From a virus, in the IMG/VR virus record IMGVR_UViG_3300030012_004032, positions 1 through 41,346 of that record: a stretch of DNA of 41,346 bases. One strand, written 5' to 3'. The notes under the pieces are model-generated. The model was given only the letters and a program-made list of their open reading frames with translations, did not search any database and had not been told where the DNA came from. This document shows positions 1-41,346 of this stretch, piece by piece. Position 1 is the stretch's first letter. Each line of letters begins with the position of its first letter. Both the position numbers and the translations under genes were made by a program.

Positions 1-98
1 AACAGTTGAAATAAGTCCTCAGTTTGCTGAAGCTGTAGTTACAACTGATCCTACAAGAGTAAATGTTTTTAACTTACCTCAAGATTTACAATCACAAA
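1..98. repeat. Left copy of the terminal overlap (circular junction)
   Basis: These 98 bases are identical to 41248-41345; the last base of the window (41346, g) differs from base 99 (t). The copies lie in the same orientation and inside one gene whose reading frame continues smoothly across the join. This is what a circular or circularly permuted genome looks like after assembly, so unique length is about 41,247 bp. A genuine short terminal repeat is less likely because it would sit inside a coding region. Confidence 0.93.
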
Positions 99-901
99 TA
101 ACTGGGGCAAGGCCAACATTTTCATTAACTGCAAGAGACGGTGCAGTAATTACTTTGCCGAATGGTGCAACTGTTCAAAAAGCATTTAGAGGTATTGCTG
201 AAGTTCAAACTGATTTGTATGTAAAGACAGTTCAAAATGGTTTAGCTGTTGGTCAAACTACACAGCAAATAGCTAGAAATTTAAAAGGTAGATTACAGTT
301 TGGTCAAGAAGGAAATGTAAGACAAATTGCAGCAGCAGGAGGTCAATTAACAAAAGTTGCTAATAAGCAAGTTATGACGCTTGTTAGAACTTCAGTTAAT
401 CAAGTTAGCAATGCTGCAACACAAAAAGTTTATGAAGCGAATCAAGACATAACAGATGAGTATAGATATGTAGCAACACTTGATAGCAGAACATCTGCCA
501 TCTGTTCAAGATTAGATGGTCAGATTTTTAAGTATGGGAAAGGTCCACAGCCTCCTCAACATTTCAACTGTCGTTCAGTAACAGTAGCAGTAATAAGTGA
601 TAATTTTCTTAAAGAATTTGGCTTAACACGAGAAGATTTAAATCTAGCTCGTGTTAGGCCTAGCAAAACAGGTTTAGCACAGATAGGTAAGACTGTACCT
701 GCAAATCAAAACTATGCTACTTGGCTTAGCAAACAAGATATAGCTTTACAAAATGAAGTATTTGGAATTAAAAGATCAGCATTATTTCGTAAAGAATTAA
801 AGAAAGGTCGAAGCCCTACAGATGTTTTGAGACAATTTATAAGAGAAGATGGAACAGAATTAAATCTGAAAGAGCTAGAAAGAATAACAAAAAACAGTTA
901 G
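1..901 (+). CDS. MuF/SPP1 gp7-like minor head protein, C-terminal part
   Basis: The gene continues from 40904 at the right end; joined, it encodes about 414 aa. Frame is continuous from base 2, so the ATG at 155 is internal (about residue 167). The C-terminal signature is visible around full-length residues 274-306: TLDSRTSAICSRLDG, then HFNCRS, the D-RT-C-LDG...H-NCR pattern of phage Mu F / SPP1 gp7 head-morphogenesis proteins. It follows the portal gene with a TAATG overlap and precedes the scaffold and capsid, as usual for this family. Such proteins sit inside or near the portal vertex; some enter the host with the DNA. Identification is from the motif and gene order. Confidence 0.88.
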   Translation, partial: TVEISPQFAEAVVTTDPTRVNVFNLPQDLQSQITGARPTFSLTARDGAVITLPNGATVQKAFRGIAEVQTDLYVKTVQNGLAVGQTTQQIARNLKGRLQFGQEGNVRQIAAAGGQLTKVANKQVMTLVRTSVNQVSNAATQKVYEANQDITDEYRYVATLDSRTSAICSRLDGQIFKYGKGPQPPQHFNCRSVTVAVISDNFLKEFGLTREDLNLARVRPSKTGLAQIGKTVPANQNYATWLSKQDIALQNEVFGIKRSALFRKELKKGRSPTDVLRQFIREDGTELNLKELERITKNS

Positions 902-926
902 ACTTTGTGCAGTTATTATTTTTCTT

Positions 927-998
927 ATGCCAAAAGGAATGTCCTACGGCTCAGCAATGAAGCCAAAAACAAAAACTAAAAAGAAAAAGAAAAAGTAA
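927..998 (+). CDS. Tiny basic protein, 23 aa
   Basis: ATG at 927 opens a 23-residue product starting MPKGMSYGSAM and ending in a Lys run. Its TAA overlaps the next ATG (TAATG at 996-1000), so the two are probably translationally coupled. Very short MPxG-x-YGS proteins with a basic tail are familiar immediately after MuF-like genes in marine phages. Function unknown; a DNA-binding or capsid-internal role is only a guess from charge and position. Confidence 0.55.
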   Translation: MPKGMSYGSAMKPKTKTKKKKKK

Positions 999-1231
999 TG
1001 CCTAAACGCAGAGTACCTAAAGACAAAAAAACTGGGATTCCTAAAGCATATTTGAAGGGATCAAAAAACAAGGCAGCAAAAGCTGCTGAAATCAAACGTA
1101 CTGCTGCATTGTATAAGGCTGGAAAATATATAGACATTAAAGCTGTTCAAAAATCACGAGTCGAACAAGATGCCTCAAAAAAAAAGAAGAAGTCCTCTAA
1201 ACGAAAAAACAAAAAAAGCACTAAGAAGTAA
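998..1231 (+). CDS. Small Lys-rich protein, 77 aa
   Basis: Begins MPKRRVPKDKKTGIPKAYL and ends in a strongly basic Ser/Lys tail. The N-terminal pattern (RVPKDKKTG-PKxYL, later LYKAGK) is typical of small proteins in the head region of marine phages. It starts inside the stop of the preceding 23-aa gene and overlaps the next gene by 62 bases in another frame, through a run of nine A. No known domain. Its role is unknown; position among head genes suggests a virion or packaging accessory. Confidence 0.7.
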   Translation: MPKRRVPKDKKTGIPKAYLKGSKNKAAKAAEIKRTAALYKAGKYIDIKAVQKSRVEQDASKKKKKSSKRKNKKSTKK

Positions 1232-1433
1232 AGCTGAAGGCACAAGATTCACCTACGGTGAACTTGCATCTGTTTACAGAAAAGGTCAAGGTGCTTATTT
1301 ATCAAGTGGCAGCAGAAATGTCAGTATGGCTGCTTGGTCTATGGCTCGTGTGAATAGTTACATGAGGGGTGGACCTGCAAGAAAAGTAGATAAAGACATT
1401 TACAATTCAGCTAGAGGTAGAAGTAAAAAATGA
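1170..1433 (+). CDS. Small basic head-region protein, 87 aa
   Basis: Starts MPQKKRRSPLNEKTKKALR and contains GAYLSSGSRNVSMAAWSMAR followed by VNSYM, a pattern shared by small proteins of marine siphoviruses (recognised by memory, not by search). Its first 62 bases overlap the preceding gene in a different frame; both frames encode Lys-rich sequence there. The end overlaps the next ATG (1430). No catalytic motif is visible. Function unknown. Confidence 0.72.
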   Translation: MPQKKRRSPLNEKTKKALRSKAEGTRFTYGELASVYRKGQGAYLSSGSRNVSMAAWSMARVNSYMRGGPARKVDKDIYNSARGRSKK

Positions 1434-1591
1434 AAAAAGTACTTAGTAAAAGACAAAAAGATGCTTTAGCAAGACATAAAAAAACACATGGTCATACAAA
1501 AAAACATATTGATGAGATGACTAAAGCAATGCTTGCAGGAAAAACTTTTACTCAAGCACATAATATTGCTATGAAGAAAAAAGGAAAATGA
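1430..1591 (+). CDS. Tiny basic protein, 53 aa
   Basis: ATG at 1430, TGA at 1589-1591. The product starts MKKVLSKRQKDALARHKKTH and ends IAMKKKGK; it is His/Lys-rich and mostly helical by composition. It starts within the end of the previous gene, and its stop overlaps the next start as ATGA (1588-1591), strong evidence that it is translated. Function unknown; the fourth in a series of five small basic genes between MuF and the scaffold. Confidence 0.65.
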   Translation: MKKVLSKRQKDALARHKKTHGHTKKHIDEMTKAMLAGKTFTQAHNIAMKKKGK

Positions 1592-1863
1592 GTATTACAT
1601 ATAGAGGAGAAACATTTGAAGGTTACAACAAGCCAAAAAGAACTTCAAAACATCCAAAAAGCAGTCATGCAGTATTAGCAAAAGAAGGAAATAAAATTAA
1701 ATTAATAAGATTTGGTCAGCAAGGGGTTAAAGGTAGTCCAAAAAGAAAAGGTGAGTCTGAAGAATCAAAAACAAGAAGGGCATCATTTAAAGCAAGATTT
1801 AAAAAAGACATTGAAAGAGGTCCAATGTCTGCTGCATATTGGGCAAACAAAGTGAAATGGTAG
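1588..1863 (+). CDS. Small conserved head-region protein, 91 aa
   Basis: Starts MSITYRGETFEGYNKPKR; the C-terminal half has RRASFKARFKKDIE and ends AAYWANKVKW. The pattern R-x-S/N-F-x-AR ... YW-x-K-W at the C terminus recurs in small proteins of many marine phages, where a Cys pair often occupies the middle; here no Cys is present. It may bind nucleic acid or metal in relatives, but this copy lacks metal ligands. Translation is coupled to the preceding gene by ATGA. A TATAAT-like sequence (1864-1869) lies just downstream, before the scaffold gene. Confidence 0.7.
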   Translation: MSITYRGETFEGYNKPKRTSKHPKSSHAVLAKEGNKIKLIRFGQQGVKGSPKRKGESEESKTRRASFKARFKKDIERGPMSAAYWANKVKW

Positions 1864-1892
1864 TATAATTAAATATAATATATTTAAAATTT

Positions 1893-2585
1893 ATGGCTGA
1901 AGAACTAGAAGCAACACCACCAGTACAACCTAGTAATGATGTTGAGTTAAGAGAATTAAGAGAATCAGTAAAAAGGCTAGAACAAAAAAATGCTGAATTA
2001 ATTGGAAAAATGCAAAGAAAAGAATTATTAGAAGTTCCAGATGATTATGAACAATTAAAAGAATTTAAGAGAAAATCAGAACAAGAAAAATTAGAACAAG
2101 CAGGTGAATATCAAAAAGCAAAAGATTCTTTAGAACAACAATATAGAGATAGAAGTTCTTCAGATAAACAAAGAATTGAAGAACTAGAATTAAGAAATAG
2201 AGAACTAGAATTAATCACACCATCATTACAAGCATTAACAGAAATAACACATGATCCAGAATTAGTTATTAACAATTTTGTACCTAAAGATAAACTTCAA
2301 AAGATTGATGGGAAGCCAGTTATTGTTGATGGGTATGAACAACTACCAATACAAGATTTTGTAAAAAATAAATTAGAAAAAGAAAAACCTTACTTGCTAA
2401 AAACAACAACAATTTCTGGTTCTGGAGCACCTATCAGAAAACCTTCAGCAGACAGTAGTGTTTCGGAGGAAATGTTAAAACCTTTCCTAAAAGAAAGTTT
2501 TAACTTGACTGAACAAAGTAAAATAGCCAATGTTCACGGTGAAGATTTTGCTGCAAAGTTGAAACAAATAGCAGAAAACCGCTAG
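1893..2585 (+). CDS. Capsid scaffold protein
   Basis: 230 aa, highly charged. Residues roughly 15-120 are rich in Glu/Lys/Gln with heptad character (coiled coil), followed by a compact C-terminal half with basic patches. Position immediately upstream of the major capsid gene, acidic N terminus and coiled-coil content are all typical of siphovirus scaffolds, which assemble the procapsid and are then expelled. No protease motif is seen in it or beside it, so scaffold exit may be proteolysis-independent or use an unrecognised enzyme. Confidence 0.82.
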   Translation: MAEELEATPPVQPSNDVELRELRESVKRLEQKNAELIGKMQRKELLEVPDDYEQLKEFKRKSEQEKLEQAGEYQKAKDSLEQQYRDRSSSDKQRIEELELRNRELELITPSLQALTEITHDPELVINNFVPKDKLQKIDGKPVIVDGYEQLPIQDFVKNKLEKEKPYLLKTTTISGSGAPIRKPSADSSVSEEMLKPFLKESFNLTEQSKIANVHGEDFAAKLKQIAENR

Positions 2586-2599
2586 TATATAAAAAATTC

Positions 2600-2654
2600 G
2601 GTTACGCTGAGTTTTTACAGGTTACGCTTGTATTTATTAAAACTTGGGTTACGC
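2600..2654 (+). repeat. Three GGTTACGC direct repeats before the capsid gene
   Basis: GGTTACGC occurs at 2600-2607, 2620-2627 and 2647-2654 in the 98-base gap between scaffold and major capsid genes. The first two copies start 20 bp apart, the last two 27 bp. The third lies in a small TGGG/CCCA hairpin. The phrase TTTTACAG precedes the second copy and also the capsid ATG. The octamer stands out in AT-rich DNA and may be a regulatory site for the most highly expressed gene; function is inferred only from position. Confidence 0.6.
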
Positions 2655-2683
2655 CCAGAAAAATTTACTTTTAACTTTTACAG

Positions 2684-3715
2684 ATGGCTGTATTAAGAAG
2701 TGATGTCATTATTCCTTCAATTTTTACTCCGTATGTTAATCAGCAAACTACTTTAAGAGATTCTTTTCTTCAAAGTGGTGTTGTTCAACCTATGGCAGAA
2801 TTAAATGCAACAGAAGGCGGTGATTTCGTAAACATTCCTTTTTTCTCTGCTGATTTGCAAGGAGACTTTGAAATCTTAACAGATTCAACTTCACTGACAC
2901 CGGGCAAAATTGGTACTGGCAAGCAGGTTGGTGTTATTTTACACAGAGGCCGTGCTTTTGAATCTAGAGACTTGACTGCACTTGCAGCAGGAGCTGACCC
3001 AATGGCAGCGATTGGTCAAAAAGTTGCTGCTTATATTGCTAATCAAAGACAAAAAGATTTGCTTGCGTGTCTTGACGGTGTTTTTGGAGCAGTAGCAAAT
3101 ACATCAAACAGTGCTGCTTTCTTTGATTTAACAATAGACGGTGGGTCAGGAGACACCCCAACAACACTAGCACCTAGACATATTGCAAAAGCAAGATCAA
3201 TTTTAGGTGACGCTGGTGACAAGTTGACTACAATTTGTATGCACTCAAAAGTTTACTATGACTTAGTTGAGCGTAAAATGGTCGACTATGTTTTAGCTAG
3301 TGACGGAAACGGAGGTTCAGCAACACCTTCTGGAGGTTCAATTTCAGGGGCATTTGCTGCTGGAAATGATACTGTTCCTCAGTTCTGTGGCTTACGAGTT
3401 ATCGTTTCTGATGACGTACAAAAGTCTGGTTCTGGCGCTAGTACAAAATATGCTACTTATCTGTTTACAGCAGGTGCAGTTGCAAGTGGTGAGCAAGCTG
3501 GATTAACAACTGAGCAAGATAGAGATATCTTGGCAAAGTCTGATGCTATGTCTATTGACTTACATTATTGCTATCATCCAGTCGGTGCGAAATGGGCAAC
3601 TACAGATGTAAATCCTGACAGATCAGTTTTAGGTACTGTAGGTAAATGGAGCAAAGTGTACGAAACTAAGAATATTGGAATAGTACGAGTTACAAACATC
3701 TCAACACAGGATTAA
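2684..3715 (+). CDS. Major capsid protein
   Basis: 343 aa, starting MAVLRSDVIIPSIFTPYVNQ. It has the layout of HK97-fold coats of the gp13-like type: an N-terminal arm, a GGDFVNIPFF beta segment, a long central helix (about residues 100-130, AIGQKVAAYIANQRQKD), then YDLVERKMVDYVLASDG and a GLRVIVSDDV strand. It follows the scaffold with a 98-base leader containing three GGTTACGC repeats, and is followed by a decoration-like gene. Codon choice is somewhat richer in G/C third positions than its neighbours, as expected for the most abundant protein. Confidence 0.9.
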   Translation: MAVLRSDVIIPSIFTPYVNQQTTLRDSFLQSGVVQPMAELNATEGGDFVNIPFFSADLQGDFEILTDSTSLTPGKIGTGKQVGVILHRGRAFESRDLTALAAGADPMAAIGQKVAAYIANQRQKDLLACLDGVFGAVANTSNSAAFFDLTIDGGSGDTPTTLAPRHIAKARSILGDAGDKLTTICMHSKVYYDLVERKMVDYVLASDGNGGSATPSGGSISGAFAAGNDTVPQFCGLRVIVSDDVQKSGSGASTKYATYLFTAGAVASGEQAGLTTEQDRDILAKSDAMSIDLHYCYHPVGAKWATTDVNPDRSVLGTVGKWSKVYETKNIGIVRVTNISTQD

Positions 3716-3718
3716 AGA

Positions 3719-4096
3719 ATGGCAAGTTTATTTGAACTTCAGAATCCTAACTTTGGTCAATTAACAAAGACAAAAGTTATTAAAACTGAAAATGGTGCTC
3801 ATACATTAACGACTGCTGAATTAATTGAAGGCATAGTTGACGGCACACCTACAGGAAACAGAGCAGTAACAACACCTACTGCTGCTGAAATACTGACTGC
3901 TCTTGGTGCTCAAAATAAAATTGGGCAAACATTTGAGCTTACAATCGTAAACAAAGCAACAGCCACTCATAAATTTACTTTGACTGCTGGGTCAAATGTA
4001 ACAATAGTTGGTGATGCAGATGTAGCAGCAGCTTCATCTGGAACTTTTGTTTTCAGAGTTACAAGTACAACTGCAGTTTCTGCTTTTAGAAAGTAA
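3719..4096 (+). CDS. Putative head decoration protein
   Basis: 125 aa, Thr/Ala-rich and predicted all-beta; it ends with ASSGTFVFRVTSTTAVSAFR. Begins three bases after the capsid stop, so it is co-expressed with it. Related small beta-proteins with a TAAxxLxALG ... FELTIVN ... FTLTAG layout follow the capsid gene in many marine phages and probably decorate the head or are fibre-like. Assignment rests on position and composition. Confidence 0.6.
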   Translation: MASLFELQNPNFGQLTKTKVIKTENGAHTLTTAELIEGIVDGTPTGNRAVTTPTAAEILTALGAQNKIGQTFELTIVNKATATHKFTLTAGSNVTIVGDADVAAASSGTFVFRVTSTTAVSAFRK

Positions 4097-4221
4097 TGGG
4101 TTTATTCGCTTTTAAAAGAGCAAAACAAGTGGCTGACGAAAAATCAGCCACTTCATCAAATAAAAAGAAAAAAAAGGTAAAATCTAATGGCAGTGTCAAT
4201 CGTAGCAACAGTAGGAAGTAG
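4096..4221 (+). CDS. Small basic protein, 41 aa
   Basis: ATG at 4096 overlaps the preceding stop (TAATG). The product starts MGLFAFKRAKQVADEKSATS and has a KKKKK stretch; it ends at a TAG at 4219-4221, inside the next gene, which starts at 4187 in another frame. The coding sequence contains a perfect 10-bp hairpin (4127-4153). Function unknown; the start coupling supports translation. Confidence 0.5.
   Translation: MGLFAFKRAKQVADEKSATSSNKKKKKVKSNGSVNRSNSRK
4127..4153 (+). other. Perfect 10-bp RNA hairpin between head and neck genes
   Basis: AAGTGGCTGA and TCAGCCACTT pair perfectly around a 7-base loop (CGAAAAA). There is no U tract after it, so it is not a classical terminator. It could attenuate transcription or mark an RNA processing site that separates the abundant capsid message from the neck genes. 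The stem is GC-richer than its surroundings. Confidence 0.55.
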
Positions 4222-4747
4222 CAGTGCTAACAGTTATGTAACACTCGCTCAAGCTCAAGATATTATTGATGGTTTAGTTATTGATGATGATGTTCAAGCT
4301 TGGCTTACAGCTACAGAAGATAATAAAAACAGAGCTTTAGTGACAGCCGCACTGAGAGTTGATACTGAAAGATTTTTGGGAGCAATGGCAACAGATGACC
4401 AAGCAATGCAATGGCCAAGAGTAGGAGTTAGAAAACCTGACAGATATACAAATACTTACACTGTTGGATTTCCGTTCAGAATATCAACTGATTATTTTAC
4501 TTCAACAGAAATACCAAAAGATGTAAAAAAAGCACAAGTTATTTTAGCAACCTATTTAAATAACAACAGAAACGGCTTAGGATTAAGTGGGTTAGAGGAT
4601 TACAAAAACGTAAAACTTGGTAATCTAGAAGCAACACCAAATTTCTTTGGTGCTGTCGGTGCAGATCGAGTGCCACCTTTATTCGAGAGACTTTTTACTG
4701 GCTTAAGAATAAGCAGCACTGGTAACATAGCAATCAAAAGGAGCTAA
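4187..4747 (+). CDS. Head-tail connector (neck) protein, DnaT-like fold family
   Basis: 186 aa. The N-terminal pattern (SSANSYVTLAQAQDII, then DNKNRALVTAALRVD and QAMQWPRVGV) matches a phage family labelled DnaT-like ssDNA-binding protein in domain databases but encoded at the head-tail connector position. Here it sits between the capsid/decoration genes and the stopper-like gene, so an adaptor role at the portal is the best reading. No evidence that it binds DNA. Confidence 0.72.
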   Translation: MAVSIVATVGSSSANSYVTLAQAQDIIDGLVIDDDVQAWLTATEDNKNRALVTAALRVDTERFLGAMATDDQAMQWPRVGVRKPDRYTNTYTVGFPFRISTDYFTSTEIPKDVKKAQVILATYLNNNRNGLGLSGLEDYKNVKLGNLEATPNFFGAVGADRVPPLFERLFTGLRISSTGNIAIKRS

Positions 4748-4748
4748 A

Positions 4749-4970
4749 ATGATTATTTACACAAAAGCAAAAATTCTTACTGGAACTGCAGTTCACTCTG
4801 GAAATTTTGGAAGAATAGTAGCACTTGAAGACACTGTGATTAATACACTTACTAGTGATGTTATTTCTGGTACGCTTTCTGGTGTTAATTTAAGTTCAAA
4901 TGTCTCAATAGATTTGGACATATTATCTATAAAACTTGATAGCGGATCAGTTATTGCTTACATAAGATGA
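4749..4970 (+). CDS. Hypothetical neck-region protein, 73 aa
   Basis: Short beta-rich protein (MIIYTKAKILTGTAVHSGNF...) without Cys or catalytic motif. It lies one base after the previous gene and overlaps the next start by four bases, embedded in the neck operon. An accessory connector or a small tail-completion protein is possible from position; I do not recognise the family. Confidence 0.68.
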   Translation: MIIYTKAKILTGTAVHSGNFGRIVALEDTVINTLTSDVISGTLSGVNLSSNVSIDLDILSIKLDSGSVIAYIR

Positions 4971-5323
4971 ATCAGTTTAGGTCTTTAAGAAAAGTAAGTA
5001 GTAGCTTAATCAAAGTTTTTTCTAGTCACATAACAATTCAGCAAATAAAACAAGGGACTTACAATTTAGCTGACGGTTCTGTCGGTGAAACAATCACAGA
5101 ATCAGTTGTAAAAGGTTTTTTTGAAGACGTAAAAAAAACTGAATTGAATACCTTAATTCAGCAAAATGATAAAAAAGTGATGATTTCAAGAGGTGATTTA
5201 ACTTTTGAGCCAAGTTTAAGTGATCGAATAGTAGTAAGCGGTATCACTTATGCAATTATTCAAATTGATAAAGAAATGGTCAATGGTGAAGATGTTTTTT
5301 ATACTATATTTTTAAGGTCATGA
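4967..5323 (+). CDS. Head-tail stopper / adaptor (SPP1 gp16-like)
   Basis: 118 aa. The layout is that of phage head-closure proteins: a beta strand after about residue 20 (ITIQQIKQGTYN), a GETITESVVKGFFEDV strand, then SDRIVVSGITYAIIQIDK near the C terminus. Its ATG overlaps the previous gene (ATGA) and its stop overlaps the next. Such proteins close the portal channel after packaging and form the tail docking interface. Family assignment is by pattern and order. Confidence 0.7.
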   Translation: MNQFRSLRKVSSSLIKVFSSHITIQQIKQGTYNLADGSVGETITESVVKGFFEDVKKTELNTLIQQNDKKVMISRGDLTFEPSLSDRIVVSGITYAIIQIDKEMVNGEDVFYTIFLRS

Positions 5324-5760
5324 AAAGAATTAAAATATCAGATCTTGGTAGATTTAGTGAAACTCAAATAAATAAAGTAATTAGATTTGCAGTATTAGAG
5401 CTTGATTCAAGATTAAAAGAAGGTTCACCTGTAGATACAGGTAGATTTAGAGGTAACTGGCAAATTGGGGAAAATACAAAAAACGCTCAAGTGCTATTAG
5501 GTCCGTTTCAAAATAGAAAGTCAGTTTCAAGAAATTCATTACCTGCTTTAAAAATCAATTATCAAAAAGAAAAAATAGGAAATACTTATAATATTATTAA
5601 CAATTTGCCGTATGCAGAAGCAGTCACTTACGGTACAAATTTACCACCTTCTTGGGGTGGTAGATTTAGAACTAGAAATGATAAGAAAGCAGGCTGGCCT
5701 GATGTTCAAGTTCGTGCTGTTGCTACGATAATAAAAAAAATTAAAGTTTCTGAAAAATGA
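5320..5760 (+). CDS. Tail completion / HK97 gp10-like neck protein
   Basis: 146 aa with the family hallmark SPVDTGRFRGNW around residues 36-47 (the P-V-D-T-G-x-x-R/K-x-S/G motif) and LPYAEAVTYG near residue 100. In HK97-like and related phages this gene lies between stopper and tail terminator, as here. The product helps join or complete the tail. It is coupled to both neighbours by ATGA overlaps. Confidence 0.8.
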   Translation: MKRIKISDLGRFSETQINKVIRFAVLELDSRLKEGSPVDTGRFRGNWQIGENTKNAQVLLGPFQNRKSVSRNSLPALKINYQKEKIGNTYNIINNLPYAEAVTYGTNLPPSWGGRFRTRNDKKAGWPDVQVRAVATIIKKIKVSEK

Positions 5761-6176
5761 CCGCAGTTAATTTAAATACTATTAGAAGAACAATTGAAGA
5801 AAAATTAGTAGATGAGTTAAATAATGCACCGCCTATTCCAATAGTTTTTAATAATATGCCTTATAAACCTTTAGCAAATACTACTTTTGTTTTATCAGAA
5901 TTAAGTTTTGATCAAAATGAATATCTGACACAAGACGGTAGAAATTTGATGCAGGGTCAACTGACTTTAAATGTTTTTACAAAAGTCGGAGTTGGTGTTG
6001 GGCAGAATTTAACTGTTGCAACAAGACTTAGAAATCTTTTTAACAGATTTACATTAGATGAATTATACTTTGAGCCTCCAAACGGACCTCAAATAATTGA
6101 AAATGCTGCACCAGAAGGATATTTTCAAAGTAGATTAGCTTGTGCTTTTCAAATCATAGAAAAAATTACTGTTTAA
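5757..6176 (+). CDS. Tail terminator protein (DUF4128-like)
   Basis: 139 aa. Starts MTAVNLNTIRRTIEEKLVDEL, then FVLSELSFDQNEYLTQDG and GQLTLNVFTKVGVGVGQNL; the order helix, beta hairpin, V-F-G-x-G loop and C-terminal strand is that of DUF4128 tail terminators. It directly precedes the promoter and gene for the major tail protein, the canonical place. Terminators cap the growing tail tube at the correct length. Confidence 0.75.
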   Translation: MTAVNLNTIRRTIEEKLVDELNNAPPIPIVFNNMPYKPLANTTFVLSELSFDQNEYLTQDGRNLMQGQLTLNVFTKVGVGVGQNLTVATRLRNLFNRFTLDELYFEPPNGPQIIENAAPEGYFQSRLACAFQIIEKITV

Positions 6177-6178
6177 AT

Positions 6179-6207
6179 TTGGAAAAATCTTAAAAAAGAG
6201 CTAAGAT
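6179..6207 (+). promoter_or_regulatory. Candidate sigma-70 promoter for the major tail gene
   Basis: TTGGAA (6179-6184), 17-base spacer, TAAGAT (6202-6207), in the longest gap of the neck-tail region, 24 bases before the ATG at 6231. It would give the abundant tail tube protein its own transcript. Recognised by eye only. Confidence 0.45.
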
Positions 6208-6230
6208 ACATTTAAATTAATTTTTTTACT

Positions 6231-6650
6231 ATGGCTATAGTTAGAGGTGAAGAAGGTGCTATTCATTTTGATGATGGGACTGGATCGACAGCACTTGTAG
6301 CAGGAACAACAAGCTGGAACTTAGATGTAACTAAAGAGCTTTATGAAATTACTGCACACTCTGACAAGTCAAGAAAATTTGGAGGAGGTTTGATAAGTGC
6401 TTCTGGATCTTGTGAAGTTCAATATCAAGCAACTTCAGGTGATCCCTTATCAGAACTACTAAAAGGTTGTTTCAAACAAGAAGATGACGGTACTAATGCT
6501 AAATTTATTTTGTTCTTAGATGCTTCGAGCGCTAAGAAATTTACATTTGACGGTATCATATCTGGAGGTAATTTCACTTCAACTGTAGGTGAACTTGCAA
6601 CTGCTACTATAAACTTTCAAATGACTGGTGACATTACTCAGGATATTTAA
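6231..6650 (+). CDS. Major tail (tube) protein
   Basis: 139 aa; starts MAIVRGEEGAIHFDDGTG and has TSWNLDVTKELYEITAHSD and a C-terminal TATINFQMTGDI strand. This is the compact beta-sandwich pattern of siphovirus tube proteins (W-x-L/I-x-x-x-x-x-x-x-E-I-T at the first strand pair). It sits between the tail terminator and the chaperone pair and has its own candidate promoter. Confidence 0.85.
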   Translation: MAIVRGEEGAIHFDDGTGSTALVAGTTSWNLDVTKELYEITAHSDKSRKFGGGLISASGSCEVQYQATSGDPLSELLKGCFKQEDDGTNAKFILFLDASSAKKFTFDGIISGGNFTSTVGELATATINFQMTGDITQDI

Positions 6651-7003
6651 TGGCAAATACTAGAGCAATTGATTTACTTACTTCTTCTTTTGATTTAAAT
6701 GAAAGAAGAAAATTTACAGTGAAAGATAAAAATGGTAATGATTTATTAGATTTATATTTCGCACCTATAACACGAGCAGATAGACTTCTTGTTCAAAAAA
6801 CATCTGGGGAGGATAATTTAAAACTTTCAACACAGATGCTTGTTCATAAAGCACAAAATGAAGACGGATCACCTGCTTTTATGCAAGGTGATGTAGCAAG
6901 ATTAAAACGTGAACTGCCAGAATCACTTTTAAATGAACTTGAATTATTTTTATTTGGAATTAATGAAGAGGGGGAAGATATTGATCAAGTAAAGGAAGAT
7001 TAA
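6650..7003 (+). CDS. Tail assembly chaperone, gpG-like
   Basis: 117 aa, starting MANTRAIDLLTSSFDLNERR. In the canonical slot between tube protein and tape measure, where lambda G/GT chaperones guide tape-measure packing. The overlapping -1 frame remains open from 6985 through 7176 and encodes a gpT-like extension. The zero frame crosses A-AAG at 6991-6994, nine codon bases before the TAA at 7001, with a purine-rich GAGGGGGA upstream (6968-6975), so a fraction of ribosomes probably shift. Confidence 0.82.
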   Translation: MANTRAIDLLTSSFDLNERRKFTVKDKNGNDLLDLYFAPITRADRLLVQKTSGEDNLKLSTQMLVHKAQNEDGSPAFMQGDVARLKRELPESLLNELELFLFGINEEGEDIDQVKED

Positions 7004-7176
7004 AGGGGGATAATTGGCTTTACTTCGAATTTTTCCTAGCAACAGAACTAAAAATGACTGTCAGTAGGTTAAGAAAAGAATTAACTGATGCAGAACTTTT
7101 ACATTTTGCAGCTTATTATGAATTAAAGGCTGCCCATGAAAAGCAGCAGCTAGACAGTATTAAAAATAAGAGGTAA
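6994..7176 (+). CDS. gpT-like extension of the tail chaperone (by -1 frameshift)
   Basis: The -1 frame relative to the gpG-like gene is open from 6985. After slippage of the Lys codon at 6991-6994 it would add 60 residues (GRLKGDNWLYFEFFLATELK, then MTVSRLRKELTDAELLHFAA and YYELK), ending three bases before the tape-measure ATG. The fusion would be about 175 aa. The extension has the short helical pattern and W/YYE motif of T domains. An internal ATG at 7054 could alternatively start a 40-aa protein. The slippery site is a simple A-AAG rather than a full heptamer, so efficiency is uncertain. Confidence 0.65.
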   Translation, partial: GRLKGDNWLYFEFFLATELKMTVSRLRKELTDAELLHFAAYYELKAAHEKQQLDSIKNKR

Positions 7177-7179
7177 GAA

Positions 7180-9252
7180 ATGGCAGTAGCAAGTGTAAGT
7201 ATTGAGGTTTTAACAAATAAAGCGGTTGGTGCTGTTAATAAATTAAAAAATGCAAATAAAAAATTAACTCGTACTTTTACTGTTTTAAATAAAAGAAGTA
7301 AAGGATTAACTGGTAATTTTAATAAATTACAAAAAGTTTTAGGCACAGCAGCCTTGACTGTCTTTGGACAACAGTCAATTAGTGCTGCAGCCAATTTTCA
7401 AAAGCTCGAATTAAGACTTAAATTATTAACAGAAGCAACTGGTACTTTTGCTGAATCACAAAAAATAGCTGCTGATGCTCAAAAATTATTTGGCATCAGC
7501 ACGCTTGAAGCTTTAGAAGGAGTTACAAATATAACTGCTCGTCTTGCACCTTTAGGTATTGGAGTTGAAGATATAAGAACAACATTTATAGGATTTAACA
7601 CTGCTGCAAAACTAGCAGGTGCCTCAACGATTGAAGCAACAAATGCTTTTAGACAATTAGCACAAGCTCTAGGATCTGGCAGATTACAAGGTGATGAATT
7701 TAGAAGTATAAGTGAACAAATACCAACTCTTTTGAAGCCAGTAGCAGATGAACTCGGTACAACAGTTGGTAAATTAAAAGAATTTAGTAGTCAAGGAAAA
7801 ATTACAAGTGATGTAGTCATAAGAGCATTAAGCAAAATAGAAAAGCAGGGTGCACCCATGTTAAAAGCTTTGCTTGAAAATGATCCAACTCAAGTATTTA
7901 AAAATCTACAAAATGCTACTGAAGATTTTAGTATTGCAGTTGGTGAAAGTTTACTGCCAGCGACAAAAACTGGTACTGTTGCGATTACAGGAATAGCAAG
8001 AATAATTGATGTATTACCTTCGGCTTTTGTTTCTGCAGCAGTCGCTATTGGTACAAGTATTATTGCATTTACAGCATTGAAAGGACCTGTAGTTGCTGTC
8101 AAAGGAACGCTTATTGCTTTAGGTAAAACTATAACTTTACTGACTGGTGTTGCTGCAGGACCTTTAGTTGCTGCAATTGCTGGCGTAAGTTTAGTTGTAA
8201 CAGCTTTGACTGGGCATATAATTAAATTAAGACGTGCTAAAAAAGAATTTACTAAATTACTTGTAGATTCTTCATCTAAAGAATTACAAGCAGCAATAAG
8301 AATAAGAGAAAAAGAATTAAAGGTCGAAGAAACAAGAGCTAAAAATTTCAGATTTTTTAAATCAAGAAATAAAAAAAAGATTGAATCACTTCAAGAAGAA
8401 ATTGATCTTTTGAAAAATAGAAATAAACAAGTAAAAAGTACTGAAGACAAAGATGCAGAGGATATTAGAAAAGAAAATGAATTATTAGATGTTTTAAATT
8501 TTCAAAAAAATGGTTTTCCAGAAGGTTCTGAGGAAAGAAAAATTGATGAAGCTACAAAAAAATTAAGACAAAGAATACAAGTTAAACAAGCCGAGTCTGA
8601 AATTGATGCACGACTTTTGGAAAATCAATTTGAATTTGAGAACTCAATGAAAGAAGCAATGTCAATAGAAAATGATATGTTAAGGTTGCAAAGAGCACAA
8701 GCTTTGCTTGCAGATTTTAGAATTAACAGACAAAAAATATTAAATGGTGAATTAGAAACTGCTGTTGAAATATCAAAAGATTTAGGTCAAACATTAGAAG
8801 ATAGTTTGGTTGAAAATATAAAAGGAGCAATAAAAGGTACAAAAACTTTTGGTGATGCAATGTTAAGTGTATTAGATAGAATTAGAGATAAAATATTAGA
8901 TAAAGCATTAAGTAAATTATTTGACGGATTTGCAGAAAAAGCTGGAGGCTCATTTCTTGGCAATTTATTTGGAAAATTATTAGGTAGAGCAGGAGGTGGC
9001 TCAGTAACAAGAGGTAGATCTTTTTTAGTAGGTGAAAACGGTCCTGAAGTTTTCACTCCAGCTAGTTCAGGAAACATAACTAGTAATAAAGAATTAGGTG
9101 GTACAACTAATATCACTATTAATATTGATTCTTCTGGCACTTCAAGAGAAGGTGATGACGGAAAGATGGCTGATTTTGCTACAGAAATAAGCAGTATAAT
9201 TCAAGCTGAAATTATTGATCAAAAAAGGACGGGAGGTTTATTAGCATCATGA
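7180..9252 (+). CDS. Tail tape measure protein
   Basis: 690 aa. Residues about 70-220 form the tape-measure N-terminal domain (FQKLELRLKLLTEATGTF ... RLQGDEFRSISEQIPTLLK ... GKLKEFSSQGKITSD). A hydrophobic stretch follows at about 285-345 (GTSIIAFTALKG, AAGPLVAAIAGVSLVVTAL), then a long charged coiled coil (about 370-520) and a Gly-rich C terminus with FLVGENGPEVFTP, typical of tape measures. At 690 residues it predicts a tail of roughly 100 nm by the usual 1.5 A per residue rule. It starts four bases after the T frame and overlaps the next gene. Confidence 0.93.
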   Translation: MAVASVSIEVLTNKAVGAVNKLKNANKKLTRTFTVLNKRSKGLTGNFNKLQKVLGTAALTVFGQQSISAAANFQKLELRLKLLTEATGTFAESQKIAADAQKLFGISTLEALEGVTNITARLAPLGIGVEDIRTTFIGFNTAAKLAGASTIEATNAFRQLAQALGSGRLQGDEFRSISEQIPTLLKPVADELGTTVGKLKEFSSQGKITSDVVIRALSKIEKQGAPMLKALLENDPTQVFKNLQNATEDFSIAVGESLLPATKTGTVAITGIARIIDVLPSAFVSAAVAIGTSIIAFTALKGPVVAVKGTLIALGKTITLLTGVAAGPLVAAIAGVSLVVTALTGHIIKLRRAKKEFTKLLVDSSSKELQAAIRIREKELKVEETRAKNFRFFKSRNKKKIESLQEEIDLLKNRNKQVKSTEDKDAEDIRKENELLDVLNFQKNGFPEGSEERKIDEATKKLRQRIQVKQAESEIDARLLENQFEFENSMKEAMSIENDMLRLQRAQALLADFRINRQKILNGELETAVEISKDLGQTLEDSLVENIKGAIKGTKTFGDAMLSVLDRIRDKILDKALSKLFDGFAEKAGGSFLGNLFGKLLGRAGGGSVTRGRSFLVGENGPEVFTPASSGNITSNKELGGTTNITINIDSSGTSREGDDGKMADFATEISSIIQAEIIDQKRTGGLLAS

Positions 9253-9596
9253 CTTTAATAAATTTTCCAACTGCTTTTGTTCCTTTGAATAATTTTCGGA
9301 TTCAAAGAAATCCTCAAATTAATGTAGTTCAATTTGGAGATGGATATCAGCAAAGATTATCTGAAGGCTTGCATACTAATCCTGTCAGTGTAAGTTTAGA
9401 ATTTAATTTATCAAAAGCACAAGCAAAAGATTTGTTAGATTTTTTAGATTTAAGAATTACAAATAGCGAAGCTTTTAATTTTTTAATACCTAATGAATCT
9501 TCTACAAGAAAATTTATTTGTTTAAGTTATCCTGCTCAGTTTCCTTTTCACAGTCGAGTTAGAATTAGATGTAAGTTTGAGGAGGTTTTTGAGTAA
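9249..9596 (+). CDS. Minor tail protein, lambda gpM-like
   Basis: 115 aa. Contains VVQFGDGYQQRLSEGLHTNP, the F-G-D-G-Y-x-Q-R signature of lambda M-like tail tip proteins, and a C-terminal RVRIRCKFEEVFE strand. It overlaps the tape measure stop by four bases (ATGA) and is followed by L-, K-, I- and J-like genes in lambda order. In lambda, M works with L at the tail tip. Confidence 0.85.
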   Translation: MTLINFPTAFVPLNNFRIQRNPQINVVQFGDGYQQRLSEGLHTNPVSVSLEFNLSKAQAKDLLDFLDLRITNSEAFNFLIPNESSTRKFICLSYPAQFPFHSRVRIRCKFEEVFE

Positions 9597-10207
9597 TGGC
9601 AATACCTTTTGCAGAATTAAACAAAGTTAATCCTAGTTCAATTATTGTTCTATTCGAACTGCAATTAAAATTAGGCTTACACGTACCCGACCCAAACACT
9701 GAAAATTTAGAAACAGTTTTTAGATTTCACAATGGTTCAAATTTAAATTTAAATTCTGATTTAGTTTTTCAACAGCAAAGATATCAAAGAGTGGCAGTTG
9801 AAGCTCAAAGTTTTGAACAGTCATCTACAGGTTTACAAGTTAGACCTAGTTTAAAATTTTCAAATTTAGGTGGTATTTTAAAAGATGGTGTAGTAAGAAC
9901 AATGACTGATTTCTTAGATATTGTTAATACTGTTACTCCTAATAATGATTTGATAGATGCTACTGTTATTAGAAGACAAGTTTTGGCAAGTTCGTTAGAT
10001 AATGACAATTTTAGAGGTAATAACCCTTTTGGGACTCCTAGTAATAATCAATTAAGAAAACAAATTTTTAGAATTGACAGAAAAGCATCAGAGAACCGAA
10101 CTTTTGTACAATTTGAATTATCCTCAGTTTTAGATATGCAAAATCTTTTAATACCTAGAAGAGTTGTAACAAGAGAAATATTTCCTGCTGTCGGTAATTT
10201 TGTATGA
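9596..10207 (+). CDS. Minor tail protein, lambda gpL-like
   Basis: 203 aa, with the order seen in lambda L: an N-terminal beta domain that includes FRFHNGSNLN and RYQRVAVEAQSFEQSS, a middle IVNTVTPNNDLIDATVIRR region, and a C-terminal RIDRKASENRTFVQFELSS followed by RRVVTREIFP. No Cys remain at the C terminus, where lambda L carries an iron-sulfur cluster, so this homologue probably lacks that cofactor. It is coupled to M- and K-like genes by overlaps. Confidence 0.8.
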   Translation: MAIPFAELNKVNPSSIIVLFELQLKLGLHVPDPNTENLETVFRFHNGSNLNLNSDLVFQQQRYQRVAVEAQSFEQSSTGLQVRPSLKFSNLGGILKDGVVRTMTDFLDIVNTVTPNNDLIDATVIRRQVLASSLDNDNFRGNNPFGTPSNNQLRKQIFRIDRKASENRTFVQFELSSVLDMQNLLIPRRVVTREIFPAVGNFV

Positions 10208-10557
10208 ATACTTTTAATTGGCTTAACAATGCTTTTGAACATTCTGCTGAATGTCATCCAGAAGAATGTTGCGGATTAATTTTAAGTATTAAAGATGAAA
10301 CAGTATATTGGCCTTGTAAAAATATTGCTAAACATTATAAAGATAAGTCGTTTGTTATTGATCCTTTAGATTATGCAGCAGGTGAAGATCAAGGTGAAGT
10401 AGTAGGAATTGTTCATTCACATCCAGATAGTAGTTTAAATTTTTCAAGAAATGATAGATTAGCTTGTAAATTCATTGACTTGCCTTTTTTTTTGGTAGAT
10501 CATATAAATAAAAAACATTCTGCTTTATTTCCTCATGAGGTAAATGATGAAACTTAA
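10204..10557 (+). CDS. Tail tip protease, lambda gpK-like, JAMM domain only
   Basis: 117 aa. A JAB/JAMM metalloprotease signature is clear: HPEECCGL (E20/E21), then HSHPDSSLNFSRND with H71, H73, S81 and D84. Lambda K joins this domain to a C-terminal NlpC/P60 peptidoglycan hydrolase; here the gene ends after the JAMM part and the next gene begins within it. No NlpC domain was found elsewhere in the window. It may process tail tip components or peptide cross-links during entry. Confidence 0.82.
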   Translation: MNTFNWLNNAFEHSAECHPEECCGLILSIKDETVYWPCKNIAKHYKDKSFVIDPLDYAAGEDQGEVVGIVHSHPDSSLNFSRNDRLACKFIDLPFFLVDHINKKHSALFPHEVNDET

Positions 10558-11146
10558 AATATACGGTGCTTTAAGAAAATTCGTAGGTATTAAAGAATTT
10601 GATATTGAAGCAAAAACAGTTAAAGAAGCTTGGAGTTTTTTAATAGCAAATTTTGACGGAATAGAAGAACATATAAAACTGCAAGAATATTGTGTTATGG
10701 CTGGAAAAATTGAAATTACTTATGAAACTTTAAATCTAGAAACAGACGAAGAAATTAAAATTATACCAGTCGTTCATGGGGAATGGTTTTGGGTGATACC
10801 TATTCTTGCAGGATCAGGAGGCTTAGCATTAGCAGGTACTATAGGTGTGAAATTATTAGGCAGCAAATTATTAGCAACACTTGTGTCAACAGCATTAGTT
10901 ACTATTAGTACTAATTTAATTATTGATGGGATACAACAGCTAATAAGTCCTAGAAATCCTACTGCTCGTGATCCGAACTTAACTGATCCTGCTGCTATCG
11001 CTAGTTTTAATTTTACTGGGCTTTTAAATACACAAAAACAAGGAACTGCAATACCTCTAGTTTATGGAGAGGTATCAGTAGGTAGTGTTATCGTAAGTGC
11101 AGGTGTTGATACTTTTCAAATAACAAGTAAAGAGGTAGTAACTTAA
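10544..11146 (+). CDS. Tail assembly protein, lambda gpI-like
   Basis: 200 aa. N-terminal ubiquitin-like beta-grasp (LKIYGALRKFVG ... AKTVKEAWSFLIANFDGIEE), a hydrophobic Gly/Ala stretch at about 85-125 (ILAGSGGLALAGTIGVKLLG), then a C-terminal DUF1983/tip-like stretch LNTQKQGTAIPLVYGEVSVG. This matches lambda I, a tip assembly factor between K and J. Beta-grasp plus JAMM neighbours are a recurrent pair in tailed phages. Confidence 0.82.
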   Translation: MMKLKIYGALRKFVGIKEFDIEAKTVKEAWSFLIANFDGIEEHIKLQEYCVMAGKIEITYETLNLETDEEIKIIPVVHGEWFWVIPILAGSGGLALAGTIGVKLLGSKLLATLVSTALVTISTNLIIDGIQQLISPRNPTARDPNLTDPAAIASFNFTGLLNTQKQGTAIPLVYGEVSVGSVIVSAGVDTFQITSKEVVT

Positions 11147-14100
11147 TGACTTTATATAATCAAGAATCAGATACAGAAATAGCAAAAGTTATTGCTGACA
11201 GATATCCATTATCAAAAAAAGGTAGTTTAAGAAGTATTGATTTTTTTACTGTTGTTGACTGTATAGCAGAAGGAGAAATTGAAGGAAGTAGTTCTGCTTC
11301 AAAATTATTGATAACAGATAAAACTAGTGATGCTTATAGAAATGCTTTTTTACAAGATGTTTTTTTAAATAAAACATCTGTTATTCAAAGGGATGCTGAT
11401 CCTAATAATGTCACAGATGAAGATATAAATTTTAAAGATATATTATTTGAATTTAACGACGGTACTTCTAATCAACCAGTTTTAAAAGGTGCAATAGCTC
11501 AAGAACAACCTTTTATAGGTGGAGACTTAACTAAACAATTAACCTTTATAAAAGGTGATGCTGCAGGAACACCCAGAAGTGTTACAGCACCTAGTAATCC
11601 AAGATTTGATGGGATCAGAATAACTATTTTATTTCAGGCTCTTTTTAGATTAGATGATGAAGGTAACAAATTAGCTGACAAAGGAAAATTAAAATTTTCT
11701 GTCAACCCAGCGAATGGTCCACTAGAAGTTGTTCTTGAAGATGAAGTTGCAGGTAGAAGTTTTTCAGCATACAGCAAAGATTACTTTATTGATTTTAGAA
11801 CCTGTAATAATTTTGATATAAATAACCCATCTGCCTTTTTTCCTGTTGAAGTTATTTGTGAAAAATTAACTGATGATGGAACCTCAAATAATTTTAGAGA
11901 AGCTTTTTTTCAAGCTGCCACTGGAATTATTTTTGAAAGTAATAATTATCCTAATATTGCTCATGCTGCCTTTAGATTTAGTGCTGAGACTTTTCCTAAC
12001 TTACCTTCAAGAACTTTTCGTATAAGAGGAAGAAAAATAAAATTACCAGATGTTGCTCAAGTTGATAAAGCTAATGGTAGAGTCACATATACTGGGAATT
12101 GGGAAGGGTCGTTTAGTAATGACAAGCAGTGGTGCAGTGATCCAGCTTGGATTTTATATGACATTTTGACAGAACCTTTAGCAGGTTGTGGAATAGCTGA
12201 AAGTTTTTTAGATAAATTTTCATTTTTCAAAGTTAGTAAATATTGTAATCAACTAGTCAGTGATGGAAAAGGAGGGCAAGAGCCTAGATTTTCATTGAAT
12301 GTAAATATAAATTCACAGAAAGATGCTTTAACTCTTGTTCGAGATGTTTGTGCAGTTATGAATAGTAATATATTTTTTGAAAATGGTGAAGTAAAACTTT
12401 CACAAGACAGCCCTACCAATATTGATGATATTTCTAAGGTTGATTATGCTTTTGTTTTTAATAATTCAAATGTAAAAGAAGGTCTTTTCAATTACGAAGG
12501 TTCTTCTATCAATACAAGATTTAATACGATCAATGTAAGTTATTTTGACATGGAAAATTTTACAATAGATTATATAACAGAAAAAGATGAAAATTTAATT
12601 AGCAAGTATGGGATAAGACAAAAAACAATTAAAAGTTTTGGTGTTACATCAAGAAGTCAAGCAATAAGAATAGCAAAATGGTTTTTAAATAGTCAAAACA
12701 AAAGTGGTGAGGTTGTTACTTTTATTTCTAGTATTGCAGCAGGACAAATTTGCAGTATTGGTGATGTTATTGCTATTACCGATCGTGTAAAAAAATCTAT
12801 CAGAAGAGGAGGTAGAATCGTTTCAGCAGCTAATGACGGATCTTCTGTTGTAATAGATGACATAACTCAAACAAATTTACCTGAGATATCTACGAACCCA
12901 ACGATTAGTTGTCTGATGCCTGATGGAACTGTTCAAACAAAATTTGTAGAAAATTTTTTAGGAACAACAGTTACAATGAAAGAAAATTTTTCACAGAAAC
13001 CTGTAGAAAATAGTGCTTTCATTATTGAGCAAGATAATAATGAGGCTGCTTTATTTAAAATTTCAACAATAAAGCACAATACTGATAATACTTTTACCTT
13101 TATTGCCACAGAACATAATCCTAATAAATATCAAGAAGTAGAACAAGATATTGTTGTACCAGATAGAACAATAAATAATATTCTTTCAATTTTACCTTCA
13201 CCTTCAGGTCTAGTAGTTGAGGAAGAAATAGCAGTTGTAAATAATAGAGCAGTAGCTAAGTTAATTTTTGATTGGCAAGGGGTTCAAGGTGCATCTGCTT
13301 ATTTATTGTCATTCAGAAAAGAAGATGAAACTAATTTTACTGATATTGTTACTCAAGAATCAAATGCTGAAGTATTTAATGTAACTGCAGGTTTATATAC
13401 TGTCAGAATACAAACTCAAAATGCTTTAGGCCAAACATCTAAAAAGCCACTAGAACAAGAATTAAACGTACTTGCTTTATCAAAAGTACCAGATAGTCCT
13501 ACAACACTTCAAATACAGCCTATTAATGATTATCAAGTAAAATTAAATTGGACAAAGTCAACAGAACTGGACGTTTTATTTGGTGGAACTTGTGTTATCA
13601 GACATACCCCAGATGATTTAGCAACTGCAAAATTTCAAAATGCGACAGATTTAGATGTTGCGAGTGGAAATGTAAGTGAATTAGTAGTACCAGCAATAAC
13701 TGGTACTTATTTGATGAAATTTAAAGATATCGCTAATAATTTTTCAGCAGGTGAAGTGAAAGTTAATTTACCTTTACCAGAGGTAGATAACAATATAAAG
13801 ATTTTAGAGCAAAGGGAAAATCCTAGTTTTGCTGGCACCAAAAATTTTGTTCAAGTTGATAATAATAAATTAACTTTGACAGATCCAAGTAGCGATTTAA
13901 GAGGAAATTATACTTTTGCTAATACTGTTGATATTGGTCAAGTTATCAAAAACGTCAGAATTGTTAGGCATATAAAAGTTGAAGCTATAACTGTTTCTGA
14001 TTTATTTGATGATATTCCAAATCTTGATTTAAGGCCTAATTTTGATGGGCTTTCTGTTGACGATCCGCAAGCAGAATTGCTAGTTGCAGTTTCACAACTA

Positions 14101-14574
14101 TTTCCTCAATTTGGTAATTCTGGTTTTTCAATTGATCAAGTTCTTACTAATGGGTCATTCAGTGGAAAAGGTTTTAGATTTAAAGCAAAGTTAAGAAGTG
14201 AAAGTACTAATGAAAATATAAGAATAATTGAACTAGGTGTTGATATGTTTTTAAATTCTCGCACCGAAACTTTTTATAAACAAAACGGTGCTAGTGGAGG
14301 ACCTTTAATAAACAGTGAAATAACAAGCGGAACTTCAAGTCTAGATGTTTTTTTTGGTAATCCTTTTTTTGTTGGCACCTCAGATACAATCGGAGGTGCT
14401 AACAAATATTTGCCTATTATTTCAATTTCTCCAAAAGATCTACCATCAGGTGGATTTTTTGAACTTTCAAATATAACTGGAGAAAAATTTACAATAATTT
14501 TCAAAAATTCATCTAGCAATCCGATATCTGTGAAATTTAACTTTCAAGCGTTAGGATATGGAAAAGGAGCTTAA
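11146..14574 (+). CDS. Central tail tip / host specificity protein, lambda gpJ-like
   Basis: 1142 aa, the largest protein. The N-terminal part has SLRSIDFFTVVDCIAEGEIE and KDAYR/NAFLQDVFLNKTSV-type patterns of J; PAWILYDILTEPLAGCG (about residues 328-345) and GGQEPRFSLNVNINSQKDAL are hallmarks of the J central region. Fibronectin type III-like domains occupy about 680-880 (VAKLIFDWQGVQGASAYLL; QVKLNWTKSTELD). The C-terminal 250 residues are phage-specific and likely contact the host. It follows the I-like gene with a one-base overlap. Confidence 0.9.
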   Translation: MTLYNQESDTEIAKVIADRYPLSKKGSLRSIDFFTVVDCIAEGEIEGSSSASKLLITDKTSDAYRNAFLQDVFLNKTSVIQRDADPNNVTDEDINFKDILFEFNDGTSNQPVLKGAIAQEQPFIGGDLTKQLTFIKGDAAGTPRSVTAPSNPRFDGIRITILFQALFRLDDEGNKLADKGKLKFSVNPANGPLEVVLEDEVAGRSFSAYSKDYFIDFRTCNNFDINNPSAFFPVEVICEKLTDDGTSNNFREAFFQAATGIIFESNNYPNIAHAAFRFSAETFPNLPSRTFRIRGRKIKLPDVAQVDKANGRVTYTGNWEGSFSNDKQWCSDPAWILYDILTEPLAGCGIAESFLDKFSFFKVSKYCNQLVSDGKGGQEPRFSLNVNINSQKDALTLVRDVCAVMNSNIFFENGEVKLSQDSPTNIDDISKVDYAFVFNNSNVKEGLFNYEGSSINTRFNTINVSYFDMENFTIDYITEKDENLISKYGIRQKTIKSFGVTSRSQAIRIAKWFLNSQNKSGEVVTFISSIAAGQICSIGDVIAITDRVKKSIRRGGRIVSAANDGSSVVIDDITQTNLPEISTNPTISCLMPDGTVQTKFVENFLGTTVTMKENFSQKPVENSAFIIEQDNNEAALFKISTIKHNTDNTFTFIATEHNPNKYQEVEQDIVVPDRTINNILSILPSPSGLVVEEEIAVVNNRAVAKLIFDWQGVQGASAYLLSFRKEDETNFTDIVTQESNAEVFNVTAGLYTVRIQTQNALGQTSKKPLEQELNVLALSKVPDSPTTLQIQPINDYQVKLNWTKSTELDVLFGGTCVIRHTPDDLATAKFQNATDLDVASGNVSELVVPAITGTYLMKFKDIANNFSAGEVKVNLPLPEVDNNIKILEQRENPSFAGTKNFVQVDNNKLTLTDPSSDLRGNYTFANTVDIGQVIKNVRIVRHIKVEAITVSDLFDDIPNLDLRPNFDGLSVDDPQAELLVAVSQLFPQFGNSGFSIDQVLTNGSFSGKGFRFKAKLRSESTNENIRIIELGVDMFLNSRTETFYKQNGASGGPLINSEITSGTSSLDVFFGNPFFVGTSDTIGGANKYLPIISISPKDLPSGGFFELSNITGEKFTIIFKNSSSNPISVKFNFQALGYGKGA

Positions 14575-14578
14575 TTAA

Positions 14579-15370
14579 ATGTCAAGAGTTGATAATGTCG
14601 GAGGCGCTGGATTTACCGTTGATAACGGCACTGGGGCTAATGTTAGAACAAAATTGCAGCAAATTATTGATGCTTTAAGAACAGTGCAAAGTGGCTCAGG
14701 TGATCCAGTCGTTGGGCTTTCTCCTTATCAATTAAGCATTAATGAAGTAAGTAATACTTCTCAAATTTTAAAAATAAGAAATAAAAATAATGATGACTTT
14801 GTTCCAATAGGTGATGTAGCTTTAGACAACTTAGGTCTACTTCCGAAATCTGGAGGAACTATGACTGGTGCTATCAAAGGGATAGCAGGATCAAGAACAG
14901 CTACTTCTTTTAATTTTGGCCAAAATAACACTGGGTTTTTTGGACAGACAGGAATTATACATTTTTCTCTTTCTGGCACTCAATTGGGATTTTTAAACAG
15001 TTCTGCAGTAAATATTATTTCTCAATTAGAGCTAAGAATGTTTCATCAAAATATGGTGCAACCAAAATATATCGGATTTAAAGCACCGCAGACACTCACA
15101 AATACTACTACTTTTACACTGCCAGATGGTGACACCTCTGTTGCTGGTTATGCTTTAGTATCAGATGGCAGCGGAAATCTTTCATGGGGACAAGCAGGAG
15201 CAGGTGCTCAAGGTGCTGGAAATGATTCAATATTTTGGGAGAATGATAAGACAGTTACAACAAATTATTCTATTACTTCTGGTAAAAACGCTGGTAGCTT
15301 TGGACCTATTACAATTTCACCGGGAGTTACAGTTACAGTAGGATCTACTAATACATGGACAGTAGTTTAA
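14579..15370 (+). CDS. Tail fibre protein
   Basis: 263 aa. The N-terminal half has the layout shared by marine-phage fibres (SPYQLSINEVSNTSQILKIR, then LDNLGLLPKSGGTMTGAI). The C terminus carries KNAGSFGPITISPGVTVTV and TWTVV, a frequent end of cyanophage fibres. Between lie Gly/Ala-rich segments. It starts four bases after the J-like gene and probably attaches to the tail tip. Receptor unknown. Confidence 0.78.
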   Translation: MSRVDNVGGAGFTVDNGTGANVRTKLQQIIDALRTVQSGSGDPVVGLSPYQLSINEVSNTSQILKIRNKNNDDFVPIGDVALDNLGLLPKSGGTMTGAIKGIAGSRTATSFNFGQNNTGFFGQTGIIHFSLSGTQLGFLNSSAVNIISQLELRMFHQNMVQPKYIGFKAPQTLTNTTTFTLPDGDTSVAGYALVSDGSGNLSWGQAGAGAQGAGNDSIFWENDKTVTTNYSITSGKNAGSFGPITISPGVTVTVGSTNTWTVV

Positions 15371-15404
15371 AATTAAATATAATTAGTTTATTATTTTATA
15401 AATC

Positions 15405-15899
15405 ATGCCTTTAGGTTTATCTGGGTCTGGTAATATCACTGGGGGGACTTTTAATAGGCCTATAGCACAAGTTAATTTATCATCAGATCAAACGATTACA
15501 GACAATGTAAGTACTGTAATCGCTTTTAATCAAGTTATAACAGATACGAATAGTTGCTTTAATACAAGTACTTCAAAATTTACACCAGATGTAAGCGGTT
15601 TTTATTTTGTTACAGTACAAGCTGCGTTGGGTCAAGCAGGAGGAACAGAATCAGTTGAACAAATAGAACTAATTATTTTTAAAAATACAGATACAATATC
15701 TCGAGCAATATTTGTTCCTAGATCTGGTGAAAAAATAAGAGACGCTAATTTAACTTGTTCTGCAATTCCTCAAATGAATGGTACTAGTGATTTTATACAA
15801 TTTGAAGCTAAGATTAATACAGGTGGAAACGTAAACGAAGTTATAAGAGGAAATTCAACAAATATTACTAACTTTAATATTTTTAAATTAAACGGTTAA
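15405..15899 (+). CDS. C1q-like fibre tip protein
   Basis: 164 aa. The central pattern (VIAFNQVITDTNSCFNTSTS, then KFTPDVSGFYFVTVQA) matches the first strands of C1q/TNF jelly rolls (F-N/D-x-V-x-x-N/D-x-x-x-x-Y/F ... F-x-P-x-x-G-x-Y). Such domains form trimers at phage fibre ends and bind host surfaces. A short AT-rich gap with a TATAAT-like sequence precedes the gene. Likely a virion adhesin; ligand unknown. Confidence 0.65.
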   Translation: MPLGLSGSGNITGGTFNRPIAQVNLSSDQTITDNVSTVIAFNQVITDTNSCFNTSTSKFTPDVSGFYFVTVQAALGQAGGTESVEQIELIIFKNTDTISRAIFVPRSGEKIRDANLTCSAIPQMNGTSDFIQFEAKINTGGNVNEVIRGNSTNITNFNIFKLNG

Positions 15900-15903
15900 A
15901 TTT

Positions 15904-16296
15904 ATGTCTGTTTTATCAGTAGCTACAATACGAAGTCAAAACAACAATCCAGTTGCTTTTCAAAAAAGTGACGGTTCAAAAATAGGTCAGCTTTGTGTTG
16001 GAAATATTCATATTGATGCTTCTTCGGGAACACCAGAAAATAAACAGGATTTTAATGTTTCATCATTATCAGATCTAGGGGAAGGAAAATATAGAGTTAA
16101 TTTTGAAAATGCTTTTTCCAATACTGATTATATAGTTACTGCTGCAAGTGGAAAAGTTTCAACAACTAGTAATGCAACTTCGGCTGTAGATGTTAGAAAT
16201 ATGCAAACAAATAGTCTTGATCTTTTTATTGAAGATGTTGATAATGGTTTTGTAGATGTAGATTATGTAATGATAGCTATATTTGATAATGTTTAA
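15904..16296 (+). CDS. Small fibre protein with the shared tip domain (copy 1)
   Basis: 130 aa. From about residue 25 it carries IGQLCVGNIHIDAS, DFNVSSLSDLGEGKYRVNFE, NTDYIVTAASG and VDVRNMQTNSLDLFIEDVD. The same domain, closely similar, ends the 543-aa fibre at 19666-21297, and a divergent copy makes up the next gene. The F-N-V-S-S-I-x-D-x-G-x-G-x-Y-x-V-x-F signature is common at the ends of marine phage fibres. As a stand-alone gene it may be a trimeric tip that assembles on a longer fibre. Confidence 0.7.
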   Translation: MSVLSVATIRSQNNNPVAFQKSDGSKIGQLCVGNIHIDASSGTPENKQDFNVSSLSDLGEGKYRVNFENAFSNTDYIVTAASGKVSTTSNATSAVDVRNMQTNSLDLFIEDVDNGFVDVDYVMIAIFDNV

Positions 16297-16299
16297 ATT

Positions 16300-16707
16300 A
16301 TGAGTACATTAAAAGTTGACGCAATTGAAAATTCTACAGGTTCTACTGTTTTTCAAGTTACACCTGAAAATTTAAGTAAAGGCATAGCAAAAGCATTTGT
16401 TAGAGTTGAAGGTCTTCAAGATTTTGAGGGATTTTTTATATTAGATGCTAGTCACAATATTAGTTCAGTACAAGATATTGGAACTGGTAAATATAGAGTA
16501 AATTTTCAAACTGCCTTTACAAATAGTAGTAGATATTTAGCTGTCGCTGCTTGCAGTCAAAGTACTACCACTGTTGATGATTTTGATTCTACAACTATAT
16601 GTAATTACACTGCTAGTTCTATAGATGTTCATACTTTTGGAAGTGCAGATTCACCATCAACTGAACATGATATGAGAATTATTAATGTAGTAGTTTTCGA
16701 GCAATAA
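16300..16707 (+). CDS. Small fibre protein with the shared tip domain (copy 2, divergent)
   Basis: 135 aa. N-terminal MSTLKVDAIENSTGSTVFQV is a typical fibre head segment of marine phages; then NISSVQDIGTGKYRVNFQTA and a C-terminal MRIINVVVFEQ correspond to the tip domain of the preceding gene and of the long fibre at 19666. Starts four bases after the upstream stop. Probably a paralogue that varies receptor binding. Confidence 0.7.
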   Translation: MSTLKVDAIENSTGSTVFQVTPENLSKGIAKAFVRVEGLQDFEGFFILDASHNISSVQDIGTGKYRVNFQTAFTNSSRYLAVAACSQSTTTVDDFDSTTICNYTASSIDVHTFGSADSPSTEHDMRIINVVVFEQ

Positions 16708-16736
16708 TTTTAGGCTATACTTAAATAAAAAAATTT

Positions 16737-16937
16737 ATGGCCAATTCTGACTATAGATTCGTTCATACGAATGACGATGGGATGGTAGTTGTTACTATTC
16801 CTTCTGATAATTCAAAGTTATCTTTAGATCAAATTAAAGATAAAGACTGCCCAAAAGACAGGCCAGTATATACTGTAAGTAAAGAAACTGTTCCAACAGA
16901 TAGAAGTTTCAGAAACGCTTGGACATTTACGGAGTAA
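16737..16937 (+). CDS. Tail-fibre-associated protein, N-terminal half of a split gene
   Basis: 66 aa, starting MANSDYRFVHTNDDGMVVVT and ending SFRNAWTFTE. In other phages a single protein continues from a similar FRDAW-T segment into a D-M-x-K-A-K-E-I-H segment; here that continuation is the next gene, in the same frame, separated by TAA ATT. Found among fibre genes; proteins of this kind may aid fibre assembly. Function is otherwise unknown. Confidence 0.68.
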   Translation: MANSDYRFVHTNDDGMVVVTIPSDNSKLSLDQIKDKDCPKDRPVYTVSKETVPTDRSFRNAWTFTE

Positions 16938-16940
16938 ATT

Positions 16941-17207
16941 ATGGGATTTGGAATTGACATGAATAAAGCTAAAGAAATTCATAGAGACAAGATTAGAGTC
17001 GCAAGAAAACCAAAACTTGCAGAATTAGATATTGAATTTCAAAGAGCTATTGAAACAGATGACTCAACAAAAAAATCAGAAATTGCTGCAAAAAAGCAAG
17101 TTTTACGAGATGCACCTGCTGATTCTGCAATTGAATCTGCAGGTGATGTAACTGCTCTTAAAAATCAGTGGAAAACTGATATACTAGGGGCGAGTCCTTA
17201 CAGCTGA
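16941..17207 (+). CDS. Tail-fibre-associated protein, C-terminal half of a split gene
   Basis: 88 aa. Residues 6-20 (DMNKAKEIHRDKIRV) and QRAIETDD ... KKQVLRDAPADSAIESA match the C-terminal half of a phage protein that is usually one piece. It begins 204 bases after the start of the previous gene, so in the same frame, with only TAA ATT between. GGAG eight bases before the ATG (in ACGGAGTAAATTATG) is a good ribosome site, so it is probably a genuine gene fission rather than a dead fragment. Confidence 0.7.
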   Translation: MGFGIDMNKAKEIHRDKIRVARKPKLAELDIEFQRAIETDDSTKKSEIAAKKQVLRDAPADSAIESAGDVTALKNQWKTDILGASPYS

Positions 17208-17554
17208 TGGCAATACAAGCAGGAGAATATAATTTTAAAGTTACTAGACGTTCAGATCATACTGAATTAATAGAATTAACTGACGGCAATGATCAGCCTA
17301 TAAATTTAACTGGTTTTACAATTGCAGCACAAGTTTGGGAAAATACAAGAACAACAAAGTTTGCTGATTTTGCTGTGCAATTTATAAATCAATCTCAAGG
17401 TAGTTTTAAATTAAAATTAACAAAAGCACAAACTTCAACTTTTACTCCCAATGAACTTAATTATGATGTAGTGCTTAGAAATCCTTCAAACGAAGACGAG
17501 TATTATATCAGAGGTATAATTTATGTAATACAAGGCTATAGTACTATTTCTTAA
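17207..17554 (+). CDS. Putative fibre or baseplate-attached beta protein
   Basis: 115 aa. Pattern: EYNFKVTRRSDHTELIELTD, INLTGFTIAAQVWEN, GSFKLKLTKAQTSTF and YDVVLRNPS. The strand order with I-N/D-L-T-G-x-T is common in small proteins of fibre operons, and resembles the N-terminal domain of some baseplate proteins. Coupled by TAATG to the next gene and by overlap to the previous one. Exact role unknown. Confidence 0.62.
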   Translation: MAIQAGEYNFKVTRRSDHTELIELTDGNDQPINLTGFTIAAQVWENTRTTKFADFAVQFINQSQGSFKLKLTKAQTSTFTPNELNYDVVLRNPSNEDEYYIRGIIYVIQGYSTIS

Positions 17555-17781
17555 TGGCTAATACTAAAATTACAACTACAAAAAATATTGTAAAAGTCAA
17601 CGGTGAGACGAGAGTAGTAACTGTAAAAACTCAAGGACCTCAGGGACCTGCTTTTAATATCTCATTAAATTCACAAGATAAAGTAAATAATTCAATAATG
17701 TACTATGAAGCAAGTTCTGATACACTGAAGCTAGATAGTACTCGTACCGTCGAAAATTTAGTTGACGGTGGAAATTTTTAG
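17554..17781 (+). CDS. Short fibre protein with collagen-like GPQGP
   Basis: 75 aa. Begins MANTKITTTKNIVKVNGETR and contains TVKTQGPQGPAF at about residue 25-36, a two-triplet collagen-like element frequent in marine phage fibres. The C terminus (TLKLDSTRTVENLVDGGNF) resembles a segment after which longer fibres continue. It may be a fibre connector. Starts one base into the preceding stop. Confidence 0.6.
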   Translation: MANTKITTTKNIVKVNGETRVVTVKTQGPQGPAFNISLNSQDKVNNSIMYYEASSDTLKLDSTRTVENLVDGGNF

Positions 17782-17791
17782 TTAATTTACT

Positions 17792-19645
17792 ATGGCCAAC
17801 ACAATTAGAATAAAGCGTTCAACTGGTTCTGACGCACCTTCAAGTTTAGCAAATGCAGAATTAGCATTTGCAGAAGGTAGTAAAAAACTTTTTATTGGTA
17901 TTGGTACTGGTGGTGATGGTGGATCTGCAACTTCAATTGAAGCTATAGGAGGAAGTGGAGCATTTATAGATGCGACTACTGCCAGAAATACTAATTTTGT
18001 TTTTGCAGGACCTTCTGCTGGATCTGCTGCTGCTCCTGCATTTAGACAACTCGCTGTTGCTGATATTCCTACGCTTACTGCTAGTCAGATTTCAAATTTC
18101 AATGCCACTGTTCAAAACAATAGAATTGATCAGTTGGTAGCACCAATCGGTGCTTTAAGTTTAAATAGTCAAAAAATAACAAGTTTAGCAACACCAACTA
18201 GTGATTCTGATGCTGCAACTAAAGCTTATGTTGATTCTGTTGCTGAAGGTTTAGACGTAAAAGACAGTTGTGTTGTAGCCTCAACTGCAAATGTCACTAT
18301 TGCAACAGCCTTAAATAATGGTGATGTATTTGACGGGATATCTTTATCTACTGGAGATCGAGTATTACTTAAAGACCAAAATACAGCATCAGAAAATGGA
18401 ATTTATATTGTTGGAGCTTCCCCATCAAGGGCTGATGATTTGCCTACTGGTGCTGATGCTGCTGGTATGTTCACTTTTATTGAGCAGGGAACAAATGCTG
18501 ATATAGGATTTGTTTGCACGAGTAACAAAGGATCTGCTGTTGTAGGAACTAATAATTTAGCATTTTCGCAGTTTAGTTCAAGCGGTGATGTTGTAGCAGG
18601 AAACGGATTACAAAAATCAGGGAATACGCTATCAGCAAAACTTGAAACAAATGGTGGGCTTGTTATTAACGGAACTTCAATAAAAGTTAAATTAGACGCT
18701 GGAGCAATTGCTGGGACTTTACCTACTTCAAAAGGAGGTACAGGATCAATTTCTGTTTCAGGTGCTAGAACAAATTTAGGTTTAGCAATCGGTACAGATG
18801 TTGAAGCTCATTCTGACAAGTTGACTGAGCTTGCAACAATGGCTCTTGCTACATCACAAAAGTTAGCAGATTTAACTAGCACCGAAGTAGGAATATTAGA
18901 TGGAGCCACTGTCACAACTGCCGAATTAAATAAGTTAGACGGAGTGACTGCTACAACAACTGAAATTAATTATATAGATGGAGTCACATCTGCAATACAA
19001 GATCAAATAGATGGCAAGCAAAGCACAAATGCAAAACTAACTGAACTTGCATCAATGGCACAAGCTACAGCAAATGCTTTAGCTGATCTTACTGGAACGG
19101 AAGTCCAAATTCTTGACGGATTAACTACAACAACTGCTGAACTAAATAAATTAGATGGTGCTACTGTTACAACTAGTGAAATAAATATTTTAGATGGTGT
19201 AACTGCTACAACTGCTGAAATTAATAAATTAGATGGAGTGACAGCTACAACTGCAGAATTAAATTTCACAGATGGAGTTACTTCAAATATTCAAACCCAG
19301 TTAAATGCAAAACAAGCTTCAGATGCACAGCTGACTGAACTTGCTACTATGACTGCTTCAACTGCACAAAAATTGGCAGATTTAACTGGTACTGAAGTGG
19401 GTATTTTAGATGGAGCAACAGTTACAACTGCTGAATTAAATAAACTAGACGGATTAACTTCAACGACAACAGAACTCAATATTATTGATGGTGGAACTGG
19501 AGCCGTTTCAACAACTTTGGCTTCAACAGACAGATTTGTTTGTAATGATAATGGGACAATGAAGCAAGTAGCATTGAGCGATTTAGTAACATTTTTGGAA
19601 GATGGGTCAACAAGTAGCTTTGATATTGACGGTGGAAGTTATTAA
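17792..19645 (+). CDS. Long tail fibre with 13-residue TTAELN repeats
   Basis: 617 aa. N-terminal attachment module (NTIRIKRSTGSDAPSSLANA ... ELAFAEGSKKLFIGIG), a middle DKQ-type module (DAATKAYVDSVAEGLDVKDS; GDRVLLKDQNTASENGIYIV), then from about residue 368 a region of 13-residue repeats with consensus K/I-LDG-V/A-T-A/V-TTAE-I/L-N, in three blocks that each start near ADLT-G/S-TEV. These repeats are typical of marine cyanophage fibres and should form a fibrous beta shaft. The C terminus is short. Confidence 0.82.
   Translation: MANTIRIKRSTGSDAPSSLANAELAFAEGSKKLFIGIGTGGDGGSATSIEAIGGSGAFIDATTARNTNFVFAGPSAGSAAAPAFRQLAVADIPTLTASQISNFNATVQNNRIDQLVAPIGALSLNSQKITSLATPTSDSDAATKAYVDSVAEGLDVKDSCVVASTANVTIATALNNGDVFDGISLSTGDRVLLKDQNTASENGIYIVGASPSRADDLPTGADAAGMFTFIEQGTNADIGFVCTSNKGSAVVGTNNLAFSQFSSSGDVVAGNGLQKSGNTLSAKLETNGGLVINGTSIKVKLDAGAIAGTLPTSKGGTGSISVSGARTNLGLAIGTDVEAHSDKLTELATMALATSQKLADLTSTEVGILDGATVTTAELNKLDGVTATTTEINYIDGVTSAIQDQIDGKQSTNAKLTELASMAQATANALADLTGTEVQILDGLTTTTAELNKLDGATVTTSEINILDGVTATTAEINKLDGVTATTAELNFTDGVTSNIQTQLNAKQASDAQLTELATMTASTAQKLADLTGTEVGILDGATVTTAELNKLDGLTSTTTELNIIDGGTGAVSTTLASTDRFVCNDNGTMKQVALSDLVTFLEDGSTSSFDIDGGSY
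18893..19497 (+). repeat. 39-bp coding repeats in the tail fibre shaft
   Basis: About ten degenerate 39-bp units encoding I/K-LDGVTATTAEIN-like 13-mers, clustered in three blocks of two to four and separated by spacers of the type DQIDGK...LTELASM or QLNAKQ...LTELATM. Units differ mainly at third codon positions and by Ala/Val/Leu swaps. Such arrays change length by recombination, a way to vary fibre length. Confidence 0.75.
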
Positions 19646-19665
19646 TATTTTTGGAGACTTAATAA

Positions 19666-21297
19666 ATGTCTAACACAATAAAACACAAAAGAGGTACTAG
19701 TAACCCATCTGCTAGTGATTTATCAGTAGGTGAATTAGCAATAAGATCTGATAATGGTCATTTATTTACTAAAACTAATTCTGGAAGTGTTATTGAGCAT
19801 AAAGATATTACTAATAACAATCAACTTACAAATGGTGCAGGATATCTCACATCATCTTCTAACTTAAATGCTAGTAAATTAAGTTCTGGTACAGTCAATG
19901 CTGCTAGATTACCAAATCATTCTGCAGCATTATTAACTTCTGGGACAATTCCTGCTGCAAGAATAGGTAGTGACGCTATCGACCAAAATAAAATAGCAGA
20001 TGACGCTGTTGGAGCAGCACAACTAGTAGATGGTAGTGTTGGAACAACTCAACTTGCTAACAATGGGGTGACTTTTGCAAAGTTAGAAGATGTAGCACAA
20101 AATCGAATTTTAGGAAGAACAGCTAGTGGAACAGGAGACTGTCAAGAATTAACTGCTGCTAATGTAAGAAGTCTTATTAATGTCGCTGACGGTGCAAATA
20201 ATATTACTAATAATAATCAATTGACTAACGGTGCTGGATATATAACTTCTCAAAGGTCTGTTGAGTCAGTTCAAGATATTGTTGGTGATATGGTCACTGG
20301 TAATTCCGAATCTGGAATTACAGTGACGTATCAAGATTCTGATGGGACGTTAGATTTTTCTGTTGCATCACAAACTGATCAAAATTTTACAACAGCATTA
20401 AAAAATAAATTAGACGGTATAGCATCTTCAGCTACTAATGTAACTAACAATAATCAGTTGACTAACGGTGCTGGCTATATAACTGCAAGTAACTCAGCAA
20501 TCACAAATAAGATGCCTAAAAGTGGAGGTACTTTTTCTGGAACAGTTAATTTAGGAGGAAATGACATAGACAATGTCGGCAGAATGACAGGTAACGGATT
20601 AACTTTAGAAGACGACGGAGAAAGCTCACCTACTTTTCAACTACTTACAGATGATGAAGCTCCGTACGCTATGCAAATCAGCAACAGTACATATTCAAAT
20701 CAGCAAGTAGGCTTACTAACTTTTGTAAAAAATAACGGTGATGCTGAACTTTTACACGCTGGAAACGGAGAGTTTAAAGATTTTTCTATAGGAACTTCAT
20801 TGGGAATTGGTTTTGTAACTTGCATAAAAATAGACGGATCAGAACAACAAGTTGAACTTTATAACGGAGGTGTAAGAAAATTTGAAACTACAAGTACAGG
20901 AGTTGAAGTAACTGGTAATTGTAAAGCTGGTAGTTTTAGAAGTGATGATTTACTCCCACCAGTTTTTGAGTTTACTAACGGAAATAAGGCTGGGCAATTA
21001 AGTGTTGGCAATGCAAATATAGACGGAACTGGCACTGTAACTTTAGAATCTGATTTTAATGTATCTTCAATTAGTGATTCTGGAAGTGGTGTTTATGATG
21101 TCAGCTTTGATGAAAACTATAAAAACAGTCATTATATTGTTACAGCAGAAAGTGGATTAATATCTTCAACTAGCAGCGCATCAACTACAGTTGATATAAG
21201 AAATATGTCTAGTTCTGGTTTTAGATTATTAATTGAAGATGTTGATGCAGGTTTTATTGATGTAGACTACATTATGTTTAGCATCTTTGAAAATTAA
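19666..21297 (+). CDS. Long tail fibre with NNNQLTNGAGY repeats and tip domain
   Basis: 543 aa. N-terminal attachment segment (NTIKHKRGTSNPSASDLSVG ... ELAIRSDNG), three copies of TNNNQLTNGAGY (about residues 49-60, 181-192, 260-271), an SSGTVNAARLP/SGTIPAARI shaft segment, and from about residue 440 a C-terminal domain almost parallel to the stand-alone gene at 15904 (GQLSVGNANIDG; DFNVSSISDSGSGVYDVSF). The NNNQLTNGAGY motif is very common in cyanophage fibres. Probably a receptor-binding fibre. Confidence 0.82.
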   Translation: MSNTIKHKRGTSNPSASDLSVGELAIRSDNGHLFTKTNSGSVIEHKDITNNNQLTNGAGYLTSSSNLNASKLSSGTVNAARLPNHSAALLTSGTIPAARIGSDAIDQNKIADDAVGAAQLVDGSVGTTQLANNGVTFAKLEDVAQNRILGRTASGTGDCQELTAANVRSLINVADGANNITNNNQLTNGAGYITSQRSVESVQDIVGDMVTGNSESGITVTYQDSDGTLDFSVASQTDQNFTTALKNKLDGIASSATNVTNNNQLTNGAGYITASNSAITNKMPKSGGTFSGTVNLGGNDIDNVGRMTGNGLTLEDDGESSPTFQLLTDDEAPYAMQISNSTYSNQQVGLLTFVKNNGDAELLHAGNGEFKDFSIGTSLGIGFVTCIKIDGSEQQVELYNGGVRKFETTSTGVEVTGNCKAGSFRSDDLLPPVFEFTNGNKAGQLSVGNANIDGTGTVTLESDFNVSSISDSGSGVYDVSFDENYKNSHYIVTAESGLISSTSSASTTVDIRNMSSSGFRLLIEDVDAGFIDVDYIMFSIFEN

Positions 21298-21299
21298 AA

Positions 21300-21458
21300 A
21301 TGAATATTGAACATCTGCAGAATCAAATACAAGAATGGCAGAAACAAATAATACAGCAGAAAGAAAATGTTATTAGATTAGAAGGTGCTATTTCTGCTTA
21401 CGCTTTTTTAATTGATGAATATAACAAACAGGAGAAGAAAGAACCTGTAAAAAAGTAG
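21300..21458 (+). CDS. Small coiled-coil protein, 52 aa (zero-frame product)
   Basis: ATG at 21300, three bases after the fibre gene; starts MNIEHLQNQIQEWQKQIIQQ and continues VIRLEGAISAYAFLIDEY: a Gln-rich amphipathic helix. It ends CCT-GTA-AAA-AAG-TAG. The last sense codons form the heptamer A-AAA-AAG (21449-21455) directly before the stop, with AGGAG at 21430-21434, the same arrangement as the dnaX frameshift signal. A -1 shift appends a zinc-finger segment (next entry). Function unknown. Confidence 0.72.
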   Translation: MNIEHLQNQIQEWQKQIIQQKENVIRLEGAISAYAFLIDEYNKQEKKEPVKK

Positions 21459-21589
21459 AAGGAATACTTGTAAAAAACTGTCCAATTTGTTTTAAAGAAT
21501 TTAAAACAATGGAACAAAGAAAAAAATATTGCTGTGGTGCTTGTAAAACTAGATCAAGTAGAAGTAACAGAACTTTAAAAAAAATTTAA
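21455..21589 (+). CDS. Zinc-finger extension reached by -1 frameshift
   Basis: The frame entered after a -1 slip at A-AAA-AAG encodes 44 residues: VEGILVKNCPICFKEFKTME, then QRKKYCCGACK and a basic tail, TAA at 21587-21589. The C-x2-C ... C-C-x2-C arrangement with KKYC is a zinc-ribbon pattern found in phage nucleic-acid-binding proteins. The frame has no ATG, GTG or TTG upstream of the first Cys pair (open only from 21425), so frameshifting is the simplest way to express it. The fusion would be 96 aa: coiled coil plus zinc finger. Confidence 0.65.
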   Translation, partial: VEGILVKNCPICFKEFKTMEQRKKYCCGACKTRSSRSNRTLKKI

Positions 21590-21625
21590 AATCAATTAAC
21601 ATAAAACTTTAATTTATTTAATTAA

Positions 21626-21979
21626 ATGCTTAAAAAAATTCTTACAGTTGCAGCAATTTCTGCAATGTCAACGCCTGCTTTTGCTGGGTTCTATGTAAAC
21701 ATTGAAAACAATGGTTCATATACTGGCAATGAGTTCAACGGAAGTTCAACAGATGCTCATCTAGGTTTTGAAGGTAACAACGGTTTAGCTTCTTACTACA
21801 TTCAAGGTGGAGCAAATATCTCAAACCCAGACGGACAAGAATCAGCTACAAATTTCTCAGGAAAAGTAGGTGGTAACGTAGTTGCTTCTGAAAAAATTGA
21901 TGTTTACGGAGAATTTTCAATGGTCACAGATGAAACTAATTCTTACGGAACAAAAATTGGCTTGAAATATAAGTTCTAA
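21626..21979 (+). CDS. Secreted outer-membrane beta-barrel-like protein
   Basis: 117 aa with a clear Sec signal (MLKKILTVAAISAMSTPAFA, cleavage before G21). The mature part alternates polar and hydrophobic residues in strands and ends YGTKIGLKYKF; a terminal Phe is the usual outer-membrane insertion signal. Too short for a full porin (about 97 mature residues), so perhaps an 8-strand or partial barrel. Similar small proteins occur in cyanophages. Possible roles: superinfection exclusion or outer-membrane disruption at lysis. Confidence 0.72.
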   Translation: MLKKILTVAAISAMSTPAFAGFYVNIENNGSYTGNEFNGSSTDAHLGFEGNNGLASYYIQGGANISNPDGQESATNFSGKVGGNVVASEKIDVYGEFSMVTDETNSYGTKIGLKYKF

Positions 21980-21999
21980 AAAAATAGCTTGAAATAAAT

Positions 22000-22072
22000 A
22001 GAGGTGTGCTTACACACACTGCTGTGACTATTAACATATAAATAGGCATAGCGATTACACCTCTTATATAAT
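22000..22072 (+). promoter_or_regulatory. Inverted-repeat leader and -10 box before 22078
   Basis: AGAGGTGT (22000-22007) pairs with ACACCTCT (22057-22064), enclosing a small GTGTG-CTTA-CACAC hairpin (22004-22017). TATAAT (22067-22072) follows, only five bases before the ATG at 22078. If that box is used the message would be leaderless; alternatively the repeat ends the upstream transcript. Seen by eye only. Confidence 0.35.
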
Positions 22073-22077
22073 TTTTA

Positions 22078-22581
22078 ATGGAATACCCAGAATTTAATTT
22101 GCCAGATACAGATAATGTTCTCATTCCACCCACAACAATTTTTTACCCACCCCTAGCAGACGTTCCGTATCTAGATCCTCTTCTACTTCCAAGCTTGGAA
22201 CAGGTAAAGTCGGGCTTGGCAGATCAGGAAGCTGTTTCTGAAGACGAAGAAACATCCTCAGAGGAGGCAGAATCGCAGTTAAAGCAAGAACAAATACCGT
22301 TAAGCCTACCAAACTCCAAAGAACTTTTGTCAACTGATGAACCTATAGCTACTTTCAATATACCTCTTGTAGGGGAGTTTCCAATACCAGCGCCAGAAAT
22401 AATCGCATCAAGTGTAATAGCAGCAGGAACGGCATCTGTTGTTTCAGTAGCAGGTGGAGTAGCATTACAAGCAGTCGTGACACAAGTCAAAAAAATATTT
22501 AAGAAAATTTTTACAAAAATATTGAAAAAAGAGGTGGCAAACGTAAAAGAAAAAATTAAAATAAAAAAAGAGCAAGAATAG
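22078..22581 (+). CDS. Pro/acidic membrane protein with basic C-terminal helix
   Basis: 167 aa. N-terminal Pro-rich part (MEYPEFNLPDTDNVLIPPTT; FYPPLADVPYLDPLLLP), acidic middle (SEDEETSSEEAES), one hydrophobic span at about residues 108-134 (EIIASSVIAAGTASVVSVAG), then a strongly basic amphipathic tail (KKIFKKIFTKILKKEV). The N-terminal PEFxLPD-x-x-x-V-IPP-T-x-FYPPL pattern recurs in cyanophage proteins. The gene is the last of the rightward unit and faces the membrane/secreted genes at 22666-23769. A role in the cell envelope or lysis is plausible but unproven. Confidence 0.7.
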   Translation: MEYPEFNLPDTDNVLIPPTTIFYPPLADVPYLDPLLLPSLEQVKSGLADQEAVSEDEETSSEEAESQLKQEQIPLSLPNSKELLSTDEPIATFNIPLVGEFPIPAPEIIASSVIAAGTASVVSVAGGVALQAVVTQVKKIFKKIFTKILKKEVANVKEKIKIKKEQE

Positions 22582-22589
22582 AAGGCCCG

Positions 22590-22617
22590 TTGACTTGCTC
22601 TATTTCTTTGCTAAAAT
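22590..22617 (+). promoter_or_regulatory. Candidate promoter for a very short RNA
   Basis: TTGACT (22590-22595), 16-base spacer, TAAAAT (22612-22617). Any transcript would run only about 50 bases into the strong terminator at 22635-22675. It lies just downstream of the 22078 gene and overlaps a weak AGAGCAAG/CTTGCTCT inverted repeat. Could be fortuitous. Confidence 0.3.
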
Positions 22618-22634
22618 TGATTTGAGGAACGCAG

Positions 22635-22675
22635 TAGGCTTGATCTGTTTCTGTCCAGATCAGGCCTATTTTTTT
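22635..22675 (+). terminator. Strong rho-independent terminator of the late unit
   Basis: TAGGCTTGATCTG (22635-22647) pairs with CAGATCAGGCCTA (22656-22668), 13 bp with one G-U, loop of eight, followed by seven T. It ends the rightward late transcript and lies between convergent genes; the stop codon of the leftward 22666 gene is in its right arm. Confidence 0.88.
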
Positions 22676-23202
22676 GTCTTAAAAATATCAGAATTGGCTT
22701 TTACATAACTTCTTATATTTATTACATCCGAGCAAAGGCTTGCAAATTTTGACTTAGGATTAATCATATACCCACTAGCGTGTAGTTGTGAACACTTCAG
22801 AACTCTCACTAACTGCTTATCGTGCACTTGTTTGTCTAATTGTTCTTTGGCTAGGTTTAGTTTTACTTTTGCTAAATTTTGACAAGTTGTATTAGTTTTA
22901 CCCAGTGGAACCATAAAGCTCATCTGAATACCCCAGCCTTCATTTATGCTGTAAGTTTCATCACCTTGAGCATCATTGCCAGTATAAAAAGGTGTAACTG
23001 ACATTGTTGGTTGACTGCAAACAAGATTTCCAAACTGTTGTTTGCCTGTCATTCCATTATTAATATTTAAATTCTGATTAATAATACTAGAATTTCCAAC
23101 GGCATTTGGTGATGCAATAACATCAGTTTCTTCAGCACTTGCTGAATTACTGACTGAACACAGATAAGCTAGTAATAACAGAAGTCGTAGTAATCGAATC
23201 AT
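22666..23202 (-). CDS. Secreted protein of the cyanophage envelope cassette
   Basis: 178 aa; signal peptide MIRLLRLLLLLAYLCSVSNS with likely cleavage after ASA (about residue 23). The mature N terminus is Asn/Ser-rich (NSSIINQNLNINNG), then a core with four to five Cys and YTGNDAQGDETYSINEGWGI. Related proteins with an N-x-x-I-N-Q ... PFYTGN layout occur in cyanophages (recognised by memory). Its start overlaps the previous gene by 56 bases. Periplasmic or outer-membrane location is expected; function unknown. Confidence 0.72.
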   Translation of the reverse strand: MIRLLRLLLLLAYLCSVSNSASAEETDVIASPNAVGNSSIINQNLNINNGMTGKQQFGNLVCSQPTMSVTPFYTGNDAQGDETYSINEGWGIQMSFMVPLGKTNTTCQNLAKVKLNLAKEQLDKQVHDKQLVRVLKCSQLHASGYMINPKSKFASLCSDVINIRSYVKANSDIFKTKK

Positions 23203-23515
23203 CTTGAGTTATTTTTTCTATCATTTGACTAGCAGCTCTTGTTGTTGATGTAAAAGTCCAATCAGCTGTATTGTCTGTCGGTGTAAAAATAGCATCAGTA
23301 GCTTCAATACCACCGCTTGTTGCAGAAGTGACAGTAATATTTGATCCTTCCCAAGTGTTTACTGCTGCCCCATATTTTTCAGTTACAATTTGTCTTGTAA
23401 TAGTTTGAGTTGTATTTTCAGTTCTGTTGCTTGTACCTGTAGTCCAAGTAGGAACTGTGGGATTTGCATAACAAGGAGAACTAAGAGCTAGTAAAATAAC
23501 TAGAATTTTTTTCAT
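23147..23515 (-). CDS. Secreted Thr-rich protein
   Basis: 122 aa; signal peptide MKKILVILLALSSPCYA (17 residues) then a Thr-rich mature part (SNRTENTTQTITRQIVTEKY; STTRAASQMIEKITQDDS). No enzymatic motif. Its ATG overlaps the stop of the upstream 85-aa membrane gene and its 3' end overlaps the next gene by 56 bases, so the three form one leftward operon. Similar Thr-rich secreted proteins accompany the 178-aa type in cyanophages. Confidence 0.7.
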   Translation of the reverse strand: MKKILVILLALSSPCYANPTVPTWTTGTSNRTENTTQTITRQIVTEKYGAAVNTWEGSNITVTSATSGGIEATDAIFTPTDNTADWTFTSTTRAASQMIEKITQDDSITTTSVITSLSVFSQ

Positions 23516-23769
23516 TTAATTCCTACATTATTATCTTTATTATCTATTATTTTGGGAGCATTGTTGTTCTTTTTCTTACCAACTTGCAAACCAAAACTTG
23601 CTAAAGATCCACTGAAAATTGAAGCGATAAAAGTGGGATCAAAGTCAACTATTTTTTGACCATTAGGAGGCTCATAATAACTAAGACTTAGCATTGTTGC
23701 ACTCCAGACTAGTACTGCTATTTTTACTATCGTTTCTACTCTATTACTTTTGTCTTCTTGTTCTTCCAT
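23512..23769 (-). CDS. Holin-like small membrane protein
   Basis: 85 aa with two hydrophobic stretches: residues about 14-29 (IVKIAVLVWSATMLSLSYY) and about 46-62 (PTFIASIFSGSLASFGLQVG), charged ends and a basic C-terminal KKK. Size and topology suit a class II holin, and it heads the operon of secreted proteins at 22.7-23.5 kb. No endolysin is seen next to it, which weakens the call; an inner-membrane anchor for the secreted partners is the alternative. Confidence 0.55.
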   Translation of the reverse strand: MEEQEDKSNRVETIVKIAVLVWSATMLSLSYYEPPNGQKIVDFDPTFIASIFSGSLASFGLQVGKKKNNNAPKIIDNKDNNVGIK

Positions 23770-23860
23770 ATTAAGAAACTACCTATTGTGTGAGGTTTTT
23801 TTAGGTAGATATATGACAAGTTTAGCAAGATTTGTTATGTTTGGATATAAAGACAATTAA

Positions 23861-24112
23861 ATGAATACTTTCTTAAATGTTTTGACTAAGTCAACACCTA
23901 TTGAAATTGAATTAGCAACAGAAATAAAAATAAGAGAAATAATAAACTGCAATGATATAAATGAGGTCAAAGAATATGCTATTGCTATGACTAAAAAAAA
24001 TGCTTGCCACGACTTTATTCTGGGGCAAGCATTAGGACATATTATTGAATTAGAAGAAAAATTAAATTTTAATATAAGTCCGATTAAAAAATTTATAAAA
24101 AAGTATATTTAA
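23861..24112 (+). CDS. Hypothetical protein, 83 aa
   Basis: Starts MNTFLNVLTKSTPIEIELAT; mostly helical, with KKNACHDFILGQALGHIIEL in the middle and a Lys/Ile-rich C terminus. It lies alone on the plus strand between two leftward units, divergent from 23512-23769 (91-base gap) and convergent with 24109-24390 (four-base overlap of 3' ends). No recognised domain. Possibly a late transferred small gene. Confidence 0.62.
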   Translation: MNTFLNVLTKSTPIEIELATEIKIREIINCNDINEVKEYAIAMTKKNACHDFILGQALGHIIELEEKLNFNISPIKKFIKKYI

Positions 24113-24390
24113 AATTCTTCATTTGAATCAGTTTTTTTAGGTTGAGGTTCTGAAAGAACCATTTTCATATAAACATTTCCTGCTTTTGATGTAGCAGGAA
24201 ACATTTGTGCTGCAATTTTCACAGCATTGTTACCCTTGTAATCTTTTATAAGATTTCTTTCGTCCATTGCATAATCATAAAGCTTTAAAATATCCTCAAC
24301 AGATATTTCTTGATTTGCCCAGTATTTATGTTCTGTAGAATCAGATTGACAATTGAACCAAAGTGCAAATTTATTCTTAGGTTTTTCCAT
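24109..24390 (-). CDS. Hypothetical protein downstream of the recombination genes, 93 aa
   Basis: Starts MEKPKNKFALWFNCQSDSTE; C-terminal FPATSKAGNVYMKMVLSEPQ followed by an acidic tail (KKTDSNEEF). The S/T-K-A/S-G-N-x-Y-x-x-x-x-L-S-E pattern and acidic tail resemble small SSB-like or OB-fold proteins in phage recombination operons, a tentative analogy. Coupled by a 14-base overlap to the RHH gene upstream, which follows ERF. Confidence 0.6.
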   Translation of the reverse strand: MEKPKNKFALWFNCQSDSTEHKYWANQEISVEDILKLYDYAMDERNLIKDYKGNNAVKIAAQMFPATSKAGNVYMKMVLSEPQPKKTDSNEEF

Positions 24391-24553
24391 TGATTTCGGG
24401 ATGTGAATTAAGTAGTTTGTTAATTGCTGAATTTTTATTCAGATTATTTTTTTTACAGTATTTCCAAAATTTACTGTAAAGATTTGGCTTGAGTTTTGCG
24501 GTTACTACATAGACGTTATAAACATTTCTCAAGATTTTTAAATTGTTCCCCAT
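24377..24553 (-). CDS. Small ribbon-helix-helix protein, 58 aa
   Basis: ATG at 24553 overlaps the ERF stop (TAATG) and TAA is at 24377-24379. The sequence YVVTAKLKPNLYSKFWKYCK followed by KNNLNKNSAINKLLNSHPEI has the RHH layout: one beta strand (VVTAKL), a helix (PNLYSKFWKYCKKN), a turn, and a second helix beginning N-x-S-A-I-N-K-L-L. Likely a dimeric DNA-binding regulator, possibly repressing its operon or the palindromic sites at 27-35 kb. Confidence 0.65.
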   Translation of the reverse strand: MGNNLKILRNVYNVYVVTAKLKPNLYSKFWKYCKKNNLNKNSAINKLLNSHPEINGKT

Positions 24554-25272
24554 TAAGTCATAAATTTTCTAATAAATACTTCATGGTCAACTAGTTCTAT
24601 ATCATTTGCTAAAAGTTTGTCTTTTGTTGGGTAATAAGTTTGTTTAAATTTTTGCAGTATTTCTTTTTTATCAGGTCTGCTATTTAATTCAGCACGCAAT
24701 AAATCAAAAGCATCTTGAGTTAATTTTTCATGGCCTACTGGTGCTTTTGTTTCTGACACTTTTGTGTTAGATTTTGATTTTTTTGCTTTACCTGTATTAT
24801 CAGATTCAGCAGCTTTTGCACTAAAAGCATCTGCTTCATCATCAGCTTGACCTAACCCATAAGCACCTAATAACATATATCTTCGAGTATATGTAATAGC
24901 ACTACCTATAGAAAAGTATTTATTTTTATTATTGTTCTGACACCATTCAGTAACAATAGGTAGTCTTGAATCTAAAAACTCACCTGACTCGTGCATGAGA
25001 CGAAGTTTCATCCACATCATAGGTTGATCTTTTGAATCTGTTGAACATTCAATAATAAAAGTATGAGATAAACCAAATTCAGTAGCAGGAGAAACAGCTT
25101 GTTCTGCTTCAGCTAATGAAACATACGAGCCAAAGTTACCTGCGGCATCTCGCACTGCATTTGCGTAAAGTTTTTGGAATTGGGTAAGAGCTTTTGCAAG
25201 TTCTGGAGTAGATTTTTTAATTGGTTCTGCCTCGACCAATTTCCAAGTTTGTTCTTCATTTGTTTCAGACAT
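24553..25272 (-). CDS. erf: ERF-family single-strand annealing protein
   Basis: 239 aa. Residues 20-150 form the ERF domain: LAKALTQFQKLYANAVRDAA, GSYVSLAEAEQAVSPATEFG, and the C-terminal hallmark GSAITYTRRYMLLGAYGLGQ followed by ADDEAD (123-148). ERF proteins anneal complementary ssDNA and circularise or recombine phage genomes. A Lys/Ser-rich linker (about 155-175) and a C-terminal helical domain follow. It leads a leftward unit with its own promoter (25296-25323) and works naturally with the RusA and PD-(D/E)XK proteins of this region. Confidence 0.88.
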   Translation of the reverse strand: MSETNEEQTWKLVEAEPIKKSTPELAKALTQFQKLYANAVRDAAGNFGSYVSLAEAEQAVSPATEFGLSHTFIIECSTDSKDQPMMWMKLRLMHESGEFLDSRLPIVTEWCQNNNKNKYFSIGSAITYTRRYMLLGAYGLGQADDEADAFSAKAAESDNTGKAKKSKSNTKVSETKAPVGHEKLTQDAFDLLRAELNSRPDKKEILQKFKQTYYPTKDKLLANDIELVDHEVFIRKFMT

Positions 25273-25295
25273 AAAAATATTTTATCGGCACTTTA

Positions 25296-25323
25296 AATAT
25301 ACCAAAAATACAGTGTCTGACAA
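25296..25323 (-). promoter_or_regulatory. Sigma-70-type promoter of the erf unit
   Basis: On the minus strand TTGTCA (25318-25323), 16-base spacer, TATATT (25296-25301), ending 24 bases before the erf ATG. A TGATATATCA palindrome sits just upstream (25330-25339). No ATTGTA-W-TACAAT operator is present, so this unit may be controlled differently from the small cassettes. Confidence 0.5.
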
Positions 25324-25347
25324 CTTTTATTGATATATCAAAATATT

Positions 25348-26346
25348 TTATTTTACATAGCCGTTAGGAAATTTTTTTTGAAAATCCCATGCCGATCTAA
25401 TCATCCAATCCAAATCATAAGCACATTTAAAATTAAGAGCTTCTCTTGCTTTTTCAACATCAGCGACAGCAACAGCACAGTCACCAAATCTTCTTGGCGC
25501 AAATTCGTAAGGAATTTTTTTGCCAGTTATTTCTTGAAATTTATCAACAATTTCAAGAACACTATTACCAAAGCCTGTTCCTAAATTGTAAACTTCACAT
25601 TCTGGCTTTAAATATTCAAGGGCAGCAACATGACCAAAAGCAAGATCTTCAATGTATATATAATCTCTAACTCCTGTTCCGTCGTATGTTTCAAAGTCGT
25701 TTCCGTAAATTTTTAATTTATCTAATTTTCCAATAGCAACTTGTGAGATAAAAGGTAAAAGATTATCTGGAATTTTAGGTGGGCAGTCTCCTAAATTAAT
25801 AACAGCACCAATAGGATTGAAATATCTCAATAAATTAATTTGCATATTAGGATCAGTTCTATACCAATCTTGTAGTATATTTTCGACTGCTAATTTTGTC
25901 TTACCGTAAGTGCTTATAGGATTTGTTTCTGTGTCTTCATAGATTGGGTATTTTTTTGTATTTCCGTAGACAGAACAAGAACTTGAAAAAATAATCTTTT
26001 TTATCCCAACACGCTGCATAGCATTAAAAAGTATTATTGAGCAGGCAACATTATTGAAGTAATACCAAAGCGGGATTTTTTCAGATTCTGGCACACACTT
26101 CCAACCTGCTAAATGAATAACAGCACCTATTTCATATTTTTCTAAAACTTCAACAACTTTTGGTAAATTAATTAAATTTTCCTCAATGACAGTTACTTTT
26201 CCTATTAATTTTTCGAGTTCTCTTATTCCGTAGATATTACTATTTGAAAAATTATCAAGAATAATTGGCCTGTAATTTTTTTTGAAAAGTTCAGCACATA
26301 CATTCAAACCAATGTAACCTGCACCGCCAGTGACTAATACGTTCAT
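25348..26346 (-). CDS. galE: UDP-glucose 4-epimerase (GalE-like)
   Basis: 332 aa from the ATG at 26346. N-terminal NAD-binding GGAGYIG (residues 7-13), a SSSCSVYG catalytic Ser region (about 122-130), YGKTK with Tyr147 and Lys151, and RYFNPIGA, all characteristic of extended SDR epimerases; length is close to bacterial GalE. It interconverts UDP-glucose and UDP-galactose. The ATG overlaps the RusA stop (ATGA), so it is in the recombination operon. It might feed a glycosyltransferase (see 36948-37772) or alter host surface sugars; both are inference. Seven residues further upstream (26367) is a less likely start. Confidence 0.9.
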   Translation of the reverse strand: MNVLVTGGAGYIGLNVCAELFKKNYRPIILDNFSNSNIYGIRELEKLIGKVTVIEENLINLPKVVEVLEKYEIGAVIHLAGWKCVPESEKIPLWYYFNNVACSIILFNAMQRVGIKKIIFSSSCSVYGNTKKYPIYEDTETNPISTYGKTKLAVENILQDWYRTDPNMQINLLRYFNPIGAVINLGDCPPKIPDNLLPFISQVAIGKLDKLKIYGNDFETYDGTGVRDYIYIEDLAFGHVAALEYLKPECEVYNLGTGFGNSVLEIVDKFQEITGKKIPYEFAPRRFGDCAVAVADVEKAREALNFKCAYDLDWMIRSAWDFQKKFPNGYVK

Positions 26347-26816
26347 AACTGAGTAATTCTTATCCAAGCACCTTGTTTGTTTGGTGTTTGCATGGGTACA
26401 TAAATTTTTCTAGCAATAAGTTCAATTACTAAAGAATCATCCTCTAATAAAACACCTCCACTTGTTACTGATAATCCGTCTAAAGTTGATCTGCATAATT
26501 TATCTATGTCCCCAGTATTCTTTTTTGTAGGAAATCTTGGGGCTGATAATTTTTTTAGATTTTTATTTTTACCAGTGCCGTAGTGACTTTTAGGTCTAAA
26601 AAAAGTAAAGTCAATTTCAATTTTTACAGGACAAGTAATAACTTTACCTTCATTAATTCTCTGCTCAACACAAGCAGAAACTACTTGATTTCTCCAAGGT
26701 GCTACATATTGACTAGCTTCCATCATGTAACCACTTTTTGTTGAAACTTTACTGCCCTGAGGAGCAGGTTTTCCTAGAACATGAATAAGTAAAGGTTTTG
26801 TTTCTATAAGCATCAT
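26343..26816 (-). CDS. rusA: RusA-like Holliday junction resolvase
   Basis: 157 aa. HVLGKPAPQGSKVSTKSG near residues 12-29 and TGDIDKLCRSTLDGL (102-115; D103, D105, D113), then LLEDDSLVIEL (D126/D127) are the RusA hallmarks: acidic residues that bind Mg2+ for symmetric cleavage of four-way junctions. Start is MM; the second Met is equally possible. It overlaps the 111-aa gene upstream and GalE downstream. Provides branch resolution before packaging. Confidence 0.88.
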   Translation of the reverse strand: MMLIETKPLLIHVLGKPAPQGSKVSTKSGYMMEASQYVAPWRNQVVSACVEQRINEGKVITCPVKIEIDFTFFRPKSHYGTGKNKNLKKLSAPRFPTKKNTGDIDKLCRSTLDGLSVTSGGVLLEDDSLVIELIARKIYVPMQTPNKQGAWIRITQL

Positions 26817-27148
26817 TTTCTAAAATCTTTAATTTTATTTTTTCTCATTAAATCATTTATTTCTTTTTTGATTTCAGCCTCAATTTGTTTTTCTGTTTTA
26901 AGCACTTTCCAGTTTAAATCAGATGAATCTGCTCGAGGTAATTTAGTTATATTTGAGTCTGTATTTTGTTCTGCATAAATAAGTTCAAGTTTGCTTTTTA
27001 TAAGTGCAAAGACAAATTTTTGTTCTTTGGTAAATGGTAGAAATTTAGTATGCCAAACTCTCATTCTTTTTAAAAGTAATCTGCATTTATTTTCAGATGA
27101 TTGATTGATAATTTTTATCCATCTTCGTTTAAATTCTGACTCAATCAT
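26813..27148 (-). CDS. Hypothetical basic helical protein, 111 aa
   Basis: Starts MIESEFKRRWIKIINQSSEN; rich in Lys/Arg/Glu with a long C-terminal helix (EAEIKKEINDLMRKNKIKDF). No motif recognised. Its ATG overlaps the stop of the small membrane gene upstream (ATGA) and its stop overlaps the RusA ATG, so all three are one translationally coupled string. Could be a DNA-binding accessory of the RusA unit. Confidence 0.65.
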   Translation of the reverse strand: MIESEFKRRWIKIINQSSENKCRLLLKRMRVWHTKFLPFTKEQKFVFALIKSKLELIYAEQNTDSNITKLPRADSSDLNWKVLKTEKQIEAEIKKEINDLMRKNKIKDFRK

Positions 27149-27285
27149 TTGTTTAAAGATTCACAAGCTAATTCAACACCAGCAGCACAGTCTGCAACTG
27201 TCATTTTTGTAAAAGTGGTATTCAGTGTAATAAAAAGTACTACTGGAAATACAATGTACTGACAAAGATAAAAAAGTTTAGTCAT
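27145..27285 (-). CDS. Single-span membrane protein, 46 aa
   Basis: ATG at 27285, TGA at 27145-27147 overlapping the next ATG as ATGA. The product starts MTKLFYLCQYIVFPVVLFIT, giving one hydrophobic segment at about residues 4-21, then a small domain with Cys pairs (VADCAAGVELACESLNK). The ATGA coupling supports expression. Function unknown. Confidence 0.6.
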   Translation of the reverse strand: MTKLFYLCQYIVFPVVLFITLNTTFTKMTVADCAAGVELACESLNK

Positions 27286-27462
27286 TTGTCCAACCCTTTT
27301 TAATTTTGTATTTCAAAAGTTTTGCCATAACATTGCGGTGCTTAGCTCTTTCGTTTGAATATTTGCCGCAAGTGACGTAATCGGCACGAGCAAAAGCAAA
27401 TTGATAATTCTGATCGGCAGTGTTTACAAGTTCTCTGACCTCAGCAATTTGGTGGTAGCCAT
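27278..27462 (-). pseudogene. Small gene apparently frameshifted near its start
   Basis: A leftward frame encodes GYHQIAEVRELVNTADQNYQ and continues to LLKYKIKKGWTND, stopping at 27278, but has no ATG, GTG or TTG start. One frame over, ATGGCTACCACC at 27462 gives only 12 residues. Adding one base near 27455 would give an intact protein starting M-A-T-H-Q-I-A-E. The same ATGGCTACCAC leader directly follows the operator at 34864-34880. So this is a recent frameshift, an assembly error, or a gene that needs recoding. Confidence 0.5.
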
Positions 27463-27463
27463 T

Positions 27464-27480
27464 TAATTGTAATACAAATA
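27464..27480 (-). promoter_or_regulatory. Single ATTGTA-W-TACAAT operator
   Basis: Core ATTGTAATACAAA at 27466-27478, one mismatch from the palindrome, two bases before the ATGGCTACCACC leader (27462). No partner site was found 39 bp upstream, where a terminator hairpin lies instead. Confidence 0.6.
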
Positions 27481-27491
27481 AAGTGATTTGT

Positions 27492-27526
27492 CAATAAAAA
27501 GATTAGAGGTTATTTAGCCTCTAATC
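27492..27526 (-). terminator. Terminator of the 27510-27809 gene
   Basis: GATTAGAGG and CCTCTAATC (27501-27526) form a 9-bp stem with an 8-base loop; on the minus strand it is followed by TTTTT. The stop codon of the gene is inside the hairpin. Confidence 0.8.
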
Positions 27527-27809
27527 TTGCAATTTTTGCCCTTAATCGAGCAACAGTTGTATCGTCATAGAATCCTCTAGCCTCAATTGCGTCTCTTGGG
27601 TTAGTTTCGTTAGCAGCATCAAGGTATTCCTGAACTGTGAAGTGTTTGCAAAGAAAGTTAGCCCAAGCTCTCCAGTTTTTTTGGCCGTATTTGAAGCGAG
27701 CGATGAAAACTTGGTCGTTTAAGTTGTTTCCGTACATTAAATATCCTCCGTGATATTTGAATAGATCTTTGTGGAAGATGAAAGTTGGAGCTTGAGTTGT
27801 GTTTAACAT
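27510..27809 (-). CDS. Hypothetical protein, 99 aa
   Basis: Starts MLNTTQAPTFIFHKDLFKYH; aromatic-rich middle (FIARFKYGQKNWRAWANFLC) and C-terminal helix TTVARLRAKIARLEAK. A monocistronic cassette: paired operators and promoter upstream (27849-27902), good ribosome site AAAGGAC, and its own terminator overlapping the stop. That architecture suggests a strongly expressed early protein that may act on the host. Family not recognised. Confidence 0.72.
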   Translation of the reverse strand: MLNTTQAPTFIFHKDLFKYHGGYLMYGNNLNDQVFIARFKYGQKNWRAWANFLCKHFTVQEYLDAANETNPRDAIEARGFYDDTTVARLRAKIARLEAK

Positions 27810-27848
27810 TTTAAAAGTCCTTTGGTTTGGTATATTTATATAATAACA

Positions 27849-27902
27849 TAATTGTATTACAATTAAACCTATTTAACAAAACTGTAATAATTGTATTACA
27901 AA
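27849..27902 (-). promoter_or_regulatory. Paired palindromic operators, centres 39 bp apart
   Basis: Proximal TAATTGTATTACAATTA (27849-27865, perfect 17-bp palindrome, centre 27857) and distal ATTGTATTACAAA (27890-27902, centre 27896). On the minus strand TTGTAA in the proximal site is followed after 16 bases by TATAAA, so the site covers a -35 box. The distal half gives TTATTA-17-TTTAAT, a possible second promoter overlapped by both sites. Confidence 0.75.
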
Positions 27903-27911
27903 TAAGCATTA

Positions 27912-27943
27912 AAAAAGGACAAGGCCGAAAACTTGTCCTTTTT
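27912..27943 (-). terminator. Bidirectional-type terminator downstream of 27991-28200
   Basis: AAAAAGGACAAG (27912-27923) pairs with CTTGTCCTTTTT (27932-27943), 12 bp, loop GCCGAAAA. On the minus strand the stem ends in a T run, isolating the cassette at 27510-27809 from its upstream neighbour. Confidence 0.82.
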
Positions 27944-27990
27944 AACCCATTAGAAGTTTGATGAAGCTTCCGTTTTTATTTTAACAAGTT

Positions 27991-28200
27991 TTAATCGTGA
28001 AAACCACTAATAAAAGGACCTTCTAACGATTGAAACTTAGAATTGCTTGCTTTTTTGATTTCTTGTTCTTGTTTTTGTTGTTCTGCAAGAAATTGTGCCA
28101 TTTTTGCTTGACGTCCGAATTTATCAAGCGGGCTGTAGCCTTTTCCGTCAAGCCATTGAGCGTAGCGTTTCATTTGAGACATAAAAAAATTGGTAGCCAA
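27991..28200 (-). CDS. Small Gln/Lys-rich protein, 69 aa
   Basis: Can start at TTG 28200 (ATNFFMSQMKRYAQWLDGKG) or at ATG 28182 (MSQMKRY). The TTG start is attractive because TTGGCTACCAAT is homologous to the ATGGCTACCAC leaders at 27462 and 34862, and a decayed operator TTTGTATGATTAA precedes it. The rest is helical (MAQFLAEQQKQEQEIKKASN). Function unknown; ends before a strong hairpin terminator. Confidence 0.65.
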   Translation of the reverse strand: MATNFFMSQMKRYAQWLDGKGYSPLDKFGRQAKMAQFLAEQQKQEQEIKKASNSKFQSLEGPFISGFHD

Positions 28201-28218
28201 TTAATCATACAAAATTTT

Positions 28219-28422
28219 TTAACTTTGTAAACCATACTTTTGTAATAAAGCTTGAATCACATCAGTAGGCAGAACATCTTCCAGAATAGGATCACTCCAA
28301 CCTTTTGGTGGTAGTAAAATTAGTCTGCTGTTCATTTCTTCATTTGGCCTCTGCCAAGTAATTTCCCATAAAATACCTCCTCCTAATTTGATTTCAATAT
28401 TAGGTGAAGCGTAAACTTTCAT
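28219..28422 (-). CDS. Hypothetical protein, 67 aa
   Basis: Start taken at ATG 28422 (MKVYASPNIEIKLGGGILWE), which overlaps the preceding stop (ATGA) and has GGAG eight bases before it; an ATG four codons upstream (28434) is possible. The N-terminal half is beta-rich (ITWQRPNEEMNSRLILLPPK), the C-terminal half helical. No family recognised; in the operon with the nuclease and ATPase. Confidence 0.66.
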   Translation of the reverse strand: MKVYASPNIEIKLGGGILWEITWQRPNEEMNSRLILLPPKGWSDPILEDVLPTDVIQALLQKYGLQS

Positions 28423-28505
28423 TTTTTGCTCCATTCTTTGATTAAAATTTTTAATTCTTTAATTCTTGCATAAGCAGCTTTAATTTTTTCATCAGTAAAA
28501 GTCAT
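28419..28505 (-). CDS. Tiny helical protein, 28 aa
   Basis: ATG 28505 overlaps the nuclease stop (TAATG); the product MTFTDEKIKAAYARIKELKI plus IKEWSKK ends at TGA 28419-28421, overlapping the next ATG. Overlap at both ends makes translation probable. A single amphipathic helix. It may act mainly to couple translation through the operon. Confidence 0.5.
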   Translation of the reverse strand: MTFTDEKIKAAYARIKELKILIKEWSKK

Positions 28506-29197
28506 TAAAATTCCTCTTGATACATTTTCCATATATCTAATTTATAATTCCAATCTGATAAACAGTCAGTAGGATGTTGAAATTCACCAATAACTGTTTT
28601 GTTAGGCCTACACCAAACAGTTCTACATTCATCTACTTGTACCCCTAGACTCATCAACATAGATAAGTAAGCACCTAATTGTTCGTTAGTGTTGTAAGGG
28701 TTTGCTTTTTCTGATTGCTGTGTTTTTAAATCAAGCAGCACATATTTTTTTGTTCTTTTATCAAAGCCAAAAGCATCAAAAGTTCCAGCGATACTATTCT
28801 TTCTATCGCAAACTGTAAATTCAGTTTCGATAGGTTCAAAATCTTCATAAAAGTATCTGTGAGTAGTAAGCGGCAAAGTCCATTTTGAATATTTCTCCCA
28901 ATTTTTACTCAGTTCACTATTTTCATCTAAAGCTTCTTCAATAAAATCAGGATCTCTAGCTTTAATTTTTAAATTTAAACAATACTCAAAAACTGCATGA
29001 ACAGCACTACCTCTAGGTGCCCAGATATGTTTAGTTTTTTCAATTGCTTTTTTCTTTTTTTCGTCCATATCAAAACCAGTTATGCCAGTAACAGAATGAA
29101 CAAATATTTCACCAGTAGGCTCCCATATATATCTATGAGTTTCAGCATCAAATTTTATAGGCTGACGTTTTATTTTTTGTAATTCAAGTTGAGTCAT
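28505..29197 (-). CDS. PD-(D/E)XK nuclease (RecB/Cas4-like)
   Basis: 230 aa. RGSAVHAVFEYCL at about residues 63-75 (the conserved G-x-x-x-H helix), PIETEFTV (Glu), AGTFDAFGF and YVLLDLKTQQ (the D...D-x-K core, about 138-159) and NEQLGAYLSMLMSLG (Q-x-x-x-Y motif) give the complete active site order of RecB-like exonucleases. It starts inside the ATPase stop. Likely works with ERF and RusA in end-processing recombination. Confidence 0.85.
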   Translation of the reverse strand: MTQLELQKIKRQPIKFDAETHRYIWEPTGEIFVHSVTGITGFDMDEKKKKAIEKTKHIWAPRGSAVHAVFEYCLNLKIKARDPDFIEEALDENSELSKNWEKYSKWTLPLTTHRYFYEDFEPIETEFTVCDRKNSIAGTFDAFGFDKRTKKYVLLDLKTQQSEKANPYNTNEQLGAYLSMLMSLGVQVDECRTVWCRPNKTVIGEFQHPTDCLSDWNYKLDIWKMYQEEF

Positions 29198-30753
29198 AAT
29201 TGATTAGTAGCTAGTTTTAAGTTAATAAGCCAAGAGTAATGTGGCATTTTCAGATGAGGTGAACCCATCCTACAAATAGTAATATCTTTAAGATTTGAAG
29301 CATCATCAATAAGCCAACCTCTTTGCCAAATACCGTTATCTAATAATCTTTCAACTTCAGTGTTCTTAGGCAGATCAATTTTACTCGTGGGAGGAGAAAA
29401 AGTGGGGGTTTTAGGGGTTAAAGGTGTTTTAGTCTCATTAAAGTCATTAAAGTCATTAATACCCCCATTATTTACAGTTTCACGAGAAGGCCTAAATAAA
29501 GCAATAGGTCGACCTTTTTTATCTTGATTTTTAACTCCTTCTTGTAAAATCAAGCCTTTTCTTTCAAGTGCTTTTAATGTTCTTAATGCTTTATTCGTAG
29601 TTATGTTGAGTAAATTTGAGACATCTAAAGTACTAGTATATTTATCAAGTTCAGCATTATTAATTATTAAGTCATAGACATCACCTTGCCTTCCTTGTAA
29701 ATTTTCTTCGATTTCAGCAAGTCTTTCGGCTGCAATCGCAGCGTCTCCATCACCGTGACTGATCCATTTATTATCAGTTAATTCAGCTACAATTGTTGAA
29801 CTTGCTCCTCTACCCATACAAGAAATAGCAATTCTTTTGTCAGTTTGTGTACTTTGTTCTGCATTTTGTTTTAACCAATTCATCAAAATAGTCTGATCGA
29901 AAGCAGCAGGTATAGCAGCAGATCCACTTGAAGCTATAACTGCATTACCTCCGTAAACAGATTTTGTAGTGTGGTGCAGCATTACCCCAGTTACACCCAG
30001 ATCTGCAGTTGCATCTTGTAGTTTTCTTATTGGTGAAGAAATCTCAGTTTTATTTTCATCAAGCCCCATTTGAGAAGTTACAGATCTAAGAGTATCTATT
30101 AACAGCAGGCTGTTTGGTCTTTTCTTACATTCATGGACAATCAGATCAATCCCCTCTTCGTTCAACTGTATTCCAGAACCCTGTGGCCATAAAGCTATGC
30201 GTTTATCAATCTTAATTTTATTTTGTTCAGTTTTCCAGCATAAATTTTCTCTTAAAAATAATTTTGCCCATTGTTTATTTGACTGGTCATTTCCTACGAT
30301 TATTAAGTTTTCAAATTTATTTTGAATAGGCAAGCCTAAGAAATGAGTCTTATTATTTAAAACTGCACCTGCTATTCCAATAATGAGTGCTGACTTTCCA
30401 ACTTTCGGTAATGCAGAAATCAAATTCCAACTTTGGAACATTAAAATCTCACCCCATACCATCGAGTCTTCAGTCATGTCTATTTCAAAATCAGAAGTAA
30501 CTGGTTCGCTTATTCCTAACTTTTGACCTTGCGCTTTACAAATAATTTTAAAAGCAAAGTCAGTACCGATTGAAAAACTTAAATCTCTTTTTGTCCAAAG
30601 TTTTAAAAGTTCTACCTGTCTTGAAATATCCTTTTCTGTTTTAATAATTTTTTGAGCATAGTCATCAATTAGTGCTAGTTTTTGAAGATCTTCCTGTAGG
30701 ATCAATTCGTCTGGATTTTTTGATTCTCTCGAGTCGTTTTGAATAGAACTCAT
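29194..30753 (-). CDS. RepA/DnaB-like replicative ATPase with C-terminal winged helix
   Basis: 519 aa. AAA/RecA fold: Walker A ALPKVGKSAL (114-123; the usual first Gly is Ala), a NDQS motif (155-158), Walker B SLLLID (215-220), and GVMLHHTTK (256-264), as in RepA-like plasmid/phage helicases. After about residue 350 a winged-helix region (STLDVSNLLNITTNKALRTL then KALERKGLILQE) suggests origin or protein binding. It is the only replication protein recognised here and would need host primase and polymerase. The N terminus overlaps the upstream gene by 89 bases. Confidence 0.82.
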   Translation of the reverse strand: MSSIQNDSRESKNPDELILQEDLQKLALIDDYAQKIIKTEKDISRQVELLKLWTKRDLSFSIGTDFAFKIICKAQGQKLGISEPVTSDFEIDMTEDSMVWGEILMFQSWNLISALPKVGKSALIIGIAGAVLNNKTHFLGLPIQNKFENLIIVGNDQSNKQWAKLFLRENLCWKTEQNKIKIDKRIALWPQGSGIQLNEEGIDLIVHECKKRPNSLLLIDTLRSVTSQMGLDENKTEISSPIRKLQDATADLGVTGVMLHHTTKSVYGGNAVIASSGSAAIPAAFDQTILMNWLKQNAEQSTQTDKRIAISCMGRGASSTIVAELTDNKWISHGDGDAAIAAERLAEIEENLQGRQGDVYDLIINNAELDKYTSTLDVSNLLNITTNKALRTLKALERKGLILQEGVKNQDKKGRPIALFRPSRETVNNGGINDFNDFNETKTPLTPKTPTFSPPTSKIDLPKNTEVERLLDNGIWQRGWLIDDASNLKDITICRMGSPHLKMPHYSWLINLKLATNQL

Positions 30754-31039
30754 TTTCGGCTTTTTCGGGATTAAAGGTTTCGGTTTCTTTGTAAATACCT
30801 AATTTTTGTAACCGTTTAAAAGCATCCATTTGTGTATTGTTTCTTGGTTGCAATTCTTTCTCAAACTCAGCAAGAGCAATATCAGCACGTTCTTTTTGTA
30901 GTTTTGAATAATACCCAAAAGCAGCAAGTTCGTAGTTAAATTCAGCAGGAGGTAAAGAATACGGTACAGATTTTAAACGTCTGTAGCAGTCTAATTCAAG
31001 ATCAAAGTCTGGTTCGAAGTCATCCTTGGGATTCAACAT
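30665..31039 (-). CDS. Hypothetical charged protein upstream of the ATPase, 124 aa
   Basis: Start taken at ATG 31039 (MLNPKDDFEPDFDLELDCYR); upstream codons in this frame only repeat the RHH gene region. Rich in Glu/Lys and Tyr, helical, ending KKSRRIDPTGRSSKTSTN. It begins 20 bases before the RHH stop and its last 89 bases overlap the ATPase gene in another frame. Possibly a replication accessory from its place; no domain recognised. Confidence 0.6.
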   Translation of the reverse strand: MLNPKDDFEPDFDLELDCYRRLKSVPYSLPPAEFNYELAAFGYYSKLQKERADIALAEFEKELQPRNNTQMDAFKRLQKLGIYKETETFNPEKAENEFYSKRLERIKKSRRIDPTGRSSKTSTN

Positions 31040-31202
31040 AGCCTTCTGCCACAAGTTTAGTTTCAAGCACTTCAAAAACAACAGTGCTGATAGGTTTTTT
31101 TTCTTTTTCTGCAAATTTATTAAGAGCAGAATGAATTTGAGGAGTTAGTTTGGCCTGTATTACAGAAGTTCGTAAGACAGAACCTTTAGGTCGGTTGGCC
31201 AT
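31020..31202 (-). CDS. Ribbon-helix-helix transcription regulator, 60 aa
   Basis: From ATG 31202 the product starts MANRPKGSVLRTSVIQAKLT, then PQIHSALNKFAEKEKKPIST and VVFEVLETKL: the RHH plan of one strand (SVIQAKLT), a helix, a turn and a second helix with the usual I-S-x-x-V-x-x-x-L pattern. An ATG eight codons upstream (31226) lies inside an operator, so it is unlikely. The gene is directly preceded by paired palindromes (31222-31273), pointing to autoregulation and, by inference, control of the other operator-bearing cassettes. Confidence 0.78.
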   Translation of the reverse strand: MANRPKGSVLRTSVIQAKLTPQIHSALNKFAEKEKKPISTVVFEVLETKLVAEGYVESQG

Positions 31203-31221
31203 AATTAAGTAAGTATATATA

Positions 31222-31273
31222 ATCATAATACAATAAAATAGATAAGCAACCTATATTTTATTTGTATTATGAT
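31222..31273 (-). promoter_or_regulatory. Paired operators at the RHH gene, centres 39 bp apart
   Basis: ATCATAATACAAT (31222-31234, centre 31228, two mismatches) and TTTGTATTATGAT (31261-31273, centre 31267, three mismatches). Spacing equals that of the perfect pairs. On the minus strand TTGCTT, a 16-base spacer and TATGAT form a promoter whose -10 lies in the proximal site. Weaker matches may suit autoregulation. Confidence 0.68.
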
Positions 31274-31280
31274 AAAGAAA

Positions 31281-31314
31281 CAAAAAGAAAAAACCCTGCA
31301 ATAAAGCAGGGTTT
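31281..31314 (-). terminator. Terminator of the DUF932 gene
   Basis: AAACCCTGC (31291-31299) and GCAGGGTTT (31306-31314) form a perfect 9-bp stem with a six-base loop; on the minus strand it is followed by TTTTTTC and TTTTTG. It lies between the DUF932 stop and the RHH promoter. Confidence 0.9.
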
Positions 31315-31324
31315 CAAGAGTAAT

Positions 31325-32254
31325 TTATGCAGTAACAAGCATTTCAGATTCAAGGAAGTCAATAAATCTCTTATTCATGTAACCTCTTGATCCGTCAATT
31401 TGTGATTTAAAAGTTTTAGCACCGTTTGAAGATCTGTTATGAGAAGTATATTGAGTCATAGCAGAAACAAGTCCCCAGATATTGTTTTGCCTTGTTGATA
31501 AATCACCTCCGATAAGACCTCCTTCAAGAATATTGTGTACCTTTTTTGTTCTTGATTGAGTTAGTTTTTCATCATCAAAGAATTTTTGAACAGCGTCCTT
31601 TGCTCTTTGTAATTTGATTTCGGTGTTAATGAATTTGTCTTTCATTTCTGAGTAAACTTTTGATTCAGCAATAGCAGAATGTAGTACTGGTGCTACATCA
31701 TCAAAGGTCATAGTTTTAAGATGTGAAAAAGTTGCCCTTTTATCTGTAATTTGACGAGTCATACCGTTAGTGCAGACAAGTTCGTTAAAAAGTACCATTA
31801 TTTTAGGAGCTCTTGATTCACCGTAGAAATCAGTAATAACAAGCCAGCTGTCAGTTTTATCACCAACTTTATCAAAGTTGTTGTTTTGAATTTGTGTAAG
31901 TTTTGAGGCCATGTAAAATGTTTTGCCCCCATCAAGTGAACCTACAAGATCAAGTGTTAATTCTTTTTGACTAGCGTCACAGAATTGACGGAAGTAATCA
32001 ATGAAAGTAGAAGGTTGAATACATTGTCTTCTTGAACCGAAAACACCGAGTAAACCGTCGTTATCTGAACGATGCCACATCTGAAGCTCATTGAAAGTTT
32101 GGCCTTGATATTGATGAGGTACTCTAGTTACATCAAAGTTGCAGTCGATAGATTTAAGAATGTCCTCATTTGTATGAAAAGGTAGAACCTCGGCTGCTGT
32201 ACCTCTGAAAAGTTTTTTGTCGGCAGAAGTGATTTTTGAAGTAGTTTTAGTCAT
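31325..32254 (-). CDS. DUF932-family protein
   Basis: 309 aa. RSDNDGLLGVFGSRRQCIQP (about residues 61-80), GGKTFYMASKL and ITDFYGESRAPKIMVLFNEL, CTNGMTR and a C-terminal NNIWGLVSAMTQYTSHNR are characteristic of DUF932/LGT_TIGR03299-type phage and plasmid proteins. Their biochemical role is unknown; the family is common in large phages and near recombination or anti-defence genes. It forms a cassette with its own operator (32279-32295) and a strong terminator, implying high early expression. Confidence 0.85.
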   Translation of the reverse strand: MTKTTSKITSADKKLFRGTAAEVLPFHTNEDILKSIDCNFDVTRVPHQYQGQTFNELQMWHRSDNDGLLGVFGSRRQCIQPSTFIDYFRQFCDASQKELTLDLVGSLDGGKTFYMASKLTQIQNNNFDKVGDKTDSWLVITDFYGESRAPKIMVLFNELVCTNGMTRQITDKRATFSHLKTMTFDDVAPVLHSAIAESKVYSEMKDKFINTEIKLQRAKDAVQKFFDDEKLTQSRTKKVHNILEGGLIGGDLSTRQNNIWGLVSAMTQYTSHNRSSNGAKTFKSQIDGSRGYMNKRFIDFLESEMLVTA

Positions 32255-32278
32255 TTGGTAGTTTTGTTGTTTACCTAT

Positions 32279-32295
32279 TAATTGTAATACAATTA
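32279..32295 (-). promoter_or_regulatory. Perfect single operator before the DUF932 gene
   Basis: TAATTGTAATACAATTA, a perfect 17-bp palindrome (centre 32287), 25 bases upstream of the ATG at 32254. At the expected 39-bp distance only a degenerate sequence is present, inside the end of the neighbouring gene. Confidence 0.75.
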
Positions 32296-32334
32296 TAAGT
32301 ACTTGTAAACCACTCGCAGTAACATACAGTAATA

Positions 32335-32622
32335 TTAGAGACCTCTTTTCCTGACTTCGTTTCTGCTCATTACATTTTCAGATTTTTTAGTTTTTGCTCC
32401 ATAATTTTTCTTAGGTCCACCTTTCTCGTGATATCTCATAGCAGAACGTATTCTTGCTTTATCTATTGCTTTTGCTCTCAAAGGATCAGGATCTTGAGAT
32501 CTGTCGATTACATTAAGCCAGTCAATAGACTTATCTGGGTTTTCTAATTCTTTTGACAGTCTTATTAACTCGTTTTCATTTAAGTTAATATATGTGCTGT
32601 GAAGTATTGAATAGTTTTTCAT
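32335..32622 (-). CDS. Hypothetical basic protein, 95 aa
   Basis: Starts MKNYSILHSTYINLNENELI; contains DRSQDPDPLRAKAIDKARIR and a basic C terminus (KKNYGAKTKKSE; EVRKRGL). No recognised domain. Its ATG lies only seven bases after a TATTAT box on the minus strand, within an operator-like site (32627-32639), so the message may be leaderless. Confidence 0.65.
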   Translation of the reverse strand: MKNYSILHSTYINLNENELIRLSKELENPDKSIDWLNVIDRSQDPDPLRAKAIDKARIRSAMRYHEKGGPKKNYGAKTKKSENVMSRNEVRKRGL

Positions 32623-32634
32623 GTCTGTTATAAT
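32607..32634 (+). promoter_or_regulatory. Plus-strand extended -10 promoter for a candidate RNA
   Basis: TTGAAT (32607-32612), 16-base spacer, TGTTATAAT with TATAAT at 32629-32634 (TG one base before: extended -10). It points rightward, opposite to all nearby genes, and overlaps the operator-like site 32627-32639. The predicted start is near 32641. Confidence 0.55.
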
Positions 32635-32639
32635 ACAAT
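32627..32639. promoter_or_regulatory. Operator-like site shared by two opposed promoters
   Basis: GTTATAATACAAT, two mismatches from ATTGTAATACAAT (centre 32633). It overlaps a plus-strand TATAAT and a minus-strand TATTAT, so one protein could control both the 95-aa gene and the plus-strand RNA. Confidence 0.5.
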
Positions 32640-32640
32640 T

Positions 32641-32753
32641 GTAGGCAGCTTAGTCCTCTGTCTATGTATCTCCCAAACTTAAGCAACCGGCAAGAAACTT
32701 AAGTCACTTTGGTATCAGAAAAGAGGGTGTGGTAGCTCCCTCTTTTTTGTTTT
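32641..32753 (+). ncRNA. Candidate small RNA, about 110 nt
   Basis: A stretch with no plus-strand gene, bounded by an extended -10 promoter (32607-32634) and a terminator (32719-32753). Inside, ACTTAAG (32677-32683) and CTTAAGT (32698-32704) pair into a 7-bp hairpin with a 14-base loop carrying CAACCGGCAAG. No tRNA features (no T-loop) and no ORF with a ribosome site. It would be transcribed against the leftward early genes and could be a regulatory RNA of the phage. Confidence 0.45.
32719..32753 (+). terminator. Terminator of the candidate small RNA
   Basis: AAAAGAGGG (32719-32727) and CCCTCTTTT (32738-32746), 9 bp, followed on the plus strand by TTTTTTGTTTTT. Read leftward the stem is followed by only four T, so plus-strand use is favoured, although it may also serve the 32753-32941 gene. 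Confidence 0.75.
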
Positions 32754-32941
32754 TAAAGCCATTCTAATTTTTCAAGTTTTCTGTATCTCTGCCAATATAA
32801 TTTCTTTTCAAAGGCAACATCAGCTTTAGTAATACCTAGATGATAAGGTGGGTTCTGTAACCAAAGTTTTTGTTTACGAAGCCATCTGCGTAGGTCGTTA
32901 CGTTCTTTGCAGATTTTCATGTCAGCTTTAGTTAATGTCAT
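32753..32941 (-). CDS. Hypothetical Trp/Lys-rich protein, 62 aa
   Basis: Starts MTLTKADMKICKERNDLRRW; dense in Lys/Arg/Trp (LRKQKLWLQNPPYHLG; YWQRYRKLEKLEWL). The ATG overlaps the preceding stop (TAATG) and AAAGGAGG lies nine bases upstream, a strong ribosome site. Likely a small nucleic-acid- or protein-binding factor, by charge only. Confidence 0.65.
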   Translation of the reverse strand: MTLTKADMKICKERNDLRRWLRKQKLWLQNPPYHLGITKADVAFEKKLYWQRYRKLEKLEWL

Positions 32942-33084
32942 TACTTAGCCTCCTTTGCTAGTTTATTTTGTAAATTTCTAAAAATTTCTTGACCTTCGTT
33001 AGTCATATCCTCTACGTTTAAATAGTAGTAAAGGTCGTTCATTTGGTCATTTAGGAAGTTGATTTCAGTTTGATTGAGTTTCAT
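32941..33084 (-). CDS. Small acidic helical protein, 47 aa
   Basis: ATG 33084, TAA 32941-32943. Sequence MKLNQTEINFLNDQMNDLYY then YLNVEDMTNEGQEIFRNLQN. Preceded by the paired operators (33119-33171) and an AAAGGA site, followed without gap by the 62-aa gene; first gene of a two-gene cassette. Function unknown. Confidence 0.65.
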   Translation of the reverse strand: MKLNQTEINFLNDQMNDLYYYLNVEDMTNEGQEIFRNLQNKLAKEAK

Positions 33085-33118
33085 TTGGTATCCTTTGGTA
33101 TATTATTATTATACCAAC

Positions 33119-33171
33119 AATTGTATTACAATTAAAGGTAATTCATAAAACTGTAACAATTGTAATATAAT
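33119..33171 (-). promoter_or_regulatory. Paired operators, centres 39 bp apart
   Basis: AATTGTATTACAATT (33119-33133, centre 33126) and ATTGTAATATAAT (33159-33171, centre 33165, one mismatch). The distal site reaches into the stop codon of the upstream gene. Minus-strand TTGTTA-17-TTTAAT falls between them, the same layout as at 27849-27902 and 33687-33740. Confidence 0.75.
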
Positions 33172-33500
33172 TAGATATCTTCGTCCCAGCCAGACTGATT
33201 GAAAGCATCATATAATCTTGCTTGAATTTCAAATAACTCAGTTAATTGTTCATTATCAAGTTGGGTGAAATCCCAGTCCTCGACTGGTGCACCGTTTTCA
33301 AAATCAACTTTGCCGTTAGTAAAAGTTGGAGCAGCACATAAGATCAAATAAGTTTTACCTTTTGCTTTGAACTCACGCCAGCCAATAGTATCAGCTTCTG
33401 CATTTTTTTGAAGATAAAAAGTATAACCCAGTATCTCTGAATCAAGTAGTTTTCCGTAGATACGATCAAAAGTAAATTGTGTTTTTTGAATAGTAGTCAT
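33171..33500 (-). CDS. Hypothetical acidic protein, 109 aa
   Basis: Starts MTTIQKTQFTFDRIYGKLLD; beta-rich middle (GWREFKAKGKTYLILCAAPT) and acidic C terminus (FNQSGWDEDI). The N-terminal M-T-T-x-Q-K-T is shared with the 75-aa gene at 33982-34209. Coupled to the 50-aa gene upstream by TAATG. An acidic inhibitor-type protein is conceivable, but nothing specific supports it. Confidence 0.68.
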   Translation of the reverse strand: MTTIQKTQFTFDRIYGKLLDSEILGYTFYLQKNAEADTIGWREFKAKGKTYLILCAAPTFTNGKVDFENGAPVEDWDFTQLDNEQLTELFEIQARLYDAFNQSGWDEDI

Positions 33501-33652
33501 TAGTAATCTTCTCCGTAGATGTCCTCAAGAACAGCGTTTTTTAGTTCGATGAGTTTTGGTAAGTTGTTTTGGCATTTTTCAACAGCCAAAGTTGCAAGAG
33601 GTGCCATTTCAAGAATTTCGTTTTTGATTTCCTGAAGTTCGAAGTTAGTCAT
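33500..33652 (-). CDS. Small helical protein, 50 aa
   Basis: ATG 33652, TAA 33500-33502 overlapping the next ATG. Sequence MTNFELQEIKNEILEMAPLA, VEKCQNNLPKLIELKNAVLE. Preceded by AAAGGAC and a full operator pair (33687-33740); GGAG near its end serves the next gene. First gene of a two-gene cassette; role unknown. Confidence 0.65.
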   Translation of the reverse strand: MTNFELQEIKNEILEMAPLATLAVEKCQNNLPKLIELKNAVLEDIYGEDY

Positions 33653-33686
33653 TTGGTGTCCTTTGTTTATATTATTATTATACCAT

Positions 33687-33740
33687 TAATTGTAATACAA
33701 TTATGGGTAAGTAATAAATCTGTAACAATTGTAATATAAT
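33687..33740 (-). promoter_or_regulatory. Paired operators, centres 39 bp apart
   Basis: Perfect TAATTGTAATACAATTA (33687-33703, centre 33695) and ATTGTAATATAAT (33728-33740, centre 33734). On the minus strand TTGTTA, 17 bases, CATAAT lies between, and TTGTAT-17-TAATAA starts in the proximal site. Strongly parallel to the pair at 33119-33171, including CTGTAACAATTGTAATATAATTA in both. Confidence 0.78.
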
Positions 33741-33746
33741 TAATTA

Positions 33747-33980
33747 TTAGACTTCTCTCCCAATACCTGTAGGTTGAGTAAATTTGTAGTTGTTTTTTGT
33801 AAATTTTCTAGCTTCAGCAGATTCCCATACCCAGCAATATCTTTCTAGCCATTCATTTGCTTTGTCATTGTCATCAAAGAAATAAGTTTCAGCGTCACAG
33901 CGTTCAGACTCCTCAACATTGTGCTTGTCGTAAAAGTTATCAAGTATTTTTAAGAGAAGTTTTGATTTGTCAAATCTCAT
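33747..33980 (-). CDS. Hypothetical acidic/aromatic protein, 77 aa
   Basis: Start taken at ATG 33980 (MRFDKSKLLLKILDNFYDKH), two bases after the stop of the 75-aa gene; a start nine codons upstream would overlap it. Middle DDNDKANEWLERYCWVWESA. No motif recognised. Second gene of a cassette controlled by 34230-34307. Confidence 0.64.
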   Translation of the reverse strand: MRFDKSKLLLKILDNFYDKHNVEESERCDAETYFFDDNDKANEWLERYCWVWESAEARKFTKNNYKFTQPTGIGREV

Positions 33981-33981
33981 C

Positions 33982-34209
33982 TTACATATCCTCCATATAT
34001 TCATCATGGGTATTGTTTAATCTCTCGATAGCATCAGCAGTTGTAAAGTCGCCTTGTCTTACAAGAGTTAGTAAGCAATCAGTTAAAGCTTGAGTGCAAT
34101 TCAAGTCATACATTTCTGCGTATGTATCAACAAGTTTTTCAACCTGTTTGCAGTTTGCGGCATCCTCAAGTTTGATTTGTTCCTGAGTTTTTTGAGTGGT
34201 AGTAGTCAT
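33982..34209 (-). CDS. Hypothetical small protein, 75 aa
   Basis: Starts MTTTTQKTQEQIKLEDAANC; helical, Cys-containing (YDLNCTQALTDCLLTLVRQG), acidic C terminus EYMEDM. AAGGAGG directly precedes the ATG by a few bases. The N terminus resembles the 109-aa gene (M-T-T-x-Q-K-T-Q), suggesting the 5' segments of the cassettes were duplicated. Confidence 0.66.
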   Translation of the reverse strand: MTTTTQKTQEQIKLEDAANCKQVEKLVDTYAEMYDLNCTQALTDCLLTLVRQGDFTTADAIERLNNTHDEYMEDM

Positions 34210-34229
34210 TTGTCCTCCTTGGGTATATT

Positions 34230-34307
34230 TATATAATACAATTAAAAGAGGTCAATTGTAATACAATTAACCTCTTTGTAATAATACTGTAATAATTGTA
34301 TTATGAT
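34230..34307 (-). promoter_or_regulatory. Triple operator region with a 27-bp extended palindrome
   Basis: Central ATTGTAATACAAT (34255-34267, centre 34261) lies in a larger palindrome from GAGGTC to AACCTC (34248-34274, one mismatched pair). Distal ATTGTATTATGAT is centred at 34301 (40 bp away), and a half site with TATAATACAAT at 34232-34242 is proximal to the gene. The distal site overlaps the stop of the 176-aa gene. Confidence 0.72.
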
Positions 34308-34837
34308 TAGAAATGAGCAAAATGAGTGTAGTTGTACTCAGTATTACCTGCTTGCTTTTGTTCCCAGAAGTAATTTTTACTTCTGCGTACCTTATCATTA
34401 ACAAGTCTCATTTCCTTAAGATATGAGCAGTCATATTCAATGCCAAAAGCATTGTATTGTAATTCAGAAAGTTCTCTGATTTTGTCTGCGTATTCTTCGA
34501 ACTGGGTAATAACTTGCTCATTTAACCAAAGTTTGTAATTGAACCAATTTCTGAAAGTTTTTGTTTCGTATCTGTGAAGGAAGGGAACGTGCCAATGACC
34601 TCTGACATCGCTGTTGTGCTTTTTCATTCTTTTCTCCCAATCAATCTCTGACATAAACCAAAGATCTTTTTTCCTCATTTCATCGCAGCAGGTAGTTTCT
34701 TGAAATAAGTCAGTTTGAAGTTCAGTAAGTATTCTTCTGTACTTAGATGCTTTTGAGTCATAAGCAACAATAAGCATTACTATTTCTTCCTTTGTAAGAA
34801 GAACCTCAACTTTGTTGTTTGCTAGTGTTGTAGTCAT
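34307..34837 (-). CDS. Hypothetical protein, 176 aa, first leftward gene
   Basis: Starts MTTTLANNKVEVLLTKEEIV; contains HWHVPFLHRYETKTFRNWFN and ends NYTHFAHF. Rich in Trp, Tyr and His, helical. It is the first gene of the leftward half, right beside the divergent control region, thus probably among the earliest expressed; such genes often redirect host metabolism or defence. No family recognised. Confidence 0.7.
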   Translation of the reverse strand: MTTTLANNKVEVLLTKEEIVMLIVAYDSKASKYRRILTELQTDLFQETTCCDEMRKKDLWFMSEIDWEKRMKKHNSDVRGHWHVPFLHRYETKTFRNWFNYKLWLNEQVITQFEEYADKIRELSELQYNAFGIEYDCSYLKEMRLVNDKVRRSKNYFWEQKQAGNTEYNYTHFAHF

Positions 34838-34863
34838 TTAGACCTCTGTAAGTGGTAGCCATA

Positions 34864-34880
34864 TAATTGTAATACAATTA
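34864..34880. promoter_or_regulatory. Perfect operator in the divergent control region
   Basis: TAATTGTAATACAATTA (centre 34872), between the leftward 34307-34837 and rightward 34912-35997 genes, so one bound repressor could act on both arms. On the plus strand TTGTCA (34888-34893), 17 bases, TATGCT is a possible promoter whose -10 contains the ATG at 34912. On the minus strand the site is followed by ATGGCTACCAC (34862), an 18-codon frame overlapping the start of the next gene. Confidence 0.72.
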
Positions 34881-34911
34881 ATTATATTTGTCAACCAATT
34901 AAATTTAGTTT

Positions 34912-35997
34912 ATGCTTGTAAGAAACAGATTCAGTATGTCAGTAATAACAAATACAGAAATTTCTATTGATGAACTTAAAGAATACGAAAAGAATAGTAG
35001 AACTCACTCTGCTGAACAAATTAAAGCTTTATCTGCAGCAATTAAAAGATTTGGTTTTACTCAGCCAATTATTTGTGACGAGAACAAAGTTATTTTGGCA
35101 GGTCATGGCAGATTTAGGGCAGCTTTGGAATTAGGGTATTCCAAAGTGCCATGTAGAATTGTAGAATCACTTACAGAAAAAGAAAAAAAAGCATATATAA
35201 TTGCTGATAATAAAATTGCTGAAATATCTGAATGGCATGAAGAAAATTTATTAGCTGAATTAAATGATCTGCAAGATTTTGATACAGACCAAGATCTTAA
35301 TTCTTTATTTGATATAGACAGTTTCGTAAGAACAAAAGCACAGCAAATATCTATAGACAAAATTAAACCGCATCCTAGAAATTACAAAATTCATCCCCCA
35401 GAACAATTAGAGCATCTTCAGCAATCAATTAAAGAAAATGGTATTTATAGAAATATATTAGTTGCTAATGATTATACAATTCTTGCTGGTCATGGGATCG
35501 TTGAAGCTGCAAAATTACTGGGTTTAACTTCAGTACCAATATTGAGACTGAACCTCCCACCTAATTCCACCAAATCTATCAAGCTTCTTACCGCAGATAA
35601 TGAAGTCTCACATTTAGCTGAAACTAATGCTAGAGAAATGAGTGAGCTTTTGAAAGAGTTATTAGTTGAAGATGACTTGCTGGGGACAGGTTATGACAAA
35701 GCAAAAATTGAAAATTTACTTTTAGTCAGTCGTTCAAAAGATGAAGTAGTTAAATTAGAAGATGAGCAGTGGGGTGATTTTATGGACTTTCAATCAGTAA
35801 AAGCAAATCCTAAGTTAATAGTAAACTTTGAAAATGAATCTGATCGAAATGACTTTGCTAAGTTTATTGGTGCAGAGTTGACTGACAAGACAAAATATAT
35901 TTGGTGGCCTTTCAAAGAAAAAAATAAATTTGCTCACTTGAATTATGTAGTTGAAGAAGAGACTTTAATTAATGTTTCAGATGAAGTTAATGAGTGA
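34912..35997 (+). CDS. Protein with two tandem ParB-like domains
   Basis: 361 aa. First ParB/Srx-fold domain about residues 12-105 (ELKEYEKNSRTHSAEQIKAL; ILAGHGRFRAALELG), second about 145-240 (KIKPHPRNYKIHPPEQLEHL; ILAGHGIVEAAKLLG). The AGHGR/AGHG motifs (63-67 and 192-195) mark the nucleotide-binding loop. A third C-terminal part (KLIVNFENESDRNDFAKFIG ... KYIWWPFKE) is found in other phage ParB-like proteins. It heads the unit with a radical SAM enzyme and glycosyltransferase; such ParB domains recur in phage DNA-modification sets. If the promoter at 34888 is real, start may be ATG 34936. Confidence 0.82.
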   Translation: MLVRNRFSMSVITNTEISIDELKEYEKNSRTHSAEQIKALSAAIKRFGFTQPIICDENKVILAGHGRFRAALELGYSKVPCRIVESLTEKEKKAYIIADNKIAEISEWHEENLLAELNDLQDFDTDQDLNSLFDIDSFVRTKAQQISIDKIKPHPRNYKIHPPEQLEHLQQSIKENGIYRNILVANDYTILAGHGIVEAAKLLGLTSVPILRLNLPPNSTKSIKLLTADNEVSHLAETNAREMSELLKELLVEDDLLGTGYDKAKIENLLLVSRSKDEVVKLEDEQWGDFMDFQSVKANPKLIVNFENESDRNDFAKFIGAELTDKTKYIWWPFKEKNKFAHLNYVVEEETLINVSDEVNE

Positions 35998-36955
35998 TAG
36001 CTTTTTTGATATTAAAAATCTTGAGGCTTTATACAAAAGACCTCCTGAGACTGATCCTATTGCATGGGATGACTATATAAACAATCAAAAAGATGCTGAA
36101 ACTTTTAAAACAGTACCAGAAGCACCTATTCAAATAGATTTTGAATTAAACGGTAGTTGTAATATGGCTTGTCCTTTCTGTATTCATGGGATAGGAGGTG
36201 GCCGAACTGGGGAAACTATTCAGTTTGAAAAGTTTAAAGAACTTATAGATGAAGCGTCATCTATGGGTACTAAATCAATTAAATTAAACTACATTAATGA
36301 ACCTCTTCTTCGAAAAGATCTTGAAGAAGCTATAGCTTATGCAAGATCAAAAGGAATTATTAATATCTACTTTGTGACTAACGGTTCTTTATTGACTGAT
36401 AAAAGAATTGAAAAGTTACTTCACAGTGGAGTCACTAAAGTTTTCATAAGTATTGATGCTGCGACTGAAGAAACTTACAACAAACAAAGAAAAAATGGTC
36501 TTTATAAAACTGTTGTAAGAAATGTGAGAAAGCTTGTAGAAAGAAGAAACGAATTAGGACTAGAATTTCCAAAGGTAAGAGTAAGTTTTCTAAAAAACAA
36601 AATTAATGAACATGAGGCTGAATTATTTGAAAGGCAGTGGCAAGAAATTGTTGATGTAATTACTTTTCAGACAATGAATAAAGTTCCGGGCATAGTCACT
36701 GGGCTTACATTGTTTGAAAATGAAAAGCCAAAACCTTGTAGTTTTCCTAATAAACAGTTAGTTGTTGATAGCAGCGGTGATATTTTACCTTGCTGCAAAT
36801 TATGGGGTAAAGAATTAGTAGTAGGTAACATAAAAGACATGACATTGAAAGAGGCTTGGAAGAGTAAAAAGATGCAGGATTTAAGAAAAGCTCATGCTGA
36901 AAATAATTGGGAAATGATTTCAGCCTGTAGAAATTGCCTATATAACAATGAATAA
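35990..36955 (+). CDS. Radical SAM enzyme with SPASM-like C terminus
   Basis: 321 aa from ATG 35990 (ATGs at 35972 and 35981 are alternatives). CNMACPFC gives the radical SAM [4Fe-4S] motif C57-x3-C61-x2-C64; a TIM-barrel pattern follows (KLNYINEPLL; YFVTNGSLL; VFISIDAATEETYNK). C-terminal Cys250, Cys268/269, Cys313 and Cys316 form a SPASM/twitch-like auxiliary cluster site in the order C ... PCC ... C-x2-C. Overlaps the ParB stop and the glycosyltransferase start. Substrate unknown; a base or protein modification is plausible. Confidence 0.85.
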   Translation: MSDSFFDIKNLEALYKRPPETDPIAWDDYINNQKDAETFKTVPEAPIQIDFELNGSCNMACPFCIHGIGGGRTGETIQFEKFKELIDEASSMGTKSIKLNYINEPLLRKDLEEAIAYARSKGIINIYFVTNGSLLTDKRIEKLLHSGVTKVFISIDAATEETYNKQRKNGLYKTVVRNVRKLVERRNELGLEFPKVRVSFLKNKINEHEAELFERQWQEIVDVITFQTMNKVPGIVTGLTLFENEKPKPCSFPNKQLVVDSSGDILPCCKLWGKELVVGNIKDMTLKEAWKSKKMQDLRKAHAENNWEMISACRNCLYNNE

Positions 36956-37772
36956 AATACTACCGAAATATCCTATCTTTATTCCTTCTCATAAAAGATC
37001 TGAAAATTGTCTGACGCCTAGATTATTTATGAAATATAAAGTTCCATTTAAACTTGTAGTTGATGAGACTGAGTATGAGAAATATGAGAAGATATTTGGA
37101 ACTGAAAATATGCTACTTCTACCATTTCTAAATGATGGAACTTCAGCACCCCCTCGTTCTTGGATTACTGATTATTCTCGTCAGCAAGGTCATGCTAGGC
37201 ATTGGCAAATTGATGACAATATAAAATGGTTCTGTCATTTCAACGGTAGAACTAGAATACAAATTGAACCAAATCTAGGTTTGAGATTATGCGAAGAATT
37301 TTGTGATCAGTGGAAAAATGTTGGAATATATGGACCTTATTATTCTTTTCTGTCTAATGCTCGCATCACCCCAGTTCCTTTCAGAAAAAATGTACACGTT
37401 TATTCTTGTATGTGTGTTCTCAACAGTTTGCCTTTCAATTGGAGAGGACCTTGGAATGAGGATGTAGATTTATGCTTACAGACACTAGCACACAAATATT
37501 GCACTATTGGAACTACTTTTATAACTCAAGAAAAAATGAAAACTATGAGCATGAAAGGAGGAAATAGCACAGCATATCAAAATTTAGATATAAGAGCTTT
37601 TGGATCAAGAGCACTTCAGAGAAGATGGCCAGATGTTGTTGAGCTTAAAAACAAATACGGCAGACCTCATTTTCATATAAAAAACAACTGGAGAATGTTT
37701 AAAGATATACCATTAATTAAAGATCCCAATTACAAACCAAAATCTTTTAATCTTAAATTACAAGAAAAATAA
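36948..37772 (+). CDS. GT-A-like glycosyltransferase, TET-associated (TAGT) type
   Basis: 274 aa. N terminus YPIFIPSHKRSENCLTPRLF, FKLVVDETEYEKYEKIFG, then ARHWQIDDNIKWFCHFNGR with Asp89-Asp90 as the metal/sugar-nucleotide site and WNEDVDLCLQTL near 169-180. The order I-P-S/T-x-x-R, LVV-E, G-x-x-R-x-W-x-x-D-D-N is that of phage glycosyltransferases associated with DNA hypermodification (TAGT). No TET/JBP dioxygenase is in the window, so substrate and site remain open. Coupled to the radical SAM gene by an 8-base overlap and followed directly by the terminase. Confidence 0.75.
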   Translation: MNKILPKYPIFIPSHKRSENCLTPRLFMKYKVPFKLVVDETEYEKYEKIFGTENMLLLPFLNDGTSAPPRSWITDYSRQQGHARHWQIDDNIKWFCHFNGRTRIQIEPNLGLRLCEEFCDQWKNVGIYGPYYSFLSNARITPVPFRKNVHVYSCMCVLNSLPFNWRGPWNEDVDLCLQTLAHKYCTIGTTFITQEKMKTMSMKGGNSTAYQNLDIRAFGSRALQRRWPDVVELKNKYGRPHFHIKNNWRMFKDIPLIKDPNYKPKSFNLKLQEK

Positions 37773-37773
37773 A

Positions 37774-38091
37774 ATGAAGAGAGCAACAAAAAAAGAATTT
37801 GAATTTAGAGTAAGAAAAGTAGCTGGCTTAAAAGCTCGTAACGCTAGTCGTAGTGAAATTGTGGCATATGGTACAAGGGAATGGGGGGTGAAACCCAGAC
37901 AAGTAGATGAATATCTAAGAGAAGCAAACCAAATCATAGCAACAGATTGGGATATAGATAGAAGGCAATTTCAAGCAGAACTTTTATCACAATTAAGCAC
38001 ATTAGCTCAAGACGCTCGTAGAAATAATCAACCTCATGTTGCTTTAGGTTGTATAAATACAATGGCAAAGATTAGCCAAGTAATAAAATGA
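37774..38091 (+). CDS. terS: Terminase small subunit
   Basis: 105 aa. Basic N-terminal helix-turn-helix (RVRKVAGLKARNASRSEIVA then REWGVKPRQVDEYLREANQI), followed by an oligomerisation helix (ELLSQLSTLAQDARRNNQ). Located one base after the glycosyltransferase and overlapping the large subunit (ATGA). It should bind the packaging start. No cos-like site is evident beside it; the circular map suits headful packaging. Confidence 0.82.
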   Translation: MKRATKKEFEFRVRKVAGLKARNASRSEIVAYGTREWGVKPRQVDEYLREANQIIATDWDIDRRQFQAELLSQLSTLAQDARRNNQPHVALGCINTMAKISQVIK

Positions 38092-39428
38092 GTATATTAG
38101 ATATTCAAGAAGGCAGAATATTAGATAATTCAGCATCAAGTGATTTAAACACAGATGAGATATTAGAAGCAATAAAATTAGATTTACATAAAGGTCAGCT
38201 TGATTTTGTAAATGATGAAGACACAGAAATAATTGGACTATCAGCAGGATATGGTGCTGGGAAAACTAGAAGTCTTTGTGCTAAAGCTGTTCAATTAGCT
38301 ATAAGAAATCAAGGTTATACAGGAGCAGTAATGGAACCTACTGCTCCATTAATACGAGATATCTGGCAGAATGACTTTGAAACATTTCTTGAGTCTTACG
38401 GAATCCCATACACTTTAAGGCAGTCTCCACTTCCCGAATATTCTTTACATTTACCAGAGGGGGAAAGTAAGATTTTGTGTAGGTCGTTTGAGAACTGGTC
38501 AAGAATAATAGGTCTTAATTTGGCATGGGTACTGGCAGATGAGATTGATACAGTAGCACCTAGTATTGCAGATCGAGCATTTCCTCGTATTCTTGCAAGA
38601 TTGAGAAGTGGTAATCAGCGTCAGTTTGGAGTCGCTTCAACTCCAGAAGGTTTTCGCTGGATGTATAACACTTTCGCTAGTAATGATTCAAAAAATAAAA
38701 CTGACAGAAGATTAATAAAAATGAGAACTTATGACAACCCACACTTACCTGCAGACTTTATTTCAAGACTTGAAGATAATTATGAAGCAGGATTATTACA
38801 AGCTTATTTAAATGGAGAGTTCTGTAATATAACAACAGGTGTAGTCTACTCACGTTTTGATAGATCTACCCATGTCATTGAAGAAAAGCCAAATATTGAA
38901 AACGAACCACTGAGAATTGGAATTGATTTTAACATCGGAAATACAAATGCAGTAGTAGCAGTTGCTTTTGGTGATTCAATGACCGTCTTTGATGAAATTA
39001 CCGCTAGTTATGACACTGATAGCTTGGCCAAAGAAATCAAAATCAGATACCCATTTAATAAAATTTATGTCTATCCTGACGCTTCAGGCGGAAACAGAAG
39101 CACAAATGCTACGAAAACCGACATCCAAATTCTTGAAAGCTACGGATTTATCAATCAATCAGCATCTTCAAACCCACCTGTAAGAGATAGAGTTAATTCT
39201 GTTCAAAGATTATTTGAAGATGGTAAAGGTAAAACTAGATTAAAAATTCATTATTCTGCAAAAAAATTAATTGAGTGTTTAGAACTGCAAAGTTATACTG
39301 AAAAGGGAGAGCCAGATAAAGAAGCTGGTTATGATCATTTGGTAGATTCACTTGGTTATATCTGCTGGAGATTATTTAATCCTCTTCATCTAGGCGCTGG
39401 TCGAAAAACTGGGGTTAGACTTTATTGA
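38088..39428 (+). CDS. terL: Terminase large subunit
   Basis: 446 aa. ATPase: Walker A GYGAGKT (54-60), Walker B VLADE (148-152), coupling motif ASTPEG (183-188). RNase H-like nuclease: LRIGIDFNIG (Asp280), YVYPDASGG (Asp331) and AGYDHLVDSLGY (Asp416/Asp420). All catalytic residues are present. It pumps DNA into procapsids and cuts headful units, with TerS and the portal. Confidence 0.94.
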   Translation: MSILDIQEGRILDNSASSDLNTDEILEAIKLDLHKGQLDFVNDEDTEIIGLSAGYGAGKTRSLCAKAVQLAIRNQGYTGAVMEPTAPLIRDIWQNDFETFLESYGIPYTLRQSPLPEYSLHLPEGESKILCRSFENWSRIIGLNLAWVLADEIDTVAPSIADRAFPRILARLRSGNQRQFGVASTPEGFRWMYNTFASNDSKNKTDRRLIKMRTYDNPHLPADFISRLEDNYEAGLLQAYLNGEFCNITTGVVYSRFDRSTHVIEEKPNIENEPLRIGIDFNIGNTNAVVAVAFGDSMTVFDEITASYDTDSLAKEIKIRYPFNKIYVYPDASGGNRSTNATKTDIQILESYGFINQSASSNPPVRDRVNSVQRLFEDGKGKTRLKIHYSAKKLIECLELQSYTEKGEPDKEAGYDHLVDSLGYICWRLFNPLHLGAGRKTGVRLY

Positions 39429-39464
39429 ATTAAAGTTTATACTAATAACAATCAAAGGAAAAAA

Positions 39465-40904
39465 ATGTTCTCTGGCTATAACTACAGCACAAAAAGTTCA
39501 AAAAATAATAAAGCGACTGAAATTAATGATCCAAATAATGCTTGGTTCAATCAAGAACCTCACTGGGTTTTGATTGAAGATCTATTAGGTGGTAGTTACG
39601 AAATGAGGTCAAAACATAGACGCTATTTACCTCAAGAACCTAGAGAAATTGATGAAGCTTATGATAACAGATTAGCTCGTTCTGTTTGTCCTCCTTACTA
39701 TGTTCGACTTGAAAGAATGTTAGCTGGAATGCTTACAAGAAAACCTGTCAGATTAAATGACACTTCTGATAAGATTCAATTTCAGCTTTTTGATGTTGAC
39801 TTACAAGGGAACGATCTGAACGTCTGGACATACGAAACTGCCCGAAAAATGATTAGGTATGGGCACGTTGGAGTTCTAGTTGATGCACCGACACAAAGTC
39901 AAAGCGGTAGACCTTACTGGGTTTCTTACACACCTAGAGATATTTTAGGTTGGAGAACTGAATTAAAAGATGGCAAATTACAATTGTCCCAGTTACGTTT
40001 ATTAGAAAAAGTTTTTGAACCTGAAGGCTTATATGGGGAAAAAGTTGTAGAACAAGTCAGATTATTAACTCCGGGCACTTTTGAAATTCATAAAAGAAAT
40101 AAAAATAATCATTTTGAGAAAGTTGAAGAAGGTACTACTTCTTTTGATGAAATACCATTTTCTGTTGCATATTCAAACAGAATTAATTTATTAGAATCAA
40201 GACCTCCAATGTCTGATATTGCTGAATTAAATCTGAAAAGCTATCAAATGCTTTCAGATTTATACAATCAACTTCATATATCTGCTGTACCTATGCTTGC
40301 TTTTTATGGGTTTCCTCAGCAATCAGAAGAGATTTCAGCAGGACCGGGCGAAGCAATTGCTTTTCCTGCTGATGGAAGAGCAGAATATATTGAGCCAGAA
40401 GGTAAAAGTTATGCAGCACAGTTTCAAGCAATAGATAAAGTTGAAAGTCAAATAAATGAATTAGGTCTTGCAGCAGTATTAGGTCAAAAATTATCAGCAG
40501 AAACGGCTGAAAGTAAAAGAATTGATAGAAGTCAAGGTGACTCGACAATGATGGTTGTAGCACAACAGATGCAAGATATGATAGATAACTGTTTAACTTT
40601 TCACGGTAAATTTTTAAATGCAGAAGGCGGAACTTGTTTCGTAAATAGAGACTTCTTATCACAGCGTCTTGATCCTCAAGAAATTCAAGCTTTGGCACAA
40701 GTTAGAGCTATGAATGAAATTACTCAAAAAACTTTCTTAAATCGTTTAGATGAAGGGGAAATTCTTGGTGATGACTTTAACATTGAAGAAGAGATCGAAA
40801 GCACAGAAGCAGGAGGACTGACATCAATTGCTCCACCTAGAGCAAAAGCCGAAGCTGATGAACAATCAGAATCAGATGAACCTGAAGATGAGTCTGATGA
40901 ATAA
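39465..40904 (+). CDS. Portal protein (DUF4055-like)
   Basis: 479 aa. Pattern of the DUF4055 portal family: an N-terminal LLGGSYEMRSKHRRYLPQEP, ARSVCPPYYVRLERMLAGML, the wing with RYGHVGVLVDAPTQSQSGRP and YWVSYTPRDILGWR, and a clip/stem near AELNLKSYQMLSDLYNQLHI. The C terminus is acidic (EADEQSESDEPEDESDE). AAAGGA lies just before the ATG, with a TATACT-like box upstream. Forms the dodecameric DNA channel. The MuF gene follows with TAATG. Confidence 0.9.
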   Translation: MFSGYNYSTKSSKNNKATEINDPNNAWFNQEPHWVLIEDLLGGSYEMRSKHRRYLPQEPREIDEAYDNRLARSVCPPYYVRLERMLAGMLTRKPVRLNDTSDKIQFQLFDVDLQGNDLNVWTYETARKMIRYGHVGVLVDAPTQSQSGRPYWVSYTPRDILGWRTELKDGKLQLSQLRLLEKVFEPEGLYGEKVVEQVRLLTPGTFEIHKRNKNNHFEKVEEGTTSFDEIPFSVAYSNRINLLESRPPMSDIAELNLKSYQMLSDLYNQLHISAVPMLAFYGFPQQSEEISAGPGEAIAFPADGRAEYIEPEGKSYAAQFQAIDKVESQINELGLAAVLGQKLSAETAESKRIDRSQGDSTMMVVAQQMQDMIDNCLTFHGKFLNAEGGTCFVNRDFLSQRLDPQEIQALAQVRAMNEITQKTFLNRLDEGEILGDDFNIEEEIESTEAGGLTSIAPPRAKAEADEQSESDEPEDESDE

Positions 40905-41346
40905 TGGCTCCAAACGATCAAGCTATACCTGAAGCCTTATATAGAAACGCTATAAATCTTAATAGATATAGCAACAGTGTATCTAAAAGAATTATTACTG
41001 CTTACAATGACATAATTTTAGAAACGTCAGCACAACTTGCAGCTATAGATCCAGTAACGAGTCCGGGAACCACTTTGAGACTTCGAACAATACTCGCACA
41101 ACTAGAAGAAAGTTTGGGTACATGGGTTATTGATAGTAAAAATGTGACACAGCAGGAATTACAAGGCTTAGCAGTACTGCAAACTGAATTTATTCAAGAT
41201 CAATTAAGAAACTTATTACCTTCTGATGCTGCCAAAAATGCTGTAAGAACAGTTGAAATAAGTCCTCAGTTTGCTGAAGCTGTAGTTACAACTGATCCTA
41301 CAAGAGTAAATGTTTTTAACTTACCTCAAGATTTACAATCACAAAG
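40904..41346 (+). CDS. MuF/SPP1 gp7-like minor head protein, N-terminal part
   Basis: ATG 40904 overlaps the portal stop (TAATG). The product starts MAPNDQAIPEALYRNAINLN; 147 codons lie before the window end. It is helical, with the usual N-terminal helical region that contacts the portal. The frame continues at base 2 of the window and ends at 901 (full length about 414 aa), so the gene is complete on the circular genome. Confidence 0.88.
   Translation, partial: MAPNDQAIPEALYRNAINLNRYSNSVSKRIITAYNDIILETSAQLAAIDPVTSPGTTLRLRTILAQLEESLGTWVIDSKNVTQQELQGLAVLQTEFIQDQLRNLLPSDAAKNAVRTVEISPQFAEAVVTTDPTRVNVFNLPQDLQSQ
41248..41345. repeat. Right copy of the terminal overlap (circular junction)
   Basis: Identical to 1-98, same orientation. 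The reading frame of the minor head gene runs in phase from here into base 99 onward. Duplicate sequence; count once. Confidence 0.93.

Follow-up and report, generated by a model that had tools for sequence, protein, structure and literature searches.

A conserved A AAA AAG heptamer as the probable -1 frameshift joint between a coiled coil and a Cys4 finger in viruses most likely infecting Prochlorococcus

Programmed -1 ribosomal frameshifting allows one start codon to serve two products, as in Escherichia coli dnaX, where the heptamer A AAA AAG is read with an internal Shine-Dalgarno (SD) sequence upstream (PMC5009743) and a strong stem-loop downstream, and where the shift gives the shorter product. 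In phages, frameshifting also appends Ig-like domains, for instance to the coat protein of T3 and in Lactobacillus phage A2 (PMC5009743). Most annotated phage cases concern tail assembly: in the SEA-PHAGES genomes used for PRFect, tail chaperones account for 2397 of the 2476 annotated frameshifts (PMC10885494). The type example is the lambda G/GT tail assembly chaperone, a late-gene -1 frameshift yielding a short and an extended form from a locus that precedes the tape measure gene. In Bacillus subtilis cdd, the shift site is accompanied by an adjacent stop codon and an upstream SD sequence. There and in IS1222, -1 slippage takes place at a 0-frame AAG, that is, at a single-codon A_AAG site (PMC5009743). 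The conserved locus described here, from viruses most likely infecting Prochlorococcus, appears to be a recoding site that belongs with none of the tail-chaperone, coat, or mobile-element examples.

The stretch of DNA that we analyzed (41,346 nucleotides, 41.3 kb, hereafter the window) is that of a marine siphophage, with genes for a Mu F-like head protein, a Gp13-like major capsid protein, a TMP_3 tape measure, a JAB-type minor tail protein, a GpJ-like tip, a terminase, and a portal in siphophage order. The gene of interest starts at position 21300, between a 543-aa tail-fibre-like protein (positions 19666 to 21297, plus strand; phrog_13518, phrog_30390, and tail fiber phrogs 11355 and 892) and a cyanophage outer-membrane-like beta barrel, Phage_OMP (21626 to 21979, plus strand; PF24653, E = 1.6e-38). 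Window genes near the proposed frameshift site have similar counterparts in the Prochlorococcus phages P-SCSP2 and P-RSP2, and these neighbors make Prochlorococcus the most likely host. Further downstream, a small protein with a hydrophobic segment (22078 to 22581, plus strand; phrog_9426) has ∼73% DNA identity with podovirus P-SCSP2; its presence in both this podovirus and the siphophage window indicates that late genes are exchanged between tail types. Elsewhere in the window, a candidate second frameshift (6650 to 7176, plus strand) occupies the tail-chaperone position ahead of the tape measure gene (7180 to 9252). There, an open reading frame (ORF) at 6650 to 7003 overlaps a start-less -1 frame at 6985 to 7176 (...DNWLYFEFFLATELKMTVSRLRKELTDAEL...), and the overlap contains GTA AAG, of the A_AAG type, with GAGGGGG ∼15 nt upstream.

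The initial annotation of the window had proposed that a 52-codon ORF ending GTA AAA AAG TAG is fused by frameshifting to a finger encoded in the -1 frame. The ORF was confirmed to the base: it spans 21300 to 21458 on the plus strand, encodes a 52-aa coiled coil, and stops at TAG (21456 to 21458). The heptamer A AAA AAG lies at 21449 to 21455 in the expected phase, with 0-frame codons AAA AAG directly before the stop, and the AGGAG reported 14 nt upstream of it was found at 21430 to 21434, a putative SD-like stimulator with a computed duplex energy of -7.4 kcal/mol. An open -1 frame extends from 21425 to 21589 and, as claimed, encodes CPIC...YCCGAC and a basic tail with no ATG, GTG, or TTG before the first Cys. 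Its coding part in the fusion (21455 to 21589, with the TAA stop at 21587 to 21589) reads VEGILVKN-CPIC-x13-CCGAC followed by the basic tail and is conserved as protein among relatives. The predicted fusion length of 96 aa was also correct; the computed pI of this protein is 9.5 versus 6.6 for the 52-aa form, and the basic tail has a charge of +8.7. Since trypsin cuts after the junction lysines, detection of the Lys-Lys-Val-Glu-Gly junction peptide proposed in the initial annotation needs another protease, such as Glu-C.

In-frame A AAA AAG occurs seven times in the 11,536 codons of the 48 ORFs of the window, and only one copy abuts a stop codon, for which ∼0.03 cases are expected by chance. 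In a single genome, such a coincidence is weak evidence by itself and suggestive only; the chance explanation is removed because the heptamer is conserved in relatives. A single-sequence search of IMG/VR with the fusion as the query returned no close relatives. Relatives were obtained through the neighboring gene at 22078 to 22581, which gave 80 loci, four of them (L038, L048, L053, and L083) with the finger. An alignment of these four fingers with that of the window identified 117 IMG/VR relatives, of which 80 were kept, and merging exact copies left 69 distinct loci, window included, with a coiled coil followed by a finger in the -1 frame (40 representatives at <90% identity, 22 at <80%, and 14 at <70%).

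A AAA AAG was present at the junction in all 69 distinct IMG/VR loci whose finger is out of frame, and the 0-frame stop followed directly in 59 of them and 1 to 6 codons later in the remainder. Searching from the coiled-coil side, we found the heptamer together with the finger in the -1 frame in 61/63 records, while the other two, which are one sequence, had neither. The finger-less coiled-coil relative (L031/L231/L232) lacked the heptamer. Conservation in relatives had been named at the outset as a check, with a continuous single frame or loss of the heptamer with both frames kept as the contrary outcomes; the heptamer was retained throughout, neither contrary arrangement was seen in any relative, and the frameshift interpretation is thereby supported. 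The same data bear on a sequencing or assembly indel, or a decayed gene, with one continuous frame as the true gene. Homopolymer runs are error-prone and every finger-bearing relative comes from a metagenomic assembly, but the same break recurs in 69 distinct sequences, 40 of them at <90% identity, and never as a continuous frame, and decay is excluded by the selection on the -1 frame (pN/pS of 0.40, see below), so that we give this explanation practically no weight. Our searches of cultured phages returned generic HNH-type fingers alone (E of 0.04 or worse) and no coiled-coil match, GTDB genomes yielded nothing related to the finger, and in the literature, whose coverage was incomplete, we found no paper describing this site.

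We then looked into codon choice at the junction. AAG makes up 35 of the 248 Lys codons (14%) elsewhere in these genes, and chance alone would place AAA AAG in ∼12% of Lys-Lys pairs; it was observed in 40/40 representatives. The first base of the heptamer is the wobble base of GAA, GTA, ATA, CAA, AAA, TCA, ACA, or GCA, thus covering Glu, Val, Ile, Gln, Lys, Ser, Thr, and Ala, and is A every time. After the slip, the -1 codon is GTA, GCA, GGC, or GGA, and this variation between Val, Ala, and Gly indicates that the closing G of the heptamer is kept, not the residue. Such constraints also weigh on transcriptional slippage, in which the polymerase rather than the ribosome would join the frames on the A run. 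The site is indeed an A run, 6 to 9 A long; transcriptional slippage usually occurs at runs of about 9, and the run here is shorter, with only 6 A in 20/40 representatives and 7 A in 18/40. Moreover, slippage of this kind has no need for a G after the run, for the 0-frame phase of the heptamer, or for SD enrichment, all features of a ribosomal shift, and we consider it very improbable.

The -1 frame evolves as a protein-coding sequence. In the finger region, its pN/pS is 0.40 and it has no stops, versus 1.56 and 1.38 in the other frames (31 sequences long enough for the analysis), and the finger alignment (A3) has invariant C, C, C, C, F, TMEQR, and Y. In a rival reading, the finger is an independent gene, whose translation after the TAG would depend on reinitiation or on a non-standard start codon. 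Three related fingers (L083, L108, and L170) do begin at an ATG in their frame and are not preceded by a coiled coil, and an ATA, ATT, ATC, or CTG codon lies between the heptamer and the first Cys in 62/69 loci. Yet ATG, GTG, and TTG are absent between the heptamer and the finger in 66/69 out-of-frame loci, the three exceptions being sporadic and 1 to 4 codons before the first Cys; in six loci (L038, L103, L104, L111, L048, and L053), near-cognate ATN/CTG codons are missing as well; and a separate gene leaves the invariant A AAA AAG unexplained. We therefore hold separate translation to be most unlikely. The stand-alone fingers have a different short N terminus, and in L083 the start of the finger gene (3778 to 3960) overlaps the upstream stop as ATGA.

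SD-like sequences located 6 to 17 nt upstream of a slippery site are in the experimentally stimulatory range (PMC4066793), and the AGGAG of the window, at 14 nt, falls inside it. Among the 40 representatives, 26 have an SD-like sequence at 6 to 17 nt, versus 15 expected under synonymous shuffling (maximum of 23 in 200 shuffles), and 14 have no recognized SD at accepted spacing; anti-SD binding energy is strongest for 8-mers starting 14 to 18 nt upstream of the heptamer. The SD-like stimulator is thus enriched but not universal. Downstream, we found no strong conserved structure at the usual distance of 5 to 9 nt, and structure is weak overall (mean z of about -1 to -1.7). Within the part of the window that encodes the finger, there is a short, strong hairpin (21481 to 21515, plus strand; CCAATTTGTTTTAAA...TTTAAAACAATGG) that starts >20 nt past the heptamer, with a weak echo in the family consensus fold. 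We regard a conserved downstream stem-loop as a doubtful stimulator, being weak and too distant. As for decoding, examination of all 38 tRNA places found in one Prochlorococcus genome (MIT 9201) gave a sole tRNA-Lys, with the anticodon UUU. E. coli likewise has a single tRNA-Lys, and there A_AAA_AAG is highly shift-prone (PMC5009743).

Taken together, the sequences argue strongly that a programmed -1 ribosomal frameshift joins the coiled coil to the finger, a reading to which we assign a probability of about 0.93; slippage itself and its efficiency are what we infer from them. We propose that the majority of ribosomes would stay in frame over A AAA AAG and terminate at TAG, releasing the 52-aa coiled-coil protein. 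In a minority, detained by the adjacent stop and, in the loci that have one, by the internal SD-like sequence, two tRNA-Lys would slip to AAA AAA, and translation would go on to produce the 96-aa protein with its putative zinc-binding finger and basic tail. As the coil is common to both forms, mixed oligomers would result, in a ratio set by the shift.

We then analyzed the two parts of the protein. The a/d positions of the coil (I3 L6 I10 W13 I17 Q20 V24 L27 I31 Y34 I38 Y41) form a near-perfect heptad pattern, with 11 of 13 a/d positions hydrophobic, and the 52- and 96-aa forms would accordingly be expected to assemble into mixed oligomers. The 52-aa protein matches the coiled coil of phrog_580 weakly over residues 3 to 48 (E = 4.6e-5), a match that composition alone can give between coiled coils. 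The "zinc finger" of the initial annotation holds as a metal-binding CxxC-x13-CxxxC motif, which would be expected to bind zinc, but not as a member of a Pfam family at its cutoff. The best profile matches among 19 finger members, DUF2116 (E = 0.0033) and YacG (E = 0.027), both fall short of the family cutoff, and the finger of the window matched neither at E up to 0.5; HNH profiles among the phrogs gave weak matches, with E down to 9e-6. The AlphaFold2 model of the finger is of moderate confidence (pLDDT of 69), and has no significant fold match; a search of solved structures and Foldseek returned only chance C2H2-like pieces. Judged by its profile matches, the finger appears nearest to the treble-clef/YacG-type and HNH-associated Cys4 fingers and is not a recognized member of either. 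In the most economical guess, the extended subunit would bring the protein into contact with nucleic acid or with a protein of the host.

The heptamer and finger are found on different coils. By motif, the 69 coils fall into an EKQILEWQQ type (52 sequences), a TTEELxxEL...AILADR type (12), a third family with the same beginning as the EKQILEWQQ type but longer (3), and a fourth (2). In the finger tree, a minimum of 8 changes between coil families was counted, as against the 3 that would be enough. Averaged cross-family identity profiles were blurred by indels, and we thus compared individual pairs: L094 and L102 share an identity of 0.47 over the 15 nt that precede the heptamer and of 0.93 over the 15 nt that begin with it, and L148/L160 show the same pattern, less sharply. 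Family II coils of L142 (∼2480 to 2510), L159, L163, and L168 have two serial A AAA AAG, three codons apart, before the finger. At the matching position, the cultured phage P-RSP2 has a coiled-coil gene that by eye resembles family II, without finger or heptamer. Tail-type markers tested in 16 records revealed a TMP_3 tape measure in 5 and a T7-type head-tail connector in 1 (L142, on a 35.5-kb contig), so both tail types carry the heptamer-finger cassette. The genes ahead of the coiled-coil gene in relatives are fibre-like or small and tail associated, and Phage_OMP comes next after the finger in 16 related loci.

These observations are compatible with two recombining blocks, an upstream one that would comprise the tail fibre and a lineage-specific coiled coil and a downstream one that would comprise the heptamer-finger and the following genes. 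The heptamer might then be the standard joint of an exchangeable system in which an obligate frameshift fixes the dose of the finger on any coil, the finger-bearing subunits providing a tail-fibre-linked complex with its contact to the host or the genome; we rate this as conceivable, at less than even odds. The likeliest role of the protein would be that of an accessory to the tail-fibre/late-gene block, with finger-bearing subunits that may contact nucleic acid or host protein, but about this role we are slightly more doubtful still. If the frameshift is true, one gene should yield two proteins at a set ratio, standard gene callers would give the 52-aa protein alone and miss the finger, and the swapping of coils at the heptamer would constitute a natural experiment on why phages keep a frameshift rather than a plain domain fusion.

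Among known systems, two chaperone assignments were considered and rejected. The lambda G/GT chaperone is similar in its late-gene -1 frameshift and its short and extended forms, but the gene at 21300 comes after the tail fibres and not between the major tail protein and tape measure genes. A tail-fibre chaperone of the T4 gp57A type was also discarded for the coil, as no such Pfam family was detected at E up to 1, and we take the likeness to gp57A to be limited to size, coil, and position. The fingers of DUF2116, YacG, and phage HNH endonucleases have a similar Cys4 arrangement; here, the HNH catalytic part is absent. Whereas cdd and IS1222 rely on a single A_AAG codon, the present site is a full tandem A_AAA_AAG. 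It shares with dnaX the heptamer, its phase, the upstream SD, and a single start from which two products are predicted (PMC5009743). It differs in its weak downstream structure, in the stop directly next to the heptamer, and in the form made by the shift, which would be the longer one. The resemblance to frameshifted Ig-like domains lies in the C-terminal addition of a small mobile domain to a fraction of a protein by a -1 shift (PMC5009743). In the Ig-like cases, the carrier is a coat protein and the frame relation is mixed (in-frame, -1, and +1), whereas here the carrier is a small coiled coil, the extension is a 44-aa Cys4 finger without an Ig match in Pfam, and 69/69 loci are at -1 via one identical heptamer. 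The dnaX heptamer and the logic of an appended domain are thus known; what differs is that a single heptamer is used without exception.
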